DNA from: a virus
Direction: 5' to 3' (one strand)
Length of the DNA: 42,089 nt
Virus record (IMG/VR): IMGVR_UViG_3300030117_002482
Location: 1-42,089 of that record
Below are positions 1 to 42,089 of this stretch, one piece after another. A model generated the notes under the pieces. That model was given only the letters and a program-made list of their open reading frames with translations. It made no database searches and had not been told where the DNA came from. Position 1 is the stretch's first letter; every line of letters starts with the position of its first letter. Made by a program: the position numbers and the translations under genes.

Positions 1-102
1 AACAAACCCAAGAGAACACCTAGTCACCCTACAAAGTCTCACGTTGTTGTTGCTAAAGTTGGTGATAAGATAAAAACTATACGCTTTGGACAGCAAGGTA
101 AA
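1..102. repeat. Left copy of 102-bp terminal redundancy
   Basis: Bases 1-102 are identical to 41988-42089 except position 99 (T) versus 42086 (C). The offset is constant at 41987, so the ends overlap and the genome closes into a circle or circular permutation of about 41,987 bp. The mismatch is silent (GGT versus GGC, Gly). It may be an assembly overlap rather than a true physical end. Confidence 0.95.
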
Positions 103-258
103 AGAGTTGGCACACTTTCTGGAACTGCTGGAAAGCCAAAGAAGGGTGAGTCCGCTAGAATGAAAGCGAAACGTAAATCATTTAAAGCTCGTCATGCTAA
201 GAATATTGCCAGAGGTAAGATGTCAGCCGCATGGTGGGCTAACAAGGTAAAGTGGTAG
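1..258 (+). CDS. Small basic protein, C-terminal part (gene crosses the contig ends)
   Basis: These are the last 85 codons of a gene whose first 18 codons are at 41934-41987; joined across the redundant ends it encodes 103 residues. The protein is very rich in Lys and Arg and ends with the stretches KSFKARHAKNIARG and SAAWWANKVKW. I recall this tail from small proteins of unknown function in marine tailed phages (a DUF6321-type family, from memory). It is followed at once by three more tiny basic proteins. The location next to capsid genes suggests a virion or DNA-binding role, but that is inference. Confidence 0.85.
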   Translation, partial: NKPKRTPSHPTKSHVVVAKVGDKIKTIRFGQQGKRVGTLSGTAGKPKKGESARMKAKRKSFKARHAKNIARGKMSAAWWANKVKW

Positions 259-259
259 A

Positions 260-385
260 ATGGGTAAAACTGTAAGTTGGATGTGGGGTGGTAAAAAGCA
301 TTACGGAACTTTGATTAGGGAAACTAAAACACATAAGTTTGCTAGAACAAAAAATGGCAAAGTTAAAAAGATTAAAAAGAAATAG
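260..385 (+). CDS. Tiny basic protein, unknown function
   Basis: A 41-codon frame starts one base after the stop of the preceding gene and reads MGKTVSWMWGGKKHYGT at its N-terminus and ends in a Lys-rich tail (KVKKIKKK). Nearly a third of residues are Lys or Arg. It is followed by a spacer with GGTAAGGT ahead of the next gene. The frame is short, but it lies in a run of tightly packed basic genes on the same strand, which supports it being real. Function is unknown; DNA binding is possible given the charge. Confidence 0.6.
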   Translation: MGKTVSWMWGGKKHYGTLIRETKTHKFARTKNGKVKKIKKK

Positions 386-396
386 GTAAGGTACTT

Positions 397-564
397 ATGA
401 ATAAAAAAGTAAAAGCACCTAACGGTTATCATTGGATGAAGTCCGGTGCTGGTTTTAAGCTTATGAAAAATCCTAGAGGTGGATATAAACCTCATAAAGG
501 TGCTAGTTTAATGGCTAGTTTTAAAGTACAAATGGCACATTCAAAGGCTAAAAAGAAAAAATAA
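397..564 (+). CDS. Small basic protein, unknown function
   Basis: A 55-residue frame begins MNKKVKAPNGYHWMKSG and ends in a Lys-rich tail (SKAKKKK). The pattern 'APxGYHWMK...F.LMK' looks like a compact domain followed by a basic tail. It sits between two other basic genes with spacings of 11 and 2 bp. A weak ribosome site (GGTAAGG) precedes the ATG. I do not know the family. The cluster of four consecutive basic proteins just after the capsid genes suggests a shared role with packaged DNA. Confidence 0.65.
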   Translation: MNKKVKAPNGYHWMKSGAGFKLMKNPRGGYKPHKGASLMASFKVQMAHSKAKKKK

Positions 565-566
565 TT

Positions 567-962
567 ATGGCTACTGCTAAGAAAACAAAAGAAGCTATGT
601 GGAAAAGAATAGTAGCTTCTGTTAAAGCTGGCAGTAAAGGTGGAAGGCCCGGACAGTGGAGTGCTCGTAAGGCACAGTTAGCTACAGCTAGGTATAAAAA
701 AGCTGGTGGTGGGTATAGAGGGAAAAAATCTTCCAGTAACAAATTAACTAAATGGTCAAAGCAGAAATGGGATTATGTCAGCAAGGGTGACAAGAAAAAA
801 CCTAGAGCGAAAAGAGGGCGTTACTTACCTGAGTCAGTTAGGAAAAGTCTTAGTTCCTCTGAAAAATCTGCTACAAACAGAAGAAAAAGAGCCGCTTCTG
901 CCAAAGGTAGACAAAAAGCTAAATACACAAAAAAGATAGCGGCTAAAGTAAGGAGAGCCTAA
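567..962 (+). CDS. Lys/Arg-rich protein, DUF5872-like
   Basis: The 131-residue product is strongly basic throughout, with LTKWSKQKWDYVSKGDKK (about 60-77) and RYLPESVRKSLSSSEKSA (about 85-102) followed by TNRRKR and a Lys/Arg tail. The pattern of KW..+.W followed by RYLP and a TNRRK motif resembles a domain of unknown function found in phages and large DNA viruses (DUF5872, from memory). The stop TAA overlaps the ATG of the next gene as TAATG. DNA condensation or binding is plausible but unproven. Confidence 0.75.
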   Translation: MATAKKTKEAMWKRIVASVKAGSKGGRPGQWSARKAQLATARYKKAGGGYRGKKSSSNKLTKWSKQKWDYVSKGDKKKPRAKRGRYLPESVRKSLSSSEKSATNRRKRAASAKGRQKAKYTKKIAAKVRRA

Positions 963-1417
963 TGGCTACATTGAAAGTTCGCATAAAGGAAAATATGATG
1001 TTAGATAATTATTTTCACGACAGTGTTAATACATTAACTATTGATAGTATAGATGAGATTTATCAGAGAACTGTTGATTGTGCGGCTAGTCAAACTACTA
1101 CAATAGCCGTTTTTAATAATACCTCTTATGGTGCGGCTGGTGCTATAGATATTCAAGATTCTAAATACATAAGAATTACAAACAAAGATTTAACAAATTC
1201 TATAGAGATAGCGATTGTTGGTAATAGTAGCACAGAGGGTTTATATCAAATAAAGTTAGATGCTGGTTATAGTCATATTATTATGGGTGCTGACAATATT
1301 ATACTTTGCGAAGAAGATACTTCGCCAAGTTTTGCTACCTTGGGAGACCTTTCTAGCATACAGGTAAACCCCGGATCAAACCAAGTAAAAGTTGAAATAT
1401 TTATAGCGAGTGCATAA
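962..1417 (+). CDS. Virion-type protein, tandem paralogue A
   Basis: A 151-residue protein that is a clear paralogue of the next gene. Shared blocks include DSIDEIYQR (about 28-36), KYIRITNKDLTNSIE (about 70-84), the AG-SHII motif and EEDTSPSFAT (about 119-128), and a C-terminal VEIF strand. Composition is beta-rich with no charged helices, as for a decoration or tail-associated subunit. Both ends overlap neighbours by TAATG junctions, so translation is probably coupled. The family occurs, as I recall, next to capsid genes of marine phages; its exact role is unknown. Confidence 0.8.
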   Translation: MATLKVRIKENMMLDNYFHDSVNTLTIDSIDEIYQRTVDCAASQTTTIAVFNNTSYGAAGAIDIQDSKYIRITNKDLTNSIEIAIVGNSSTEGLYQIKLDAGYSHIIMGADNIILCEEDTSPSFATLGDLSSIQVNPGSNQVKVEIFIASA

Positions 1418-1866
1418 TGGCTACTTTTAAATATATAATTGAAGAAAATATAACACTTAGCAATCAAGTGTATAAAACTATGATTTCTAAAGAAATTGAT
1501 TCTATAGATCAATTTTATAGAAGGGTTACAACTTGCACTTCAGGTTCTCAAACAACTATATTAAATGTAGCTTCTAATAATCACGCTAATAATGATGGGT
1601 GTCTTGCCCATGATGATATAAAGTATATAAGAATTACAAACCTTGAAATTACAAATTCTTGTGAAGTTGCAGTTGTTGGTAATGCTACCAGCTATCAGTT
1701 TTTTTTAAAGGCTGGAGAAAGCCATATAATACCTTCCACTAATAATTCTATGTTAGCTGAAGAGGATACGAGCCCTAGTTTTGGAACAATGGCTGATATA
1801 GATAAGGTTATTGTAAAACCTGAAAGTGGTGATGCTAATGTTGAAATAGTTGCTGTGAGTGTTTAA
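1417..1866 (+). CDS. Virion-type protein, tandem paralogue B
   Basis: A 149-residue protein homologous to the preceding one along its full length: DSIDQFYRR (about 28-36), KYIRITNLEITNSCE (about 69-83), AGESHIIPS, EEDTSPSFGT and a VEIVAVS end. The middle portion and the Cys residues differ, so divergence is well advanced. The two copies form a head-to-tail duplication. TAATG overlaps on both sides tie it to the structural operon. Hexamer/pentamer or two-ring use of the two copies is speculation. Confidence 0.8.
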   Translation: MATFKYIIEENITLSNQVYKTMISKEIDSIDQFYRRVTTCTSGSQTTILNVASNNHANNDGCLAHDDIKYIRITNLEITNSCEVAVVGNATSYQFFLKAGESHIIPSTNNSMLAEEDTSPSFGTMADIDKVIVKPESGDANVEIVAVSV

Positions 1867-2957
1867 TGGCTACTTTTGAAACTCAAATAGAAATGTTAAC
1901 TAGTCTTACTATTGATGATAGCAGTTCTCCAACTCGATCTGAGTTAAGTCAGTTTCTTACAGATGGTGCTAAGGAAGTTATAAATCACCTACCAAATGAT
2001 CTATTAAAACTATGTTCTACTGTAACTACCTTAACAGGTGGTACTAGCCATACTATGAATACTGGCAAAATATTATCAGTTAAAAGATCAGATGGTTATA
2101 TTTATCACCCCTCTAGGGAAATTCCATCTAGGCTATCCGGTAGGGTAACAGACCCTGACGACATGTTGTTTGCAACTATAAATGATCCTGTATATTACAA
2201 AGAAAGCAATAACTTATATTCTTTACCTGAAGGAAACCCTTGGCAGTATGAGGAGGTTCAGTTTCCAACTATTGCTTATGGGGATAGTGCTATAGCTGTA
2301 TTCCCTGATGAAGCTGAATATATAGTAGTTTTATATGCCGCTATAAAAGCTTTGCAAAATGCTCTAGGTTCAAAAGTTGCAAATGCGGATATAGTAACAG
2401 CTCTAACAGCTATTAATGCAGAACTAGATGAAACTCAGGCAATTTGCGATTTAATTAATACTCAAGTAGATGCGGCTGTAACTCAGCTTGGTGAATCTGT
2501 AACTCAAGTTGATGCTGATGTTGATACCGCTTTAACAGCTATAAATACAGCCTCTGATAGAATAAATACAGCAGTAGCGTTAGCTAATACTCAATTTGAC
2601 AGTGCTGTAACTTCAAACACTGCTGAAGATGTAGAATTAGCATCATCTCAAATAAATGCTGGTAATGGATTCATATCAGAAGCTAGAGCATCAGCAAATG
2701 AAGCACAGTCTTTTGTATCTGAGGTGAGTGCTAGAATGTCTCAGGTTAGCGGATATAACACTGTTGTTTCTGGATATATAAATGCGGCTCAAGGGTATGC
2801 AACTGAAATACAAAATAAAATAGGAATAGCTCAGGGTTATGCTAGTGAAGTTCAGTCTAGGCTTTCAGCTATTACGGCTGATTATTCTTTTATTGAAAAA
2901 CAACAAGCTAAATTACAATCAGATTATGAAAAAGCTTTACAAGCTTTAAAGTCGTAA
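1866..2957 (+). CDS. Tail/adaptor protein with long helical C-terminal repeat
   Basis: The 363-residue product has an N-terminal globular part of about 165 residues, starting MATFETQIEMLTSLT and resembling head-tail adaptor or tail-associated proteins in marine podoviruses. The rest (about 165-363) is one long Ala/Ser/Gln/Thr-rich alpha-helical repeat region with recurring AINTA, AQGYA-E and SEVQSRLSA units. This looks like a fibrous coiled coil, perhaps a fibre connector. It is followed by two small adaptor-type genes and then the tail fibre gene, which fits a connector role. The assignment is by composition and context. Confidence 0.65.
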   Translation: MATFETQIEMLTSLTIDDSSSPTRSELSQFLTDGAKEVINHLPNDLLKLCSTVTTLTGGTSHTMNTGKILSVKRSDGYIYHPSREIPSRLSGRVTDPDDMLFATINDPVYYKESNNLYSLPEGNPWQYEEVQFPTIAYGDSAIAVFPDEAEYIVVLYAAIKALQNALGSKVANADIVTALTAINAELDETQAICDLINTQVDAAVTQLGESVTQVDADVDTALTAINTASDRINTAVALANTQFDSAVTSNTAEDVELASSQINAGNGFISEARASANEAQSFVSEVSARMSQVSGYNTVVSGYINAAQGYATEIQNKIGIAQGYASEVQSRLSAITADYSFIEKQQAKLQSDYEKALQALKS

Positions 2958-2966
2958 GGATATATA

Positions 2967-3317
2967 ATGTCAGTACATTCATTAACAGCAAAACAAATAA
3001 TAAGTAGAATAAAATTAGTATTTCCAGATGTCCCAGATACTTATATTATGAGTCTAATAAATGAAGCTTTAGTTGAAATGGGGAACTACCATACTAAAAA
3101 TATTCAAGCTAAATTAAGCACTGTTGCAGATCAAATGTTTTATGACATAAGTGATAGTGCAAAGGATTCTAGTTCTAATGATTTGGAAGTTAACAAAGTA
3201 TATAGAGTTGATCTTATGGATAGCGATGGTGACTATATCAAAATACCAAGACTGGTTGATAGGCGCATTCTTTTAATGGATGCGGCTAGTGAACCAGCAG
3301 TAAATACACCAGACTAA
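2967..3317 (+). CDS. Small head-tail structural protein, function unassigned
   Basis: A 116-residue protein with an N-terminal helical part (LTAKQIISRIKLVFPDVPD) and a C-terminal part with NKVYRVDLMDSDGDYIKIPR. The arrangement 'I..RI...FPDV.D.YI..LINEAL.EM' is typical of small adaptor proteins that sit beneath the portal. The gene is preceded by AAGGA and overlaps the next by a TAATG junction. It lies between the helical-repeat protein and another small structural gene. Adaptor function is inferred from position and size. Confidence 0.65.
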   Translation: MSVHSLTAKQIISRIKLVFPDVPDTYIMSLINEALVEMGNYHTKNIQAKLSTVADQMFYDISDSAKDSSSNDLEVNKVYRVDLMDSDGDYIKIPRLVDRRILLMDAASEPAVNTPD

Positions 3318-3748
3318 TGGCTAGTAATATAAATTTTCCTGAAAATTCAGCACTTTGGTTTGTAGAAGGTGATAAGCTTGCACTTATAACAAAAACTGAT
3401 AGTAGCGGTAATTCTAGGACTACAGATAGAAAACTTTACAAGGCTATTCAAGAATCAATTACTGATGGCCTTTTGATTCACTATTACGGTGAGCCAAATA
3501 GTGTTGTATCTATAAATGATACACCTGATATTGACAATACTTTACATGTAGCTATTGTTGATTATGTTAAGAAATGTTTGTATATGGATAAAGCTGGAGC
3601 ATCAAGCGATCCGGGTGTTTCACAGTCTGCTATGCAGATGATGGTACAGCATGAAAGAAGATTTAATGAAACTGTAAAGCGTTATGGTATGAGAAAAAGG
3701 GATAAGACTGGCGGTACTCGTGCAATCTTACCTTACGATTTTAGATAA
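3317..3748 (+). CDS. Small conserved virion protein, function unassigned
   Basis: The 143-residue product starts MASNINFPENSALWFVEGDK and contains YKAIQESITDGLLIHYYGEP and a C-terminal helical stretch (MMVQHERRFNETVKRYGMRK), ending in a strand-like ILPYDF. I associate this pattern with small structural proteins near the tail fibre gene of marine phages. It is translationally coupled to the previous gene through TAATG. A 57-bp spacer with a good AAGGAG site separates it from the fibre gene. Confidence 0.65.
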   Translation: MASNINFPENSALWFVEGDKLALITKTDSSGNSRTTDRKLYKAIQESITDGLLIHYYGEPNSVVSINDTPDIDNTLHVAIVDYVKKCLYMDKAGASSDPGVSQSAMQMMVQHERRFNETVKRYGMRKRDKTGGTRAILPYDFR

Positions 3749-3805
3749 GCTTTACAAAATTAATGCCTTAGTGGCGGTGGTGGTGGGTTATAAGGAGTTG
3801 TCATT

Positions 3806-6124
3806 ATGGCTAATCCAAATAAGTTTACAACAAAAGAAGTATTAAATAAGGTACTCCTAGATTCTTCAGGAAATGCCGTCACCGCAAATTCAGTTACAGC
3901 ACAAGAAGCTTTAAACACTGTTTTAGACACTACCAACAATAGATTAAATATGTCACTAGCTGGTGGTACAATTTCTGGAGATGTTACAATTAGTGGAGAC
4001 TTAACCGTATCTGGTAGTAATACATATACATACGATGAACAGATAGATGGTCAATTATGGTTAAAAGACTCTACAACCAGTAGTGCAACTCAAGGTGGAC
4101 ATTTAAGATTATTTAGTGATGATGGGGCGGCTATGGCGGCTGGTCATAGGTTAGGAGTAATTGAATTTGCTGGGGCTGAAGATGCTTCTTCTACAATAAC
4201 AATTGGAGCAAAAATTGAATCTTTAGCTGAATCTACATTTACAGCTAGTGAAAATGGATCAAATTTACTTTTTTACACTACAGATGGAGATGCTTCTACT
4301 ACTGAGAAAATGAGGATTGCTTCTGATGGAACTGTAACTATTTCACACGCAACTGATCCACTTTTAGTTTTAAATAAAACTGGTGGTAGTAATGCCGCTA
4401 TTCACTTTCAACACGCTGGAGTTGCAAAAGGTTACTTTTTTGTAAATGCTGATCAAACAATAAATCTTGGAACTGCTACTAAAAATCCAGCATTAATTAT
4501 TAGTCCAAGTGGTAATGTCGGAATAGGTGCAACACCATCATATGCTCTTGATGTGCAAGCTAATTTCGATAGTTCAAGTATTGTAAGATTTTGGAATGAT
4601 GGGAATGATGGCAATAGAGATGTTTTACTTTTACAAGGTGGAGCAGATGCGGCTGGGTACAATGTAAGATATATTACTTTTTTAGATGGTGATGGTGGAA
4701 CTGTTGGGTGTTTACAAGGTGCAAATGCTACAAGTAATGGTGGGCTTGCTTTAAATATATCACCCGACACTAATGATTTAGTTGTTGATTCAAATGGGAA
4801 TGTTGGAATAGGGGGGTCTCCAACATCGAATGTCCACATTTTTAAAACAACAATAAGACATGCGGCTGATACTCCAGAATTTGTGTTAGAAGATACGAGT
4901 GCTTTTTCCGCAGGAACTGGCCCGTCAATTTATCTTCAAGGAAAACAGACAGGTGAAACTTTACAAACATTTGCAGAAATTCAAGGAGTATCAACATCTT
5001 CAGCAAATGAAGGTAATTTAATATTTAAAACAAGAAGTGGCGGTAGTACAGATGAGCGTATGAGGATTTATCAGACTGGTAATGTTCAGTTTACTGCAAA
5101 TATTATAATGGCTGATGATACTAGTATCGGCATTAGTGATTCTGCTGAAAGAATTGAATTTGATGGTGCTGGTGATATATCTGTATTGGGAGCAAATCTT
5201 GGTGTAGGAAACAGCGCACCAGATACTCTTGTATTAGTTGGTAACAACGCTACAAACACAGATAATGGTATTAAAATATCTGCAAATGGAACAGGTCATC
5301 CATACCTGCAATTCGCTAACTCAGATAGTGCTACTAATCATATATCCAAAGCTATGATATTCCAAGATACAACTAATTCTTATTATCGAGGAAACTTGGT
5401 AATAGCTATTGATGAAACCGCTGATGCTTCTACTGTAGCCGCGGCTGATGAAGTAATAAGTATTGGTGCATCTACTACTACTTTTAGCAATAAGGTTTAT
5501 ATTAATCAAAGTGCAGATAGTAGTGCTTTAAGAATTTATGGATACGATGATGTATCGTCTAATTATGCAGAACTGTTTGTAAATGCCTCAGGTTATACAG
5601 TTTTAGACTCTGATACAAATAGAGGTGTAGAAATTAGAGGGCATGGAATAGATTTTTATGTAAATAGCGGTGGAACGCATTTTGCTAGAATGACATATGA
5701 TGGAAAATTTACACCTATGACTGATGATGCTTATGATATAGGAGCTTCAAGTGCTAGATGGGATGATATATTTGCAACTAACGGAACAATAAATACATCA
5801 GATGAAAGACGAAAAGACAATATAAAAGATACAAATCTTGGTCTTAATTTTGTAAATAAACTTAAACCAAAAGAGTATAAGTGGAAAGATTACACAAATG
5901 AAAAAGGTGAAAAAAGAGAGTTTAAAAGAAAACATCAAGGTTTAGTTGCACAAGATGTCGAACAGACCCTTAAGGATATTGGATTAACTAATAATGATTT
6001 TGCTGGTCTGATATATGATAAAGAATCCGATATATATGGATTAAGATATAATCAACTTATTGCACCTTTAATTAAAGCAATACAAGAATTGTCTGCAAAG
6101 GTAGAAGCTTTAGAAAGTAAATAA
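3806..6124 (+). CDS. Tail fibre/spike with C-terminal S74 intramolecular chaperone
   Basis: The 772-residue protein is beta-rich. Residues about 50-80 carry GGTISGDVTISGDLTVSG-type repeats. Between about 230 and 345 there are GNVGIG repeats common in phage fibres. The C-terminal about 110 residues (from about 662) form a Peptidase_S74 domain: SDERRKDNI with the catalytic Ser at 665, then KPKEYKWKD, HQGLVAQDVEQ and a final coiled coil (IQELSAKVEALESK). In this family the domain directs trimer folding and then cuts itself off just before the Ser. The fibre is expected to bind the host surface. Start chosen by the AAGGAG site at about 3792. Confidence 0.92.
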   Translation: MANPNKFTTKEVLNKVLLDSSGNAVTANSVTAQEALNTVLDTTNNRLNMSLAGGTISGDVTISGDLTVSGSNTYTYDEQIDGQLWLKDSTTSSATQGGHLRLFSDDGAAMAAGHRLGVIEFAGAEDASSTITIGAKIESLAESTFTASENGSNLLFYTTDGDASTTEKMRIASDGTVTISHATDPLLVLNKTGGSNAAIHFQHAGVAKGYFFVNADQTINLGTATKNPALIISPSGNVGIGATPSYALDVQANFDSSSIVRFWNDGNDGNRDVLLLQGGADAAGYNVRYITFLDGDGGTVGCLQGANATSNGGLALNISPDTNDLVVDSNGNVGIGGSPTSNVHIFKTTIRHAADTPEFVLEDTSAFSAGTGPSIYLQGKQTGETLQTFAEIQGVSTSSANEGNLIFKTRSGGSTDERMRIYQTGNVQFTANIIMADDTSIGISDSAERIEFDGAGDISVLGANLGVGNSAPDTLVLVGNNATNTDNGIKISANGTGHPYLQFANSDSATNHISKAMIFQDTTNSYYRGNLVIAIDETADASTVAAADEVISIGASTTTFSNKVYINQSADSSALRIYGYDDVSSNYAELFVNASGYTVLDSDTNRGVEIRGHGIDFYVNSGGTHFARMTYDGKFTPMTDDAYDIGASSARWDDIFATNGTINTSDERRKDNIKDTNLGLNFVNKLKPKEYKWKDYTNEKGEKREFKRKHQGLVAQDVEQTLKDIGLTNNDFAGLIYDKESDIYGLRYNQLIAPLIKAIQELSAKVEALESK

Positions 6125-6141
6125 CAAAATAGGAGAACAAA

Positions 6142-6372
6142 ATGGCTAAAGATAAAAAAGAACAGCCTAAGTTAAACTTTGATGATAAAGAATATATCAT
6201 TGAAGATATGTCTGATGAATCAAAGAGGATTCTAAACCATATTAACGACATTCAAAACAAGCTAAATACAAATGCTTTTGTAAGGGAGCAGTTAGAAATT
6301 AGTAAAGAAGGTTTTATTAATATGTTAAGAGAGTCTTTAAAAGAACCTGAAAAGGAAGAAGCAGAGGCGTAA
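6142..6372 (+). CDS. Small helical protein, DUF6447-like
   Basis: The 76-residue acidic protein contains LNFDDKEYIIEDMSDESK then a helical region (HINDIQNKLNT) with a charged tail. The pattern 'I.G+EY...+MS.E.K..+..+..+.' resembles a small domain found after fibre genes in marine phages (DUF6447, from memory). An AGGAG site lies 8 bp before the ATG. It directly abuts the next gene. Role unknown; a fibre-assembly chaperone would fit the location but nothing in the sequence proves it. Confidence 0.65.
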   Translation: MAKDKKEQPKLNFDDKEYIIEDMSDESKRILNHINDIQNKLNTNAFVREQLEISKEGFINMLRESLKEPEKEEAEA

Positions 6373-6825
6373 ATGGTTATTCGTAGGTCTAGTCAAGGTT
6401 ATCGCATAAGGCTCCATAAAAACACAACTCCCGGTGCTGTTCGTTCTAAAACGTACCCAGATGGCACAGTTGAAACCTTGACTTACCCTACGTCTGGATA
6501 TGAATATTTTGTAGAAGTTGATGGAGAAGTTGTAAAAAGATCTAGCACTTTTAAGAACGCAGAGATTTATTACGTTGAGGAATGTGCAAAAAAGTATGAT
6601 AATGGACATGGAAGATTAACAATCGGAGAACATCACATTGTAAATGGAGTAGCAACTTCACAATCTGATTATCCTACAGAATCTAATACTATAGCAGAAA
6701 TAAAAAAGTTTTATGACATAAGAGGTATTTCTTATGGTTCTAACGAAACCAAATCAGAATTACTTTCTAGGATAGTTCCTATGATGGCCGGAGACACAGA
6801 AGTGTCTAAACACATAAAGAAATAA
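6373..6825 (+). CDS. Unknown protein with C-terminal SAP/HeH-like helix-extended-helix
   Basis: A 150-residue protein. Residues 1-100 are beta-rich (SKTYPDGTVETLTYPTSG, YEYFVEVDGEVV) with no recognised family. Residues about 116-142 contain TIAEIKKFYDIRGISYGS then NETKSELLSRI, the signature of a HeH/LEM or SAP-like helical motif that often binds nucleic acid. It begins in the base after the preceding stop. Located between the fibre gene and a holin-like gene. Confidence 0.6.
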   Translation: MVIRRSSQGYRIRLHKNTTPGAVRSKTYPDGTVETLTYPTSGYEYFVEVDGEVVKRSSTFKNAEIYYVEECAKKYDNGHGRLTIGEHHIVNGVATSQSDYPTESNTIAEIKKFYDIRGISYGSNETKSELLSRIVPMMAGDTEVSKHIKK

Positions 6826-6826
6826 T

Positions 6827-6973
6827 ATGGATAGCTTAAAAGTATCCGGAGCAAGCTTTGCTGGTATGGGGGTGGTGTTTATGGATTTACTACCTTACTT
6901 TATTGGTGTTACTATAGGAGTTATGAATATTATATATTTATACTATAAAATAAAAAAGATAAAGGAATCTTAA
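6827..6973 (+). CDS. Holin-like small membrane protein
   Basis: A 48-residue frame between two genes, with no room left for anything else (gaps of 1 bp each side). It has a Gly/Ala-rich N-terminal part (LKVSGASFAGMGVVFMDLL) and one clear membrane segment (about 22-40, PYFIGVTIGVMNIIYLYYK), ending in a Lys-rich cytoplasmic tail (KIKKIKES). Length, single strong membrane helix and basic tail match the small T7 gp17.5-type holins, which also lie just after tail fibre genes. The match is by architecture only. Confidence 0.65.
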   Translation: MDSLKVSGASFAGMGVVFMDLLPYFIGVTIGVMNIIYLYYKIKKIKES

Positions 6974-6974
6974 T

Positions 6975-7238
6975 ATGAATATTAAAGAAATGTTAATTGA
7001 AAAGGCTATTGAATCTGCAAAGAAAATGGCAGATGAGCAAGCAGATAACGTAGAGGGTATGTTGATTGAATACATACAGTCAGAAGAAGTAGAAAAAAAG
7101 TTGGCTGAAAAGATGGATAAAGCAATAAATATTCCTTTTGTATCCGATCAGAAAGAAGAGCCAATGTTTAGAGAGTTTGCTGACATCCTTACAGATGTTG
7201 TAGCTGGTGCTGTAAAGATGGTAAAGTCTAAGGTGTAA
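6975..7238 (+). CDS. Small helical protein, unknown function
   Basis: The 87-residue product is predicted mostly alpha-helical and amphipathic: MNIKEMLIEKAIESAKKMAD, EEVEKKLAEKMDKAI, and a C-terminal FADILTDVVAGAVKMVKSKV. The last stretch could associate with a membrane peripherally. It starts one base after the holin-like gene, preceded by AAAGGA, so the two are probably expressed together and may act together. No family recognised. Confidence 0.6.
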   Translation: MNIKEMLIEKAIESAKKMADEQADNVEGMLIEYIQSEEVEKKLAEKMDKAINIPFVSDQKEEPMFREFADILTDVVAGAVKMVKSKV

Positions 7239-7247
7239 CTGTAGGTA

Positions 7248-9683
7248 ATGCCAAAACAGCTTTACACTTTAAATGATTTTTCTGGAGGTATCAATAGTTT
7301 AAAAGACCCTAGAGACATATCTAATAATGAATTAGTACAAGCCTCTAATGTAAGTTTAGAAAAGCAAGGTGTGATAAAACCATCAGGATCGTCAGCATCT
7401 CATGGAACTGCACAGGTTATAACAAGTGAGGTTGTTTCAGGTCATGGTCTTACTGTTCTTGAATCTGATTATCAAATTGAAAGTACAACAATTACATTTA
7501 GTGCCGGTTTGGTATTTAATGCTAATTCAAGTGGGAACAACATATTTTCAACAGATGGAGTAAGTGGTAGCGTTGATAATCAAATAGCTAATGCTCTTTC
7601 GGTTGGTGACGTTATAAATATAAACCAAACAACTTCAGGAACTGCTGGTATAAACGGTACTTATCAAGTGGTAAAAAAAGGAGGAACTGGCAATAATTTT
7701 GTTTTTATTCAACCTTCTTTAGCTGGTGGCAGTTCAATAGTTAATATAACTGCTGGCACTATAACTAAAAAAGCTTTAGGCGAAAAATTAATTGCATTAG
7801 CTGACTCAAATACAGCATCGGTTGATATATATTCAGCTAATAGTGACAAGTGGAATGACACAAGCTCAAGCCCAGCGGATAACCCAAAAATTGATTTATT
7901 GTTTGAGGATGATGGTACGAATACAGACGTGAACCTAACATCAGATTCTAAAATAGGGTATTATGTTGCCGATGGCAATTTAAGGGCATCTGATGCTAAT
8001 TTTGATAATCACGTTAGAGTTAGGTGGTATGGACTTACAAAGAGAGAGCACTTTAAAGGGCTTGCTTATTCAGATTCTTTTTTTGATTACTTTCAAGCTT
8101 TTAACACTTTAGATGCTCCAACCGTTGGTGTAAATGGTTCTGGTGCCCCTACTGCTGGTGCTGGATTTAATTTAAACATTTCATTGTCAAGCGATGCTAA
8201 TAGCACTTGGGGTGCTGATGTGTATCAGTTAGCATTTAGTTTTATATATGATGGAAGTCAAGAGTCTTTACTGTATATACCTACTAGCAATAATACGTTT
8301 ACTGTAACTGCTGGTCAAAAAGTTTCTTTTACGGCTATAGCTACAAAATCTTTCAATCAAAGACTTTCCGGCGGTAGGGTTTATTTTAGACCTAACGGAT
8401 CAACTAGCGACCCTTGGGTGATGTTAGCTGATATAGATTTATCCGAAGGTGCTAGAGCCTCACTCGACTCTAATTATGTTGCTTGGACACACACATCCGG
8501 AACAACAGCTTCTGTCTATACAACTGGTACAGTAGAAGCTTTAAATCCAGTTTTAGACACCTATGAGACCATTAATGGTTACCCACCTACCGTACCATCT
8601 ATAAGTATAGGTAGGAATGGAGAAGCTTGGAAAACAGCAGTGGTTTGTAATCGAAGAGCGTTTGTTGCAAATGTAAAAGTATATGAGGAAAATGGAGATT
8701 CTCCTACCATATTTGGAGATAGGCTTATGTATTCTATGCCTAACAGGTTTGACACTTTTCCATCTTTTAACTTTATTGATGTTGTTAAGGGGGATGCAGA
8801 GGACTATGTTAAGCTTGAGTCTTATGCTGATAGGATATTAGCGTATAAGCAAAAATCAATGCAGATAATAAATGTATCATCACCATCAGATACTAACTGG
8901 TTCTTAGAATCAGACTTGAAACATAATGGTGTTAAGAATCCGGGTGCTGTTTTTAGAACAGATTTTGGAGTTGCTTGGGTGAATGAAAATGGATGTTATT
9001 TATATGATGGTAGTCGGATTTCAAATTTAATTGATAGCAAGATAGATGATTCTACTTGGGCTTCATTTATTAATGATACGTCTGTTGTCGGTTACGAAAA
9101 AAGAAAGAAACAAATTTTAGTTATTAAGAATGAAGATGGTTCCGCTTCTAATACAGGATATTGTTACCTGTACGATATAAAAGCACAAGCTTGGAGCCAA
9201 ATTAACACATTAGCAACAGATCAAAAAAGATTAACTAATTTTTCCATTGATCACAATGGTGATTTAATAATAGCGGAAGATAATGGTGCTGGCAGTGTTA
9301 ATGTTGCTAAATATTTACCAGACTCATTAAAAGATAGCGGTACAGATTCTTGGGTAATCCAAACTAAAGATATTGACTTTGGACAGCCCGCTATAAAGAA
9401 AAAGATATATGCTGTTTATGTTACTTACAAAAGTGACAATGCACAGACACAGCCTATATATTATGCTGTAGATGGTAGCTCTAGCTTTAGTCAATTTACT
9501 GGTAATTTTGTAGCTACTTCAAATGCTTATGCTAAACTAAAAGCAACGGCAACGCCTTTTACATGTCAGAGCATATCTATAAAAATAGCCAATCCTACTA
9601 ATTCATCTGGCACATCTTCCGGTATTGAAATTAATGATATATCTATAGAGTATAGAATTTTACCAGTAGCTAACGTGGCCTAA
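7248..9683 (+). CDS. Tail nozzle/stabilisation-type structural protein
   Basis: The 811-residue protein begins with the signature LNDFSGGINSLKDPRDI, which I associate with large beta-structured tail proteins of podoviruses (roles analogous to T7 gp12 nozzle or P22 gp10). The middle part is beta-sandwich-like; residues about 460-640 hold propeller-like repeats with AVVCNRRAFVANV, GDRLMYSMPNRFD, ADRILAYKQKSMQ and DFGVAWVNENGCYLYDG. It probably forms part of the tail tube tip. It overlaps the next gene by TAATG. Function is by family resemblance and position. Confidence 0.75.
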   Translation: MPKQLYTLNDFSGGINSLKDPRDISNNELVQASNVSLEKQGVIKPSGSSASHGTAQVITSEVVSGHGLTVLESDYQIESTTITFSAGLVFNANSSGNNIFSTDGVSGSVDNQIANALSVGDVININQTTSGTAGINGTYQVVKKGGTGNNFVFIQPSLAGGSSIVNITAGTITKKALGEKLIALADSNTASVDIYSANSDKWNDTSSSPADNPKIDLLFEDDGTNTDVNLTSDSKIGYYVADGNLRASDANFDNHVRVRWYGLTKREHFKGLAYSDSFFDYFQAFNTLDAPTVGVNGSGAPTAGAGFNLNISLSSDANSTWGADVYQLAFSFIYDGSQESLLYIPTSNNTFTVTAGQKVSFTAIATKSFNQRLSGGRVYFRPNGSTSDPWVMLADIDLSEGARASLDSNYVAWTHTSGTTASVYTTGTVEALNPVLDTYETINGYPPTVPSISIGRNGEAWKTAVVCNRRAFVANVKVYEENGDSPTIFGDRLMYSMPNRFDTFPSFNFIDVVKGDAEDYVKLESYADRILAYKQKSMQIINVSSPSDTNWFLESDLKHNGVKNPGAVFRTDFGVAWVNENGCYLYDGSRISNLIDSKIDDSTWASFINDTSVVGYEKRKKQILVIKNEDGSASNTGYCYLYDIKAQAWSQINTLATDQKRLTNFSIDHNGDLIIAEDNGAGSVNVAKYLPDSLKDSGTDSWVIQTKDIDFGQPAIKKKIYAVYVTYKSDNAQTQPIYYAVDGSSSFSQFTGNFVATSNAYAKLKATATPFTCQSISIKIANPTNSSGTSSGIEINDISIEYRILPVANVA

Positions 9684-10114
9684 TGTCTTTTAACAGAGCA
9701 GAAAGAATTATAATCAATAGTAAGGAACAAAGCGTTTCTTCTGGTGATGTAAAGGGAACATTGAGCCATTCTCCGTCAGCTAGAAACATGAATGATGGTG
9801 AGCAGATATTCGCAAGGGAGTCTAATAAGCCCTTAGCTTTATATAAAAAATTTAAAGGTACATTATCAAAAGTTTACTTATCACATGATGGTAATCAAGT
9901 TGTAGATAAAAACCTATCTATTGGTAATGATATTGTAATAACTGGTAGCATTAATTTTAATAACGATGTTACTATTGGTAAAAAAATAACTGGTAGTAAT
10001 CAAACATTAAGCATTACTACAGAAGAAGCTGTTGGCAGTAGCGTTACTCCAGATGGAAGCTTAAAGGTTTATATAAATGGTACGTTATATCAGATACCTG
10101 TCAAAGAAGTTTAA
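9683..10114 (+). CDS. Small tail-associated protein, unknown function
   Basis: A 143-residue beta-rich protein. The C-terminal half has repeated short strands (LSIGNDIVITGSINFNNDVT, then TIGKKITGSNQTLSI) like those in phage fibre shafts. The N-terminal part is polar with EQIFARESNKPLALYKK. It is coupled to the nozzle gene through TAATG, suggesting a partner that attaches to it. It may be a short fibre or plug, but no family is recognised. Confidence 0.6.
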   Translation: MSFNRAERIIINSKEQSVSSGDVKGTLSHSPSARNMNDGEQIFARESNKPLALYKKFKGTLSKVYLSHDGNQVVDKNLSIGNDIVITGSINFNNDVTIGKKITGSNQTLSITTEEAVGSSVTPDGSLKVYINGTLYQIPVKEV

Positions 10115-10174
10115 AATAAATAATTTGTATTTATTAATTGATTTGATTATTATTAAATTTAAAAGGATTATAAC

Positions 10175-10798
10175 ATGAATTACCCTCATAATAAATCAAA
10201 AGGATTTAAACCAATATCATCAGGGCCAAACATGACTGGCTACTATCTTGGCAACAAAACTAATTTGTTAAGCATGATGCAAGAGGGCGGTATGGCACCT
10301 AGACTGTTAGGTGATGTAACTTTAGCTAGGGCTTTGCAAAGAAGGTCTGACAGTGAAAAGTTAGAAGATTACCAAAGAAAAGAAGCAAAAAGACAGAGTA
10401 GGGGTAATCTATTTGGAAGTGCCCTTAGTTTATTAGGCGGTTTAGCTGGTGGGGCTATTGGTGGCCCAGCCGGGGCCGCTATAGGCTCTGGATTGGGAAA
10501 GGGTATTGGTAGAAGCTTTGGTGCTGGTAAAGCTACTGATGTAGATACAACAGGAACTGTTTATGGTCAAGAGTTATTTAGAGATGTAGAAAGAGCTGGT
10601 GAGGAGTTTGATAGCACGCTACTTGAAGATGCTTTGGTCTCCGGTGCAAAAGCTGGGTTGATTGCTGGGCTTTCACCTAGTGGTGGCATATACGGTGATA
10701 AATATAATCCTTTCATAGGCGGTAGTAAATTTGACTTGAGAAACCTTTTTAAACAACCAATGTCTCAGGGATTTATAGTTGGCCCGAATATAACTTAA
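10175..10798 (+). CDS. Glycine-zipper internal/ejection-type protein
   Basis: The 207-residue product has a glycine-zipper region at about 85-120 (LGGLAGGAIGGPAGAAIGSG) able to insert into membranes, preceded by a charged helix rich in Arg, Lys and Glu. Near the N-terminus it has MMQEGGMAPRLLG, a GG-M motif repeated in two other genes of this genome. It is the first of four consecutive genes before the end of the late block, the usual place for internal virion or DNA-ejection proteins. AAAAGGA lies 9 bp before the ATG. Confidence 0.6.
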   Translation: MNYPHNKSKGFKPISSGPNMTGYYLGNKTNLLSMMQEGGMAPRLLGDVTLARALQRRSDSEKLEDYQRKEAKRQSRGNLFGSALSLLGGLAGGAIGGPAGAAIGSGLGKGIGRSFGAGKATDVDTTGTVYGQELFRDVERAGEEFDSTLLEDALVSGAKAGLIAGLSPSGGIYGDKYNPFIGGSKFDLRNLFKQPMSQGFIVGPNIT

Positions 10799-10809
10799 AG
10801 TATATTTAT

Positions 10810-11721
10810 ATGAATACATTATTTGATTACATGCCTAACAAAACAGCTTCAAGCCTTCTTGATGGTATAGCTGGTTATGAAGATGGTGGCTTTGTAGGTC
10901 TTGAACATGGTGGTTTATATCACGATGATGAGGATCAAGGTTCAGATTCTGGGGTTGACTACTCTGGAGAGCCTGATTTTGGAGGTCAAGATAGAGGCCC
11001 TACAGGAACTTCAGGCTCTAACATAACTCCAGCTAATTTAGGAGTTGGTGGAATGAGTCAAGGTATGCTACAAAATATAATGTTGTCTGGTGGTGGAGAT
11101 GCTTTAGCTGGAGGTTTGAACAATATGAATTTTACTACAGCTACCCCAGATGCTACCGCTGTGAATAACGCTTTTACAGACCCAGATATGGCAAGACAGT
11201 TTTTAGCTGGTCGTGGTATTCAGCTTACAGATGAGCAGAGAGCACTTATAGCAGACTTTGATCCATCAGGTATCCAATCCTCTGCTGACCGATTAAGAGA
11301 TAGTTTATTGGGTATGTCGCAACAGAACTTAGCTAGTCAGGCTGGTACTGGTTTTGCTGGCCCAACAGGAGCATCTCAATATAGAGCTGGGCAAGTTAGC
11401 GGTCAGGCACAGCAGGCATTAGCTGATACAACAACTCAAGCAATTCAAGATTATCAATCACAAGTACTCGGTGGCGTTGCAGACCTTGTTGCTGGTGGTG
11501 CTGATATAGCACAGGGCCCAGCCCCAGTAACTAACCCTAACTGGAACCCACCTCAAGATGCTAAGTCTTATAACTTTGAAGGTTTAGATTATTACAATGC
11601 TCAAGGAACTTGGCGTACAAAAGATGAAATTATGGATATGATAAAGGAGCAAGTCCCAAATTGGGAAATGCTAGGGGGGCAAAATTTTCTTGATTCTCAG
11701 TTTAATTTAATGTATGGTTAA
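10810..11721 (+). CDS. Internal virion-type protein, unknown
   Basis: A 303-residue protein. The N-terminal about 60 residues are Gly/Asp-rich with GYEDGGFVGLEHGGLYHDD, related in style to the GGMV repeats elsewhere. The centre is Gly/Asn-rich, followed by amphipathic helices (LTDEQRALIADFDPSGIQSS, QAQQALADTTTQAIQDYQSQ). The end is Trp/Asn-rich. No strong ribosome site precedes the ATG. Its position between a glycine-zipper protein and two large proteins suggests an ejection or internal core role. Confidence 0.55.
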   Translation: MNTLFDYMPNKTASSLLDGIAGYEDGGFVGLEHGGLYHDDEDQGSDSGVDYSGEPDFGGQDRGPTGTSGSNITPANLGVGGMSQGMLQNIMLSGGGDALAGGLNNMNFTTATPDATAVNNAFTDPDMARQFLAGRGIQLTDEQRALIADFDPSGIQSSADRLRDSLLGMSQQNLASQAGTGFAGPTGASQYRAGQVSGQAQQALADTTTQAIQDYQSQVLGGVADLVAGGADIAQGPAPVTNPNWNPPQDAKSYNFEGLDYYNAQGTWRTKDEIMDMIKEQVPNWEMLGGQNFLDSQFNLMYG

Positions 11722-11726
11722 TCACA

Positions 11727-13706
11727 ATGGCTAACGGCCCAAGAAGTATATACAGTAGAAGGCAACGTATGGCTCCCGGCCAATACGACACCCCACTTGC
11801 AGACTTTTTAGATGCGTTACCGGGATATGTAAATCAATTTCAGCAAAATCAATTAGCACTTGAGAGACAGCAACTAGCTGATAAGAGGTATGAAGATTCT
11901 ATAAAGAGACAAAGAGACAGAGATGATTATAACAAAAGAAAAAATACCTTTGATACAAATCTTAATATAGTTAGTCAGCAAGGGCCTCAGATTGTTAATA
12001 GGTATTTAAAGACAATGTCTAAAGATCCTAAATATTCTGAGTTTGTAACTTCTGATATTGAATCCATACTTAGTGAATCTATAAAAAATGATGATTCATT
12101 AAATAATATTGAAGCAACCTATAGTGATTTTACTTCAATGGGTCAAAAAGAATTATTTAGTAAAACAGCAGAGCTTCAAGGTTTTCGAGACACGCTTGAT
12201 GAGGAAATAAAAAGAGTTGGGATACGTTCTGATTATTATAAAGGTTTACAAGGTAAGAGAGACGCTATTAGTAAAATTATAAATTTTAATGAGTCAAAAG
12301 AAGGTACGGATTTGCCCACTGAACAATGGAGTGCATCTCAGATAAGTCTGTTTGATAACTTTCAGAGTGAATTAAAAAAAGATTATTCCTCTTATATAAA
12401 AGTCAAGGAAGAATTTGATCGTGAATATAGAGTGCAAAATGAAAAAGACGCATTTTCAGGTAATGCAGACCCAATAATTACATCTTTAAGAGGTATTAAA
12501 ACGCCCGGTGATAAAGCAGGTGAGGGTTTATTTAAATCGCTTAAAGATGCTAGGAATCGCTATATACTTTCTAAGTCTAAGATAGAAAACTTTACCAAAA
12601 ATAATAAATTGTTGTACCCAGAATCTCAAACTAGAGAAGAAATAAAAGCTCGTAAAGAATTAGATTCTGAAAAGCAAAAATTTATTGATGATAATGCATC
12701 TTTATTTATTGAATTTTACCCAAGTATAGATTCTATTGAAGATTTTGCTAATTTATTAAGTGGCGATGACGAGCAAAGCGATTTAGCATATCAAAATTTA
12801 AAGAATGAGTTACCAACACTTAAAACTTTTTCTAGTGAAATTGAATCAGTGTCACAGATGGGAGATTCTGATACTGAAGTTTCGCCAAGCCTTGCAGTTA
12901 AAGAAGAAGAAGATAGAGACTTAGTTAAAAAAGAAGCAAATTTATTCAATAGAGATGATGGCATATCAATAAATAGATTTTCTTTTGATGGACAAGAAGC
13001 TATAATAGACTACAGTCAAACTAGAATTATTGGGCCCACAGGAGAAAAAGCATATTTAGTTGAGCTAGAAGATGGAGATCAAACCTATGTACCTGAAAGT
13101 AGCCTGCCTAAAGATGTGGTATCTGGAGCTAAAGTTAACGATCAATTAGTGAGTCTTTTAGATGATATGCAACTAACTGCTAGAGCTAAAACACAAGGAG
13201 AATCTTCAGCTCAAAACTTGGCTACTGATGATGTTGATATTTTACCAGACCAAACTATTGATCCTATGTTTACAGATCAAACAGGACTTATACCTATTCC
13301 CGGTTCGGTAGGAAATCTTCAATCGTCACCTCCCTCTAGCATAGAAAGGATTAAGTCTTTAAAAATAAAAGACGACAAAGGTTCTAATATATCTTTGGAC
13401 AGTGTTGCTTCTTTTGATAAGCAAATTAATTCAATGTTAAAAAGAATTAAAGACTCTGAAGTTTTTAGACCTAAAAAATTTACAACAGATTACTTGCAAA
13501 AAACAAAAAATGAACAAATTAGATTGTATAATGATCTTTTAAGGTTAAACACTAGCATTATGGCTTTGCCTAGAACTAAGAAAAATACCGCTTTAAAGCA
13601 ATCTATGTCTAATTTAATTAATAGAATGAACTCAGATATTGAAATTAAAAGAATACTAGATAAAGCTTCATCTGGCTTTATGGAAACCAGAAGAAATATA
13701 AAATAA
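11727..13706 (+). CDS. Large helical internal virion-type protein
   Basis: The 659-residue product is mostly helical and highly charged. Residues about 37-73 are Gln/Arg-rich (NQFQQNQLALERQQLADKRY, then DSIKRQRDRDDYNKRK), giving a long coiled segment. The rest alternates Lys/Asp/Ser-rich helices, with a compact beta patch at about 415-460 (ISINRFSFDGQEAIIDY). There is no enzyme motif I recognise. It directly precedes the 1327-residue protein, and together they resemble the large internal core proteins of podoviruses. Confidence 0.6.
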   Translation: MANGPRSIYSRRQRMAPGQYDTPLADFLDALPGYVNQFQQNQLALERQQLADKRYEDSIKRQRDRDDYNKRKNTFDTNLNIVSQQGPQIVNRYLKTMSKDPKYSEFVTSDIESILSESIKNDDSLNNIEATYSDFTSMGQKELFSKTAELQGFRDTLDEEIKRVGIRSDYYKGLQGKRDAISKIINFNESKEGTDLPTEQWSASQISLFDNFQSELKKDYSSYIKVKEEFDREYRVQNEKDAFSGNADPIITSLRGIKTPGDKAGEGLFKSLKDARNRYILSKSKIENFTKNNKLLYPESQTREEIKARKELDSEKQKFIDDNASLFIEFYPSIDSIEDFANLLSGDDEQSDLAYQNLKNELPTLKTFSSEIESVSQMGDSDTEVSPSLAVKEEEDRDLVKKEANLFNRDDGISINRFSFDGQEAIIDYSQTRIIGPTGEKAYLVELEDGDQTYVPESSLPKDVVSGAKVNDQLVSLLDDMQLTARAKTQGESSAQNLATDDVDILPDQTIDPMFTDQTGLIPIPGSVGNLQSSPPSSIERIKSLKIKDDKGSNISLDSVASFDKQINSMLKRIKDSEVFRPKKFTTDYLQKTKNEQIRLYNDLLRLNTSIMALPRTKKNTALKQSMSNLINRMNSDIEIKRILDKASSGFMETRRNIK

Positions 13707-13707
13707 A

Positions 13708-16700
13708 ATGCCTTTACAGGAAGATGCCAATGCTTATTATGCAAGTATTTTGGATGATGCTGTTAGAAATCCAAATAAGTATTCTGGTTCAGAAGATTCA
13801 ATACAGCACTTTGGCAACCTTTTAGAGAAATCCTACTATAAACCACAAAAAAATACTTCTTATTACGAATCTGAGGCTAAGAAAGTATTATCTAAAGAAG
13901 TTTTATATTCTGAGAATGAAGAAAGTTATGGGTACGACCCTAGTGATTTTTTAGAAGAATCAAATTTTAATTGGGTAAAAGAAGGTTACAATAGAAGTTT
14001 AACTGGGATGGTAGATGCTATTCAAAGTGGACAAAAAAGATTTGACATGTCCGGATATGAGCCGGGAATTGTAGCAGACTTAGCGGCCACTGTTATAAGC
14101 TTTGCTATGCCTGTTGATCTTGCTTCTACTCTTATTGGAGGGGGAGTAGGCGGTATTCTGGCCAAAGGGGCAACTAAAAAAGTAGCAGTAGGTTCTATTA
14201 AGGGGTTAGCCGGAAAGGAAGTTGCGAAAGAAACCGTTGATAATCTTGTTGAGAAGGGAGCTCAAGAAGCTACTGAGTTGTTAGTTTCTCAAAATGTTAA
14301 CAGAACAGTTGCTGAAAGAGCTGTTAAAAAAGCTAGTAAAATTGTAACTAATAGAGTTGCAGATACAGCAAGTAAGGGTGCTGGCCAGTTAGGTTTCCAT
14401 AGTGGATTGCAATCAGTTTTAAAGCAAGAAATTGATGCTGAGTCTGGTGGTTTTATTAAAGGGATACAGGAAGGTGATGTTAGTTTAGCACTCACTTTAA
14501 AAGATGCTAGTCAGGGTGCTTTATTTGGTGGCTTAACTGGTGCTACTGGCCAAGCATTAAGTAAGTATTTTGCAAAAAATTCTAAAGCACCTAAAACTTA
14601 TTTACAGAATGTAGCACAGCAAACAGCTATTAAATCTATAGAGGCTACTGAGATAGGGCTTCTTTCACCTATTATATATGAAGATAGAGCTCCGACTCCT
14701 CAAGATTTCGCACAAGCATTTGGGACTGTTGGTATGTTGCACGTTACCAGAAAGTTAGCCAGTAAAACATCAGAGTTAATGAAAGCTGAAAAACCGATGA
14801 TGACAACACAGGAGGCTGTTAGTTTTTTAGCTGAAGCTAAAATGTCAAGAGGTAAAAAGTCTGATATTTTTACATCTAGAGACGGACAGCAAATTAAAGG
14901 TGTTAAGATTACTACGACTGAAAAGGGAGTTGATAAAGTAACAGGTTCTGACCCAAAAACTAAAAATAAAATAGAGATGACAGGGTCTGATTTTATAGAT
15001 CAAGGTTTTGCGAGGTCTAGTGGTCGGGTTAAAATGAAATCATCTGCTGATATAGAAGCATCTAGGAGAAGAGAAATATTTGGCACAGCCAGTAAGTTTG
15101 GTATAAATCCCACAGGAAAAGAATTTCATAAATTTGTTATAGATGCATCTGGCGGTACAATAATACCAAAAAAAGGGAAGAGTGGCTATAGCCAACTAAC
15201 TCCGATACAAAGAGTTAAACTTTTAGATAGTATCAGGAAAAAGAAAACATCTGACCTTATTTATAAGACATTAAAAGATGAAGGATTTGATGATTACCTA
15301 TTACCAAAATCTGTTTTTATGACTAAGTATTTTAGCGGTTTAGATGCCTTTAGGCAAACAAAAAACAGAGCTAACACAATACAAGAAATTAAAACATTTA
15401 AAGAGATTGACATGGCCGATGCTCGTGGTGCGACTAAAGGTGGACAGTATTTACAGATGTTTCAGGAGGCTGGTTTATACGAAGGGGGTTTATTCAGTAG
15501 GATATTTGGCAACTACAACAAAGATGTTAAGTCTCGTATGGATAAATTAAAATTAAAAAATCCAAAACTTTCCAACAGAGAAATTACCAGCTTGTATTAT
15601 AGAGATTTAGGTACAAGGCTACAGAATAAAAACAACAGGGGTGATGCTGACGTTCAAAGAATCCGTAAGGTTTTAAACATAATGTATAAAGATGCTAAAA
15701 AAGATGGTGTTCCTGTAAAGGTTTTTGAAGATGATTATTTTCCGGGTTATGTAAAACCTGAAGTTTTAAGTTTACTTCAAAAGGACATACTAAAACTCAC
15801 TAAAACAACTCCTATTTTTTTAGAGGATGAATTACACAAAAAGAGGTATGTACTTGAAATTATAAAAGATTTAGTAAATGGCAAAGTAGAAGGTCTAAAT
15901 GAAAAAACAAAAGAGGCTATTATATATATAGCTAATGGGATAGGTAAAGATGGTAAATTTACAAGGGAAGAATCTTTAGCTAGGGCCTTGATGAGAGTTA
16001 GGGATAATATAACCCCTCGACTGTATAACGAGGTGGGGTTTTTAGAGAAAGCTAGGACAAATCCACTACCCCCTTCTTTTTATGAAAGAGATGCTAGGGT
16101 TGTTTTAACTAAGTATGCAACTGACACTGCTAAGAGGTCTGCTCAAGTTAAGTATTTTGGTGCTAAATCTGAAGTTATAACAGATAGAATAAACTCCTTA
16201 GCATCAGCGGCTGACGTAGCTGGTAAATTAGGAGATACTAAAAAATCAATAGCTTTAAATAGGTCTAGGGCAGTTTTAGAGCAAACATTTGCATCTTTCA
16301 CTAATTTAATAGAGAACGATCCTAAGAAAAACTTACCACCTTATTATAAAAATATGTCAAATTGGTTAGTTGATTTTGAAGTAGCTACTAAGATAGGATT
16401 GGGGTACGCCACAATACCTAACGTAACTCAAACTGCTATTTCAACCGCTATAAAAGCTGGTTACTGGAATACTTTTAAAGGTGGTTACAAACTGGCAACT
16501 GATAGTAAGTACAGAACTCAGGTCAAAGCATCTGGTTTAAATAATTTATCTGTATTTCAAATGATGTCTGGATTAGAACCTTCAGATACTAGGATGGGTA
16601 GGATTGCCAATGCTATTACTAGAGTTAGTGGATTTCAGGGAATAAATAAATTTAACCAGTATTTGGGAGCCGCCGCAGGTCGAGAGTACATTAGGACTCT

Positions 16701-17691
16701 TGTTAATGCTAGGGATAATAATTGGGTTGTAGGTCAACGCTGGAGAAAGAATTGGGCTAGGCAAAACTTAGAAAGGCTAGGATTAAGTAGAGACCTAACA
16801 ATGAAAGATTTAAAAACTAAACAAGGTATGCAGTCTGAGTTTGAGGCTATATATAGGTTTTCAAGAGATGCTCAACTTCAAAAAAATGTTTTAAATGATG
16901 CTTTAATATTTAATGATCCAAGATTTAGGCCTTTGTTTTTGTTTAAAAAGTTTGGCTATAAGCAGTTTAACTGGATTCGTGAAGAGCTTGTTTCCGAAGC
17001 TAAAAGCGGTAACATTTTACCAATGTTAAGGCTGGGAGTTGGTGGGTTTTTTGGTGCACAATTTGTAAACACTAGCAAAAAAGCTTTAAATTATTATTTA
17101 GCTGAATGGCATGGCGATGGTGAAAGAAAAGTTTACGATGAAAACAGGCTTTTCTTACCGGGCGTACCCAAAGGAACCATTCTTGATAATATAGACTATT
17201 CAGAATTGACTTATTCAGATTATCTTGACATGGCCGCATCTGTTGGTGCTTTTGGTTTTATAACAGATATAATAGCCTCTGAAAATAAATTAAGAGCTCT
17301 TGAATTTTTATTCAAACCAGCTATAATTCAAGATGGCATGAAAGGGGTTGAGGCTTTTGTTAAAATAGGGAAAGATACAAGAGATTACGGAATAGGAGCT
17401 GTAAAGAGGATGCCTAAATATATATTCCCTATATTTGGAACTGTGCCAAGAAGGCTTGCTTTTAGGTTGGAGACGGCAGGCCAAAAAGAGCAGTATAGAA
17501 AAACTAGAAAGGGTGCTATCAGACAAAGAATATTAGATGCTTTTATAAAAGGTAACGAAAAAGAGGGTTTAAAATTAATATACGCTTGGAATAATGCGAA
17601 TCCATATAATATGTTATATTATGAAGATTATGGAGTTGATGCTATATATGAAAGATTAGAGTATAAAGCAAAAAAAAGGGCTATGCCTTAA
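13708..17691 (+). CDS. Very large internal/DNA-transfer-type virion protein
   Basis: At 1327 residues this is the largest product. It has a hydrophobic Gly/Ala segment at about 130-155 (FAMPVDLASTLIGGGVGGIL), long Lys/Ala-rich helices at about 160-350, and a Gly-rich hydrophobic stretch (LGVGGFFGAQFVNTS) near 1110. No transglycosylase or protease motif is evident. Size, late position and helix plus membrane-active segments match large ejection proteins. Its stop overlaps the stop of the convergent early gene by 4 bp (17688-17691), leaving no room for a terminator. Weak ribosome site. Confidence 0.65.
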   Translation: MPLQEDANAYYASILDDAVRNPNKYSGSEDSIQHFGNLLEKSYYKPQKNTSYYESEAKKVLSKEVLYSENEESYGYDPSDFLEESNFNWVKEGYNRSLTGMVDAIQSGQKRFDMSGYEPGIVADLAATVISFAMPVDLASTLIGGGVGGILAKGATKKVAVGSIKGLAGKEVAKETVDNLVEKGAQEATELLVSQNVNRTVAERAVKKASKIVTNRVADTASKGAGQLGFHSGLQSVLKQEIDAESGGFIKGIQEGDVSLALTLKDASQGALFGGLTGATGQALSKYFAKNSKAPKTYLQNVAQQTAIKSIEATEIGLLSPIIYEDRAPTPQDFAQAFGTVGMLHVTRKLASKTSELMKAEKPMMTTQEAVSFLAEAKMSRGKKSDIFTSRDGQQIKGVKITTTEKGVDKVTGSDPKTKNKIEMTGSDFIDQGFARSSGRVKMKSSADIEASRRREIFGTASKFGINPTGKEFHKFVIDASGGTIIPKKGKSGYSQLTPIQRVKLLDSIRKKKTSDLIYKTLKDEGFDDYLLPKSVFMTKYFSGLDAFRQTKNRANTIQEIKTFKEIDMADARGATKGGQYLQMFQEAGLYEGGLFSRIFGNYNKDVKSRMDKLKLKNPKLSNREITSLYYRDLGTRLQNKNNRGDADVQRIRKVLNIMYKDAKKDGVPVKVFEDDYFPGYVKPEVLSLLQKDILKLTKTTPIFLEDELHKKRYVLEIIKDLVNGKVEGLNEKTKEAIIYIANGIGKDGKFTREESLARALMRVRDNITPRLYNEVGFLEKARTNPLPPSFYERDARVVLTKYATDTAKRSAQVKYFGAKSEVITDRINSLASAADVAGKLGDTKKSIALNRSRAVLEQTFASFTNLIENDPKKNLPPYYKNMSNWLVDFEVATKIGLGYATIPNVTQTAISTAIKAGYWNTFKGGYKLATDSKYRTQVKASGLNNLSVFQMMSGLEPSDTRMGRIANAITRVSGFQGINKFNQYLGAAAGREYIRTLVNARDNNWVVGQRWRKNWARQNLERLGLSRDLTMKDLKTKQGMQSEFEAIYRFSRDAQLQKNVLNDALIFNDPRFRPLFLFKKFGYKQFNWIREELVSEAKSGNILPMLRLGVGGFFGAQFVNTSKKALNYYLAEWHGDGERKVYDENRLFLPGVPKGTILDNIDYSELTYSDYLDMAASVGAFGFITDIIASENKLRALEFLFKPAIIQDGMKGVEAFVKIGKDTRDYGIGAVKRMPKYIFPIFGTVPRRLAFRLETAGQKEQYRKTRKGAIRQRILDAFIKGNEKEGLKLIYAWNNANPYNMLYYEDYGVDAIYERLEYKAKKRAMP

Positions 17692-18032
17692 TCAATTTCA
17701 AATAATACCTCTTCAGCGTAAGCGTGCTCTCCAACTGATTTCCAGAACTCACTTAATTTCTGTAAATATTCATTGTTATCTATCATCCTTGTAAATCTCT
17801 TATTCATTAACTTTACTAACTTATCTTGCTCATGTGGTTTTAAGTAATCTTCAGGATTAAATTCTGTTCTCTCTCTTAATTGGCCACTGTATATCATTCT
17901 GGGTTTATTCTGACCATGTCTTTTACAAACCATAAAGAGTCCTTGAGTGAATGTATGTGTGTTATTACATCCCTCTTCAGGACATCTATAAAGATAAGTT
18001 TTTTCTTTTTTAAAATCATCCATTATATCCAT
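17688..18032 (-). CDS. Putative zinc-finger protein, unknown function
   Basis: The 114-residue product has Cys17-x4-Cys22 (RCPEEGCNNTH) and Cys36-x2-His39 (MVCKRHG), a likely zinc site, then a charged helical C-terminus (LVKLMNKRFTRMIDNNEYLQ, FWKSVGEHAYAEEVL). It is the last gene of the minus-strand block, downstream of the 18361-18385 terminator, so it needs read-through or a separate promoter. The ribosome site AAGGGG lies in the tail of the upstream gene. No family recognised. Confidence 0.65.
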   Translation of the reverse strand: MDIMDDFKKEKTYLYRCPEEGCNNTHTFTQGLFMVCKRHGQNKPRMIYSGQLRERTEFNPEDYLKPHEQDKLVKLMNKRFTRMIDNNEYLQKLSEFWKSVGEHAYAEEVLFEID

Positions 18033-18034
18033 TA

Positions 18035-18277
18035 CTAATTACCCCTTCTTGATCTTACAATTTTAAATTCTTCACTTTGTTTTTTAGTGTGCTTACTCTT
18101 TTCGCTCTTTGTCATTTTAAGCCAACACTTTTCTAGTGCGTTTATCGTAGTATCATACCCACTAGCAGTTCCACAAAATGTTCTAGTTATGTTATCGTTT
18201 TTACCAGTTTGAGGATTATACCTTGATTTACAGCAAAAAGGACAAACAGTATTAGTTAAGCTACAAAATTCAAACAT
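18035..18277 (-). CDS. Small Cys-rich protein, putative zinc binding
   Basis: An 80-residue protein with Cys at 5, 12, 15, 16, 35 and 51. CPFCCKSRYNPQTGK gives a Cys-x2-Cys knuckle. The C-terminus is basic (KKQSEEFKIVRSRRGN). It could be a small zinc-binding regulator. It is followed after 2 bp by another Cys/His protein. The start lacks a strong ribosome site (AGAG only). It is downstream of the terminator hairpin that closes the preceding gene. Confidence 0.55.
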   Translation of the reverse strand: MFEFCSLTNTVCPFCCKSRYNPQTGKNDNITRTFCGTASGYDTTINALEKCWLKMTKSEKSKHTKKQSEEFKIVRSRRGN

Positions 18278-18360
18278 TACTCTAAAAAACCCCCTCTAAT
18301 CTCTTGATTTTCGCATTATTATTAATTATTCGATACAAAGTTCATCTAAATTTTTTACAG

Positions 18361-18385
18361 ATAAAAGCGGGCTGTTAGGCCCGCT
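18361..18385 (-). terminator. Rho-independent terminator, minus strand
   Basis: Perfect 7-bp stem AGCGGGC/GCCCGCT (18366-18372 with 18379-18385), 6-nt loop. Read on the minus strand it is followed directly by TTTTATC. It lies 33 bp past the stop of the 18419 gene and would end most early transcription, with two small genes beyond it. Confidence 0.75.
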
Positions 18386-18418
18386 ATTTATCATTGTTGC
18401 TAAAAAGCTACGATTTTC

Positions 18419-18631
18419 CTAGAAAGGGCTATCGTTTTTACCTTTAGCTTCTCGGATACGGCCTGATAGGTACCTATTACCTTTCTTGTCTTGATTAATC
18501 CACATTGAAACATCTTTCATTTCATTGTTGATTTTGCCATTACCAGTATAATCAGGTTTGTTATCACCATCTTTCTTATACTTGTTCTTCCAGAGCGTAA
18601 ACGTCTGGTTCTTTACTTCAAAATCAGGCAT
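18419..18631 (-). CDS. Small OB-type protein, DUF736-like
   Basis: The 70-residue protein begins MPDFEVKNQTFTLWKNKYKK, then PDYTGNGKIN, WINQDKKGNRYLSGRI. The order 'TLWKN-K......PDYTG.G.+......+..W.....G..YLS' is common in small phage proteins with an OB-like fold (DUF736 type). A longer frame begins at 18670, but an AGGAG site 7 bp before the inner ATG fixes the start here. It closes the recombination cluster, consistent with nucleic-acid binding. It is followed by a terminator. Confidence 0.7.
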   Translation of the reverse strand: MPDFEVKNQTFTLWKNKYKKDGDNKPDYTGNGKINNEMKDVSMWINQDKKGNRYLSGRIREAKGKNDSPF

Positions 18632-18678
18632 CTGATTTCTCCTTTTGTTTGTTGTTAGTTTTGTGGGCACACATAAGT

Positions 18679-18915
18679 TTAGTTTTTAACGATACTTGAG
18701 CCAACCAAGTCACTGTTAAAAATTTTTTTCCTTATATCAGCCCACTTTTTTCTCATATTCATACTAAGGCCTATTTGCTCCATCCTTTGATGGGCCGCAC
18801 CATTTTCTGAAATCTTACCCTCTTTCAACAAATTGTTATAAACTTTGTATAAAGCTTTCTTTGTCAAAAGAGTTGGGTTCTCTTTATATATACTTTTATT
18901 ATTTTCTTTTTTCAT
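18679..18915 (-). CDS. Small basic helical protein, unknown function
   Basis: The 78-residue basic protein has two likely helices (TKKALYKVYNNLLKEGKI and RMEQIGLSMNMRKKWADIRK). It could be a small DNA-binding protein, but no helix-turn-helix is definite. Its start overlaps the end of the resolvase-like gene by 17 bp, with AAAGGAG upstream, so they are co-expressed. No family recognised. Confidence 0.6.
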   Translation of the reverse strand: MKKENNKSIYKENPTLLTKKALYKVYNNLLKEGKISENGAAHQRMEQIGLSMNMRKKWADIRKKIFNSDLVGSSIVKN

Positions 18916-19240
18916 CTTTAGTAAACTCCTTTAGTAAAGATAGTAGCATAATATATTTTTCAAGGTCTAGCACAATGTATGGCTTACCTCGATCCTCTCT
19001 TATTACAACACCATCCTCGTTTTTTTCTGGTTTAAGCCACATAGCCATACGAGTCCTTCTCTTACAACCATAGTAGCGATTTTCAATTTCTATATCTCCC
19101 TTCTCATGTTGGGCTCCACCTCTATCTCTGTTGTATGCTTCAAGCCCATAATCTTTAGCCATCCTGACAGATTGCCTTTGTAGTTCTGCACCTCTCTGTC
19201 TATTTCTTTTACCCCTTCTTACATTTTTAGGATTCTTCAT
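18899..19240 (-). CDS. Holliday-junction-resolvase-like protein (PD-(D/E)xK fold)
   Basis: The 113-residue protein has the layout of small phage resolvase-like nucleases. It opens with a basic N-terminus (KNPKNVRRGKRNRQRG), then Glu19 in RGAELQ, Gly48-Asp49 in EKGDIEIE, and the core strand YYGCKRR. A tail follows with W.KP...G.+.REDRG-P. Related proteins usually read ECKRR, but here Gly58 replaces the Glu of the E-x-K motif while Lys60 remains. The acid may be supplied by Glu51 or Glu53, or the enzyme may be impaired. Clustered with exonuclease and SSB-like genes. Confidence 0.7.
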   Translation of the reverse strand: MKNPKNVRRGKRNRQRGAELQRQSVRMAKDYGLEAYNRDRGGAQHEKGDIEIENRYYGCKRRTRMAMWLKPEKNEDGVVIREDRGKPYIVLDLEKYIMLLSLLKEFTKDEKRK

Positions 19241-19479
19241 TAATCACACACCCCACATACTGATTCATCAACTACTTGATCTTCTGTGTCTCTATTTATA
19301 ATTGCATCATTTTCTTTTTCAAGCATCTGTTCTTTAATATTTTTCATATCTTTAAGTAGTTTCTCGTAAGGCCCTCTGTATTGTCCGGGGTCTCTAAGGA
19401 AATACTTTAGAGCGTTTATGTGTAACTCTACTTCTTGTTTTGTGTAGCGAATTTTCGCTATGCATATTGGTTTTTTCAT
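19240..19479 (-). CDS. Small unknown protein in the recombination cluster
   Basis: The 79-residue protein contains KIRYTKQEVELHINALKYFL, then GQYRGPYEKLLKDMKNIKEQ and an acidic tail ending VCGVCD. The helical centre with a terminal Cys-x2-Cys is its only visible feature. It overlaps both neighbours by one to four bases, so it is part of one polycistron with the two nuclease-like proteins. No family recognised and no clear ribosome site. Confidence 0.6.
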   Translation of the reverse strand: MKKPICIAKIRYTKQEVELHINALKYFLRDPGQYRGPYEKLLKDMKNIKEQMLEKENDAIINRDTEDQVVDESVCGVCD

Positions 19480-19961
19480 AGTATTTCATGTCCATGTTTA
19501 ACAGGTAGATAAGCATTAGTCCTTATTGCTTCACCACCATTGATTGTTTTTCTAGTTTTAGTTTTCTTTATTTCAAAGTCAAATTCAAATTCGCCTTTAC
19601 TGTCAGTAATCTTCCAGTACATAACTATCTTATCTTTTATAAGGTACAAGAAGCCAACAAACGGAACGCACAATAACTTAGATAGATTTTTACCATCCAT
19701 TATTTTATCGAAAGTTACGAGCCAAGAGCCGTAGTTATGTAGTTCCATCAAACTCATGTTCCTACATTTAGATTCAAAAATTCCTGAGAGCTGATTGTTT
19801 TTCACAATTATGCCATCAACCTTAGATTCTTTCTCTTTGTCAGTTTCGATTAAAAGAGAGGTTTTATGATTATTACAGAACGTACTTCTTATATAGTCTA
19901 GCATCTCTTTTTCATACATTAATGATGCTTGTCCTTTCTTTGTATTAATATCCAAACTCAT
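19476..19961 (-). CDS. Putative PD-(D/E)xK nuclease
   Basis: A 161-residue protein with a PD-(D/E)xK-type core: Glu17 in the first helix (YEKEMLDYI), Asp49 in ESKVDGIIVKNN, and Glu63-Ser-Lys65 in GIFESKCRN. The layout helix - strand - D - strand - ExK is that of restriction-type and resolvase nucleases. The rest is beta-rich (VPFVGFLYLIKDKIVMYWKI). It overlaps both neighbours by one to four bases. It probably acts in phage recombination or host DNA degradation; the exact substrate is not evident. Confidence 0.6.
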   Translation of the reverse strand: MSLDINTKKGQASLMYEKEMLDYIRSTFCNNHKTSLLIETDKEKESKVDGIIVKNNQLSGIFESKCRNMSLMELHNYGSWLVTFDKIMDGKNLSKLLCVPFVGFLYLIKDKIVMYWKITDSKGEFEFDFEIKKTKTRKTINGGEAIRTNAYLPVKHGHEIL

Positions 19962-20437
19962 TAGAATGGAACCTCACTATCTTCTATTATTTGTATTGCC
20001 CTAGCTACGGGATATGAAACATCAGAGCCTGTTTCGTTTTTAAATTTTTTCATAGTAACGTCTATTAACATTTTTTTATTCTTAACATCACTCAAGAATA
20101 GGAAGGGCAGTTGATTACCCTCCCTATCTTCTTTAGATGTCTTTATCATGGAAATAAATTTTGCATATCCCCAGTTTTTGCTGTGTTCATATTCATAACC
20201 ATCCACCTTCTTATATCTAAATATACCATTATCCTTCACAGTTTCATCTAAAAGCTCAGGAAACTTTGGGTCTACTATACAATAAGTAGGCTTAAAAACA
20301 TCAGCAATATATTTGTAAAACTGGACATCTTTACTTAATTCAAGATCAATTATCAAAGCTTGGTACCTACCTTCAGGTACACTCTTCTTTGACTCCCCAA
20401 TATCTATTGGGTAGTATGCATCTCCAAAATCAGACAT
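19961..20437 (-). CDS. Putative single-stranded-DNA-binding protein
   Basis: The 158-residue protein starts MSDFGDAYYPIDIG, then VPEGRYQALIIDLELSKD, a pattern common at the N-terminus of phage ssDNA-binding proteins (DUF669-type, by memory). It ends IIEDSEVPF, closely matching the acidic SSB tip (D-D-x-P-F) that recruits host replication and repair proteins. The middle is beta-rich (FLFLSDVKNKKMLIDV). It lies between the nuclease and exonuclease genes. The call rests mainly on the tip and on context. Confidence 0.6.
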   Translation of the reverse strand: MSDFGDAYYPIDIGESKKSVPEGRYQALIIDLELSKDVQFYKYIADVFKPTYCIVDPKFPELLDETVKDNGIFRYKKVDGYEYEHSKNWGYAKFISMIKTSKEDREGNQLPFLFLSDVKNKKMLIDVTMKKFKNETGSDVSYPVARAIQIIEDSEVPF

Positions 20438-20438
20438 T

Positions 20439-20855
20439 CTAAGGCTTTGCTAAAGAATTTATTTTTTCAAGACAAGCTTGAAGGTTATCCATTGTAATCT
20501 TGCCCTTCTTTAATTGGTAAAGAACCTTGTTTTGATTCTTCCTATCTAAGACTACGATAGCTTTTTCTATTTGTTCTTTGATATAATCCTCACTAGAGGG
20601 TGTTATATCTTCCCCATCAAACTTATCCTTAACTTCGTCAACTAATTCTTCATGGCTCATCTTCTTGGTATCTTTACTCATCTTTATTATTTCTTTAAGC
20701 CCTGACAAACCATGAACTACGAAGTAAACCCACCTATCTATGTCCTTCATTAAGTCCTCACTTAATTCCATATCCTTCTTAAAGGCCTCGATAGCAAATC
20801 CATGCCTTATCTTTCCTTCTGTTATTTTGTCCCAGTTAGGTTGTTGATCACTCAT
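20439..20855 (-). CDS. Recombination-cluster protein, unknown (helical)
   Basis: The 138-residue protein begins with NWDKITEGKIRHGFAIEAF, a motif I have seen in proteins beside phage PD-(D/E)xK exonucleases, followed by charged helices. Its start overlaps the exonuclease gene by 4 bp, so the two are translationally coupled. It may be a partner or regulator of the exonuclease. An annealase role cannot be shown from the sequence. Confidence 0.6.
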   Translation of the reverse strand: MSDQQPNWDKITEGKIRHGFAIEAFKKDMELSEDLMKDIDRWVYFVVHGLSGLKEIIKMSKDTKKMSHEELVDEVKDKFDGEDITPSSEDYIKEQIEKAIVVLDRKNQNKVLYQLKKGKITMDNLQACLEKINSLAKP

Positions 20856-21580
20856 AAGTCATCTCCTTTTAGTTTTAATCCACCACCACAAATCTCATAG
20901 AAATTGCAGTACTTAGGATTACACTCCCATTTATATACAGGAGCAACACCAAGTTCTATAGGTGGATTACCTTTCTCAAATCTAGCGTTTACATCACGCC
21001 AGTACTCTTTTGCCTTATCAACATAAGAAGTTGATATGACCTTTTCTCTTACTCTTGAATTGTCCTTGTTGTAATATAACAAAGCCAACTTTTCAAGTCT
21101 TTTACCTGACTCTATTTCATACCACCAACCATAAGTTCCTAGCTGTAAATTGTAGTTAATGGGTTGGTTTAAGTCTGGTTTTCTTCCAAATAATCCTTTC
21201 CATTTCCAAGCGTTACAAGTCTTTATGTCATAGAGTGCATTATCATCTATAATAATAATATCCAAGAAGCCTCTAACATTAACTTCGGGTATCCGTATCT
21301 CTTTTTCTATCAGTATCTTAGACCCATTAGTCTCTGCAAAATCTCTAAGTGCATCTTGTATATCTTCATGTACAAGGTCTCCCATTCTAAAAAGTCTAAG
21401 AGTATCATCATCAACTTCTTTCGGCTTGACACCTGCCACATGTTGAAAGTAATGCTTACGCATACACATTCCAGAAGCTGACCCATGAAACCATTTATCG
21501 AATCCTTGGTACCTTTTCTTTCTGTGTATCTCATTCTTATCTCGTAACCACTTGTGGTAAATATCTATAAGGTTTAGCAT
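20852..21580 (-). CDS. Cas4/RecB-type PD-(D/E)xK exonuclease with Fe-S-type cysteines
   Basis: The 242-residue protein has the complete signature: Cys39 in SASGMCMRKHY, His71 in GDLVHEDI, Asp107 in RGFLDIII, Asp118-Ile-Lys120 in ALYDIKTC, Gln146-x3-Tyr150 in NLQLGTYGWWY, then Cys220, Cys225 and Cys231 near the end (KWECNPKYCNFYEICGG). One N-terminal plus three C-terminal cysteines match the 4Fe-4S layout of Cas4/AddB-type nucleases. It should resect DNA ends for phage recombination or replication. Ribosome site AAAGGG upstream. Confidence 0.85.
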   Translation of the reverse strand: MLNLIDIYHKWLRDKNEIHRKKRYQGFDKWFHGSASGMCMRKHYFQHVAGVKPKEVDDDTLRLFRMGDLVHEDIQDALRDFAETNGSKILIEKEIRIPEVNVRGFLDIIIIDDNALYDIKTCNAWKWKGLFGRKPDLNQPINYNLQLGTYGWWYEIESGKRLEKLALLYYNKDNSRVREKVISTSYVDKAKEYWRDVNARFEKGNPPIELGVAPVYKWECNPKYCNFYEICGGGLKLKGDDL

Positions 21581-21687
21581 TTAATTCCCTTTCGTATATG
21601 GAGAGAGGGCCAACTCAGTGAACTGTGTGTAGATAGTAGTAGTGTGCTCACTGTGAGGAAAACAATGGATAGTAAGTAAAACCTCAT
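21574..21687 (-). CDS. Candidate 37-residue membrane peptide (or structured leader)
   Basis: A short frame begins MRFYLLSIVFLTVSTLLLST, a signal-like membrane segment, and ends 7 bp inside the exonuclease gene. A GAGGG sequence precedes the ATG by about 8 bp. The same stretch also forms an 11-bp stem in minus-strand RNA (see the separate entry), so it could be a leader instead. No relatives known to me. Weak candidate. Confidence 0.3.
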   Translation of the reverse strand: MRFYLLSIVFLTVSTLLLSTHSSLSWPSLHIRKGIKC

Positions 21688-21699
21688 TAGTTGACCCTC
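21605..21699 (-). promoter_or_regulatory. Structured leader candidate before the exonuclease gene
   Basis: Minus-strand RNA can pair 21699-21689 (GAGGGUCAACU) with 21615-21605 (AGUUGGCCCUC): 11 pairs including one U-G wobble. Inside, CUCA(ca)GUGA pairs with UCACUGAG, sharing two bases with the outer stem. The wobble pairs only in the minus transcript, which favours an RNA role. The ribosome site of the exonuclease follows about 15 nt after the stem. Confidence 0.4.
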
Positions 21700-21705
21700 A
21701 TGTAA

Positions 21706-21939
21706 TTATTTATCCTGTGTTTTTTCTGTGTACAAGTCCCAACCATTATCAGAGTATATGTTAAGATTAACCTCTTCATTTTCTGATTTTAGTTGTATTA
21801 CTTTTTTAAAAGCACCTTTAACTGCTTCGCTTCCATTAACCTTAACCACATCACCAATTATTACATCCTTAACATCGGTCTTTATAAGTTCTAAAGTAAT
21901 TAAGTTATTATGTGTTCTTTCTTTTACGTTGAGTTCCAT
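21706..21939 (-). CDS. Small unknown protein
   Basis: A 77-residue protein beginning MELNVKERTHNNLITLEL, with IIGDVVKVNGSEAVKG and a polar end. The beta-rich pattern 'GDVVKVNG' hints at a small barrel. The open frame continues upstream to 21987, but AAAGGAAAACAAA directly before this ATG indicates the start used. It overlaps the next upstream gene. No family recognised. Confidence 0.6.
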   Translation of the reverse strand: MELNVKERTHNNLITLELIKTDVKDVIIGDVVKVNGSEAVKGAFKKVIQLKSENEEVNLNIYSDNGWDLYTEKTQDK

Positions 21940-22150
21940 TTTGTTTTCCTTTCTTTTGAATCTCACTGGCCCATTCATCGAGTGCATTATATTCTTGTGC
22001 TTCTGCTCTCTGTATATGTTCCAACGCTCTTTTTAAACCACTGATTTCAGCAAAGTAAAGATGATTGTCTGGGTTTTCTGACCAGACCCTCTCAATATCA
22101 GTGATGTCTTTATTTATTCGGTACTTCAGTTCGCTTAATATCGTAAACAT
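21908..22150 (-). CDS. Small helical protein, unknown function
   Basis: An 80-residue protein starting MFTILSELKYRINKDI, with helical segments (ISGLKRALEHIQRAEAQE) and a Lys/Arg-rich C-terminus (KKGKQNGTQRKRKN). A GGAGG site 5 bp before this ATG sets the start within a longer frame. It overlaps both neighbours in different frames. No family recognised. Confidence 0.6.
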   Translation of the reverse strand: MFTILSELKYRINKDITDIERVWSENPDNHLYFAEISGLKRALEHIQRAEAQEYNALDEWASEIQKKGKQNGTQRKRKNT

Positions 22151-22316
22151 TACCGACCTCCATTTCATGTATTTCAGCTACGTCAAACTCGAATCCAGTT
22201 TTAGGATCATAAACAATAGGTACGCTGACATGACGTTCACCATTATGACCATGATACTCCCTACGAGTTCTAAGCCTTTTAAATATTTTCTTGTTTGTTC
22301 TTTCATTTAATGACAT
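22110..22316 (-). CDS. Small unknown protein
   Basis: A 68-residue protein, basic at the N-terminus (NERTNKKIFKRLRTRREY) with a middle YDPKTGFEFDVAEIHEMEVG. No family recognised. An AAAGGA site precedes the ATG, and the GGAACT/-10 pair at 22339-22367 lies just upstream, so this gene probably starts a transcript that runs into the recombination cluster. Confidence 0.6.
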   Translation of the reverse strand: MSLNERTNKKIFKRLRTRREYHGHNGERHVSVPIVYDPKTGFEFDVAEIHEMEVGNVYDIKRTEVPNK

Positions 22317-22338
22317 CTATATGTTCCTTTCTTTTGTA

Positions 22339-22367
22339 TAGATACGTTTATTAGGTAAAAAAGTTCC
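22339..22367 (-). promoter_or_regulatory. Early promoter-like site (GGAACT / TATCTA)
   Basis: Minus strand: GGAACT at 22367-22362, 17-bp spacer, TATCTA at 22344-22339 (TATACA lies 4 bp further). One of eight sites in this genome with the same GGAAC box. It is the only one just ahead of the recombination genes. Confidence 0.5.
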
Positions 22368-22398
22368 ATTATTTTTACCATTAATTTAATTATTTTTA

Positions 22399-22851
22399 TC
22401 ATTCGTTAAAAGCATCAATATCTTTATGCCAATTAAACTGCTCGAATGTTCGCAATCTATGACAATTTCTACACCTAACTTCACATTTATCAATTTCTTT
22501 TTTAATAGTACTCCACCCATAATTATCTTGGATCATAGTACCAACTCCACTGATTTTCTTTCCCCTGACATGATCAAATTCTAAAACTCTTACATTTTTT
22601 ATTCCACAATCCACACAGCCCTTTGAAAAATATTTCTTTATAATTATTGTCCAATGTTTATTTCTTCTCCTTCTTTTCTTTAAAACCGATCTAAATTTTA
22701 CCTTTGCTCTGTTTCTAGGATACCAAACTTTATTGTGATAAATCTTTTGACACTGCTTACATTTTGATTGTCTGCCATGACTCTTTTTTTTATTTCTATA
22801 AAAAAGATTTAATGGTTTTTTCTGTTTACAATCAGAACAAAGTTTTCTCAC
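22399..22851 (-). CDS. HNH endonuclease (free-standing)
   Basis: The 150-residue protein has an N-terminal zinc pair (Cys5/Cys8 with Cys31/Cys34), a basic middle (LKKRRRRNKHW), then the HNH core: Cys79-x2-Cys82, Asp93-His94 in EFDHVRGKK, and Cys127-x2-Cys130-His131 in CEVRCRNCHRL. Such enzymes in phages are usually homing-type nicking nucleases. The start is GTG with AGGA about 10 bp upstream. No intron boundary is visible; it lies between unrelated small genes. Confidence 0.85.
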   Translation of the reverse strand: MRKLCSDCKQKKPLNLFYRNKKKSHGRQSKCKQCQKIYHNKVWYPRNRAKVKFRSVLKKRRRRNKHWTIIIKKYFSKGCVDCGIKNVRVLEFDHVRGKKISGVGTMIQDNYGWSTIKKEIDKCEVRCRNCHRLRTFEQFNWHKDIDAFNE

Positions 22852-22870
22852 TAGATTATTATCCTACCTT

Positions 22871-23179
22871 TTAATCACTCCTATTGTAAGTTCTAATTTC
22901 GTAAAGCCAAAGTGCTTTGTTAACTAAATTCTCTTTCAGAACTGGCTTAAATTCTACAATACAATTATCATTCCAATATAGGATAGCTTTCACATAGTCC
23001 AATGCCGATTTGTCAATAGGTTCATAATCCCAATGTATAACCCTTGTCTTTTTGTCAGTACCATATAAACTATTGTGAGTTTCAAAGGAAAATTCACTAG
23101 GATTAGCACCACAAAATCCAAGCAGTAAAAGTATCTTGGCCTCTATTGGATTTTTTAGATTGTAGCTATTAGCTTTCAT
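22871..23179 (-). CDS. Small unknown protein
   Basis: A 102-residue protein with KNPIEAKILLLLGFCGANPS, VIHWDYEPIDKSALDYVKAI and CIVEFKPVLKENLVNKALW. It looks like a mixed alpha/beta fold with conserved-looking aromatic residues. Its start overlaps the end of the preceding gene by 11 bp and has no strong ribosome site. No family recognised. Confidence 0.6.
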   Translation of the reverse strand: MKANSYNLKNPIEAKILLLLGFCGANPSEFSFETHNSLYGTDKKTRVIHWDYEPIDKSALDYVKAILYWNDNCIVEFKPVLKENLVNKALWLYEIRTYNRSD

Positions 23180-23474
23180 TAAAATATTTTTTTCTTCTTA
23201 TGTATATAGGGAAGTGCTCACCATGACTACCCAATATATTATAGTCAGCATGTTCAATAGCCTCTTTAGTATTCATATCCTCATTTTCTACAAGCAGTTC
23301 TATTATCCTATCATAATCATATACTAGGACACAACCATAATTAAATGATATACCTATTACTGCATCATCAAAGTATCTAGGGTCTAACTGCAAAGCATCG
23401 GGATTCATATCCGATATAAGCTGATGCCATAAGTGTTCACCAGTTTCTTGTTTAACATCCGTAAGGCTAGTCAT
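23169..23474 (-). CDS. Small unknown protein
   Basis: A 101-residue acidic protein with MNPDALQLDPRYFDDAVIGI, YGCVLVYDYDRIIELLVEN, then a helix and GSHGEHFPIYIRRKKYF. The regular strand-helix alternation suggests a compact fold. It has a good GAGGAG ribosome site and overlaps its neighbour by 4 bp. No family recognised. Confidence 0.65.
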   Translation of the reverse strand: MTSLTDVKQETGEHLWHQLISDMNPDALQLDPRYFDDAVIGISFNYGCVLVYDYDRIIELLVENEDMNTKEAIEHADYNILGSHGEHFPIYIRRKKYFNES

Positions 23475-23674
23475 TGTTTAATCTCCTCTTTATTTTTTTC
23501 TAGTTCTTCACTTTCCAATCTTTCTTCTCTTTCATTTTCCTCTTGTTCGTAACGCTCTCTTTCTAAATAATCTAAATAGCTATTCATTCTTTTACTTGGG
23601 GGGACATAATCAAGCCATTCTGTTGTACCATCATCCCAAGTTATTTGAACTTTCCAATCTGTTATTGTGTTCAT
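23471..23674 (-). CDS. Small Glu-rich protein, unknown
   Basis: A 67-residue protein: N-terminal WKVQITWDDGTTEWLDYVPP (a small beta hairpin) followed by a highly charged helix (YLERERYEQEENEREERLES). It overlaps both neighbours by 4 bp and has an AAAGGA site. No family recognised. Confidence 0.65.
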   Translation of the reverse strand: MNTITDWKVQITWDDGTTEWLDYVPPSKRMNSYLDYLERERYEQEENEREERLESEELEKNKEEIKQ

Positions 23675-23931
23675 TTATTTTCCTTTACATAGTTTACAAA
23701 ATCTTCATAATCAACCCATTGTGAGATATGGTATTCACCTCTTCCTCTAAATGCTTTATCTTTAATTAGCTCTATAAACTCATCATCTGAAAATTTATTT
23801 AAGTTTATATGAAGCATTTTTTCGTATTCATCTAGCAATTGAAAAATATTTTTATCTAAAAGAATTTGTTTAATGTATTTTTTTTGAAACTTCTTTCTTT
23901 TTTTTGATAAAGTGTTTTTTGTTTTAGTCAT
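23671..23931 (-). CDS. Small basic protein, unknown
   Basis: An 86-residue protein with a very basic start (KTKNTLSKKRKKFQKKYIKQ) and helical middle (IFQLLDEYEKMLHINLNK), ending ISQWVDYEDFVNYVKENK. AAGGAGG precedes the ATG. No family recognised. Confidence 0.6.
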   Translation of the reverse strand: MTKTKNTLSKKRKKFQKKYIKQILLDKNIFQLLDEYEKMLHINLNKFSDDEFIELIKDKAFRGRGEYHISQWVDYEDFVNYVKENK

Positions 23932-23932
23932 T

Positions 23933-24097
23933 TTACTTACCCTCCTTTTTATCTGATTTGTCTATTTTTATTCTCCAATACTTTTGATCGTCTAGCACAT
24001 AATGTTCAGCATGTTTTTCTAATTCCTTCTTTGCATCCTCATAAGATTCAGCTTCTATAATTCCAGTACATTCTATAGTCCAATAATATTCTTTCAT
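23933..24097 (-). CDS. Small unknown protein, 54 residues
   Basis: A 54-residue frame filling the space between two genes. It reads MKEYYWTIECTGIIEAESYE then a helix (DAKKELEKHAEHYVLDD) and a YWRIKIDK strand. The 'ttYWTIEC.G.IEAeSYEDA' pattern is like small phage proteins with a strand-helix-strand core. AAAGGAG lies 6 bp before the ATG, and its stop is 1 bp before the next start. Confidence 0.7.
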   Translation of the reverse strand: MKEYYWTIECTGIIEAESYEDAKKELEKHAEHYVLDDQKYWRIKIDKSDKKEGK

Positions 24098-24115
24098 TTT
24101 TTCTCCTTTGTTTTA

Positions 24116-24135
24116 GGGGTGGGTTTCCCCACCCC
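24116..24135 (-). promoter_or_regulatory. GC-rich hairpin just before a ribosome site
   Basis: Perfect 8-bp stem GGGGTGGG (24116-24123)/CCCACCCC (24128-24135), 4-nt loop. On the minus strand it is followed by TAAAACAAAGGAG and the ATG at 24097. Its T-run (ATTTTATTT) is on the plus-strand side, so it does not look like a minus-strand terminator; it may stabilise or delimit the downstream mRNA. Confidence 0.55.
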
Positions 24136-24142
24136 ATTTTAT

Positions 24143-24361
24143 TTACAACTTCTTTACGTTCTTTAATGTATAATTAGGATCCTTTAGTCCTTCTTGATAG
24201 TGTTCTTCACAAAATTCAAAATCAATCATTGGCATGTGCCTCCTATTAGAATTGTCGCTATATTGATATATATCTCCTGAGTATTTTGTTTTTTCAGAAC
24301 AATGTTCAGTTTTACCTGTCTTACTATCTTGCCACAAAAATATACAATCTGTGTTTCTCAT
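24143..24361 (-). CDS. Small unknown protein with possible metal site
   Basis: A 72-residue protein with Cys6 (NTDCIFLW), Cys21 (TEHCSEK) and FEFCEEHYQ (Cys52, His55), which could form a metal site. No family recognised. A GGAACT/TATAAG promoter-like pair lies at 24408-24436 and AAAGGAG precedes the ATG. Confidence 0.6.
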   Translation of the reverse strand: MRNTDCIFLWQDSKTGKTEHCSEKTKYSGDIYQYSDNSNRRHMPMIDFEFCEEHYQEGLKDPNYTLKNVKKL

Positions 24362-24407
24362 TTCAACTCCTTTGTTTTTTATTTCGTTTTAAGCCTCGTG
24401 CTTACTT

Positions 24408-24436
24408 CTTATACGCACCAAGTTTTAAAAAGTTCC
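24408..24436 (-). promoter_or_regulatory. Early promoter-like site (GGAACT / TATAAG)
   Basis: Minus strand: GGAACT at 24436-24431, 17-bp spacer, TATAAG at 24413-24408. It sits after the stop of the 24454 gene and ahead of the 24361 gene. Confidence 0.55.
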
Positions 24437-24453
24437 AAATTATTTTTTCCTCC

Positions 24454-24672
24454 TTATTTATTACAATTATTAAATGTTACTGATTTTTCCATTTCTTCAT
24501 TCATTTCAGCTAAACTCTTTTCAACTCTGTATATTGCTTCATTTACAGAACGTAGCTTCATTTCTCTATCTCGTATTCGTTTGTGTAATTCACTATGATT
24601 TTTGTGAATAACAAAGCTAGTTACACAAGATGAAATAATAGTCGCAGTAATTAAAGTTATTATATTAATCAT
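24454..24672 (-). CDS. Small membrane-anchored coiled-coil protein
   Basis: A 72-residue protein with an N-terminal membrane segment (INIITLITATIISSCVTSFV) followed by a charged coiled coil (HSELHKRIRDREMKLRSVNE, RVEKSLAEMNEEMEK). It has the layout of small membrane-anchored phage proteins such as exclusion or spanin-like factors, but no family is recognised. Overlaps its upstream neighbour by 8 bp. Confidence 0.6.
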   Translation of the reverse strand: MINIITLITATIISSCVTSFVIHKNHSELHKRIRDREMKLRSVNEAIYRVEKSLAEMNEEMEKSVTFNNCNK

Positions 24673-24835
24673 TGTTATTACCTAAATCACGTAACATATT
24701 TTTTAGTTTTTTATTTTCTTTTTTAAGTTGTTTAATCTTTAAATCCCTACGTTCTACCATACTCTCATACTTTAATTTATCTAGTAACTCTTCCATATAT
24801 GCAGTTTTGTAATTTACTTTAACATTCGGGGTCAT
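24665..24835 (-). CDS. Small coiled-coil protein, unknown
   Basis: A 56-residue protein with a leucine-zipper-like C-terminus (LKIKQLKKENKKLKNMLRDL). AAAGGT lies before the inner ATG at 24835, which fixes the start within a longer frame opening at 24904. It overlaps the neighbouring genes on both sides. Confidence 0.55.
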   Translation of the reverse strand: MTPNVKVNYKTAYMEELLDKLKYESMVERRDLKIKQLKKENKKLKNMLRDLGNNND

Positions 24836-25049
24836 TCTGGATACCTTTCTTTTTAAAGTTGTTCTTTTGATTCCTGTTCTTGTATAGATTTTTTTCTCTA
24901 GCATACATATCTTCTATATCTTGAATACGTTTCAGAATTAAATTAGATTCCTTATCATCATGCAATTCTAAAAACTTCTTACACTTAACTAATAGATGTA
25001 ATAAAGATGTTGATGTTCTACTTCTTAGTATTGTTGGATCTAGTTCCAT
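24819..25049 (-). CDS. Small helical protein, unknown
   Basis: A 76-residue protein starting MELDPTILRSRTSTSLLHLL, then a helical stretch with DKESNLILKRIQDIEDMYAR and a basic end. The start follows AAAGGAAAATAAA; a longer frame begins at 25070 but has no ribosome site. No family recognised. Confidence 0.55.
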   Translation of the reverse strand: MELDPTILRSRTSTSLLHLLVKCKKFLELHDDKESNLILKRIQDIEDMYAREKNLYKNRNQKNNFKKKGIQNDPEC

Positions 25050-25050
25050 T

Positions 25051-25254
25051 TTATTTTCCTTTCTCTTCAAGTTGTAATAGTTTAGCTGATATATAAACAG
25101 ATAAATCTAATGCCTCTTCTAAGGCCTCTTTTACCCAATTACGGCCATCATTTATATCCACTTGATGTCCGTACTCCCTCTTACCTATTTCGAGCCTCTC
25201 GGCTATCCTATCCATTATCTCTTTATTATATCCTTTTCTCATTGGCATTGGCAT
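25051..25254 (-). CDS. MazG-like small protein (putative nucleotide pyrophosphohydrolase fragment)
   Basis: The 67-residue protein has the layout RIAERLEIGKREYGHQVDIN, then WVKEALEEALDLSVYISAKL. The pattern 'G+.+YG.....-......EA.EEALD...Y+' resembles the core of phage dNTP pyrophosphohydrolase/MazG-like proteins with an EEALD acid cluster. It is too short for a full MazG domain, so it may dimerise or have another role. Start set by AAGGAG ahead of ATG at 25254; the longer frame lies within the upstream gene. Confidence 0.55.
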   Translation of the reverse strand: MPMPMRKGYNKEIMDRIAERLEIGKREYGHQVDINDGRNWVKEALEEALDLSVYISAKLLQLEEKGK

Positions 25255-25273
25255 TTTAAACTCCTTAGTTTTA

Positions 25274-25441
25274 TTATTCTTCATCATCCCAAACTAACTC
25301 AATCTTGTAATCACTAGACACTTTCTCTAGAAGAATCCTAGTGTAGTGTCTTTGATCGTAATTCATTTCGTCAATAAATCCCATTGTGAATAAATATTCT
25401 ATGGCATCAAGACATTGTTTTTTAGTTACTTTACTTTTCAT
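25274..25441 (-). CDS. Small unknown protein, 55 residues
   Basis: A 55-residue frame: MKSKVTKKQCLDAIEYLFTM, then FIDEMNYDQRHYTRILLEKV and an acidic end (VWDDEE). AAAGGA precedes the ATG by 8 bp, and it ends 20 bp before the MazG-like start. No family recognised. Confidence 0.65.
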   Translation of the reverse strand: MKSKVTKKQCLDAIEYLFTMGFIDEMNYDQRHYTRILLEKVSSDYKIELVWDDEE

Positions 25442-25453
25442 TTTACTTTCCTT

Positions 25454-25561
25454 TCATTTAGCTACAAAAAAAATAAATCCATTGTAATAGAACCACAGAA
25501 GTGTAGTCCATATCCACAAAGTGATTGTAATTCTGTAAATTAATTTAACTCTCTTCTTCAT
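25454..25561 (-). CDS. Candidate 35-residue membrane peptide
   Basis: A 35-codon frame with a basic N-terminus (MKKRVKLIYR) and a strongly hydrophobic segment (ITITLWIWTTLLWFYYNGFI). It overlaps the end of the upstream gene by 17 bp in another frame, so coupled translation is possible, but there is no ribosome site. It fills an otherwise empty gap. Low support. Confidence 0.4.
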   Translation of the reverse strand: MKKRVKLIYRITITLWIWTTLLWFYYNGFIFFVAK

Positions 25562-25742
25562 TTAGTTTATGTGAGTTATAAAACTCAAGTACTGCATCAT
25601 ACTCACTTTCTAAATCTTTAAGTTTTGGGTACGCTTTTTCTAGTATGTAAATTATCTCTTCTATTGGTGTATCACAATCGTGATAAATCCACCTAGCTAC
25701 ATTACTACACATCTCTTGTTTACTCACATCTTGTTTTTTCAT
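25545..25742 (-). CDS. Small protein, paralogue of the 26862 gene
   Basis: A 65-residue acidic helical protein. It shares with the 26862-27047 protein the pattern (V/I)A.WI...(T/P)...EII..LEKA....(5-10)...E-EY..VL: here NVARWIYHDCDTPIEEII, LEKAYPKL, LESEYDAVLEF. The two are likely duplicated copies. AAGGAGAGTAAGTAG precedes the ATG. Function unknown. Confidence 0.65.
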   Translation of the reverse strand: MKKQDVSKQEMCSNVARWIYHDCDTPIEEIIYILEKAYPKLKDLESEYDAVLEFYNSHKLNEEES

Positions 25743-26018
25743 CTACTTACTCTCCTTATCTTTTATTAAATTCATTATAAACTCTTCACCTTTTTTAGTT
25801 TCTATGTACCCTCTAGTGTATATTACTTCTGTTTCTGATCTATCTTCGTTAGTGTGGCTTCCATAAGTTTCAAAATCCTCCACTATAATATCTTTTTTAC
25901 CTTTTACAATGCTATCAAACTCTTCGTTATCAATACATTGTTCAGCTTTAAAAAATACACCATCAAACTTTTTATTATCCTCTGTTGAATAAACATTATA
26001 TTCTACTGCATACCTCAT
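25743..26018 (-). CDS. Unknown protein under the structured leader
   Basis: A 91-residue acidic protein beginning MRYAVEYNVYSTEDNKKFDG, with VIYTRGYIETKKGEEFIMN near the end. No family recognised. Its ribosome site (AAAGGAG) follows the 3' side of the long RNA stem at 26047-26179, so its expression may be governed by that structure. Confidence 0.65.
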   Translation of the reverse strand: MRYAVEYNVYSTEDNKKFDGVFFKAEQCIDNEEFDSIVKGKKDIIVEDFETYGSHTNEDRSETEVIYTRGYIETKKGEEFIMNLIKDKESK

Positions 26019-26046
26019 TACTTACTCTCCTTTGTTTTTGTAAATT

Positions 26047-26184
26047 AAATAGATTATAGAACATACTTTGTTTATACCTTCTGGCGTAGCCTTCATCAGT
26101 AACCTCGGTGTGTTCCGAGAGACCTTAGATTTTACAGCACCACCCAAAAAATCTAAAATCAATGTTCTATAACCTATTTGTTTC
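26047..26184 (-). ncRNA. Candidate structured RNA / leader, about 140 nt
   Basis: Minus-strand RNA forms an 18-bp closing helix (26179-26162 with 26064-26047, one G-U). Inside are a 13-bp hairpin (26160-26148 with 26133-26121, two U-G pairs, 14-nt loop) and, abutting it, a 6-bp hairpin (26120-26115 with 26108-26103). Then comes a 38-nt strand with a GGC-UAC-GCC mini hairpin. All wobbles pair only in this strand. A GGAACA/TATATA promoter predicts a start near 26184, right at the helix. A 54-codon frame (26022-26186) overlaps it, but has no ribosome site, would be leaderless, and uses codons rare here. The region is richer in G and C than its neighbours. Confidence 0.55.
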
Positions 26185-26190
26185 ATTACT

Positions 26191-26220
26191 TATATAACTC
26201 TCTAGTTATTATTTTGTTCC
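26191..26220 (-). promoter_or_regulatory. Early promoter-like site driving the structured RNA (GGAACA / TATATA)
   Basis: Minus strand: GGAACA at 26220-26215, 18-bp spacer, TATATA at 26196-26191, directly after the stop of the 26226 gene. It predicts a start near 26184, just before the 18-bp helix. Confidence 0.55.
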
Positions 26221-26225
26221 AATAT

Positions 26226-26531
26226 TTATTTTTCTGGTTCACAAGGCTCTTCATTATCGGAATACCATTCCACATAATCACAATCTAAACAATGTCTATA
26301 ACCACTAAGAATACCACTATCCTTATCCTCTGCTACCTCTTCCATTTGAGTATGGTTGCAATCTTCTAAAATAACTAAAGAGTTTTTATACATACCTTTT
26401 AAAACGCCAATACAATCTAGTAATACATCAGCTTCCATTAATGAATCAACTTCTTGAAAGTTTTTATGTATTTTAGTTTTTACTAACTCACCACTATGAT
26501 GATTGTAAAAGAATGTTATTGCTTTTTTCAT
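26226..26531 (-). CDS. Unknown protein with C-terminal Cys/His pattern
   Basis: A 101-residue protein beginning MKKAITFFYNHHSGELVKTK, then FQEVDSLMEADVLLDCIGVL, and ending with CLDCDYVEWYSDNEEPCEPE (a Cys-x2-Cys plus later Cys, possible metal site). The start is the inner ATG after TGGAGAATAAA, which fits the ribosome site; the longer frame begins 12 bp upstream. No family recognised. Confidence 0.65.
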   Translation of the reverse strand: MKKAITFFYNHHSGELVKTKIHKNFQEVDSLMEADVLLDCIGVLKGMYKNSLVILEDCNHTQMEEVAEDKDSGILSGYRHCLDCDYVEWYSDNEEPCEPEK

Positions 26532-26532
26532 T

Positions 26533-26817
26533 TTATTCTCCATAACAATAATTATTATTTATTCGCAAACTTTCAATAAGAATATCAAAACTATTATATT
26601 CCTCATGGTTTATAACATAACAGGAGGAATCCTTTTTTAACTTCTCACAAACTTCTCTATATGATTTAGCTTTATAATTTTGTGATACTAAACTATTTAT
26701 ATAATCTGTGGCACATCTATAAGCAAGTTTCTTACTTGAAAAGACACCAACAATATTAGACCCTTCATCATCGTCAGTAAGACTTACTATGTGCATTTTT
26801 TTATGATTTATTTTCAT
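26533..26817 (-). CDS. Unknown small protein
   Basis: A 94-residue protein starting MKINHKKMHIVSLTDDDEGS and containing NIVGVFSSKKLAYRCATDYI and SFDILIESLRINNNYCYGE. The frame can be opened to 26859, but that ATG lies on the -10 of the promoter at 26848-26877; TGGAGAATAAA before this ATG marks the start. No family recognised. Confidence 0.65.
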   Translation of the reverse strand: MKINHKKMHIVSLTDDDEGSNIVGVFSSKKLAYRCATDYINSLVSQNYKAKSYREVCEKLKKDSSCYVINHEEYNSFDILIESLRINNNYCYGE

Positions 26818-26820
26818 TTT

Positions 26821-26885
26821 ATTCTCCATTTGTTTTTTGTTTATACTATTATAACTCACTACTATTTATTTTGTTCCAACTTATT
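26821..26885 (-). repeat. 65-bp promoter-leader repeat, copy 1
   Basis: Matches 27051-27115 at 60 of 65 bases. The unit spans the ribosome site (TGGAGAAT), the poly-A/T spacer, the TATAAT box and the GGAACA box. The two copies are 230 bp apart and each precedes a gene on the minus strand. Confidence 0.85.
26848..26877 (-). promoter_or_regulatory. Early promoter-like site (GGAACA / TATAAT)
   Basis: Minus strand: GGAACA at 26877-26872, 18-bp spacer, perfect TATAAT at 26853-26848. The GGAACA lies inside the last codons of the 26862 gene (it encodes part of KLEQNK). Confidence 0.65.
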
Positions 26886-27047
26886 TACATTCAAAACATC
26901 TTCATATTCTTTTTCTATCTGAGTTTTCTCTTCATCTGGAAACCCATACCAATCGTCTGCTTTTTCAAGTAAATCAATAATTTCTTGTGTCGGATTATAA
27001 GATTTATTTATTATCCATTCTGCAATTTTTTGATATTTTTTACGCAT
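26862..27047 (-). CDS. Small protein, paralogue of the 25545 gene
   Basis: A 61-residue protein, MRKKYQKIAEWIINKSYNPT, then EIIDLLEKADDWYGF and IEKEYEDVLN. It shares the AxWI...EII..LEKA...E-EY..VL pattern with the 25545-25742 protein. The start is the inner ATG after TGGAGAATATA; the longer frame would begin inside the promoter. Unknown function. Confidence 0.65.
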   Translation of the reverse strand: MRKKYQKIAEWIINKSYNPTQEIIDLLEKADDWYGFPDEEKTQIEKEYEDVLNVNKLEQNK

Positions 27048-27050
27048 TAT

Positions 27051-27115
27051 ATTCTCCATTTGTTTTTTGTTTATATTATTATAACTCATTACTATTTAAA
27101 TTGTTCCAATTTATT
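27051..27115 (-). repeat. 65-bp promoter-leader repeat, copy 2
   Basis: Matches 26821-26885 at 60 of 65 bases, with differences at the spacer of the promoter and one within the poly-T run. It carries GGAACA (27107-27102) and TATAAT (27083-27078). Confidence 0.85.
27078..27107 (-). promoter_or_regulatory. Early promoter-like site (GGAACA / TATAAT)
   Basis: Minus strand: GGAACA at 27107-27102, 18-bp spacer, perfect TATAAT at 27083-27078, right after the stop of the 27114 gene. Confidence 0.65.
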
Positions 27116-27464
27116 ACATATAAATTTTACTTTTATCCTTCAAATTAATATATTCAGCATTTATTTTATTTCCATCGTGTTCTTTAATTGCCTCTTGCCT
27201 ATCTTCCCATATATGTTCAGCTACCTCATAGAAATTAACCTCTTTTATAGAACTATTTACCATATCAGAAATAAACCCACTATTTAATTGGCTTATATCA
27301 GCCCATTCACAAGCTAACTCTTCTAGCTTTTTACTTAACTCATATTCATCTTCAGAATTAAATGCTAGTTCCAGAACTTGGCTATAATCCTCCTCTTCAT
27401 TTGTTATCCACAAATTAAAATTCCAAGTTTCAAAATTTGTCCATCCATTATATTTTTTACTCAT
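27114..27464 (-). CDS. DUF7249-like protein (WTN-ETWN family)
   Basis: The 116-residue protein begins with YNGWTNFETWNFNLWITNEE, a signature I know from a widespread family of small proteins in phages, plasmids and cyanobacteria (DUF7249-type, by memory), followed by a helical middle (YELSKKLEELACEWADI) and NSSIKEVNFYEVAEHIW. The function of the family is unknown. AAGGAGATAAA precedes the ATG. Confidence 0.75.
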   Translation of the reverse strand: MSKKYNGWTNFETWNFNLWITNEEEDYSQVLELAFNSEDEYELSKKLEELACEWADISQLNSGFISDMVNSSIKEVNFYEVAEHIWEDRQEAIKEHDGNKINAEYINLKDKSKIYM

Positions 27465-27486
27465 TTTTTTTATCTCCTTATATGAT

Positions 27487-27795
27487 TTAAACAGATTCTA
27501 CAATATTGATACCATCATTAGATAGCTTGTTCTGTATAGATTCCACAATAAAATCATGGTATACATCTCCTCTCCAAGAATTATGGAAGAATCGTGTATC
27601 TTCTTTATCTTTCAGAATATCTAAATCTAATATTGCAGTCCTCACGTTATCTCCTTTTATTACAAAACCCTCTTTGTCATACTCTGGAAAGTGTGTAAAT
27701 ACCTTCCGACTAGAATCTTCATCTTTTAAGATTCCTGTATAGAATCCTTCGCCACTTACACCATTTCTATGATAATCTAATTGTATTATTTCCAT
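27487..27795 (-). CDS. Widespread small phage protein (HRNGVSGEGF family)
   Basis: A 102-residue protein starting MEIIQLDYHRNGVSGEGFYT. The 'DYHRNGVSGEGF' block is one I recognise from many small phage and bacterial proteins of unknown function. The rest includes NVRTAILDLDILKDKEDTRF and WRGDVYHDFIVESIQNKL. AAGGAGAAAATAAC precedes the ATG, and a GGAACA/TATAAT pair lies upstream. Confidence 0.75.
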   Translation of the reverse strand: MEIIQLDYHRNGVSGEGFYTGILKDEDSSRKVFTHFPEYDKEGFVIKGDNVRTAILDLDILKDKEDTRFFHNSWRGDVYHDFIVESIQNKLSNDGINIVESV

Positions 27796-27816
27796 TGTTA
27801 TTTTCTCCTTGTTTTT

Positions 27817-27847
27817 ATTATATACTACTAACTAATTAAAATGTTCC
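27817..27847 (-). promoter_or_regulatory. Early promoter-like site (GGAACA / TATAAT)
   Basis: Minus strand: GGAACA at 27847-27842, 19-bp spacer, TATAAT at 27822-27817 (a TATATA at 17 bp is an alternative). It follows the stop of the 27856 gene. Confidence 0.55.
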
Positions 27848-27855
27848 AATCTTTT

Positions 27856-28059
27856 TTAAAAAGATTCTAAATAAATTGTTTCCTCTGCTAATTCTCGTAA
27901 TCCTTCTTCGGTCATATAACCTTCTTTATCTCTGTAAATTTCTGCATACTCAGAACTAAATCTAAATTCCTTATTGTTTATAGATATTACTGTATCTAGT
28001 GTCCCATCATCAATTAACTCAATTTCATATCTCTCTTTATCTCCATAATCTATTATCAT
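27856..28059 (-). CDS. Small unknown protein (GTLDTV family)
   Basis: A 67-residue protein with YEIELIDDGTLDTVISINNK, FRFSSEYAEIYRDKEGYMTE and a helical end. The 'DGTLDTV+.+....RF..EYA..YRD..G' pattern is familiar from small phage and bacterial proteins. Function unknown. AAAAGGAGTTACAGAA precedes the ATG, whose ATGA overlaps the stop of a tiny upstream frame. Confidence 0.7.
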   Translation of the reverse strand: MIIDYGDKERYEIELIDDGTLDTVISINNKEFRFSSEYAEIYRDKEGYMTEEGLRELAEETIYLESF

Positions 28060-28124
28060 TTCTGTAACTCCTTTTTATTTTTATAATTCATAATATATTT
28101 GTAGGTCTCTTCTTTTATATTCAT
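28056..28124 (-). CDS. Candidate 22-residue coupled peptide
   Basis: A 22-codon frame (MNIKEETYKYIMNYKNKKEL, then QK) linked by TAATG to the upstream stop and by ATGA to the downstream start. Both junctions are typical of coupled genes in this genome, but there is no ribosome site and no family. Could also be a mere coupling spacer. Confidence 0.3.
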   Translation of the reverse strand: MNIKEETYKYIMNYKNKKELQK

Positions 28125-28312
28125 TAATAGCACTTTCCTTTCTCAATATAAGGTATCTGCTTTAATACTTCTTTTATTGTGCCCTCGTGTATAGTTCCAC
28201 ACCCTGCCCAATTATAACCATCCTTTAAATAAAGCCAGTATCCATCTATATTTTTTTCATACGATTCTAGTCTTCTATCCTTTTTTATTATCCTATTTAA
28301 TGCCTTACTCAT
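28124..28312 (-). CDS. Small unknown protein (DGYW-L family)
   Basis: A 62-residue protein with YEKNIDGYWLYLKDGYNWAG then CGTIHEGTIKEVLKQI. The 'DGYW+YL..GY.......IHE.T..E+++.+' pattern is widespread in small phage and plasmid proteins. Function unknown. AAAGGAG precedes the ATG and a hairpin (28323-28347) stands just upstream. Confidence 0.7.
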   Translation of the reverse strand: MSKALNRIIKKDRRLESYEKNIDGYWLYLKDGYNWAGCGTIHEGTIKEVLKQIPYIEKGKCY

Positions 28313-28322
28313 TTTTTCTCCT

Positions 28323-28347
28323 TTGGGGATGCATTACACATCCCCAA
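28323..28347 (-). promoter_or_regulatory. Hairpin directly before a ribosome site
   Basis: Perfect 9-bp stem TTGGGGATG (28323-28331)/CATCCCCAA (28339-28347), 7-nt loop. On the minus strand the last stem bases run straight into AAAGGAG and the ATG at 28312. No T-run follows, so it is not a standard terminator. Confidence 0.55.
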
Positions 28348-28360
28348 TTAATTATATAAT

Positions 28361-28555
28361 TTAGTTTACCTTCTGTACTTCATAGCCATATTCAGAACCT
28401 ACATAATTTATATGCTTTGATGTAGTAACAGACCACCAGCCCAAAGGTTTAATAGTTCTGTTAGTGTGGTCTATCTCTGCTACTTTTGTATTATAGCTAA
28501 ATACATGATTGTCTGTGGCTCTTAGATTTTGTTTATATCTTGAAAATTGTCTCAT
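28361..28555 (-). CDS. Small unknown protein (GWWSxTTSKH family)
   Basis: A 64-residue protein with FSYNTKVAEIDHTNRTIKPL then GWWSVTTSKHINYV. The 'SY.T.VA.ID......P.GWWS.TTSKHINY+' signature is known from many small phage and bacterial proteins with no assigned role. AAAGGAG precedes the ATG, with a GGAACT/TATAGT pair upstream. Confidence 0.75.
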   Translation of the reverse strand: MRQFSRYKQNLRATDNHVFSYNTKVAEIDHTNRTIKPLGWWSVTTSKHINYVGSEYGYEVQKVN

Positions 28556-28587
28556 TGTTTTTTCTCCTTTTCTTTATTGTTTCTACT

Positions 28588-28617
28588 ACTATAACTTGCT
28601 AAACCTAAAAAAGTTCC
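28588..28617 (-). promoter_or_regulatory. Early promoter-like site (GGAACT / TATAGT)
   Basis: Minus strand: GGAACT at 28617-28612, 18-bp spacer, TATAGT at 28593-28588, ahead of the 28555 gene. Confidence 0.55.
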
Positions 28618-28636
28618 ATAAAATATTCAAGTTTTT

Positions 28637-28819
28637 TTATGAACCTATTTCTTTTAACTCTATCTCTTTTAACATTTCTTTTAATCTATCCATTGTTGGA
28701 CATTCTTCTAACCCATATTGAATATCTAATAATTTCACATATAGATTAATTCTCCTTACTAGGCTTGACCTTACAAGTACACTATCTTTTGGATGTATGG
28801 TATTTTTTATATTCTTCAT
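28637..28819 (-). CDS. Small helical protein, unknown
   Basis: A 60-residue protein, MKNIKNTIHPKDSVLVRSSL, then helices (RRINLYVKLLDIQYGLEECP, RLKEMLKEIELKEIG). AGGAGAAAAA before this ATG sets the start; the longer frame would begin in the promoter region. First gene of a minus-strand transcript. No family recognised. Confidence 0.6.
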   Translation of the reverse strand: MKNIKNTIHPKDSVLVRSSLVRRINLYVKLLDIQYGLEECPTMDRLKEMLKEIELKEIGS

Positions 28820-28853
28820 TTTTTCTCCTATTTGATTAATTTGTTTCATACCC

Positions 28854-28882
28854 TATATACTATATAAACAAAAAAAAGTTCC
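28854..28882 (-). promoter_or_regulatory. Early promoter-like site (GGAACT / TATATA)
   Basis: Minus strand: GGAACT at 28882-28877, 17-bp spacer, TATATA at 28859-28854. First promoter of the second early transcription unit, just past the origin-candidate region. Confidence 0.5.
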
Positions 28883-29071
28883 CAATTATTTTAAATTATT
28901 TTTATTAGTGTGTGTTTGTGTGTGTGCCCTCCTTATATAATATAATATTATTATTAAAGCTGATAGAGTTTGTCATACTCATTGGCTCATATAATACGCT
29001 TAAATCACAGAACTCGACACTAGCCACATAATACTATCAGATTACAGAAATCGCCACGTATTACGTAAATT

Positions 29072-29200
29072 CTACCTACGTGCACAATCTACTTTAAATA
29101 CAGGATCTACGTACGTGCACATAATCTAATAAAACTACCTACGTGCGTGCACATTTCAAAATAATACTACTTACGTGCACATCTACTTACGTGCACAACC
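29072..29200. repeat. Iteron-like array, five copies of CTAC-N-TACGTGCACA
   Basis: Copies begin at 29072 (CTACCTACGTGCACA), 29107 (CTACGTACGTGCACA), 29135 (CTACCTACGTGCGTGCACA, 4-bp insertion), 29167 (CTACTTACGTGCACA) and 29183 (CTACTTACGTGCACA). All face the same way, spaced 35, 28, 32 and 16 bp. The core GTGCAC is itself a palindrome. Direct repeats of this kind bind replication or partition proteins in phages and plasmids. Confidence 0.8.
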
Positions 29201-29220
29201 TATTAAAAAATATATAAATT

Positions 29221-29253
29221 AAAAAACCTGAGCAGTTTATAGTCATGCTCAGG
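29221..29253 (-). terminator. Rho-independent terminator, minus strand
   Basis: Perfect 8-bp stem CCTGAGCA (29227-29234)/TGCTCAGG (29246-29253), 11-nt loop. On the minus strand it is followed by TTTTTT (29226-29221). It lies 19 bp past the stop of the 29273 gene and separates the first early unit from the origin-candidate region. Confidence 0.85.
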
Positions 29254-29272
29254 ACTTTGCTTACTCAGGGAA

Positions 29273-29680
29273 TCAAATCGGTTTTTTTAGATAATCTTCT
29301 AAATAGTGTATTTTGTTCTGATTCCTTGATTTAGCTTTTTTAGTTCTAATAGATACATAAAATCTATTTTTTGTTTTGTCTATTGGTATATATGCTATCT
29401 TATTATTAAACCTTTCACTAACTACAGCTAAATAGTCAGCCTTAGGGTTCTTATCTTCTATAATTACAGTTGATTTTGTAGCATCCTTTGATTCTGTAAC
29501 GTCTCTATATTTAACCTGAATGCTAATATATGGACTATTTTTTATTAAATAGTCTTTTATTACTAAGTCAATGCCAAATACATCAAACTCAGCTTTATAA
29601 ACTGAATAATTACTAGCAATAAGATCGTTAATAACAAGATTTTCAGCAATACCGCCTTTAATTTGAGAGGATATTCCCAT
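29273..29680 (-). CDS. PD-(D/E)xK nuclease-like protein (PDDEXK_5-like)
   Basis: The 135-residue protein has the small-nuclease pattern: KGGIAENLVINDLIASNY with Glu13, GIDLVIKD with Asp38, and Gln55-x-Lys57 in ISIQVKYRD. The order E - x(~25) - D - x(~17) - QxK matches PDDEXK_5-type nucleases (I-SspI type homing enzymes share this fold). It may be a resolvase or genome-defence nuclease. AGGAG precedes the ATG, with a GC-rich hairpin just upstream. Confidence 0.7.
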   Translation of the reverse strand: MGISSQIKGGIAENLVINDLIASNYSVYKAEFDVFGIDLVIKDYLIKNSPYISIQVKYRDVTESKDATKSTVIIEDKNPKADYLAVVSERFNNKIAYIPIDKTKNRFYVSIRTKKAKSRNQNKIHYLEDYLKKPI

Positions 29681-29695
29681 TTTATTATCTCCTAA

Positions 29696-29715
29696 GGGGG
29701 GCCTTACGGCCCCCC
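29696..29715 (-). promoter_or_regulatory. Strong GC-rich hairpin between two early genes
   Basis: Perfect 8-bp stem GGGGGGCC (29696-29703)/GGCCCCCC (29708-29715), 4-nt loop. On the plus strand it is followed by TCTTTTTT, a classical terminator shape, but no plus-strand gene is nearby. On the minus strand it runs straight into TTAGGAG and the ATG at 29680. It may terminate antisense RNA, or protect and process the minus mRNA. Confidence 0.7.
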
Positions 29716-29730
29716 TCTTTTTTGTTATTG

Positions 29731-30705
29731 TTATGCTCCCGGTATGGTTAGTTGGTTAGGGTCTACAAATGGAACCTCTAGTGTATCCTTGCCATATTGT
29801 AGCAAACCATCAGTAACTATAGTATTATTACTAAAGTTTGCATTAGTTAGTTTATTAGCATGCCATAATACATTAGTTCCAGCATTTAATAGTCCCCACG
29901 CTGTAAAGTCATTATCAGTAAGGTATTTATCCATAAGCTGGCCAAATTGTTGTTTTGGTAGCTTATTGATATAATTTTCTCTAATAGACTTTATTTCTGT
30001 AGTATCTATTGGTTTTTGTAGATTATTACAGGCCTCTACAAATTGTGTAAGCTGATATTCCGATTGATTCCTCAAAACAGAGGTAGCTTTCATAATTTGA
30101 TCTTGCCAATCAATATTCCCCAAAGAATGTTTAAAGGTGTAACCAAAACCAAACAAGTTGGAGGTCATTCCATTTAAACAAGCTAGTCTTTGAAAATACA
30201 AATTGATTCCAGCCTTGGAAGTTCCATTGTAGGAATTTTGTATTTCAAATACCATACCAATTAAGTCCCCAACTTCTCTAACAGGTTTTTCTAGTCCACT
30301 ATCTTTTGCAAAATAGATGTCCTTAAATTGCCCATTATTGTTAAAGAATCTCTTTTGATGTTCAAAATTGATTCCAGAATTAGACATTATCTCTTTACCA
30401 ATGTTTAGCAAATCTCTATTATTTACTAGTAGATAATCCGCTGAAACATTACCAGCCAACATCTTATTTTGAGAACCTAAGCGAATACCATATACCATAG
30501 GGTTTTGAGAACCATCTTGAAAGTAGACAGGTTCTTTGTGAACCTCTACAAATGGATCAAGATCACCACCATAGTTCTTAACAAGCTCAGCTTGTGGAGC
30601 TTGCTCAGTTTCTGTAGTTGTTACAGCTTCTGTAACTTCCTCAGCTTCTATGATATTGTTAGGGTTTAGAGCATTCATTATTGGATTATTTTCTAAAGTA
30701 ATCAT
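29731..30705 (-). CDS. DUF932-family protein
   Basis: The 324-residue protein carries the features of the DUF932 phage/plasmid family: SADYLLVNNRDLLNIGKEIM (about 88-107), YFAKDSG, GDLIGMVFEIQNSYNGTSKA (about 146-165), then YFQRLACLNGMTSNLFG (about 170-186). Residues 1-45 are acidic and Thr/Glu-rich and look disordered. Family members appear in early regions of phages and in plasmids; the function is not firmly known. AAAGGAAAAG precedes the ATG. It is the first early gene next to the divergent control region. Confidence 0.85.
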   Translation of the reverse strand: MITLENNPIMNALNPNNIIEAEEVTEAVTTTETEQAPQAELVKNYGGDLDPFVEVHKEPVYFQDGSQNPMVYGIRLGSQNKMLAGNVSADYLLVNNRDLLNIGKEIMSNSGINFEHQKRFFNNNGQFKDIYFAKDSGLEKPVREVGDLIGMVFEIQNSYNGTSKAGINLYFQRLACLNGMTSNLFGFGYTFKHSLGNIDWQDQIMKATSVLRNQSEYQLTQFVEACNNLQKPIDTTEIKSIRENYINKLPKQQFGQLMDKYLTDNDFTAWGLLNAGTNVLWHANKLTNANFSNNTIVTDGLLQYGKDTLEVPFVDPNQLTIPGA

Positions 30706-30735
30706 GTTACTTTTCCTTTCTTTTATTGGTTAATA

Positions 30736-30757
30736 ATTATACTCCCCTGAGTATAAT
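30736..30757. promoter_or_regulatory. Operator-like perfect inverted repeat with TATAAT on both strands
   Basis: ATTATACTC (30736-30744), 4-nt centre CCCT, GAGTATAAT (30749-30757): a perfect 9-bp dyad. It contains TATAAT on the plus strand (30752-30757) and on the minus strand (30741-30736), about 30-50 bp from the DUF932 start. It fits a repressor or activator site or paired divergent -10 boxes. The GAGTATAAT half also resembles an extended -10. Confidence 0.6.
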
Positions 30758-30809
30758 AATATTGCTAAAACAAGTTTATTCCTGTAGTACATTGTTCATT
30801 ACAGGATCA

Positions 30810-30859
30810 AATAACACTCTATAATTTCACGCATTATATAGATAGTTCACGGTGTTATT
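30810..30859. repeat. Nested inverted repeat
   Basis: Outer arms AATAACAC (30810-30817) and GTGTTATT (30852-30859); inner arms TCTATA (30818-30823) and TATAGA (30837-30842). The arms adjoin on the left and are separated by 9 bases on the right. Could be an operator or a hairpin in either strand. Confidence 0.45.
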
Positions 30860-30969
30860 TTAATGCTTCAATCTTAATATTGCTATCTAAGGATACTCTA
30901 TAAATTATTTCACTCTTACATACTTCACAATCTATAGAGCCCGGCCCAGCACTAGCGGTGCAATGCATT

Positions 30970-31018
30970 TTCAAATTGTCAAAGAACAAAAACTGTCAAA
31001 CAGTCTTTGACATTTGAA
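30970..31018. repeat. Long imperfect hairpin/cruciform
   Basis: TTCAAA(t)TGTCAAAGA (30970-30985) pairs with TCTTTGACATTTGAA (31004-31018): 15 pairs with a one-base bulge. Inside, ACTGT/ACAGT forms a further small stem. No T-run on either side. TTTGACA occurs on each strand and could act as a -35. Next to the GGAACT at 31036-31041. Could be a regulator site or an RNA stem. Confidence 0.6.
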
Positions 31019-31307
31019 CGCTACTAATCTTGAAAAGTTCCCACTTTTTTTAAAATAAATTACATCTCTTAATATTGTTAAACTTACAGCTATAAATAAT
31101 TTACATAAATTAATAAAATTATAGTTCTTATTTCATCTTTGTCTTGCTACCTTGGTTTTCTAACCGGGTAAATAAAAACAAAAAAGTCAACTTAATTATT
31201 CTAACCTAAAATCACTTTGGGGGGTGCCCCGGTGCAAATAAAAGAGAGACACACATAATCATATAATTTTTTAAAATTTTTCAAAGTTTTTGGATTTTTT
31301 TCGGGGG

Positions 31308-31455
31308 TACTATAAAAAAGTACTTGGCGGGTACTATTTACTACTATATATTACTATATAATACTATTAATACTATATAATACTATTTAATACTATTTAA
31401 TACTATTACTACTATATACTACTATAATATTACTATAGTACTATTATATTACTAT
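31308..31455. repeat. Phased TACTAT repeat array
   Basis: Fourteen TACTAT boxes at 31308, 31332, 31342, 31352, 31362, 31371, 31381, 31391, 31401, 31410, 31420, 31431, 31439 and 31450. From 31332 the spacing is 8-11 bp, mostly 10, so the boxes lie on one face of the helix. This is typical of curved DNA or an array bound by a multimeric protein. It stands about 90 bp upstream of the packaging operon, so a packaging (TerS) or replication site is plausible. Confidence 0.75.
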
Positions 31456-31547
31456 AGTACTACATTATAATTCAACCGGCCTAAGAAAGATTAATAAAAC
31501 TTATAATACTAATTACAGGCTGTCAAGTTTTTTTATTAACTTATAGC

Positions 31548-31793
31548 ATGAATAATCGTAAAACTTTATTTCAAATGGCCTTATCAGGTGATTTCGACAT
31601 TGAGGGTGTAGTCCCTAATATCAATCGCTGTAGGGAGATTTCAAAAGAATTAAATGCGGTTGATCTTATAGACCCAACTTCAAGACAGATAGGTTTATTG
31701 GCAGAGTTGTTGTATCGCACTGAGCACATGCCAGAGCTGGAAAGTGTTGATATGTATAGCATGGAAGATAAAACACCTCAGTTACCAAATTAA
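31548..31793 (+). CDS. Small acidic protein, first gene of the late block
   Basis: An 81-residue acidic protein with PNINRCREISKELNAVDLID, PTSRQIGLLAELLYRTEHMP and an acidic end. It is mostly helical with no DNA-binding signature I can name. No ribosome site is seen before the ATG (TTATAGC), so a leaderless start is possible. It abuts the TerS gene (2-bp gap), suggesting a packaging or regulator partner. Not recognised. Confidence 0.6.
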   Translation: MNNRKTLFQMALSGDFDIEGVVPNINRCREISKELNAVDLIDPTSRQIGLLAELLYRTEHMPELESVDMYSMEDKTPQLPN

Positions 31794-31795
31794 TC

Positions 31796-32563
31796 ATGTC
31801 ACAGGTTCGCAAGATCAAAGGCGTTAGGCACTATGCTTACGAGTCTGAAGATGAGTTTAGAAAGTTTCACCCGAAAGAGCCACTTGTAAAAAACTGGAAA
31901 GAAGCCAAAGAAGGACAATGGTGCGTTTCTGATGATGGACAAATAGTTCAAGTACTTAAAAAATCTTTTTTAATGTACCGAATGAAAAAGCAATACTTCA
32001 TCAGAACCATAATAGGCATGGTTAAAATTAATGGCAATATGAAACTACAAGGTTCAACTAAAAAGAATATATACTCTTTCTCTTCTAAGTATTTTTACAA
32101 AAGAGTTGTTGAGGGTAATATGAATGATAAAAGAATAAGCTTTGCAAAGTTTATTGCTTATGGTGCTACACCTGAAGAAGCTTATATCAAATCACACCCC
32201 GACCTTGAGGATAAAAGCACAGCCGCTAGTAAAGCAAAGATTTTATTAAGAAACAAAAGGGTAAGACATAACGTGGATAAAGAAATAGAAAAGCTAATGT
32301 CAGATGTTGGCATTACAAAAAGATACTTACTGGAGAACACTAAGGGCATCGTTGACAAAGAAGAAACAAAAGACAACGATAAATTAAGAGCTATTGAAAC
32401 TTTAATGAAGATTTCTGGAATGTTGTCTGTTGATAAGAAGGTAGATTCCGTAGCTTTGATACAGGAATTTACTGGATTTACTAAAGATAAGTTGCAGGCT
32501 TTTGAAGCTGGGATACTTCCTGAAACTAAAAAAGAGCTTGTAGGTGATATTGAAAGTGACTAA
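31796..32563 (+). CDS. Terminase small subunit (TerS-like)
   Basis: The 255-residue product has an N-terminal small beta domain (KEGQWCVSDDGQIVQVLKKS, QYFIRTIIGMVKINGNMKL) followed from about 118 by a TerS-type DNA-binding region: FAKFIAYGATPEEAYIKSHP, then STAASKAKILLRNKRVRHNV, DVGITKRYLLENTKGIVDKE and a helical end. The 'G....EAY..S.P...+...AS..A..LL+...V...' order is typical of small terminase subunits. It lies upstream of TerL, next to the phased repeat array. It should recognise the packaging site. Confidence 0.8.
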   Translation: MSQVRKIKGVRHYAYESEDEFRKFHPKEPLVKNWKEAKEGQWCVSDDGQIVQVLKKSFLMYRMKKQYFIRTIIGMVKINGNMKLQGSTKKNIYSFSSKYFYKRVVEGNMNDKRISFAKFIAYGATPEEAYIKSHPDLEDKSTAASKAKILLRNKRVRHNVDKEIEKLMSDVGITKRYLLENTKGIVDKEETKDNDKLRAIETLMKISGMLSVDKKVDSVALIQEFTGFTKDKLQAFEAGILPETKKELVGDIESD

Positions 32564-32692
32564 AGTAAATAAACTTGAATGGGTGTCCACATATATGCCT
32601 AATTTGTCCTATACTAGCCCTAAAACGCTAAAATATGGAAAAATGGTATATAGTATCACCTTTAACAAAAAACACTCTTAAAACACTAAATT
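32564..32692 (+). other. Short intergenic stretch with a near-duplicate 25-mer
   Basis: Bases 32621-32645 and 32679-32703 are near-identical (TAAAAC-CTAAA-TATGGAAAAA with three differences). The second copy contains the ATG of the next gene. No good ribosome site is seen. A duplicated translation start region is one reading. Confidence 0.4.
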
Positions 32693-32953
32693 ATGGAAAA
32701 AGGAATGAAAGTTGCTATATTGTTCAATCTATTCTTGATTGCAATAGTATTATTACTAACAACATTTACTGGATGTAGGGACTCTTACATAGCTGGATAT
32801 GCTTTAAGTCCTGATACAACACAAACAAGCACTGCTTTGAAAGTCATTTATGATCAAGACAGTGTGATTCACTGGTATGTTAAAATATACGAAGGTGATC
32901 TCTGGTGTTATATACACAATCAGTATGAACAGGTAAAGCATGTACGAAGATAG
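32693..32953 (+). CDS. Putative small lipoprotein
   Basis: An 86-residue protein with a signal-like hydrophobic run (VAILFNLFLIAIVLLLTTFT) ending in F-T-G-Cys28, a lipobox-like cleavage site. The remaining 58 residues are soluble and end in a basic VKHVRR. A membrane-bound lipoprotein next to other small membrane proteins suggests a lysis or superinfection role, such as an outer-membrane spanin; that is inference. The start is uncertain: ATG at 32693 or 32705, neither with a classical site. Confidence 0.6.
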   Translation: MEKGMKVAILFNLFLIAIVLLLTTFTGCRDSYIAGYALSPDTTQTSTALKVIYDQDSVIHWYVKIYEGDLWCYIHNQYEQVKHVRR

Positions 32954-33032
32954 GGAGATACACTTCTGGTTGGGCGTATTTGGATTTGTTTGGTTATTTA
33001 CATTGGTGATTAGATGGCTAATGGGTCTGTAA
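32940..33032 (+). CDS. Tiny membrane protein nested between two genes
   Basis: A 30-residue frame overlaps the end of the lipoprotein gene (14 bp) and the start of the next gene (19 bp). It reads MYEDREIHFWLGVFGFVWLF then a hydrophobic TLVIRWLMGL. A single membrane segment with a charged start is holin- or anchor-like. Its overlap with both neighbours is the main reason to take it seriously. Confidence 0.45.
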   Translation: MYEDREIHFWLGVFGFVWLFTLVIRWLMGL

Positions 33033-33355
33033 GTGATAAACCACAAACTGCTCGAAGTTACCGTAGTAATATCATAGATGATAATGCAGTAATTTCAATA
33101 AATTTAAAATGGCTAGGGCAATTAGCAATTTTAGTAGCTGGGATTGTATATGGCTATTGGCGTATGGAAACCCGGATTGTTAATCTTGAAAAAGAAGTAG
33201 CTGAAGCAGATATGGAAATAAATAAACTTGTTCAAAAGCATATACATGAAGAGGATGTAAAGTTGGCTGAACTACAAGAACAATTAAAATGGTATCAAGC
33301 AGAGTTAAATTTAAACCCACTAAGTTGGCGTAAAAAAAAGAAACGAGGTAAGTAA
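33014..33355 (+). CDS. Membrane-anchored coiled-coil protein
   Basis: A 113-residue protein with one membrane segment at about 33-50 (LGQLAILVAGIVYGYWRMET), then a coiled coil (RIVNLEKEVAEADMEINKLV, DVKLAELQEQLKWYQAE) and a basic end (SWRKKKKRGK). I recall similar proteins beside terminase genes in marine phages, function unknown; a spanin or holin-partner role would fit the layout. TAATG overlap with the next gene. Confidence 0.65.
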   Translation: MANGSVSDKPQTARSYRSNIIDDNAVISINLKWLGQLAILVAGIVYGYWRMETRIVNLEKEVAEADMEINKLVQKHIHEEDVKLAELQEQLKWYQAELNLNPLSWRKKKKRGK

Positions 33356-33675
33356 TGGAACAATTCGCATCTACATACATGGAATTAGGATTTGCTGGAA
33401 TTGTAGCGGTTTTATTTGGGTTTATGATAATAAACTTAATTAAGTCTCAAAATGCACAAAGTGAAGATTTAGAAAAGATCAAGCAAGACTTAACCAAGCT
33501 CAGTACTGAAATGTCCAACACACAAAGTATCTCTATAAAGATTGTAGATAGGTTTAATTTAACAGATAGAACATCACAGTCTCACAGGGAAGCGGTGGTA
33601 AAGGAATTAAATGAACTAAGTCAAGATATAGCTGAAGTAAAAGGAAGTGTAAGTAGGATCAATGGCAGACACTAA
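33355..33675 (+). CDS. Membrane-anchored coiled-coil protein, second copy of the layout
   Basis: A 106-residue protein with one membrane segment at about 13-30 (FAGIVAVLFGFMIINLIKSQ) and a long helical C-terminus (EDLEKIKQDLTKLSTEMSNT, EAVVKELNELSQDIAEVKGS). It repeats the arrangement of the preceding protein without clear sequence identity. Possible holin or spanin component. Overlaps TerL by 14 bp. Confidence 0.65.
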   Translation: MEQFASTYMELGFAGIVAVLFGFMIINLIKSQNAQSEDLEKIKQDLTKLSTEMSNTQSISIKIVDRFNLTDRTSQSHREAVVKELNELSQDIAEVKGSVSRINGRH

Positions 33676-35281
33676 AATACTATCAAGTCCGAGTAATTTT
33701 AATATTATACCCGGCCCTACAGAAATGTCTGAAAAAGATAAGGTTCTTTCAAAGGCGTACAATAACTTAATTTATTTTGGTAGAGCCTTTTTACCTAACG
33801 ACTTTCTAAACAAATCTGCATCCCCAGACTTTCATTTTGATGTTTCGACAAAACTTACTACTACCAAACCCGGAAGTAGGACTTGTATTATCATGCCTCG
33901 TGGTTTTGGAAAATCAATACTGTCAAAAGCGGCTATTATGCATAAGCTATGCTTTGCTGATAAAGACAACCAAAACTTTATTGCTTGGGTGTCTGAAGAA
34001 CAGAGTCAGTCTATAGACCACTTGAAGTATCTTAGAAGTCATTTTGAGATGAATAAGAAACTTAAATATTATTTTGGCAATCTTGATGGTAGCTCAGTTG
34101 GTAAAAGGTGGACTGAAAAAGATATAGTTACCCCCAAGGGGGATAGGATAATAGCAAAAGGAACATCACAGAGGCTTCGTGGAAGAGCTGAGGTTGATGT
34201 TCGATATACTGGTATCATACTTGATGACTTTGAGTCTGAGTTAAATACTAAAACACCTGAAAGGCGATCTGAAATTAAAAAGTGGATCGTATCAACGGTC
34301 TATCCAGCATTAGAGGAAACTCCCGGCAAGGAAGGTTGGATATGGTTGTCTGGTACGATTGTCCACTTTGACAGTTTTTTACAGATGACTGTTGATGGGT
34401 ATAGAAAAGCTGTTAAAGATGAACGTGATTATCCTTGGGATGTTGTATTTCATAGGGCTATTGAAGATGGAGTTTCAATATGGCCTGAGCAGTTTTCCAT
34501 TGAAAAGTTAAATAATAAAAAAAGAGAGTTTATAGAAGCTGGGTTGGTTAATAAATTTGCTCAAGAGTATATGAATGATGCTCGTGATGTGTCTAATGCT
34601 TCTTTTAAAATTGACAGAATCCAATACTATAACGGTAGGGTTGAAAATAAGTCAGGTTTTAATTACCTTATAGACGGTGAAGATGCTACGCCCATTAATA
34701 TTTACATTGGAGTTGACCTTGCGGCAACCGCATCGGAAACGTCAGATTATCAAGTCATTCTTGTACTTGGCGTTGATTCTAATAAAAACCGTTACGTTTT
34801 GGAGTATTTTCGTGAGCGTATTCCTACCTTTGATGTTCCTCCAAAGATTATTGAACTTGCTAAAAAGTATTCACCAGTTCGTAGAGTTACGATTGAAACA
34901 GTTGCGGCACAGGAGATGGTTCGGGATATGGTTACAAGATTATCCTCAAAAGAAAAAAGATTAATGCCCGGAATATTCAAAGGGGTTAAGCCTCCAGCTA
35001 GGATAAAGAAAGAGGATAGACTTGAAACATCTCTTGGCCCTATTGTTAATAGTAAAAAACTATACTTGCAAAGACACATGACAGAACTGGTTGACGAAAT
35101 GTTTGAACATCCAAAACCTAGAAACGATGATGTTATGGATGCTTTGTACTATGCTGATTATTTTGCAAAGCCACCTAAAAGTGTAAAAACAAAAATAGAA
35201 TCTTTAAAAAATGAAAGCGTTGCACAGACTAGGGTTGTCGCTAAAAAAGCATATAGTTGGATAACTGGAGCAAGAGTATAA
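33662..35281 (+). CDS. terL: Terminase large subunit (TerL)
   Basis: The 539-residue protein is a complete two-domain terminase motor. Walker A is PRGFGKS (79-85); Walker B with catalytic acid is GIILDDFES (184-192, Glu191). The nuclease domain has GVDLAATASETSDY with Asp352 and Asp362, ETVAAQEMVRD near 412-422, and NDDVMDALYYADY at the end (Asp493). It powers DNA packaging into the prohead and cuts the DNA. It overlaps its upstream neighbour, and the endolysin gene follows after about 55 bp. Confidence 0.95.
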   Translation: MADTKILSSPSNFNIIPGPTEMSEKDKVLSKAYNNLIYFGRAFLPNDFLNKSASPDFHFDVSTKLTTTKPGSRTCIIMPRGFGKSILSKAAIMHKLCFADKDNQNFIAWVSEEQSQSIDHLKYLRSHFEMNKKLKYYFGNLDGSSVGKRWTEKDIVTPKGDRIIAKGTSQRLRGRAEVDVRYTGIILDDFESELNTKTPERRSEIKKWIVSTVYPALEETPGKEGWIWLSGTIVHFDSFLQMTVDGYRKAVKDERDYPWDVVFHRAIEDGVSIWPEQFSIEKLNNKKREFIEAGLVNKFAQEYMNDARDVSNASFKIDRIQYYNGRVENKSGFNYLIDGEDATPINIYIGVDLAATASETSDYQVILVLGVDSNKNRYVLEYFRERIPTFDVPPKIIELAKKYSPVRRVTIETVAAQEMVRDMVTRLSSKEKRLMPGIFKGVKPPARIKKEDRLETSLGPIVNSKKLYLQRHMTELVDEMFEHPKPRNDDVMDALYYADYFAKPPKSVKTKIESLKNESVAQTRVVAKKAYSWITGARV

Positions 35282-35335
35282 TGCATATTGCATTTAATTG
35301 TTATTTGTTGTTAATCTACACTAGGTAAATATATC

Positions 35336-35743
35336 GTGCCAAGATACTCTAAAAGATCAAAAGACAGACTGGCCACTTGTGACCAGCGATTACAAGACGT
35401 GTTTAATGAGGTGATAAAACACGTTGATTGTTCTATATTGGAGGGGCACAGAAGTAAAGAAAGGCAAAATAAACTATATGATGAAAAACGTACTAAAGTT
35501 AAGTATCCTAATGGTCGTCACAATTCTTACCCTTCTAAAGCCGTTGACGTTACCCCTTATCCTGTTAAGTGGGAGGATCGGGAACGGCAAACTTTTTTCG
35601 CCGGGTTCGTTCTTGGTATTGCTAGGAGTATGGGGATTAACCTAAGATGGGGTGGCAACTGGGATATGTATAAAGAAAATGGCAAGTGGGAAGTTGCAGA
35701 TAATAGATTTGATGATTTTCCACATTTCGAGATATACGAGTAA
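35336..35743 (+). CDS. Endolysin, L-alanyl-D-glutamate peptidase type (M15)
   Basis: The 135-residue protein has the zinc peptidase signature. His62 and Asp71 lie in GRHNSYPSKAVDVTP, and His130 in FDDFPHFEIY, with RWGGNWD (about 104-110) between. This matches phage T5-type L-Ala-D-Glu peptidases that cut the peptidoglycan peptide. No signal peptide, so a holin is needed. The start is GTG with AGG about 10 bp upstream. An endolysin between TerL and the GGMV/portal genes is unusual, and TAATG links it to the next gene. Confidence 0.85.
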   Translation: MPRYSKRSKDRLATCDQRLQDVFNEVIKHVDCSILEGHRSKERQNKLYDEKRTKVKYPNGRHNSYPSKAVDVTPYPVKWEDRERQTFFAGFVLGIARSMGINLRWGGNWDMYKENGKWEVADNRFDDFPHFEIYE

Positions 35744-36951
35744 TGGCAGGTACTACAGATACAATCCCTGCAAAACTTACTCCCGGTGAATTTGTAATCA
35801 AGAGAGAGGCCGTAGACATGATTGGTGTTCCTTTTTTAAACAAGTTAAATAATATGCCCGATGAAGGTGGTGGTCACACAGAAATTGACAAGTTAATATC
35901 TATGGCCTCTATGGAAGGTATGAAAAATATGTATGGTGGTGGAATGGTTGAAATGATGGGCGGCGGTATGGTCAAGAATAAAATGATGGGTTATGGTCAT
36001 GGTGGTATGGTTAAAAGCCCAATCATGGGTATGCAAAAAGGTGGTATGGCTAAGAATTTAAAACCTGTACCGGATGACAACCCCGGACTTGGCAAGCTAC
36101 CTGAGATGGTTAGAAACCGCATGGGTTATATGCAAGATGGTGGAATGGTTGATGATTCACTTATGGGAATGATGAAAGGTGGAATGGCTAAAAAGAAGAA
36201 AGGCTATGGCTATCAAGATGGTGGCCCAGTATCTCCTGAAGTTTACGCATCTACAATAAGAAAGCTTGTTGATAAGCTGGGTGGTGCCGAACCTGAAGGA
36301 ATGTACACTCCGGAAGGTGGACTTACTAGAGAAGGGTACGCTAAAATGTTAGGTGCGAGCCCTGAAAGTATTGCTATAGATACTTTAAGTTTTCAAAATC
36401 CCGCTAATTTTGTCTTTAAAGTTAGTGGCAAGGGAGCAAATACTGGAGTAGACGTAGGTGGGACTACCAGATCGTCTGGTCAACTCCCATTAAAGTCAAA
36501 GGTCTTAGACCCTCTTATGAGAGAAAAAATACAAAACCCTTTTGAAAGGTTGGACTTTGATGTTCTTTTTAGTAAAATTAAACCAATGGGTTATCAAGAA
36601 GGTGGTATGGTTGGCCCTCCAGCACCACAGAGAAATGAAATAATGCAACCCGGACAAGTTCCACCCGGAACGGTTATGGGCCCTTCAGATGCTGATATAG
36701 AACAACTTAGGATGTTAAGAGCTATGGAGCTTAAAAATTCTATACAAGATAGCACTGTTCAAAAAGCTAGGGATACTAAAAAACTTATGGGGTTGTTAGA
36801 TTCCTTGAGAAACAATCCACAGGATATTGACATTTTAGACAACCCAGATACTTTAGAGGGTTCACCATTTTTAGATGATAACACGATATATCTTAAAAAG
36901 CCATCAAGAGGTGAAATGATTAATAAAATGATGCAAATGGGCTATATTTAA
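35743..36951 (+). CDS. GGMV-repeat structural protein
   Basis: The 402-residue protein starts DTIPAKLTPGEFVIKREAVD, a 'P..LTPGEFVI.K.AV' motif known in tail and head proteins of marine phages. Residues about 60-160 are a Gly/Met/Lys-rich repeat (MYGGGMVEMMGGGMVKNKMM, GYGHGGMVKSP, QKGGMAKN, QDGGMVDDS). Similar DGG/EGG-M-V motifs recur at 285-290 and in the 10175 and 10810 genes. The C-terminal 130 residues are helical. It is tied by TAATG to both endolysin and portal genes. Role unknown; a head-tail or internal role is inferred. Confidence 0.7.
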   Translation: MAGTTDTIPAKLTPGEFVIKREAVDMIGVPFLNKLNNMPDEGGGHTEIDKLISMASMEGMKNMYGGGMVEMMGGGMVKNKMMGYGHGGMVKSPIMGMQKGGMAKNLKPVPDDNPGLGKLPEMVRNRMGYMQDGGMVDDSLMGMMKGGMAKKKKGYGYQDGGPVSPEVYASTIRKLVDKLGGAEPEGMYTPEGGLTREGYAKMLGASPESIAIDTLSFQNPANFVFKVSGKGANTGVDVGGTTRSSGQLPLKSKVLDPLMREKIQNPFERLDFDVLFSKIKPMGYQEGGMVGPPAPQRNEIMQPGQVPPGTVMGPSDADIEQLRMLRAMELKNSIQDSTVQKARDTKKLMGLLDSLRNNPQDIDILDNPDTLEGSPFLDDNTIYLKKPSRGEMINKMMQMGYI

Positions 36952-38981
36952 TGGATCAAGACCCTAGAGCTTTATACAATGAAGAGCTTTATCGGAAATG
37001 GCGTGATGCACGTTCTGATTGGGATACTGAAGCTCGTAAAGACATTGATTTTTATCTTGGTAATCATTTTACTTCTGACGAGTCCGATGAGTTAGCATCA
37101 AGAAACCAAGCAGATATACCAATGGATCGTATATCTGGAGCTATTGAAAAGTTTAAAGCAGTTCTTACGGCTAGGCCTCCGGCATTTACCATAACCCCAA
37201 GAGAAGATTCCGATGTTCAAGTATCTTCATTGTGGCGTACTGTCATGGGTTATATTTGGCAAATATCAGACGGTGATTGGCAGATGAAACAGGCCATACA
37301 AGATTATGCTACTACAGGAATGGGTTATTTGTACACTTATATAGATAGCACATCAGATTTCGGTAGAGGTGATGTCAAGTTCACATATATTGACCCCTTC
37401 AGAGTTTATGCATCTCCCAGTTCTCGTGATAGGTGGTTTAGCGATTCAGATGGTCTTATCCTTTCTACCATACTGACTGGCGAGCAAGTCATCAACCTCT
37501 ACCCTGAATTGGGTGATAAAACAGATCCTATAACTGGAGAAACAATACCGGGTCTTATTAATGAAATATCCGGCTTTACTTATGATGAAGAAGATTACCC
37601 ATCTTCTCAAAATAGAAACTCAATGACTGTTTTTACACCAGCGGAGACAAAAGACAAGGATTACTACCAAGTAAAGAAATATCAAATACTAGAAAGATTT
37701 TATAAAGTAAAAGTTCCTTTTTATAGGATTATTGACATGCAGACTCAAGAAGAGGATATATTATCTCAAGAAGAGTATGTTGTGTTTATGGAAGGAAATT
37801 CAGAAGCTGTAGAGATGGGTGCTTTTACAGTAGTTGAGGTTTTACAGAATAGAGTTAAAGTTTGTGCCTCTATGGGTGAGGTTGTTCTTTATGAGCAAGT
37901 TCTAAATACAGATGAATACCCCATCATACCCCTTCCCAATATCTGGACTGGGACACCTTACCCTAAGAGTGACGTTTCAAGAACTAGACCAATGCAAAGA
38001 CTTTTAAATAAGTTATGGTCTTTAGCACTGTCTCATGCACAGGCTTCTGCTGGTTTGAAACTTTTAGTACCGTTAGGCAGTGTTGATGATGTCAGTCAAT
38101 TGGAACAAGACTGGGCTAATCCTAACGCTGTTATAGAAGTAGATTCATCTCAAGGCGAGCCCCATTATCCTTCTCCTCAACCATTGTCTGGGGAGTTTTA
38201 CAGACTAATTCAACAGTCTGAATTTTATATTGACTTTATTTTTGGCTTGCCTGAGATGATGCATGGTTTTTCAGAGAAGGCTCCAGAAACAATGAGAGCT
38301 ACAGAAAGAATGATAGCTTTAGGTAGCGAAAGACCAAAGTCAAAACTTAGAGATATAGAGTTTAGCATTAATAGATTGGGTAAAGTTATCTACAACTTGT
38401 CCAAAGGTCACTATACTCATAAAAAGATTTTTCGTTTGTCACAGCCAAATAACAATATAACTGAAGTTATGGCTAACTTCTATACAGATGTTAGTGGTGC
38501 TGTTTTAGATTTAAAGAAAGATAGACATGCTTTAGACCAGCATGATATAAGAATTGAACCGGGATCAACAATGCCATCAAACAAATATGCTGAATTAAAT
38601 GTATATTTAGAAGCATTTAGAATGGGTATAGTTGATCGTTACGAAGTGCTAAAGAAAAACCCTGAGTTGTTTGATAAAGAAGGTATTATGAGGAGAACTG
38701 AAGAAAAGCAATTAATGCAAAATCAAATAAAGTCTATGGAAGCACAAATAAAGAATTTGCAAGGTGACTTGCAGACTGCCCAAAGAGAATCTGTTAGTGA
38801 CAGAAAGAGAGTTGAAGTTGAGAAATTTAAGTCTCGACTTAACGAAGTCTCTTCTGAGTCAAAAGCAGATAGGAGGGTACAGCGTAGTAAACTCGAAAAC
38901 GAGGTGAAGCTCGAAGTGGAGAAATTAGCCAACAACCTGAAAGAAGTTCAGCGTAAGGTTAGTTCAACTCCAGAAGCATAG
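36951..38981 (+). CDS. Portal protein
   Basis: The 676-residue protein begins EELYRKWRDARSDWDTEARK, with FYLGNHF and the motif AVLTARPPAFTITPREDSDV, then YLYTYIDS and KFTYIDPFRVYASP, as in P22/SU10-type portals of podoviruses. The C-terminal 90 residues are a coiled coil (IKSMEAQIKNLQGDLQTAQR) and Lys/Glu-rich. It sits directly before the scaffold gene, the standard order, and forms the DNA entry channel of the capsid. TAATG overlap with the preceding gene. Confidence 0.88.
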   Translation: MDQDPRALYNEELYRKWRDARSDWDTEARKDIDFYLGNHFTSDESDELASRNQADIPMDRISGAIEKFKAVLTARPPAFTITPREDSDVQVSSLWRTVMGYIWQISDGDWQMKQAIQDYATTGMGYLYTYIDSTSDFGRGDVKFTYIDPFRVYASPSSRDRWFSDSDGLILSTILTGEQVINLYPELGDKTDPITGETIPGLINEISGFTYDEEDYPSSQNRNSMTVFTPAETKDKDYYQVKKYQILERFYKVKVPFYRIIDMQTQEEDILSQEEYVVFMEGNSEAVEMGAFTVVEVLQNRVKVCASMGEVVLYEQVLNTDEYPIIPLPNIWTGTPYPKSDVSRTRPMQRLLNKLWSLALSHAQASAGLKLLVPLGSVDDVSQLEQDWANPNAVIEVDSSQGEPHYPSPQPLSGEFYRLIQQSEFYIDFIFGLPEMMHGFSEKAPETMRATERMIALGSERPKSKLRDIEFSINRLGKVIYNLSKGHYTHKKIFRLSQPNNNITEVMANFYTDVSGAVLDLKKDRHALDQHDIRIEPGSTMPSNKYAELNVYLEAFRMGIVDRYEVLKKNPELFDKEGIMRRTEEKQLMQNQIKSMEAQIKNLQGDLQTAQRESVSDRKRVEVEKFKSRLNEVSSESKADRRVQRSKLENEVKLEVEKLANNLKEVQRKVSSTPEA

Positions 38982-39002
38982 AGACATCTAAAAGGAGGAT
39001 AT

Positions 39003-39803
39003 ATGTCAACGCTAGAACAACAGGAAGCAAACGTCTTAAACGAACCAGTGGCTAATGGAGCTGGCCTCGTGGAAGATATTGTCGAGAATCAAACGCCTAA
39101 TGATCAAACTCCACAAGAGTTAGCTCAACAGGGTTTGCCAGAAGAAACACAGGATCAGGCTATTTCAGTTGATTATGAAGCTGAGGCTAAGAAGTTTCAA
39201 TCTATGTATGATCGGTCTCAAGCCGAAAATGCTAAATTGCAACAAGGAGCTCAGATTTTACAACTACTGGAACAGAGACCAGACCTAGTGCAGAAACTGC
39301 AAGACGGTATAGCTAATCCAGAGGACACAGCAAAACAGGAGCCCGGTCTCAAAGAAGATGATTTTAATCCTTGGGAAACTTTTAAACCCGGTACTACAAC
39401 TGGAGATTATGTTGCTAATCAACTTAATAGTCAGATGGAAAATATCGTAAATAAAAAGTTGGCCCAACAACAGCAACAGATGCAGGCTGAAATGCAACTG
39501 AATAACACTGTTGGTGAACTTAGGGGAACTTACAAAATGTCTGATAATGACATTCGTGATTTTCTTAGTTTTACTACACAGCCAAAAGAACAGGTTGGTC
39601 TAAATAATCTTGTTAAGCTTTGGCAGATGCAGAATGGACAGTCTGTTGCTAATAATGATACAATACAGGCGGTAAATGCGGCCAAACAAGCACCCAGAAC
39701 AGCAGGCGTACTACAGGGACAAGCACCTCAAACGCCTAAAACAGATACTGACAACATGTTTGATGGTATCTTAAATTCTGGTAGTGGGGCTCGTTTACCA
39801 TAA
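39003..39803 (+). CDS. Scaffolding protein
   Basis: The 266-residue protein is acidic, Gln-rich and helical: TLEQQEANVLNEPVANGAGL, SMYDRSQAENAKLQQGAQIL, VNKKLAQQQQQMQAEMQLNN, with a C-terminal KTDTDNMFDGILNSGSGARL. Size, low complexity, acidity and placement between portal and major capsid identify it as the assembly scaffold. AAGGAGG precedes the ATG by 6 bp. Confidence 0.82.
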   Translation: MSTLEQQEANVLNEPVANGAGLVEDIVENQTPNDQTPQELAQQGLPEETQDQAISVDYEAEAKKFQSMYDRSQAENAKLQQGAQILQLLEQRPDLVQKLQDGIANPEDTAKQEPGLKEDDFNPWETFKPGTTTGDYVANQLNSQMENIVNKKLAQQQQQMQAEMQLNNTVGELRGTYKMSDNDIRDFLSFTTQPKEQVGLNNLVKLWQMQNGQSVANNDTIQAVNAAKQAPRTAGVLQGQAPQTPKTDTDNMFDGILNSGSGARLP

Positions 39804-39835
39804 TTAAAACAAAATACACAAAAGAGGAAAAATAA

Positions 39836-41221
39836 ATGGCAATTTCATATAATTCTGGAACTTTAAAGTCCAGTGATATAACTGCTACTACCTCAGATGC
39901 TAGTGTAGGACAAAGACCCGATAGACGGCGAATATTTAATTTCGGTGACAGAGTTGCCGAATTGACTCCAGAGGAGTCGCCATTCTTCGTATATCTTAAC
40001 AAGGTCGCTAAATCTCCTACTGACGACCCAGTATTTCGTTATCTGGAAAACCGTAATAAAATCAGCTTTACAGACCGATCCTTTTTAATTAAAGGAGCTG
40101 TTGGTACTGTTTCCGCTGGCACTTCGTATGCTTTTACTGTAGATACAGCAGGCGGTGCCGCTGTTGAGTACCTTGTAAAAGGTATGGTTTTTGCGGTTGG
40201 TACAGTTGACACAACTGCTGGTTATGGTCAAGCATTAGTTAGGGTTGATAGTGGTGTTAGTCACGCTTCAAGCGATTCTACTTTCACAGGTAAGGTTATT
40301 GATACATCCGCTGTTACTGGAAGTAACTCAATAGCTGATGATGATGTAGCACAAATCATAGGAACTTCATACGAAGAGGGGTCTGGTTCTCCAGATGTTT
40401 TTTCAAGTGAGATTGAAGATGGCTTTGGTTATACGCAGATTTTTAAAACTGCGGCTGAAATGACCAATACAGCATACGCAACTCGCTATAGAGGTTACGC
40501 TGATGAATGGTCTCGCATCTGGGCTACCAAACTTCGTGAGCATAAAATTGACATTGAAAGAGCTATGCTCTTTGGTCAAAAAGCTCTCGTAGGTGGTATC
40601 CAGTACACAGAGGGTTTAGTAGGTCACATTGTTAAAAATGTAAGTCCAGTTACTGATACCAGTGCTTTTAGTTACACATCAGGAAGTTCTTACCACAGAA
40701 CTGTAGCTCAGTCTGAATTAACTTACGATAGGTTACTTAGTGACCTCGAAGTAATCTTTGATCCGGCTCGTGGTGGTGCTTCTGACAAGCTAGTTCTTTG
40801 TTCACTACCAGTAATTACATTCTTTAACAAGTTAGGTGCAGATGCTTTCCTAAATCAGTCTTTACTGTCTGGTTCTTCAACCGATGTTAATACTGGTGCA
40901 TCTCTTGCTCGTTATAACATGTCCGAAAGACAAGGTGCTTTTGGTCATAACGTAATGGTAATTGATACGATTCATGGAACATTAAACCTAGTTAAGGAGC
41001 CTCTATTTAGAGGTATTGCTTCTGGTTTTATGTTGATGGCTGATATGAGTCAAGTTGCATACAGACCGCTTATTGGTAATGGTATCAATCGTGATACTCA
41101 GGTTATGACTAATGTTCAAGCCGCTGATGAGGATTTAAGAAAAGATATGATCCTTACAGAAGCTGGTCTTGAGGTTACTTTGTCTGAGTCTCATGCATTG
41201 TACAACCTAGAAGGAGTATAA
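39836..41221 (+). CDS. Major capsid protein
   Basis: The 461-residue protein starts with an N-terminal arm (QRPDRRRIFNFGDRVAELTP, EESPFFVYLNKVAKSPTDDP), as in SU10/P22-group major capsid proteins. It has an extended central part (about 90-190) and a long helical-loop region with IERAMLFGQKALVGGIQYTE. The C-terminal part has KEPLFRGIASGFMLMADMSQ and a closing helical stretch. HK97-like fold is inferred. It directly follows the scaffold, with GAGGAAAAAT before the ATG, and is expected to be the most abundant product. Confidence 0.9.
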   Translation: MAISYNSGTLKSSDITATTSDASVGQRPDRRRIFNFGDRVAELTPEESPFFVYLNKVAKSPTDDPVFRYLENRNKISFTDRSFLIKGAVGTVSAGTSYAFTVDTAGGAAVEYLVKGMVFAVGTVDTTAGYGQALVRVDSGVSHASSDSTFTGKVIDTSAVTGSNSIADDDVAQIIGTSYEEGSGSPDVFSSEIEDGFGYTQIFKTAAEMTNTAYATRYRGYADEWSRIWATKLREHKIDIERAMLFGQKALVGGIQYTEGLVGHIVKNVSPVTDTSAFSYTSGSSYHRTVAQSELTYDRLLSDLEVIFDPARGGASDKLVLCSLPVITFFNKLGADAFLNQSLLSGSSTDVNTGASLARYNMSERQGAFGHNVMVIDTIHGTLNLVKEPLFRGIASGFMLMADMSQVAYRPLIGNGINRDTQVMTNVQAADEDLRKDMILTEAGLEVTLSESHALYNLEGV

Positions 41222-41222
41222 G

Positions 41223-41651
41223 ATGAGAGCTGATTATCTAAATAATAATAGTGGTAAATCTGATCTTAAACTAAAAGTAGAGATTATAAATGCGGCTAAA
41301 ACCTTAACTGCTTTAGATTCCGGTAAGGTTTTTATGATTCAGCAAGACTCTGCTTATGAAATTACCTTGCCGTTAGCGGCAACTGCCGGTGCTGGATGGA
41401 ACGCTAAGTTTATCCTATCTGAAGTTGCGGCTAATGCAGTAACTATTGCTAATAACACATCTGAAGATACTATTGTTGGAACAACAGTTGGTGCTGATGG
41501 TAGTGCTGGTAGTAGTGCTGAGTCTGCTGTTGATGAGATTGTTTTCATCAGTGGTGCACAGCTAGGAGATCAGGTTGAGTTGATTTGCGATGGTTCTATT
41601 TACTACGCCAAAGCACAAGCTCACGATGTTGCTCACATAACAATATCATAA
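41223..41651 (+). CDS. Head-associated beta protein, possible decoration or fibre
   Basis: A 142-residue beta-rich protein. Residues about 31-56 (LDSGKVFMIQQDSAYEITLP) and 87-101 (VGADGSAGSSAESAV) have alternating Thr/Val/Ala strands and a Gly-rich loop, typical of capsid-decorating or head-fibre subunits. It starts 1 bp after the major capsid gene. No firm family is recognised. Confidence 0.65.
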   Translation: MRADYLNNNSGKSDLKLKVEIINAAKTLTALDSGKVFMIQQDSAYEITLPLAATAGAGWNAKFILSEVAANAVTIANNTSEDTIVGTTVGADGSAGSSAESAVDEIVFISGAQLGDQVELICDGSIYYAKAQAHDVAHITIS

Positions 41652-41686
41652 TCCGAAACAATAAGGATAACAGTTTTTTGGTACTG

Positions 41687-41716
41687 TGGGGGTTGTCGTA
41701 TAAAGGGCAACCCTCA
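41687..41716 (+). promoter_or_regulatory. Hairpin between capsid-side genes
   Basis: An 11-bp stem (41687-41697 with 41706-41716, two G-U pairs, 8-nt loop), TGGGGGTTGTC/GGCAACCCTCA. It lies after the 41223 gene, followed by AAAACC rather than a T-run. Possibly lowers read-through from the very abundant capsid messages. Confidence 0.4.
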
Positions 41717-41737
41717 AAACCAAAGGAAGGTTAAGAT

Positions 41738-41944
41738 ATGAAAAAGAAATGTATTCACTGTGGCTATCCAAACAAGGGAGGTTGGTTTTACTGCAAAAGC
41801 TGTGGTATGAAAGCTTCTGAGTCTAAGTTCACAACAAATATGTGGATGATGTCTGAAATGGGAAAAAGGACAGATGTTGAGCTTTCAACTCAATCTATGA
41901 ATGATAACATTAAAAAAATGAATAAGAATTTATATGGCTCCTAA
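41738..41944 (+). CDS. Small zinc-ribbon protein
   Basis: The 68-residue protein has Cys5-x2-Cys8 (CIHCGYPN) and Cys19-x2-Cys22 (YCKSCGMKAS), a zinc-ribbon layout, then a helical, Met/Asn-rich C-terminus (MSEMGKRTDVEL). Function unknown; possibly nucleic-acid binding. It overlaps the start of the next basic protein gene by 11 bp. Confidence 0.65.
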   Translation: MKKKCIHCGYPNKGGWFYCKSCGMKASESKFTTNMWMMSEMGKRTDVELSTQSMNDNIKKMNKNLYGS

Positions 41945-42089
41945 AAAGAAAGATCCAAGACTTAAAAGAGTTGGTGTTTCTGGATATAACAAACCCAAGA
42001 GAACACCTAGTCACCCTACAAAGTCTCACGTTGTTGTTGCTAAAGTTGGTGATAAGATAAAAACTATACGCTTTGGACAGCAAGGCAAA
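41934..42089 (+). CDS. Small basic protein, N-terminal part (continues at window start)
   Basis: First 52 codons: MAPKKKDPRLKRVGVSGYNK and beyond to the window end. Codons 1-18 occur only here; codons 19 onwards are repeated at position 1, which continues to the stop at 258. Full length 103 residues. See the entry at 1-258 for the family and context. Confidence 0.85.
   Translation, partial: MAPKKKDPRLKRVGVSGYNKPKRTPSHPTKSHVVVAKVGDKIKTIRFGQQGK
41988..42089. repeat. Right copy of 102-bp terminal redundancy
   Basis: Duplicates 1-102, one mismatch (C at 42086 versus T at 99). It marks the circular join. The change leaves a Gly codon as Gly. Confidence 0.95.

Follow-up and report, generated by a model that had tools for sequence, protein, structure and literature searches.

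Introduction

Searches for the accessory genes of phages nearly always look for proteins. The locus considered here raises the question of whether a product of another kind may lie among them, i.e., whether the stretch between an early promoter and the small gene that follows it contains a structured RNA and, if so, whether this RNA would serve the gene as a leader or be a product in its own right. The DNA comes from a virus and was analysed over 42,089 nucleotides (IMG/VR virus record IMGVR_UViG_3300030117_002482, positions 1 to 42,089), a stretch hereafter called the window. An earlier note, drawn up from the sequence, had placed on the minus strand of its early block a candidate structured RNA with a promoter of its own, a proposal upheld by the fold, the rank of the promoter and the missing coding signature. 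The phage group concerned is marine and abundant. If it is true that this group swaps small structured RNAs at promoter-proximal sites, a layer of host takeover or counter-defence escapes gene callers, and a promoter motif followed by a closing helix would provide a simple search layout for further such RNAs.

The elements surrounding the RNA, in the order of transcription, are as follows:

26186..26222, minus strand: early promoter, with -35 TTGGAAC (26222-26216), -10 TATATA (26196-26191) and the conserved tail AAGTAA
26022..26186, minus strand: 54-codon open frame overlapping the RNA, probably not a gene
26019..26038, minus strand: spacer and Shine-Dalgarno sequence (AAAGGAGAGTAAGTA) of the 91-aa gene
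25743..26018, minus strand: early gene of 91 aa, function not known, downstream of the RNA

Promoter and predicted transcription start

Relatives of the phage, designated below by L numbers, were gathered via a 676-aa late protein and the DUF932 protein. Their early promoters form a family of the type TTTGGAAC-(17-19)-TATAAT, and the site upstream of the RNA belongs to a subfamily of consensus TAaTTTGGAACTTTTAAnAAaTAGTGTAGTTAAATAAGTAAaca. Scored with a matrix that draws on 29 promoters, all from relatives and none from the window, this site (26223) reaches 24.1 bits and takes second place in the window, and the best nine matrix sites in the window are all located on the early strand. The RNA thus has a promoter of its own, as had been claimed, and the predicted start is indeed positioned just ahead of the helix, since the spacing from the -10 box places transcription initiation at about 26184 and the first helix, P1, runs from 26179. 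The leader preceding the Shine-Dalgarno (SD) sequence and start codon measures 165 nt here, compared with mostly 13-39 nt in one set of relatives.

Promoter-like repeated stretches occur across the early block of the window, where minus-strand members of the family (-35 TTGGAAC, -10 TATAAT) are found, e.g., at 24439, 26223, 26880, 27110, 27850, and 28885. The GGAAC of the -35 element resembles the -35 of ECF-type sigma factors and is combined with a -10 element of the sigma-70 type. On the same strand, a 15-bp complementarity with one G-U pair links 26384-26370, inside the upstream gene, with 26210-26196, in the promoter region of the RNA; such pairing could mask this region in read-through transcripts.

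Predicted fold of the RNA

Folding prediction for the minus strand gives a multi-hairpin RNA of about 135 nt, extending from about 26183 to 26047, the ends of which are joined by P1. Its parts are the following:

26179-26162 with 26064-26047, minus strand: P1, helix of 18 bp with one G-U pair (predicted fold)
26162..26179, minus strand: 5' arm of P1, starting about 5 nt past the predicted transcription start
26121..26160, minus strand: P2 hairpin (26160-26148 with 26133-26121), 13 bp with two G-U pairs
26103..26120, minus strand: P3 hairpin (26120-26115 with 26108-26103), 6 bp with one G-U pair
26065..26102, minus strand: junction UUACUGAUGAAGGCUACGCCAGAAGGUAUAAACAAAGU, containing a weak GGC/GCC mini-stem
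26047..26064, minus strand: 3' arm of P1 (predicted fold)

The P2 hairpin has a loop of 14 nt, in which an optional inner stem of 3 bp is predicted, and is abutted by P3, whose loop reads AACACA. The 18-bp helix, the hairpins of 13 and 6 bp and the GGC-GCC stem described in the earlier note were all found at their positions, the last being weak (26091-26089 with 26085-26083; present in the minimum free energy (MFE) structure, missing from the centroid). On the minus strand, the MFE is -45.8 kcal/mol (z -5.17), a value equalled by none of 200 shuffles, compared with -33.2 kcal/mol (z -3.45) for the plus strand of the region. In total, four G-U pairs (one in P1, two in P2, one in P3) can form in one strand only; these had been counted correctly and taken as the sign of an RNA rather than of DNA symmetry, with which the asymmetry of the fold between strands agrees. 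The G+C content, said to be above that of the neighbours, is so only weakly, i.e., about 34% in the 54-codon frame against about 30% in early genes.

That an 18-bp match is improbable by chance had also been claimed, and here the outcome depends on which helices are counted. Helices of at least 18 bp, of any composition and with unlimited G-U pairs, arise at about 0.2 per strand in shuffles of the whole window, and the window itself has two more helices of 18-19 bp, both G-U-rich (6 and 8 pairs), so that the length of P1 alone is not decisive. The claim does stand for helices with at most one G-U pair: when the 173-nt region was shuffled 400 times, the longest of these reached 14 bp against the 18 bp of P1, and, apart from P1, no helix outside simple TA repeats has at least 17 bp and at most two G-U pairs over the 702 kb of the window and relatives. 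In a window-wide folding scan with regression-based z, the region gives one of the two strongest independent signals, some coding stretches being nearly equal. The paired structure is very unlikely to be accidental, a claim for which the thermodynamic score by itself is insufficient.

The overlapping 54-codon frame

The ATG of the open frame (26186-26184) belongs to the tail of the promoter and the region of initiation, no later than the predicted transcription start, and has no SD at the usual spacing. The codon score of the frame, -0.024, is close to that of spurious frames (-0.032) and lower than that of 27 of the 28 early genes (0.151 +/- 0.076 for early genes), and its G+C content over the three codon positions is 0.33/0.35/0.33 compared with 0.41/0.27/0.24 in early genes. 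Neither tblastn against the phage collection nor a scan of IMG/VR returned a homolog of the frame. On the other side, its openness exceeds chance, frames of 50 codons or more occurring in just 0.14% of shuffles of the region, and its end falls inside the SD of the next gene, as in neighbouring genes. The frame is without a coding signature and is probably no gene.

Search for relatives of the RNA and of the downstream gene

No known class could be assigned to the RNA, in agreement with the earlier note: Rfam 15 gave no match at the gathering cut-off in the whole window, and the low scores obtained at E up to 10, IS605-orfB-I and others, were rejected as chance level. Homologs of the RNA were likewise missing from the phage collection, from 80 early-region loci searched by local blast and, as an exact 29-mer, from GTDB genome contigs; in two sets of related records, of 47 and 37, DNA searches returned short chance matches only. 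The titles and abstracts of the papers found do not name it. As such, the RNA is supported by its fold, its promoter and its position and not by conservation, being a single sequence. The hits of two pattern scans in IMG/VR were set aside, namely 10 unrelated loci matching the P1 arm without the remainder of the RNA, and three copies of a single unrelated sequence matching a degenerate pattern of the junction with its mini-stem.

Judging by the layout of the sequence, the 91-aa gene would be co-transcribed with the RNA, as no terminator lies between the two. In the folded ensemble, the SD core of the gene, AAAGGAGA, is unpaired. Two homologs of the gene were found, in L012 (62%) and L225 (71%), and none in genome contigs. 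In the former, a promoter of the same type is followed by a short leader of the ordinary kind, and the RNA is missing; the latter is located directly behind another coding gene, with no leader and an upstream fold of z +1.0. On these sequences, the RNA does not qualify as a conserved regulator of the 91-aa gene. For most of the small genes at about 23.2-27.8 kb, the relatives contain few homologs or none, and this block is thus hypervariable.

Structured RNAs at the same position in relatives

The longer leaders of the relatives were inspected for structure, and the parallels found with the RNA of the window are parallels of position and layout, not of sequence. In L126/L163, arms of 17 nt with one G-G mismatch pair right behind the promoter; in L131/L157, an insert of 68 nt has the closing helix GGCGAGG/CCTCGCC; and in L151/L152, an insert has the closing helix TAAGCGT/ACGCTTA. 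The inserts of L131 and L151 lie in the leader of the DUF7249 gene, a leader that is bare (TATAATAAGTAAACAAACAATAAAAGGAG) in L163, L170, L171, L187, and L191 and filled at the same point in L131 and L151. The inserts, at 18049 (-) in L126, 2553 (+) in L131 and 6707 (+) in L151, are mutually unrelated and situated between an early promoter and an SD.

A further RNA, tRNA-like and of about 155-205 nt, is conserved in at least 10 records (L115, L140, L030, L154, L158, L163, L168, L186, L195, and L197). It is closed by GAGCCGA...TCGGCTC around variable inner hairpins, exhibits a T-arm-like GGAGGTTCGACTCCTCC and the pattern GAGCCGA...GGAGGTTCGACTCCTCCTCGGCTCA, and lies behind the same early promoter, usually with a second promoter downstream of it for the following gene. 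Within the loci scanned, ARAGORN reported no tRNA or tmRNA and Rfam did not recognise it. In L147, at 11534, the ending is a different T-arm-like hairpin.

The RNA of the window shares with these elements a family promoter directly upstream, a closing helix near the start and an optional presence at the gene. From the -10 box to the first helix there are 11 nt in the window and 7-9 nt in L126, L131, L151 and the tRNA-like RNAs. Given these parallels of layout, an accessory RNA cassette is the simplest reading. The presence of the RNA, as far as the compared loci indicate, is optional: homologs of the 91-aa gene occur without it, and other structured RNAs are found at equivalent places in relatives.

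Proposed mechanism and alternative explanations

Taken together, we lean, though only somewhat, towards the element being an accessory cassette for a structured early RNA, that is, RNA cargo cleaved from its transcript and acting in trans. In this scheme, the fold, the promoter, the missing coding signal and the parallels in position come from computation, and the processing, the action in trans and the target are what we infer. Host polymerase would start at about 26184 at the early-family promoter, and the first 135 nt would fold at once, P1 joining the 5' and 3' parts with about 5 nt left free at the 5' end and enclosing the two predicted hairpins, P2 and P3. With no terminator on its way, the polymerase would read on into the 91-aa gene, the RNA forming the 5' portion of that gene's mRNA; the ribosome site of the gene would stay open and permit translation from the same transcript. 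The helix locking its 5' end would stabilise the RNA, which would probably be cut from the mRNA and may then act in trans early in infection on some host or phage target. Action in trans is favoured by analogy with the tRNA-like RNAs that carry a second promoter downstream. In bacterial mRNA turnover, a locked 5' end should resist 5'-dependent decay, and a secondary effect on the stability of the mRNA is likely with or without action in trans. It is a tentative and rather doubtful extension that the phage group carries exchangeable RNA cargo of diverse structure, including the tRNA-like RNAs and, as one unique item, the present element, set immediately behind a standard early promoter, gained and lost in the manner of accessory protein genes and with host functions or defences as presumed targets. 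Against the cassette stand the single sequence without homolog, the openness of the frame, a folding z nearly matched by some coding stretches, the lack of a terminator or known processing site, and the sequence difference from the other inserts, with which only position and layout are shared.

A first alternative is a leader acting in cis only, where P1 would shield the 91-aa mRNA from 5'-end-dependent decay or set its translation with no function in trans. Such a leader fits the continuity between P1 and the gene, which are separated by neither a second promoter nor a terminator, as well as the few unpaired 5' nucleotides (about 5), the accessible SD core and the inserts of L126, L131, and L151, which share the layout. 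It is nonetheless unlikely, for the protection of an end needs neither P2 nor P3, the homologs of the 91-aa gene have no such leader, and the tRNA-like RNAs, usually with a promoter of their own plus a second one for the gene, point to RNA as the product. A ligand-sensing riboswitch of the 25743-26018 gene, which the earlier note had entertained, is very improbable. The multi-hairpin shape closed by P1 upstream of the SD would suit it, and CUCUC in 26121-26117 could pair with GAGAG of the SD, but the ground state leaves the SD open, a conserved core is not known, Rfam gave no match, and a dedicated riboswitch role is above all disfavoured by the two homologs, L012 and L225, which are both without the element.

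A small gene for a 54-aa protein, the mRNA of which would be structured incidentally, draws on the rarity of so long a frame in shuffles, on its end in the SD of the next gene and on the dense coding of the rest of the block; it is improbable in view of a codon score like that of spurious frames, a G+C content equal over codon positions, an ATG at or before the predicted start with no SD at the usual spacing, and the lack of homologs. As for a remnant of a mobile element with 18-bp terminal inverted repeats, or a chance palindrome, the near-perfect inverted repeats at the ends and the appearance of an insertion relative to canonical leaders would be accounted for, whereas the G-U pairs specific to a single strand, the inner hairpins and the placement exactly behind a promoter would not, and neither a target duplication nor further copies were found; this reading deserves hardly any credence.

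Comparison with known RNAs

The phi29-type pRNA (RF00044) is an early phage RNA of similar size, in which paired 5' and 3' ends surround a multi-hairpin body. The resemblance to the element is one of layout only: the window has no Rfam match, none of the features of membership was found, and the terminase of the phage falls in ordinary large-terminase families. With the tRNA-like cassette of the relatives, the element shares the promoter type, the spacing from start to helix, the size range and the helix closing the 5' and 3' ends, but there is no sequence similarity, the GGTTCGA T-arm motif, which together with a 7-bp acceptor-like stem marks that cassette, occurs nowhere in the window and ARAGORN reports nothing there. 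In the junction, CUGAUGA precedes a small stem and GAA, an arrangement that recalls hammerhead and other self-cleaving ribozymes; this candidate was rejected, as there is no A15.1-U16.1 pair, no stem III and no Rfam match even at E up to 10. More generally, small RNAs from the early regions of phages form a class that is the subject of a review (PMC12197685). The likeness of the element to this class is that of a predicted short structured RNA behind an early promoter and possibly acting in trans, the difference being that the element has no relative here in sequence or structure.

Other structured RNAs and repeats of the early block

The same search uncovered a covarying leader RNA family, type A, which is missing from Rfam. 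In the window, it occupies 30764-30873 (-) as the first early leader, upstream of the DUF932 gene, and has in common with the 26183-26047 element the phage, the strand and an early-type promoter upstream. The two are distinct, however, as the model of type A, R1, matches 30764-30873 only in the window. Type A is represented by 24 distinct sequences that can be aligned without gaps and exhibit compensatory changes in 20 of the 22 named pairs; 98.7% of cells pair, compared with 82.3% in shuffles and 25-51% with slid partners. Its invariant loops are CGUGAACUAU, CAAUGCGUGAGAU and AUGAmCAAUGUAC, and R1 recovers type A from 31 of 80 DUF932 loci, including one divergent case. On this comparative evidence from sequences, type A is better supported as an RNA than the 26183-26047 element.

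Just upstream of type A, at about 30900-30950 (-) of the window, a type B leader hairpin has the loop TTGTGAnGTATGTAAGArTGAA. It is also present in L131, L136, L199, and others; in relatives, type B is combined with a hairpin CTACCTGATCGTAGAA...GGGTAG and replaces or accompanies type A. Several repeats were observed in addition. Iteron-like direct repeats with the core GTGCACGTAxGTAG are located at 29071-29209 of the window, where they adjoin a terminator-like hairpin that follows the 29273-29680 gene; they are also found behind the DUF932 gene in L131, L115, and L012, and might possibly be a replication origin or an array binding a regulator. Tandem repeats of the TACTATTTAA type precede the first early promoter at 31332-31444, and relatives contain arrays similar to them. 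Finally, an inverted repeat, TTCAAATGTCAAAGAC...GTTCTTTGACAATTTGAA, at 31018-30969 (-) of the window, extends over the -10 and start of the first early promoter and is a candidate operator or hairpin; the matching inverted repeat in relatives is TATAATAGTCAAAGAC...TCTTTGACAATTATA.
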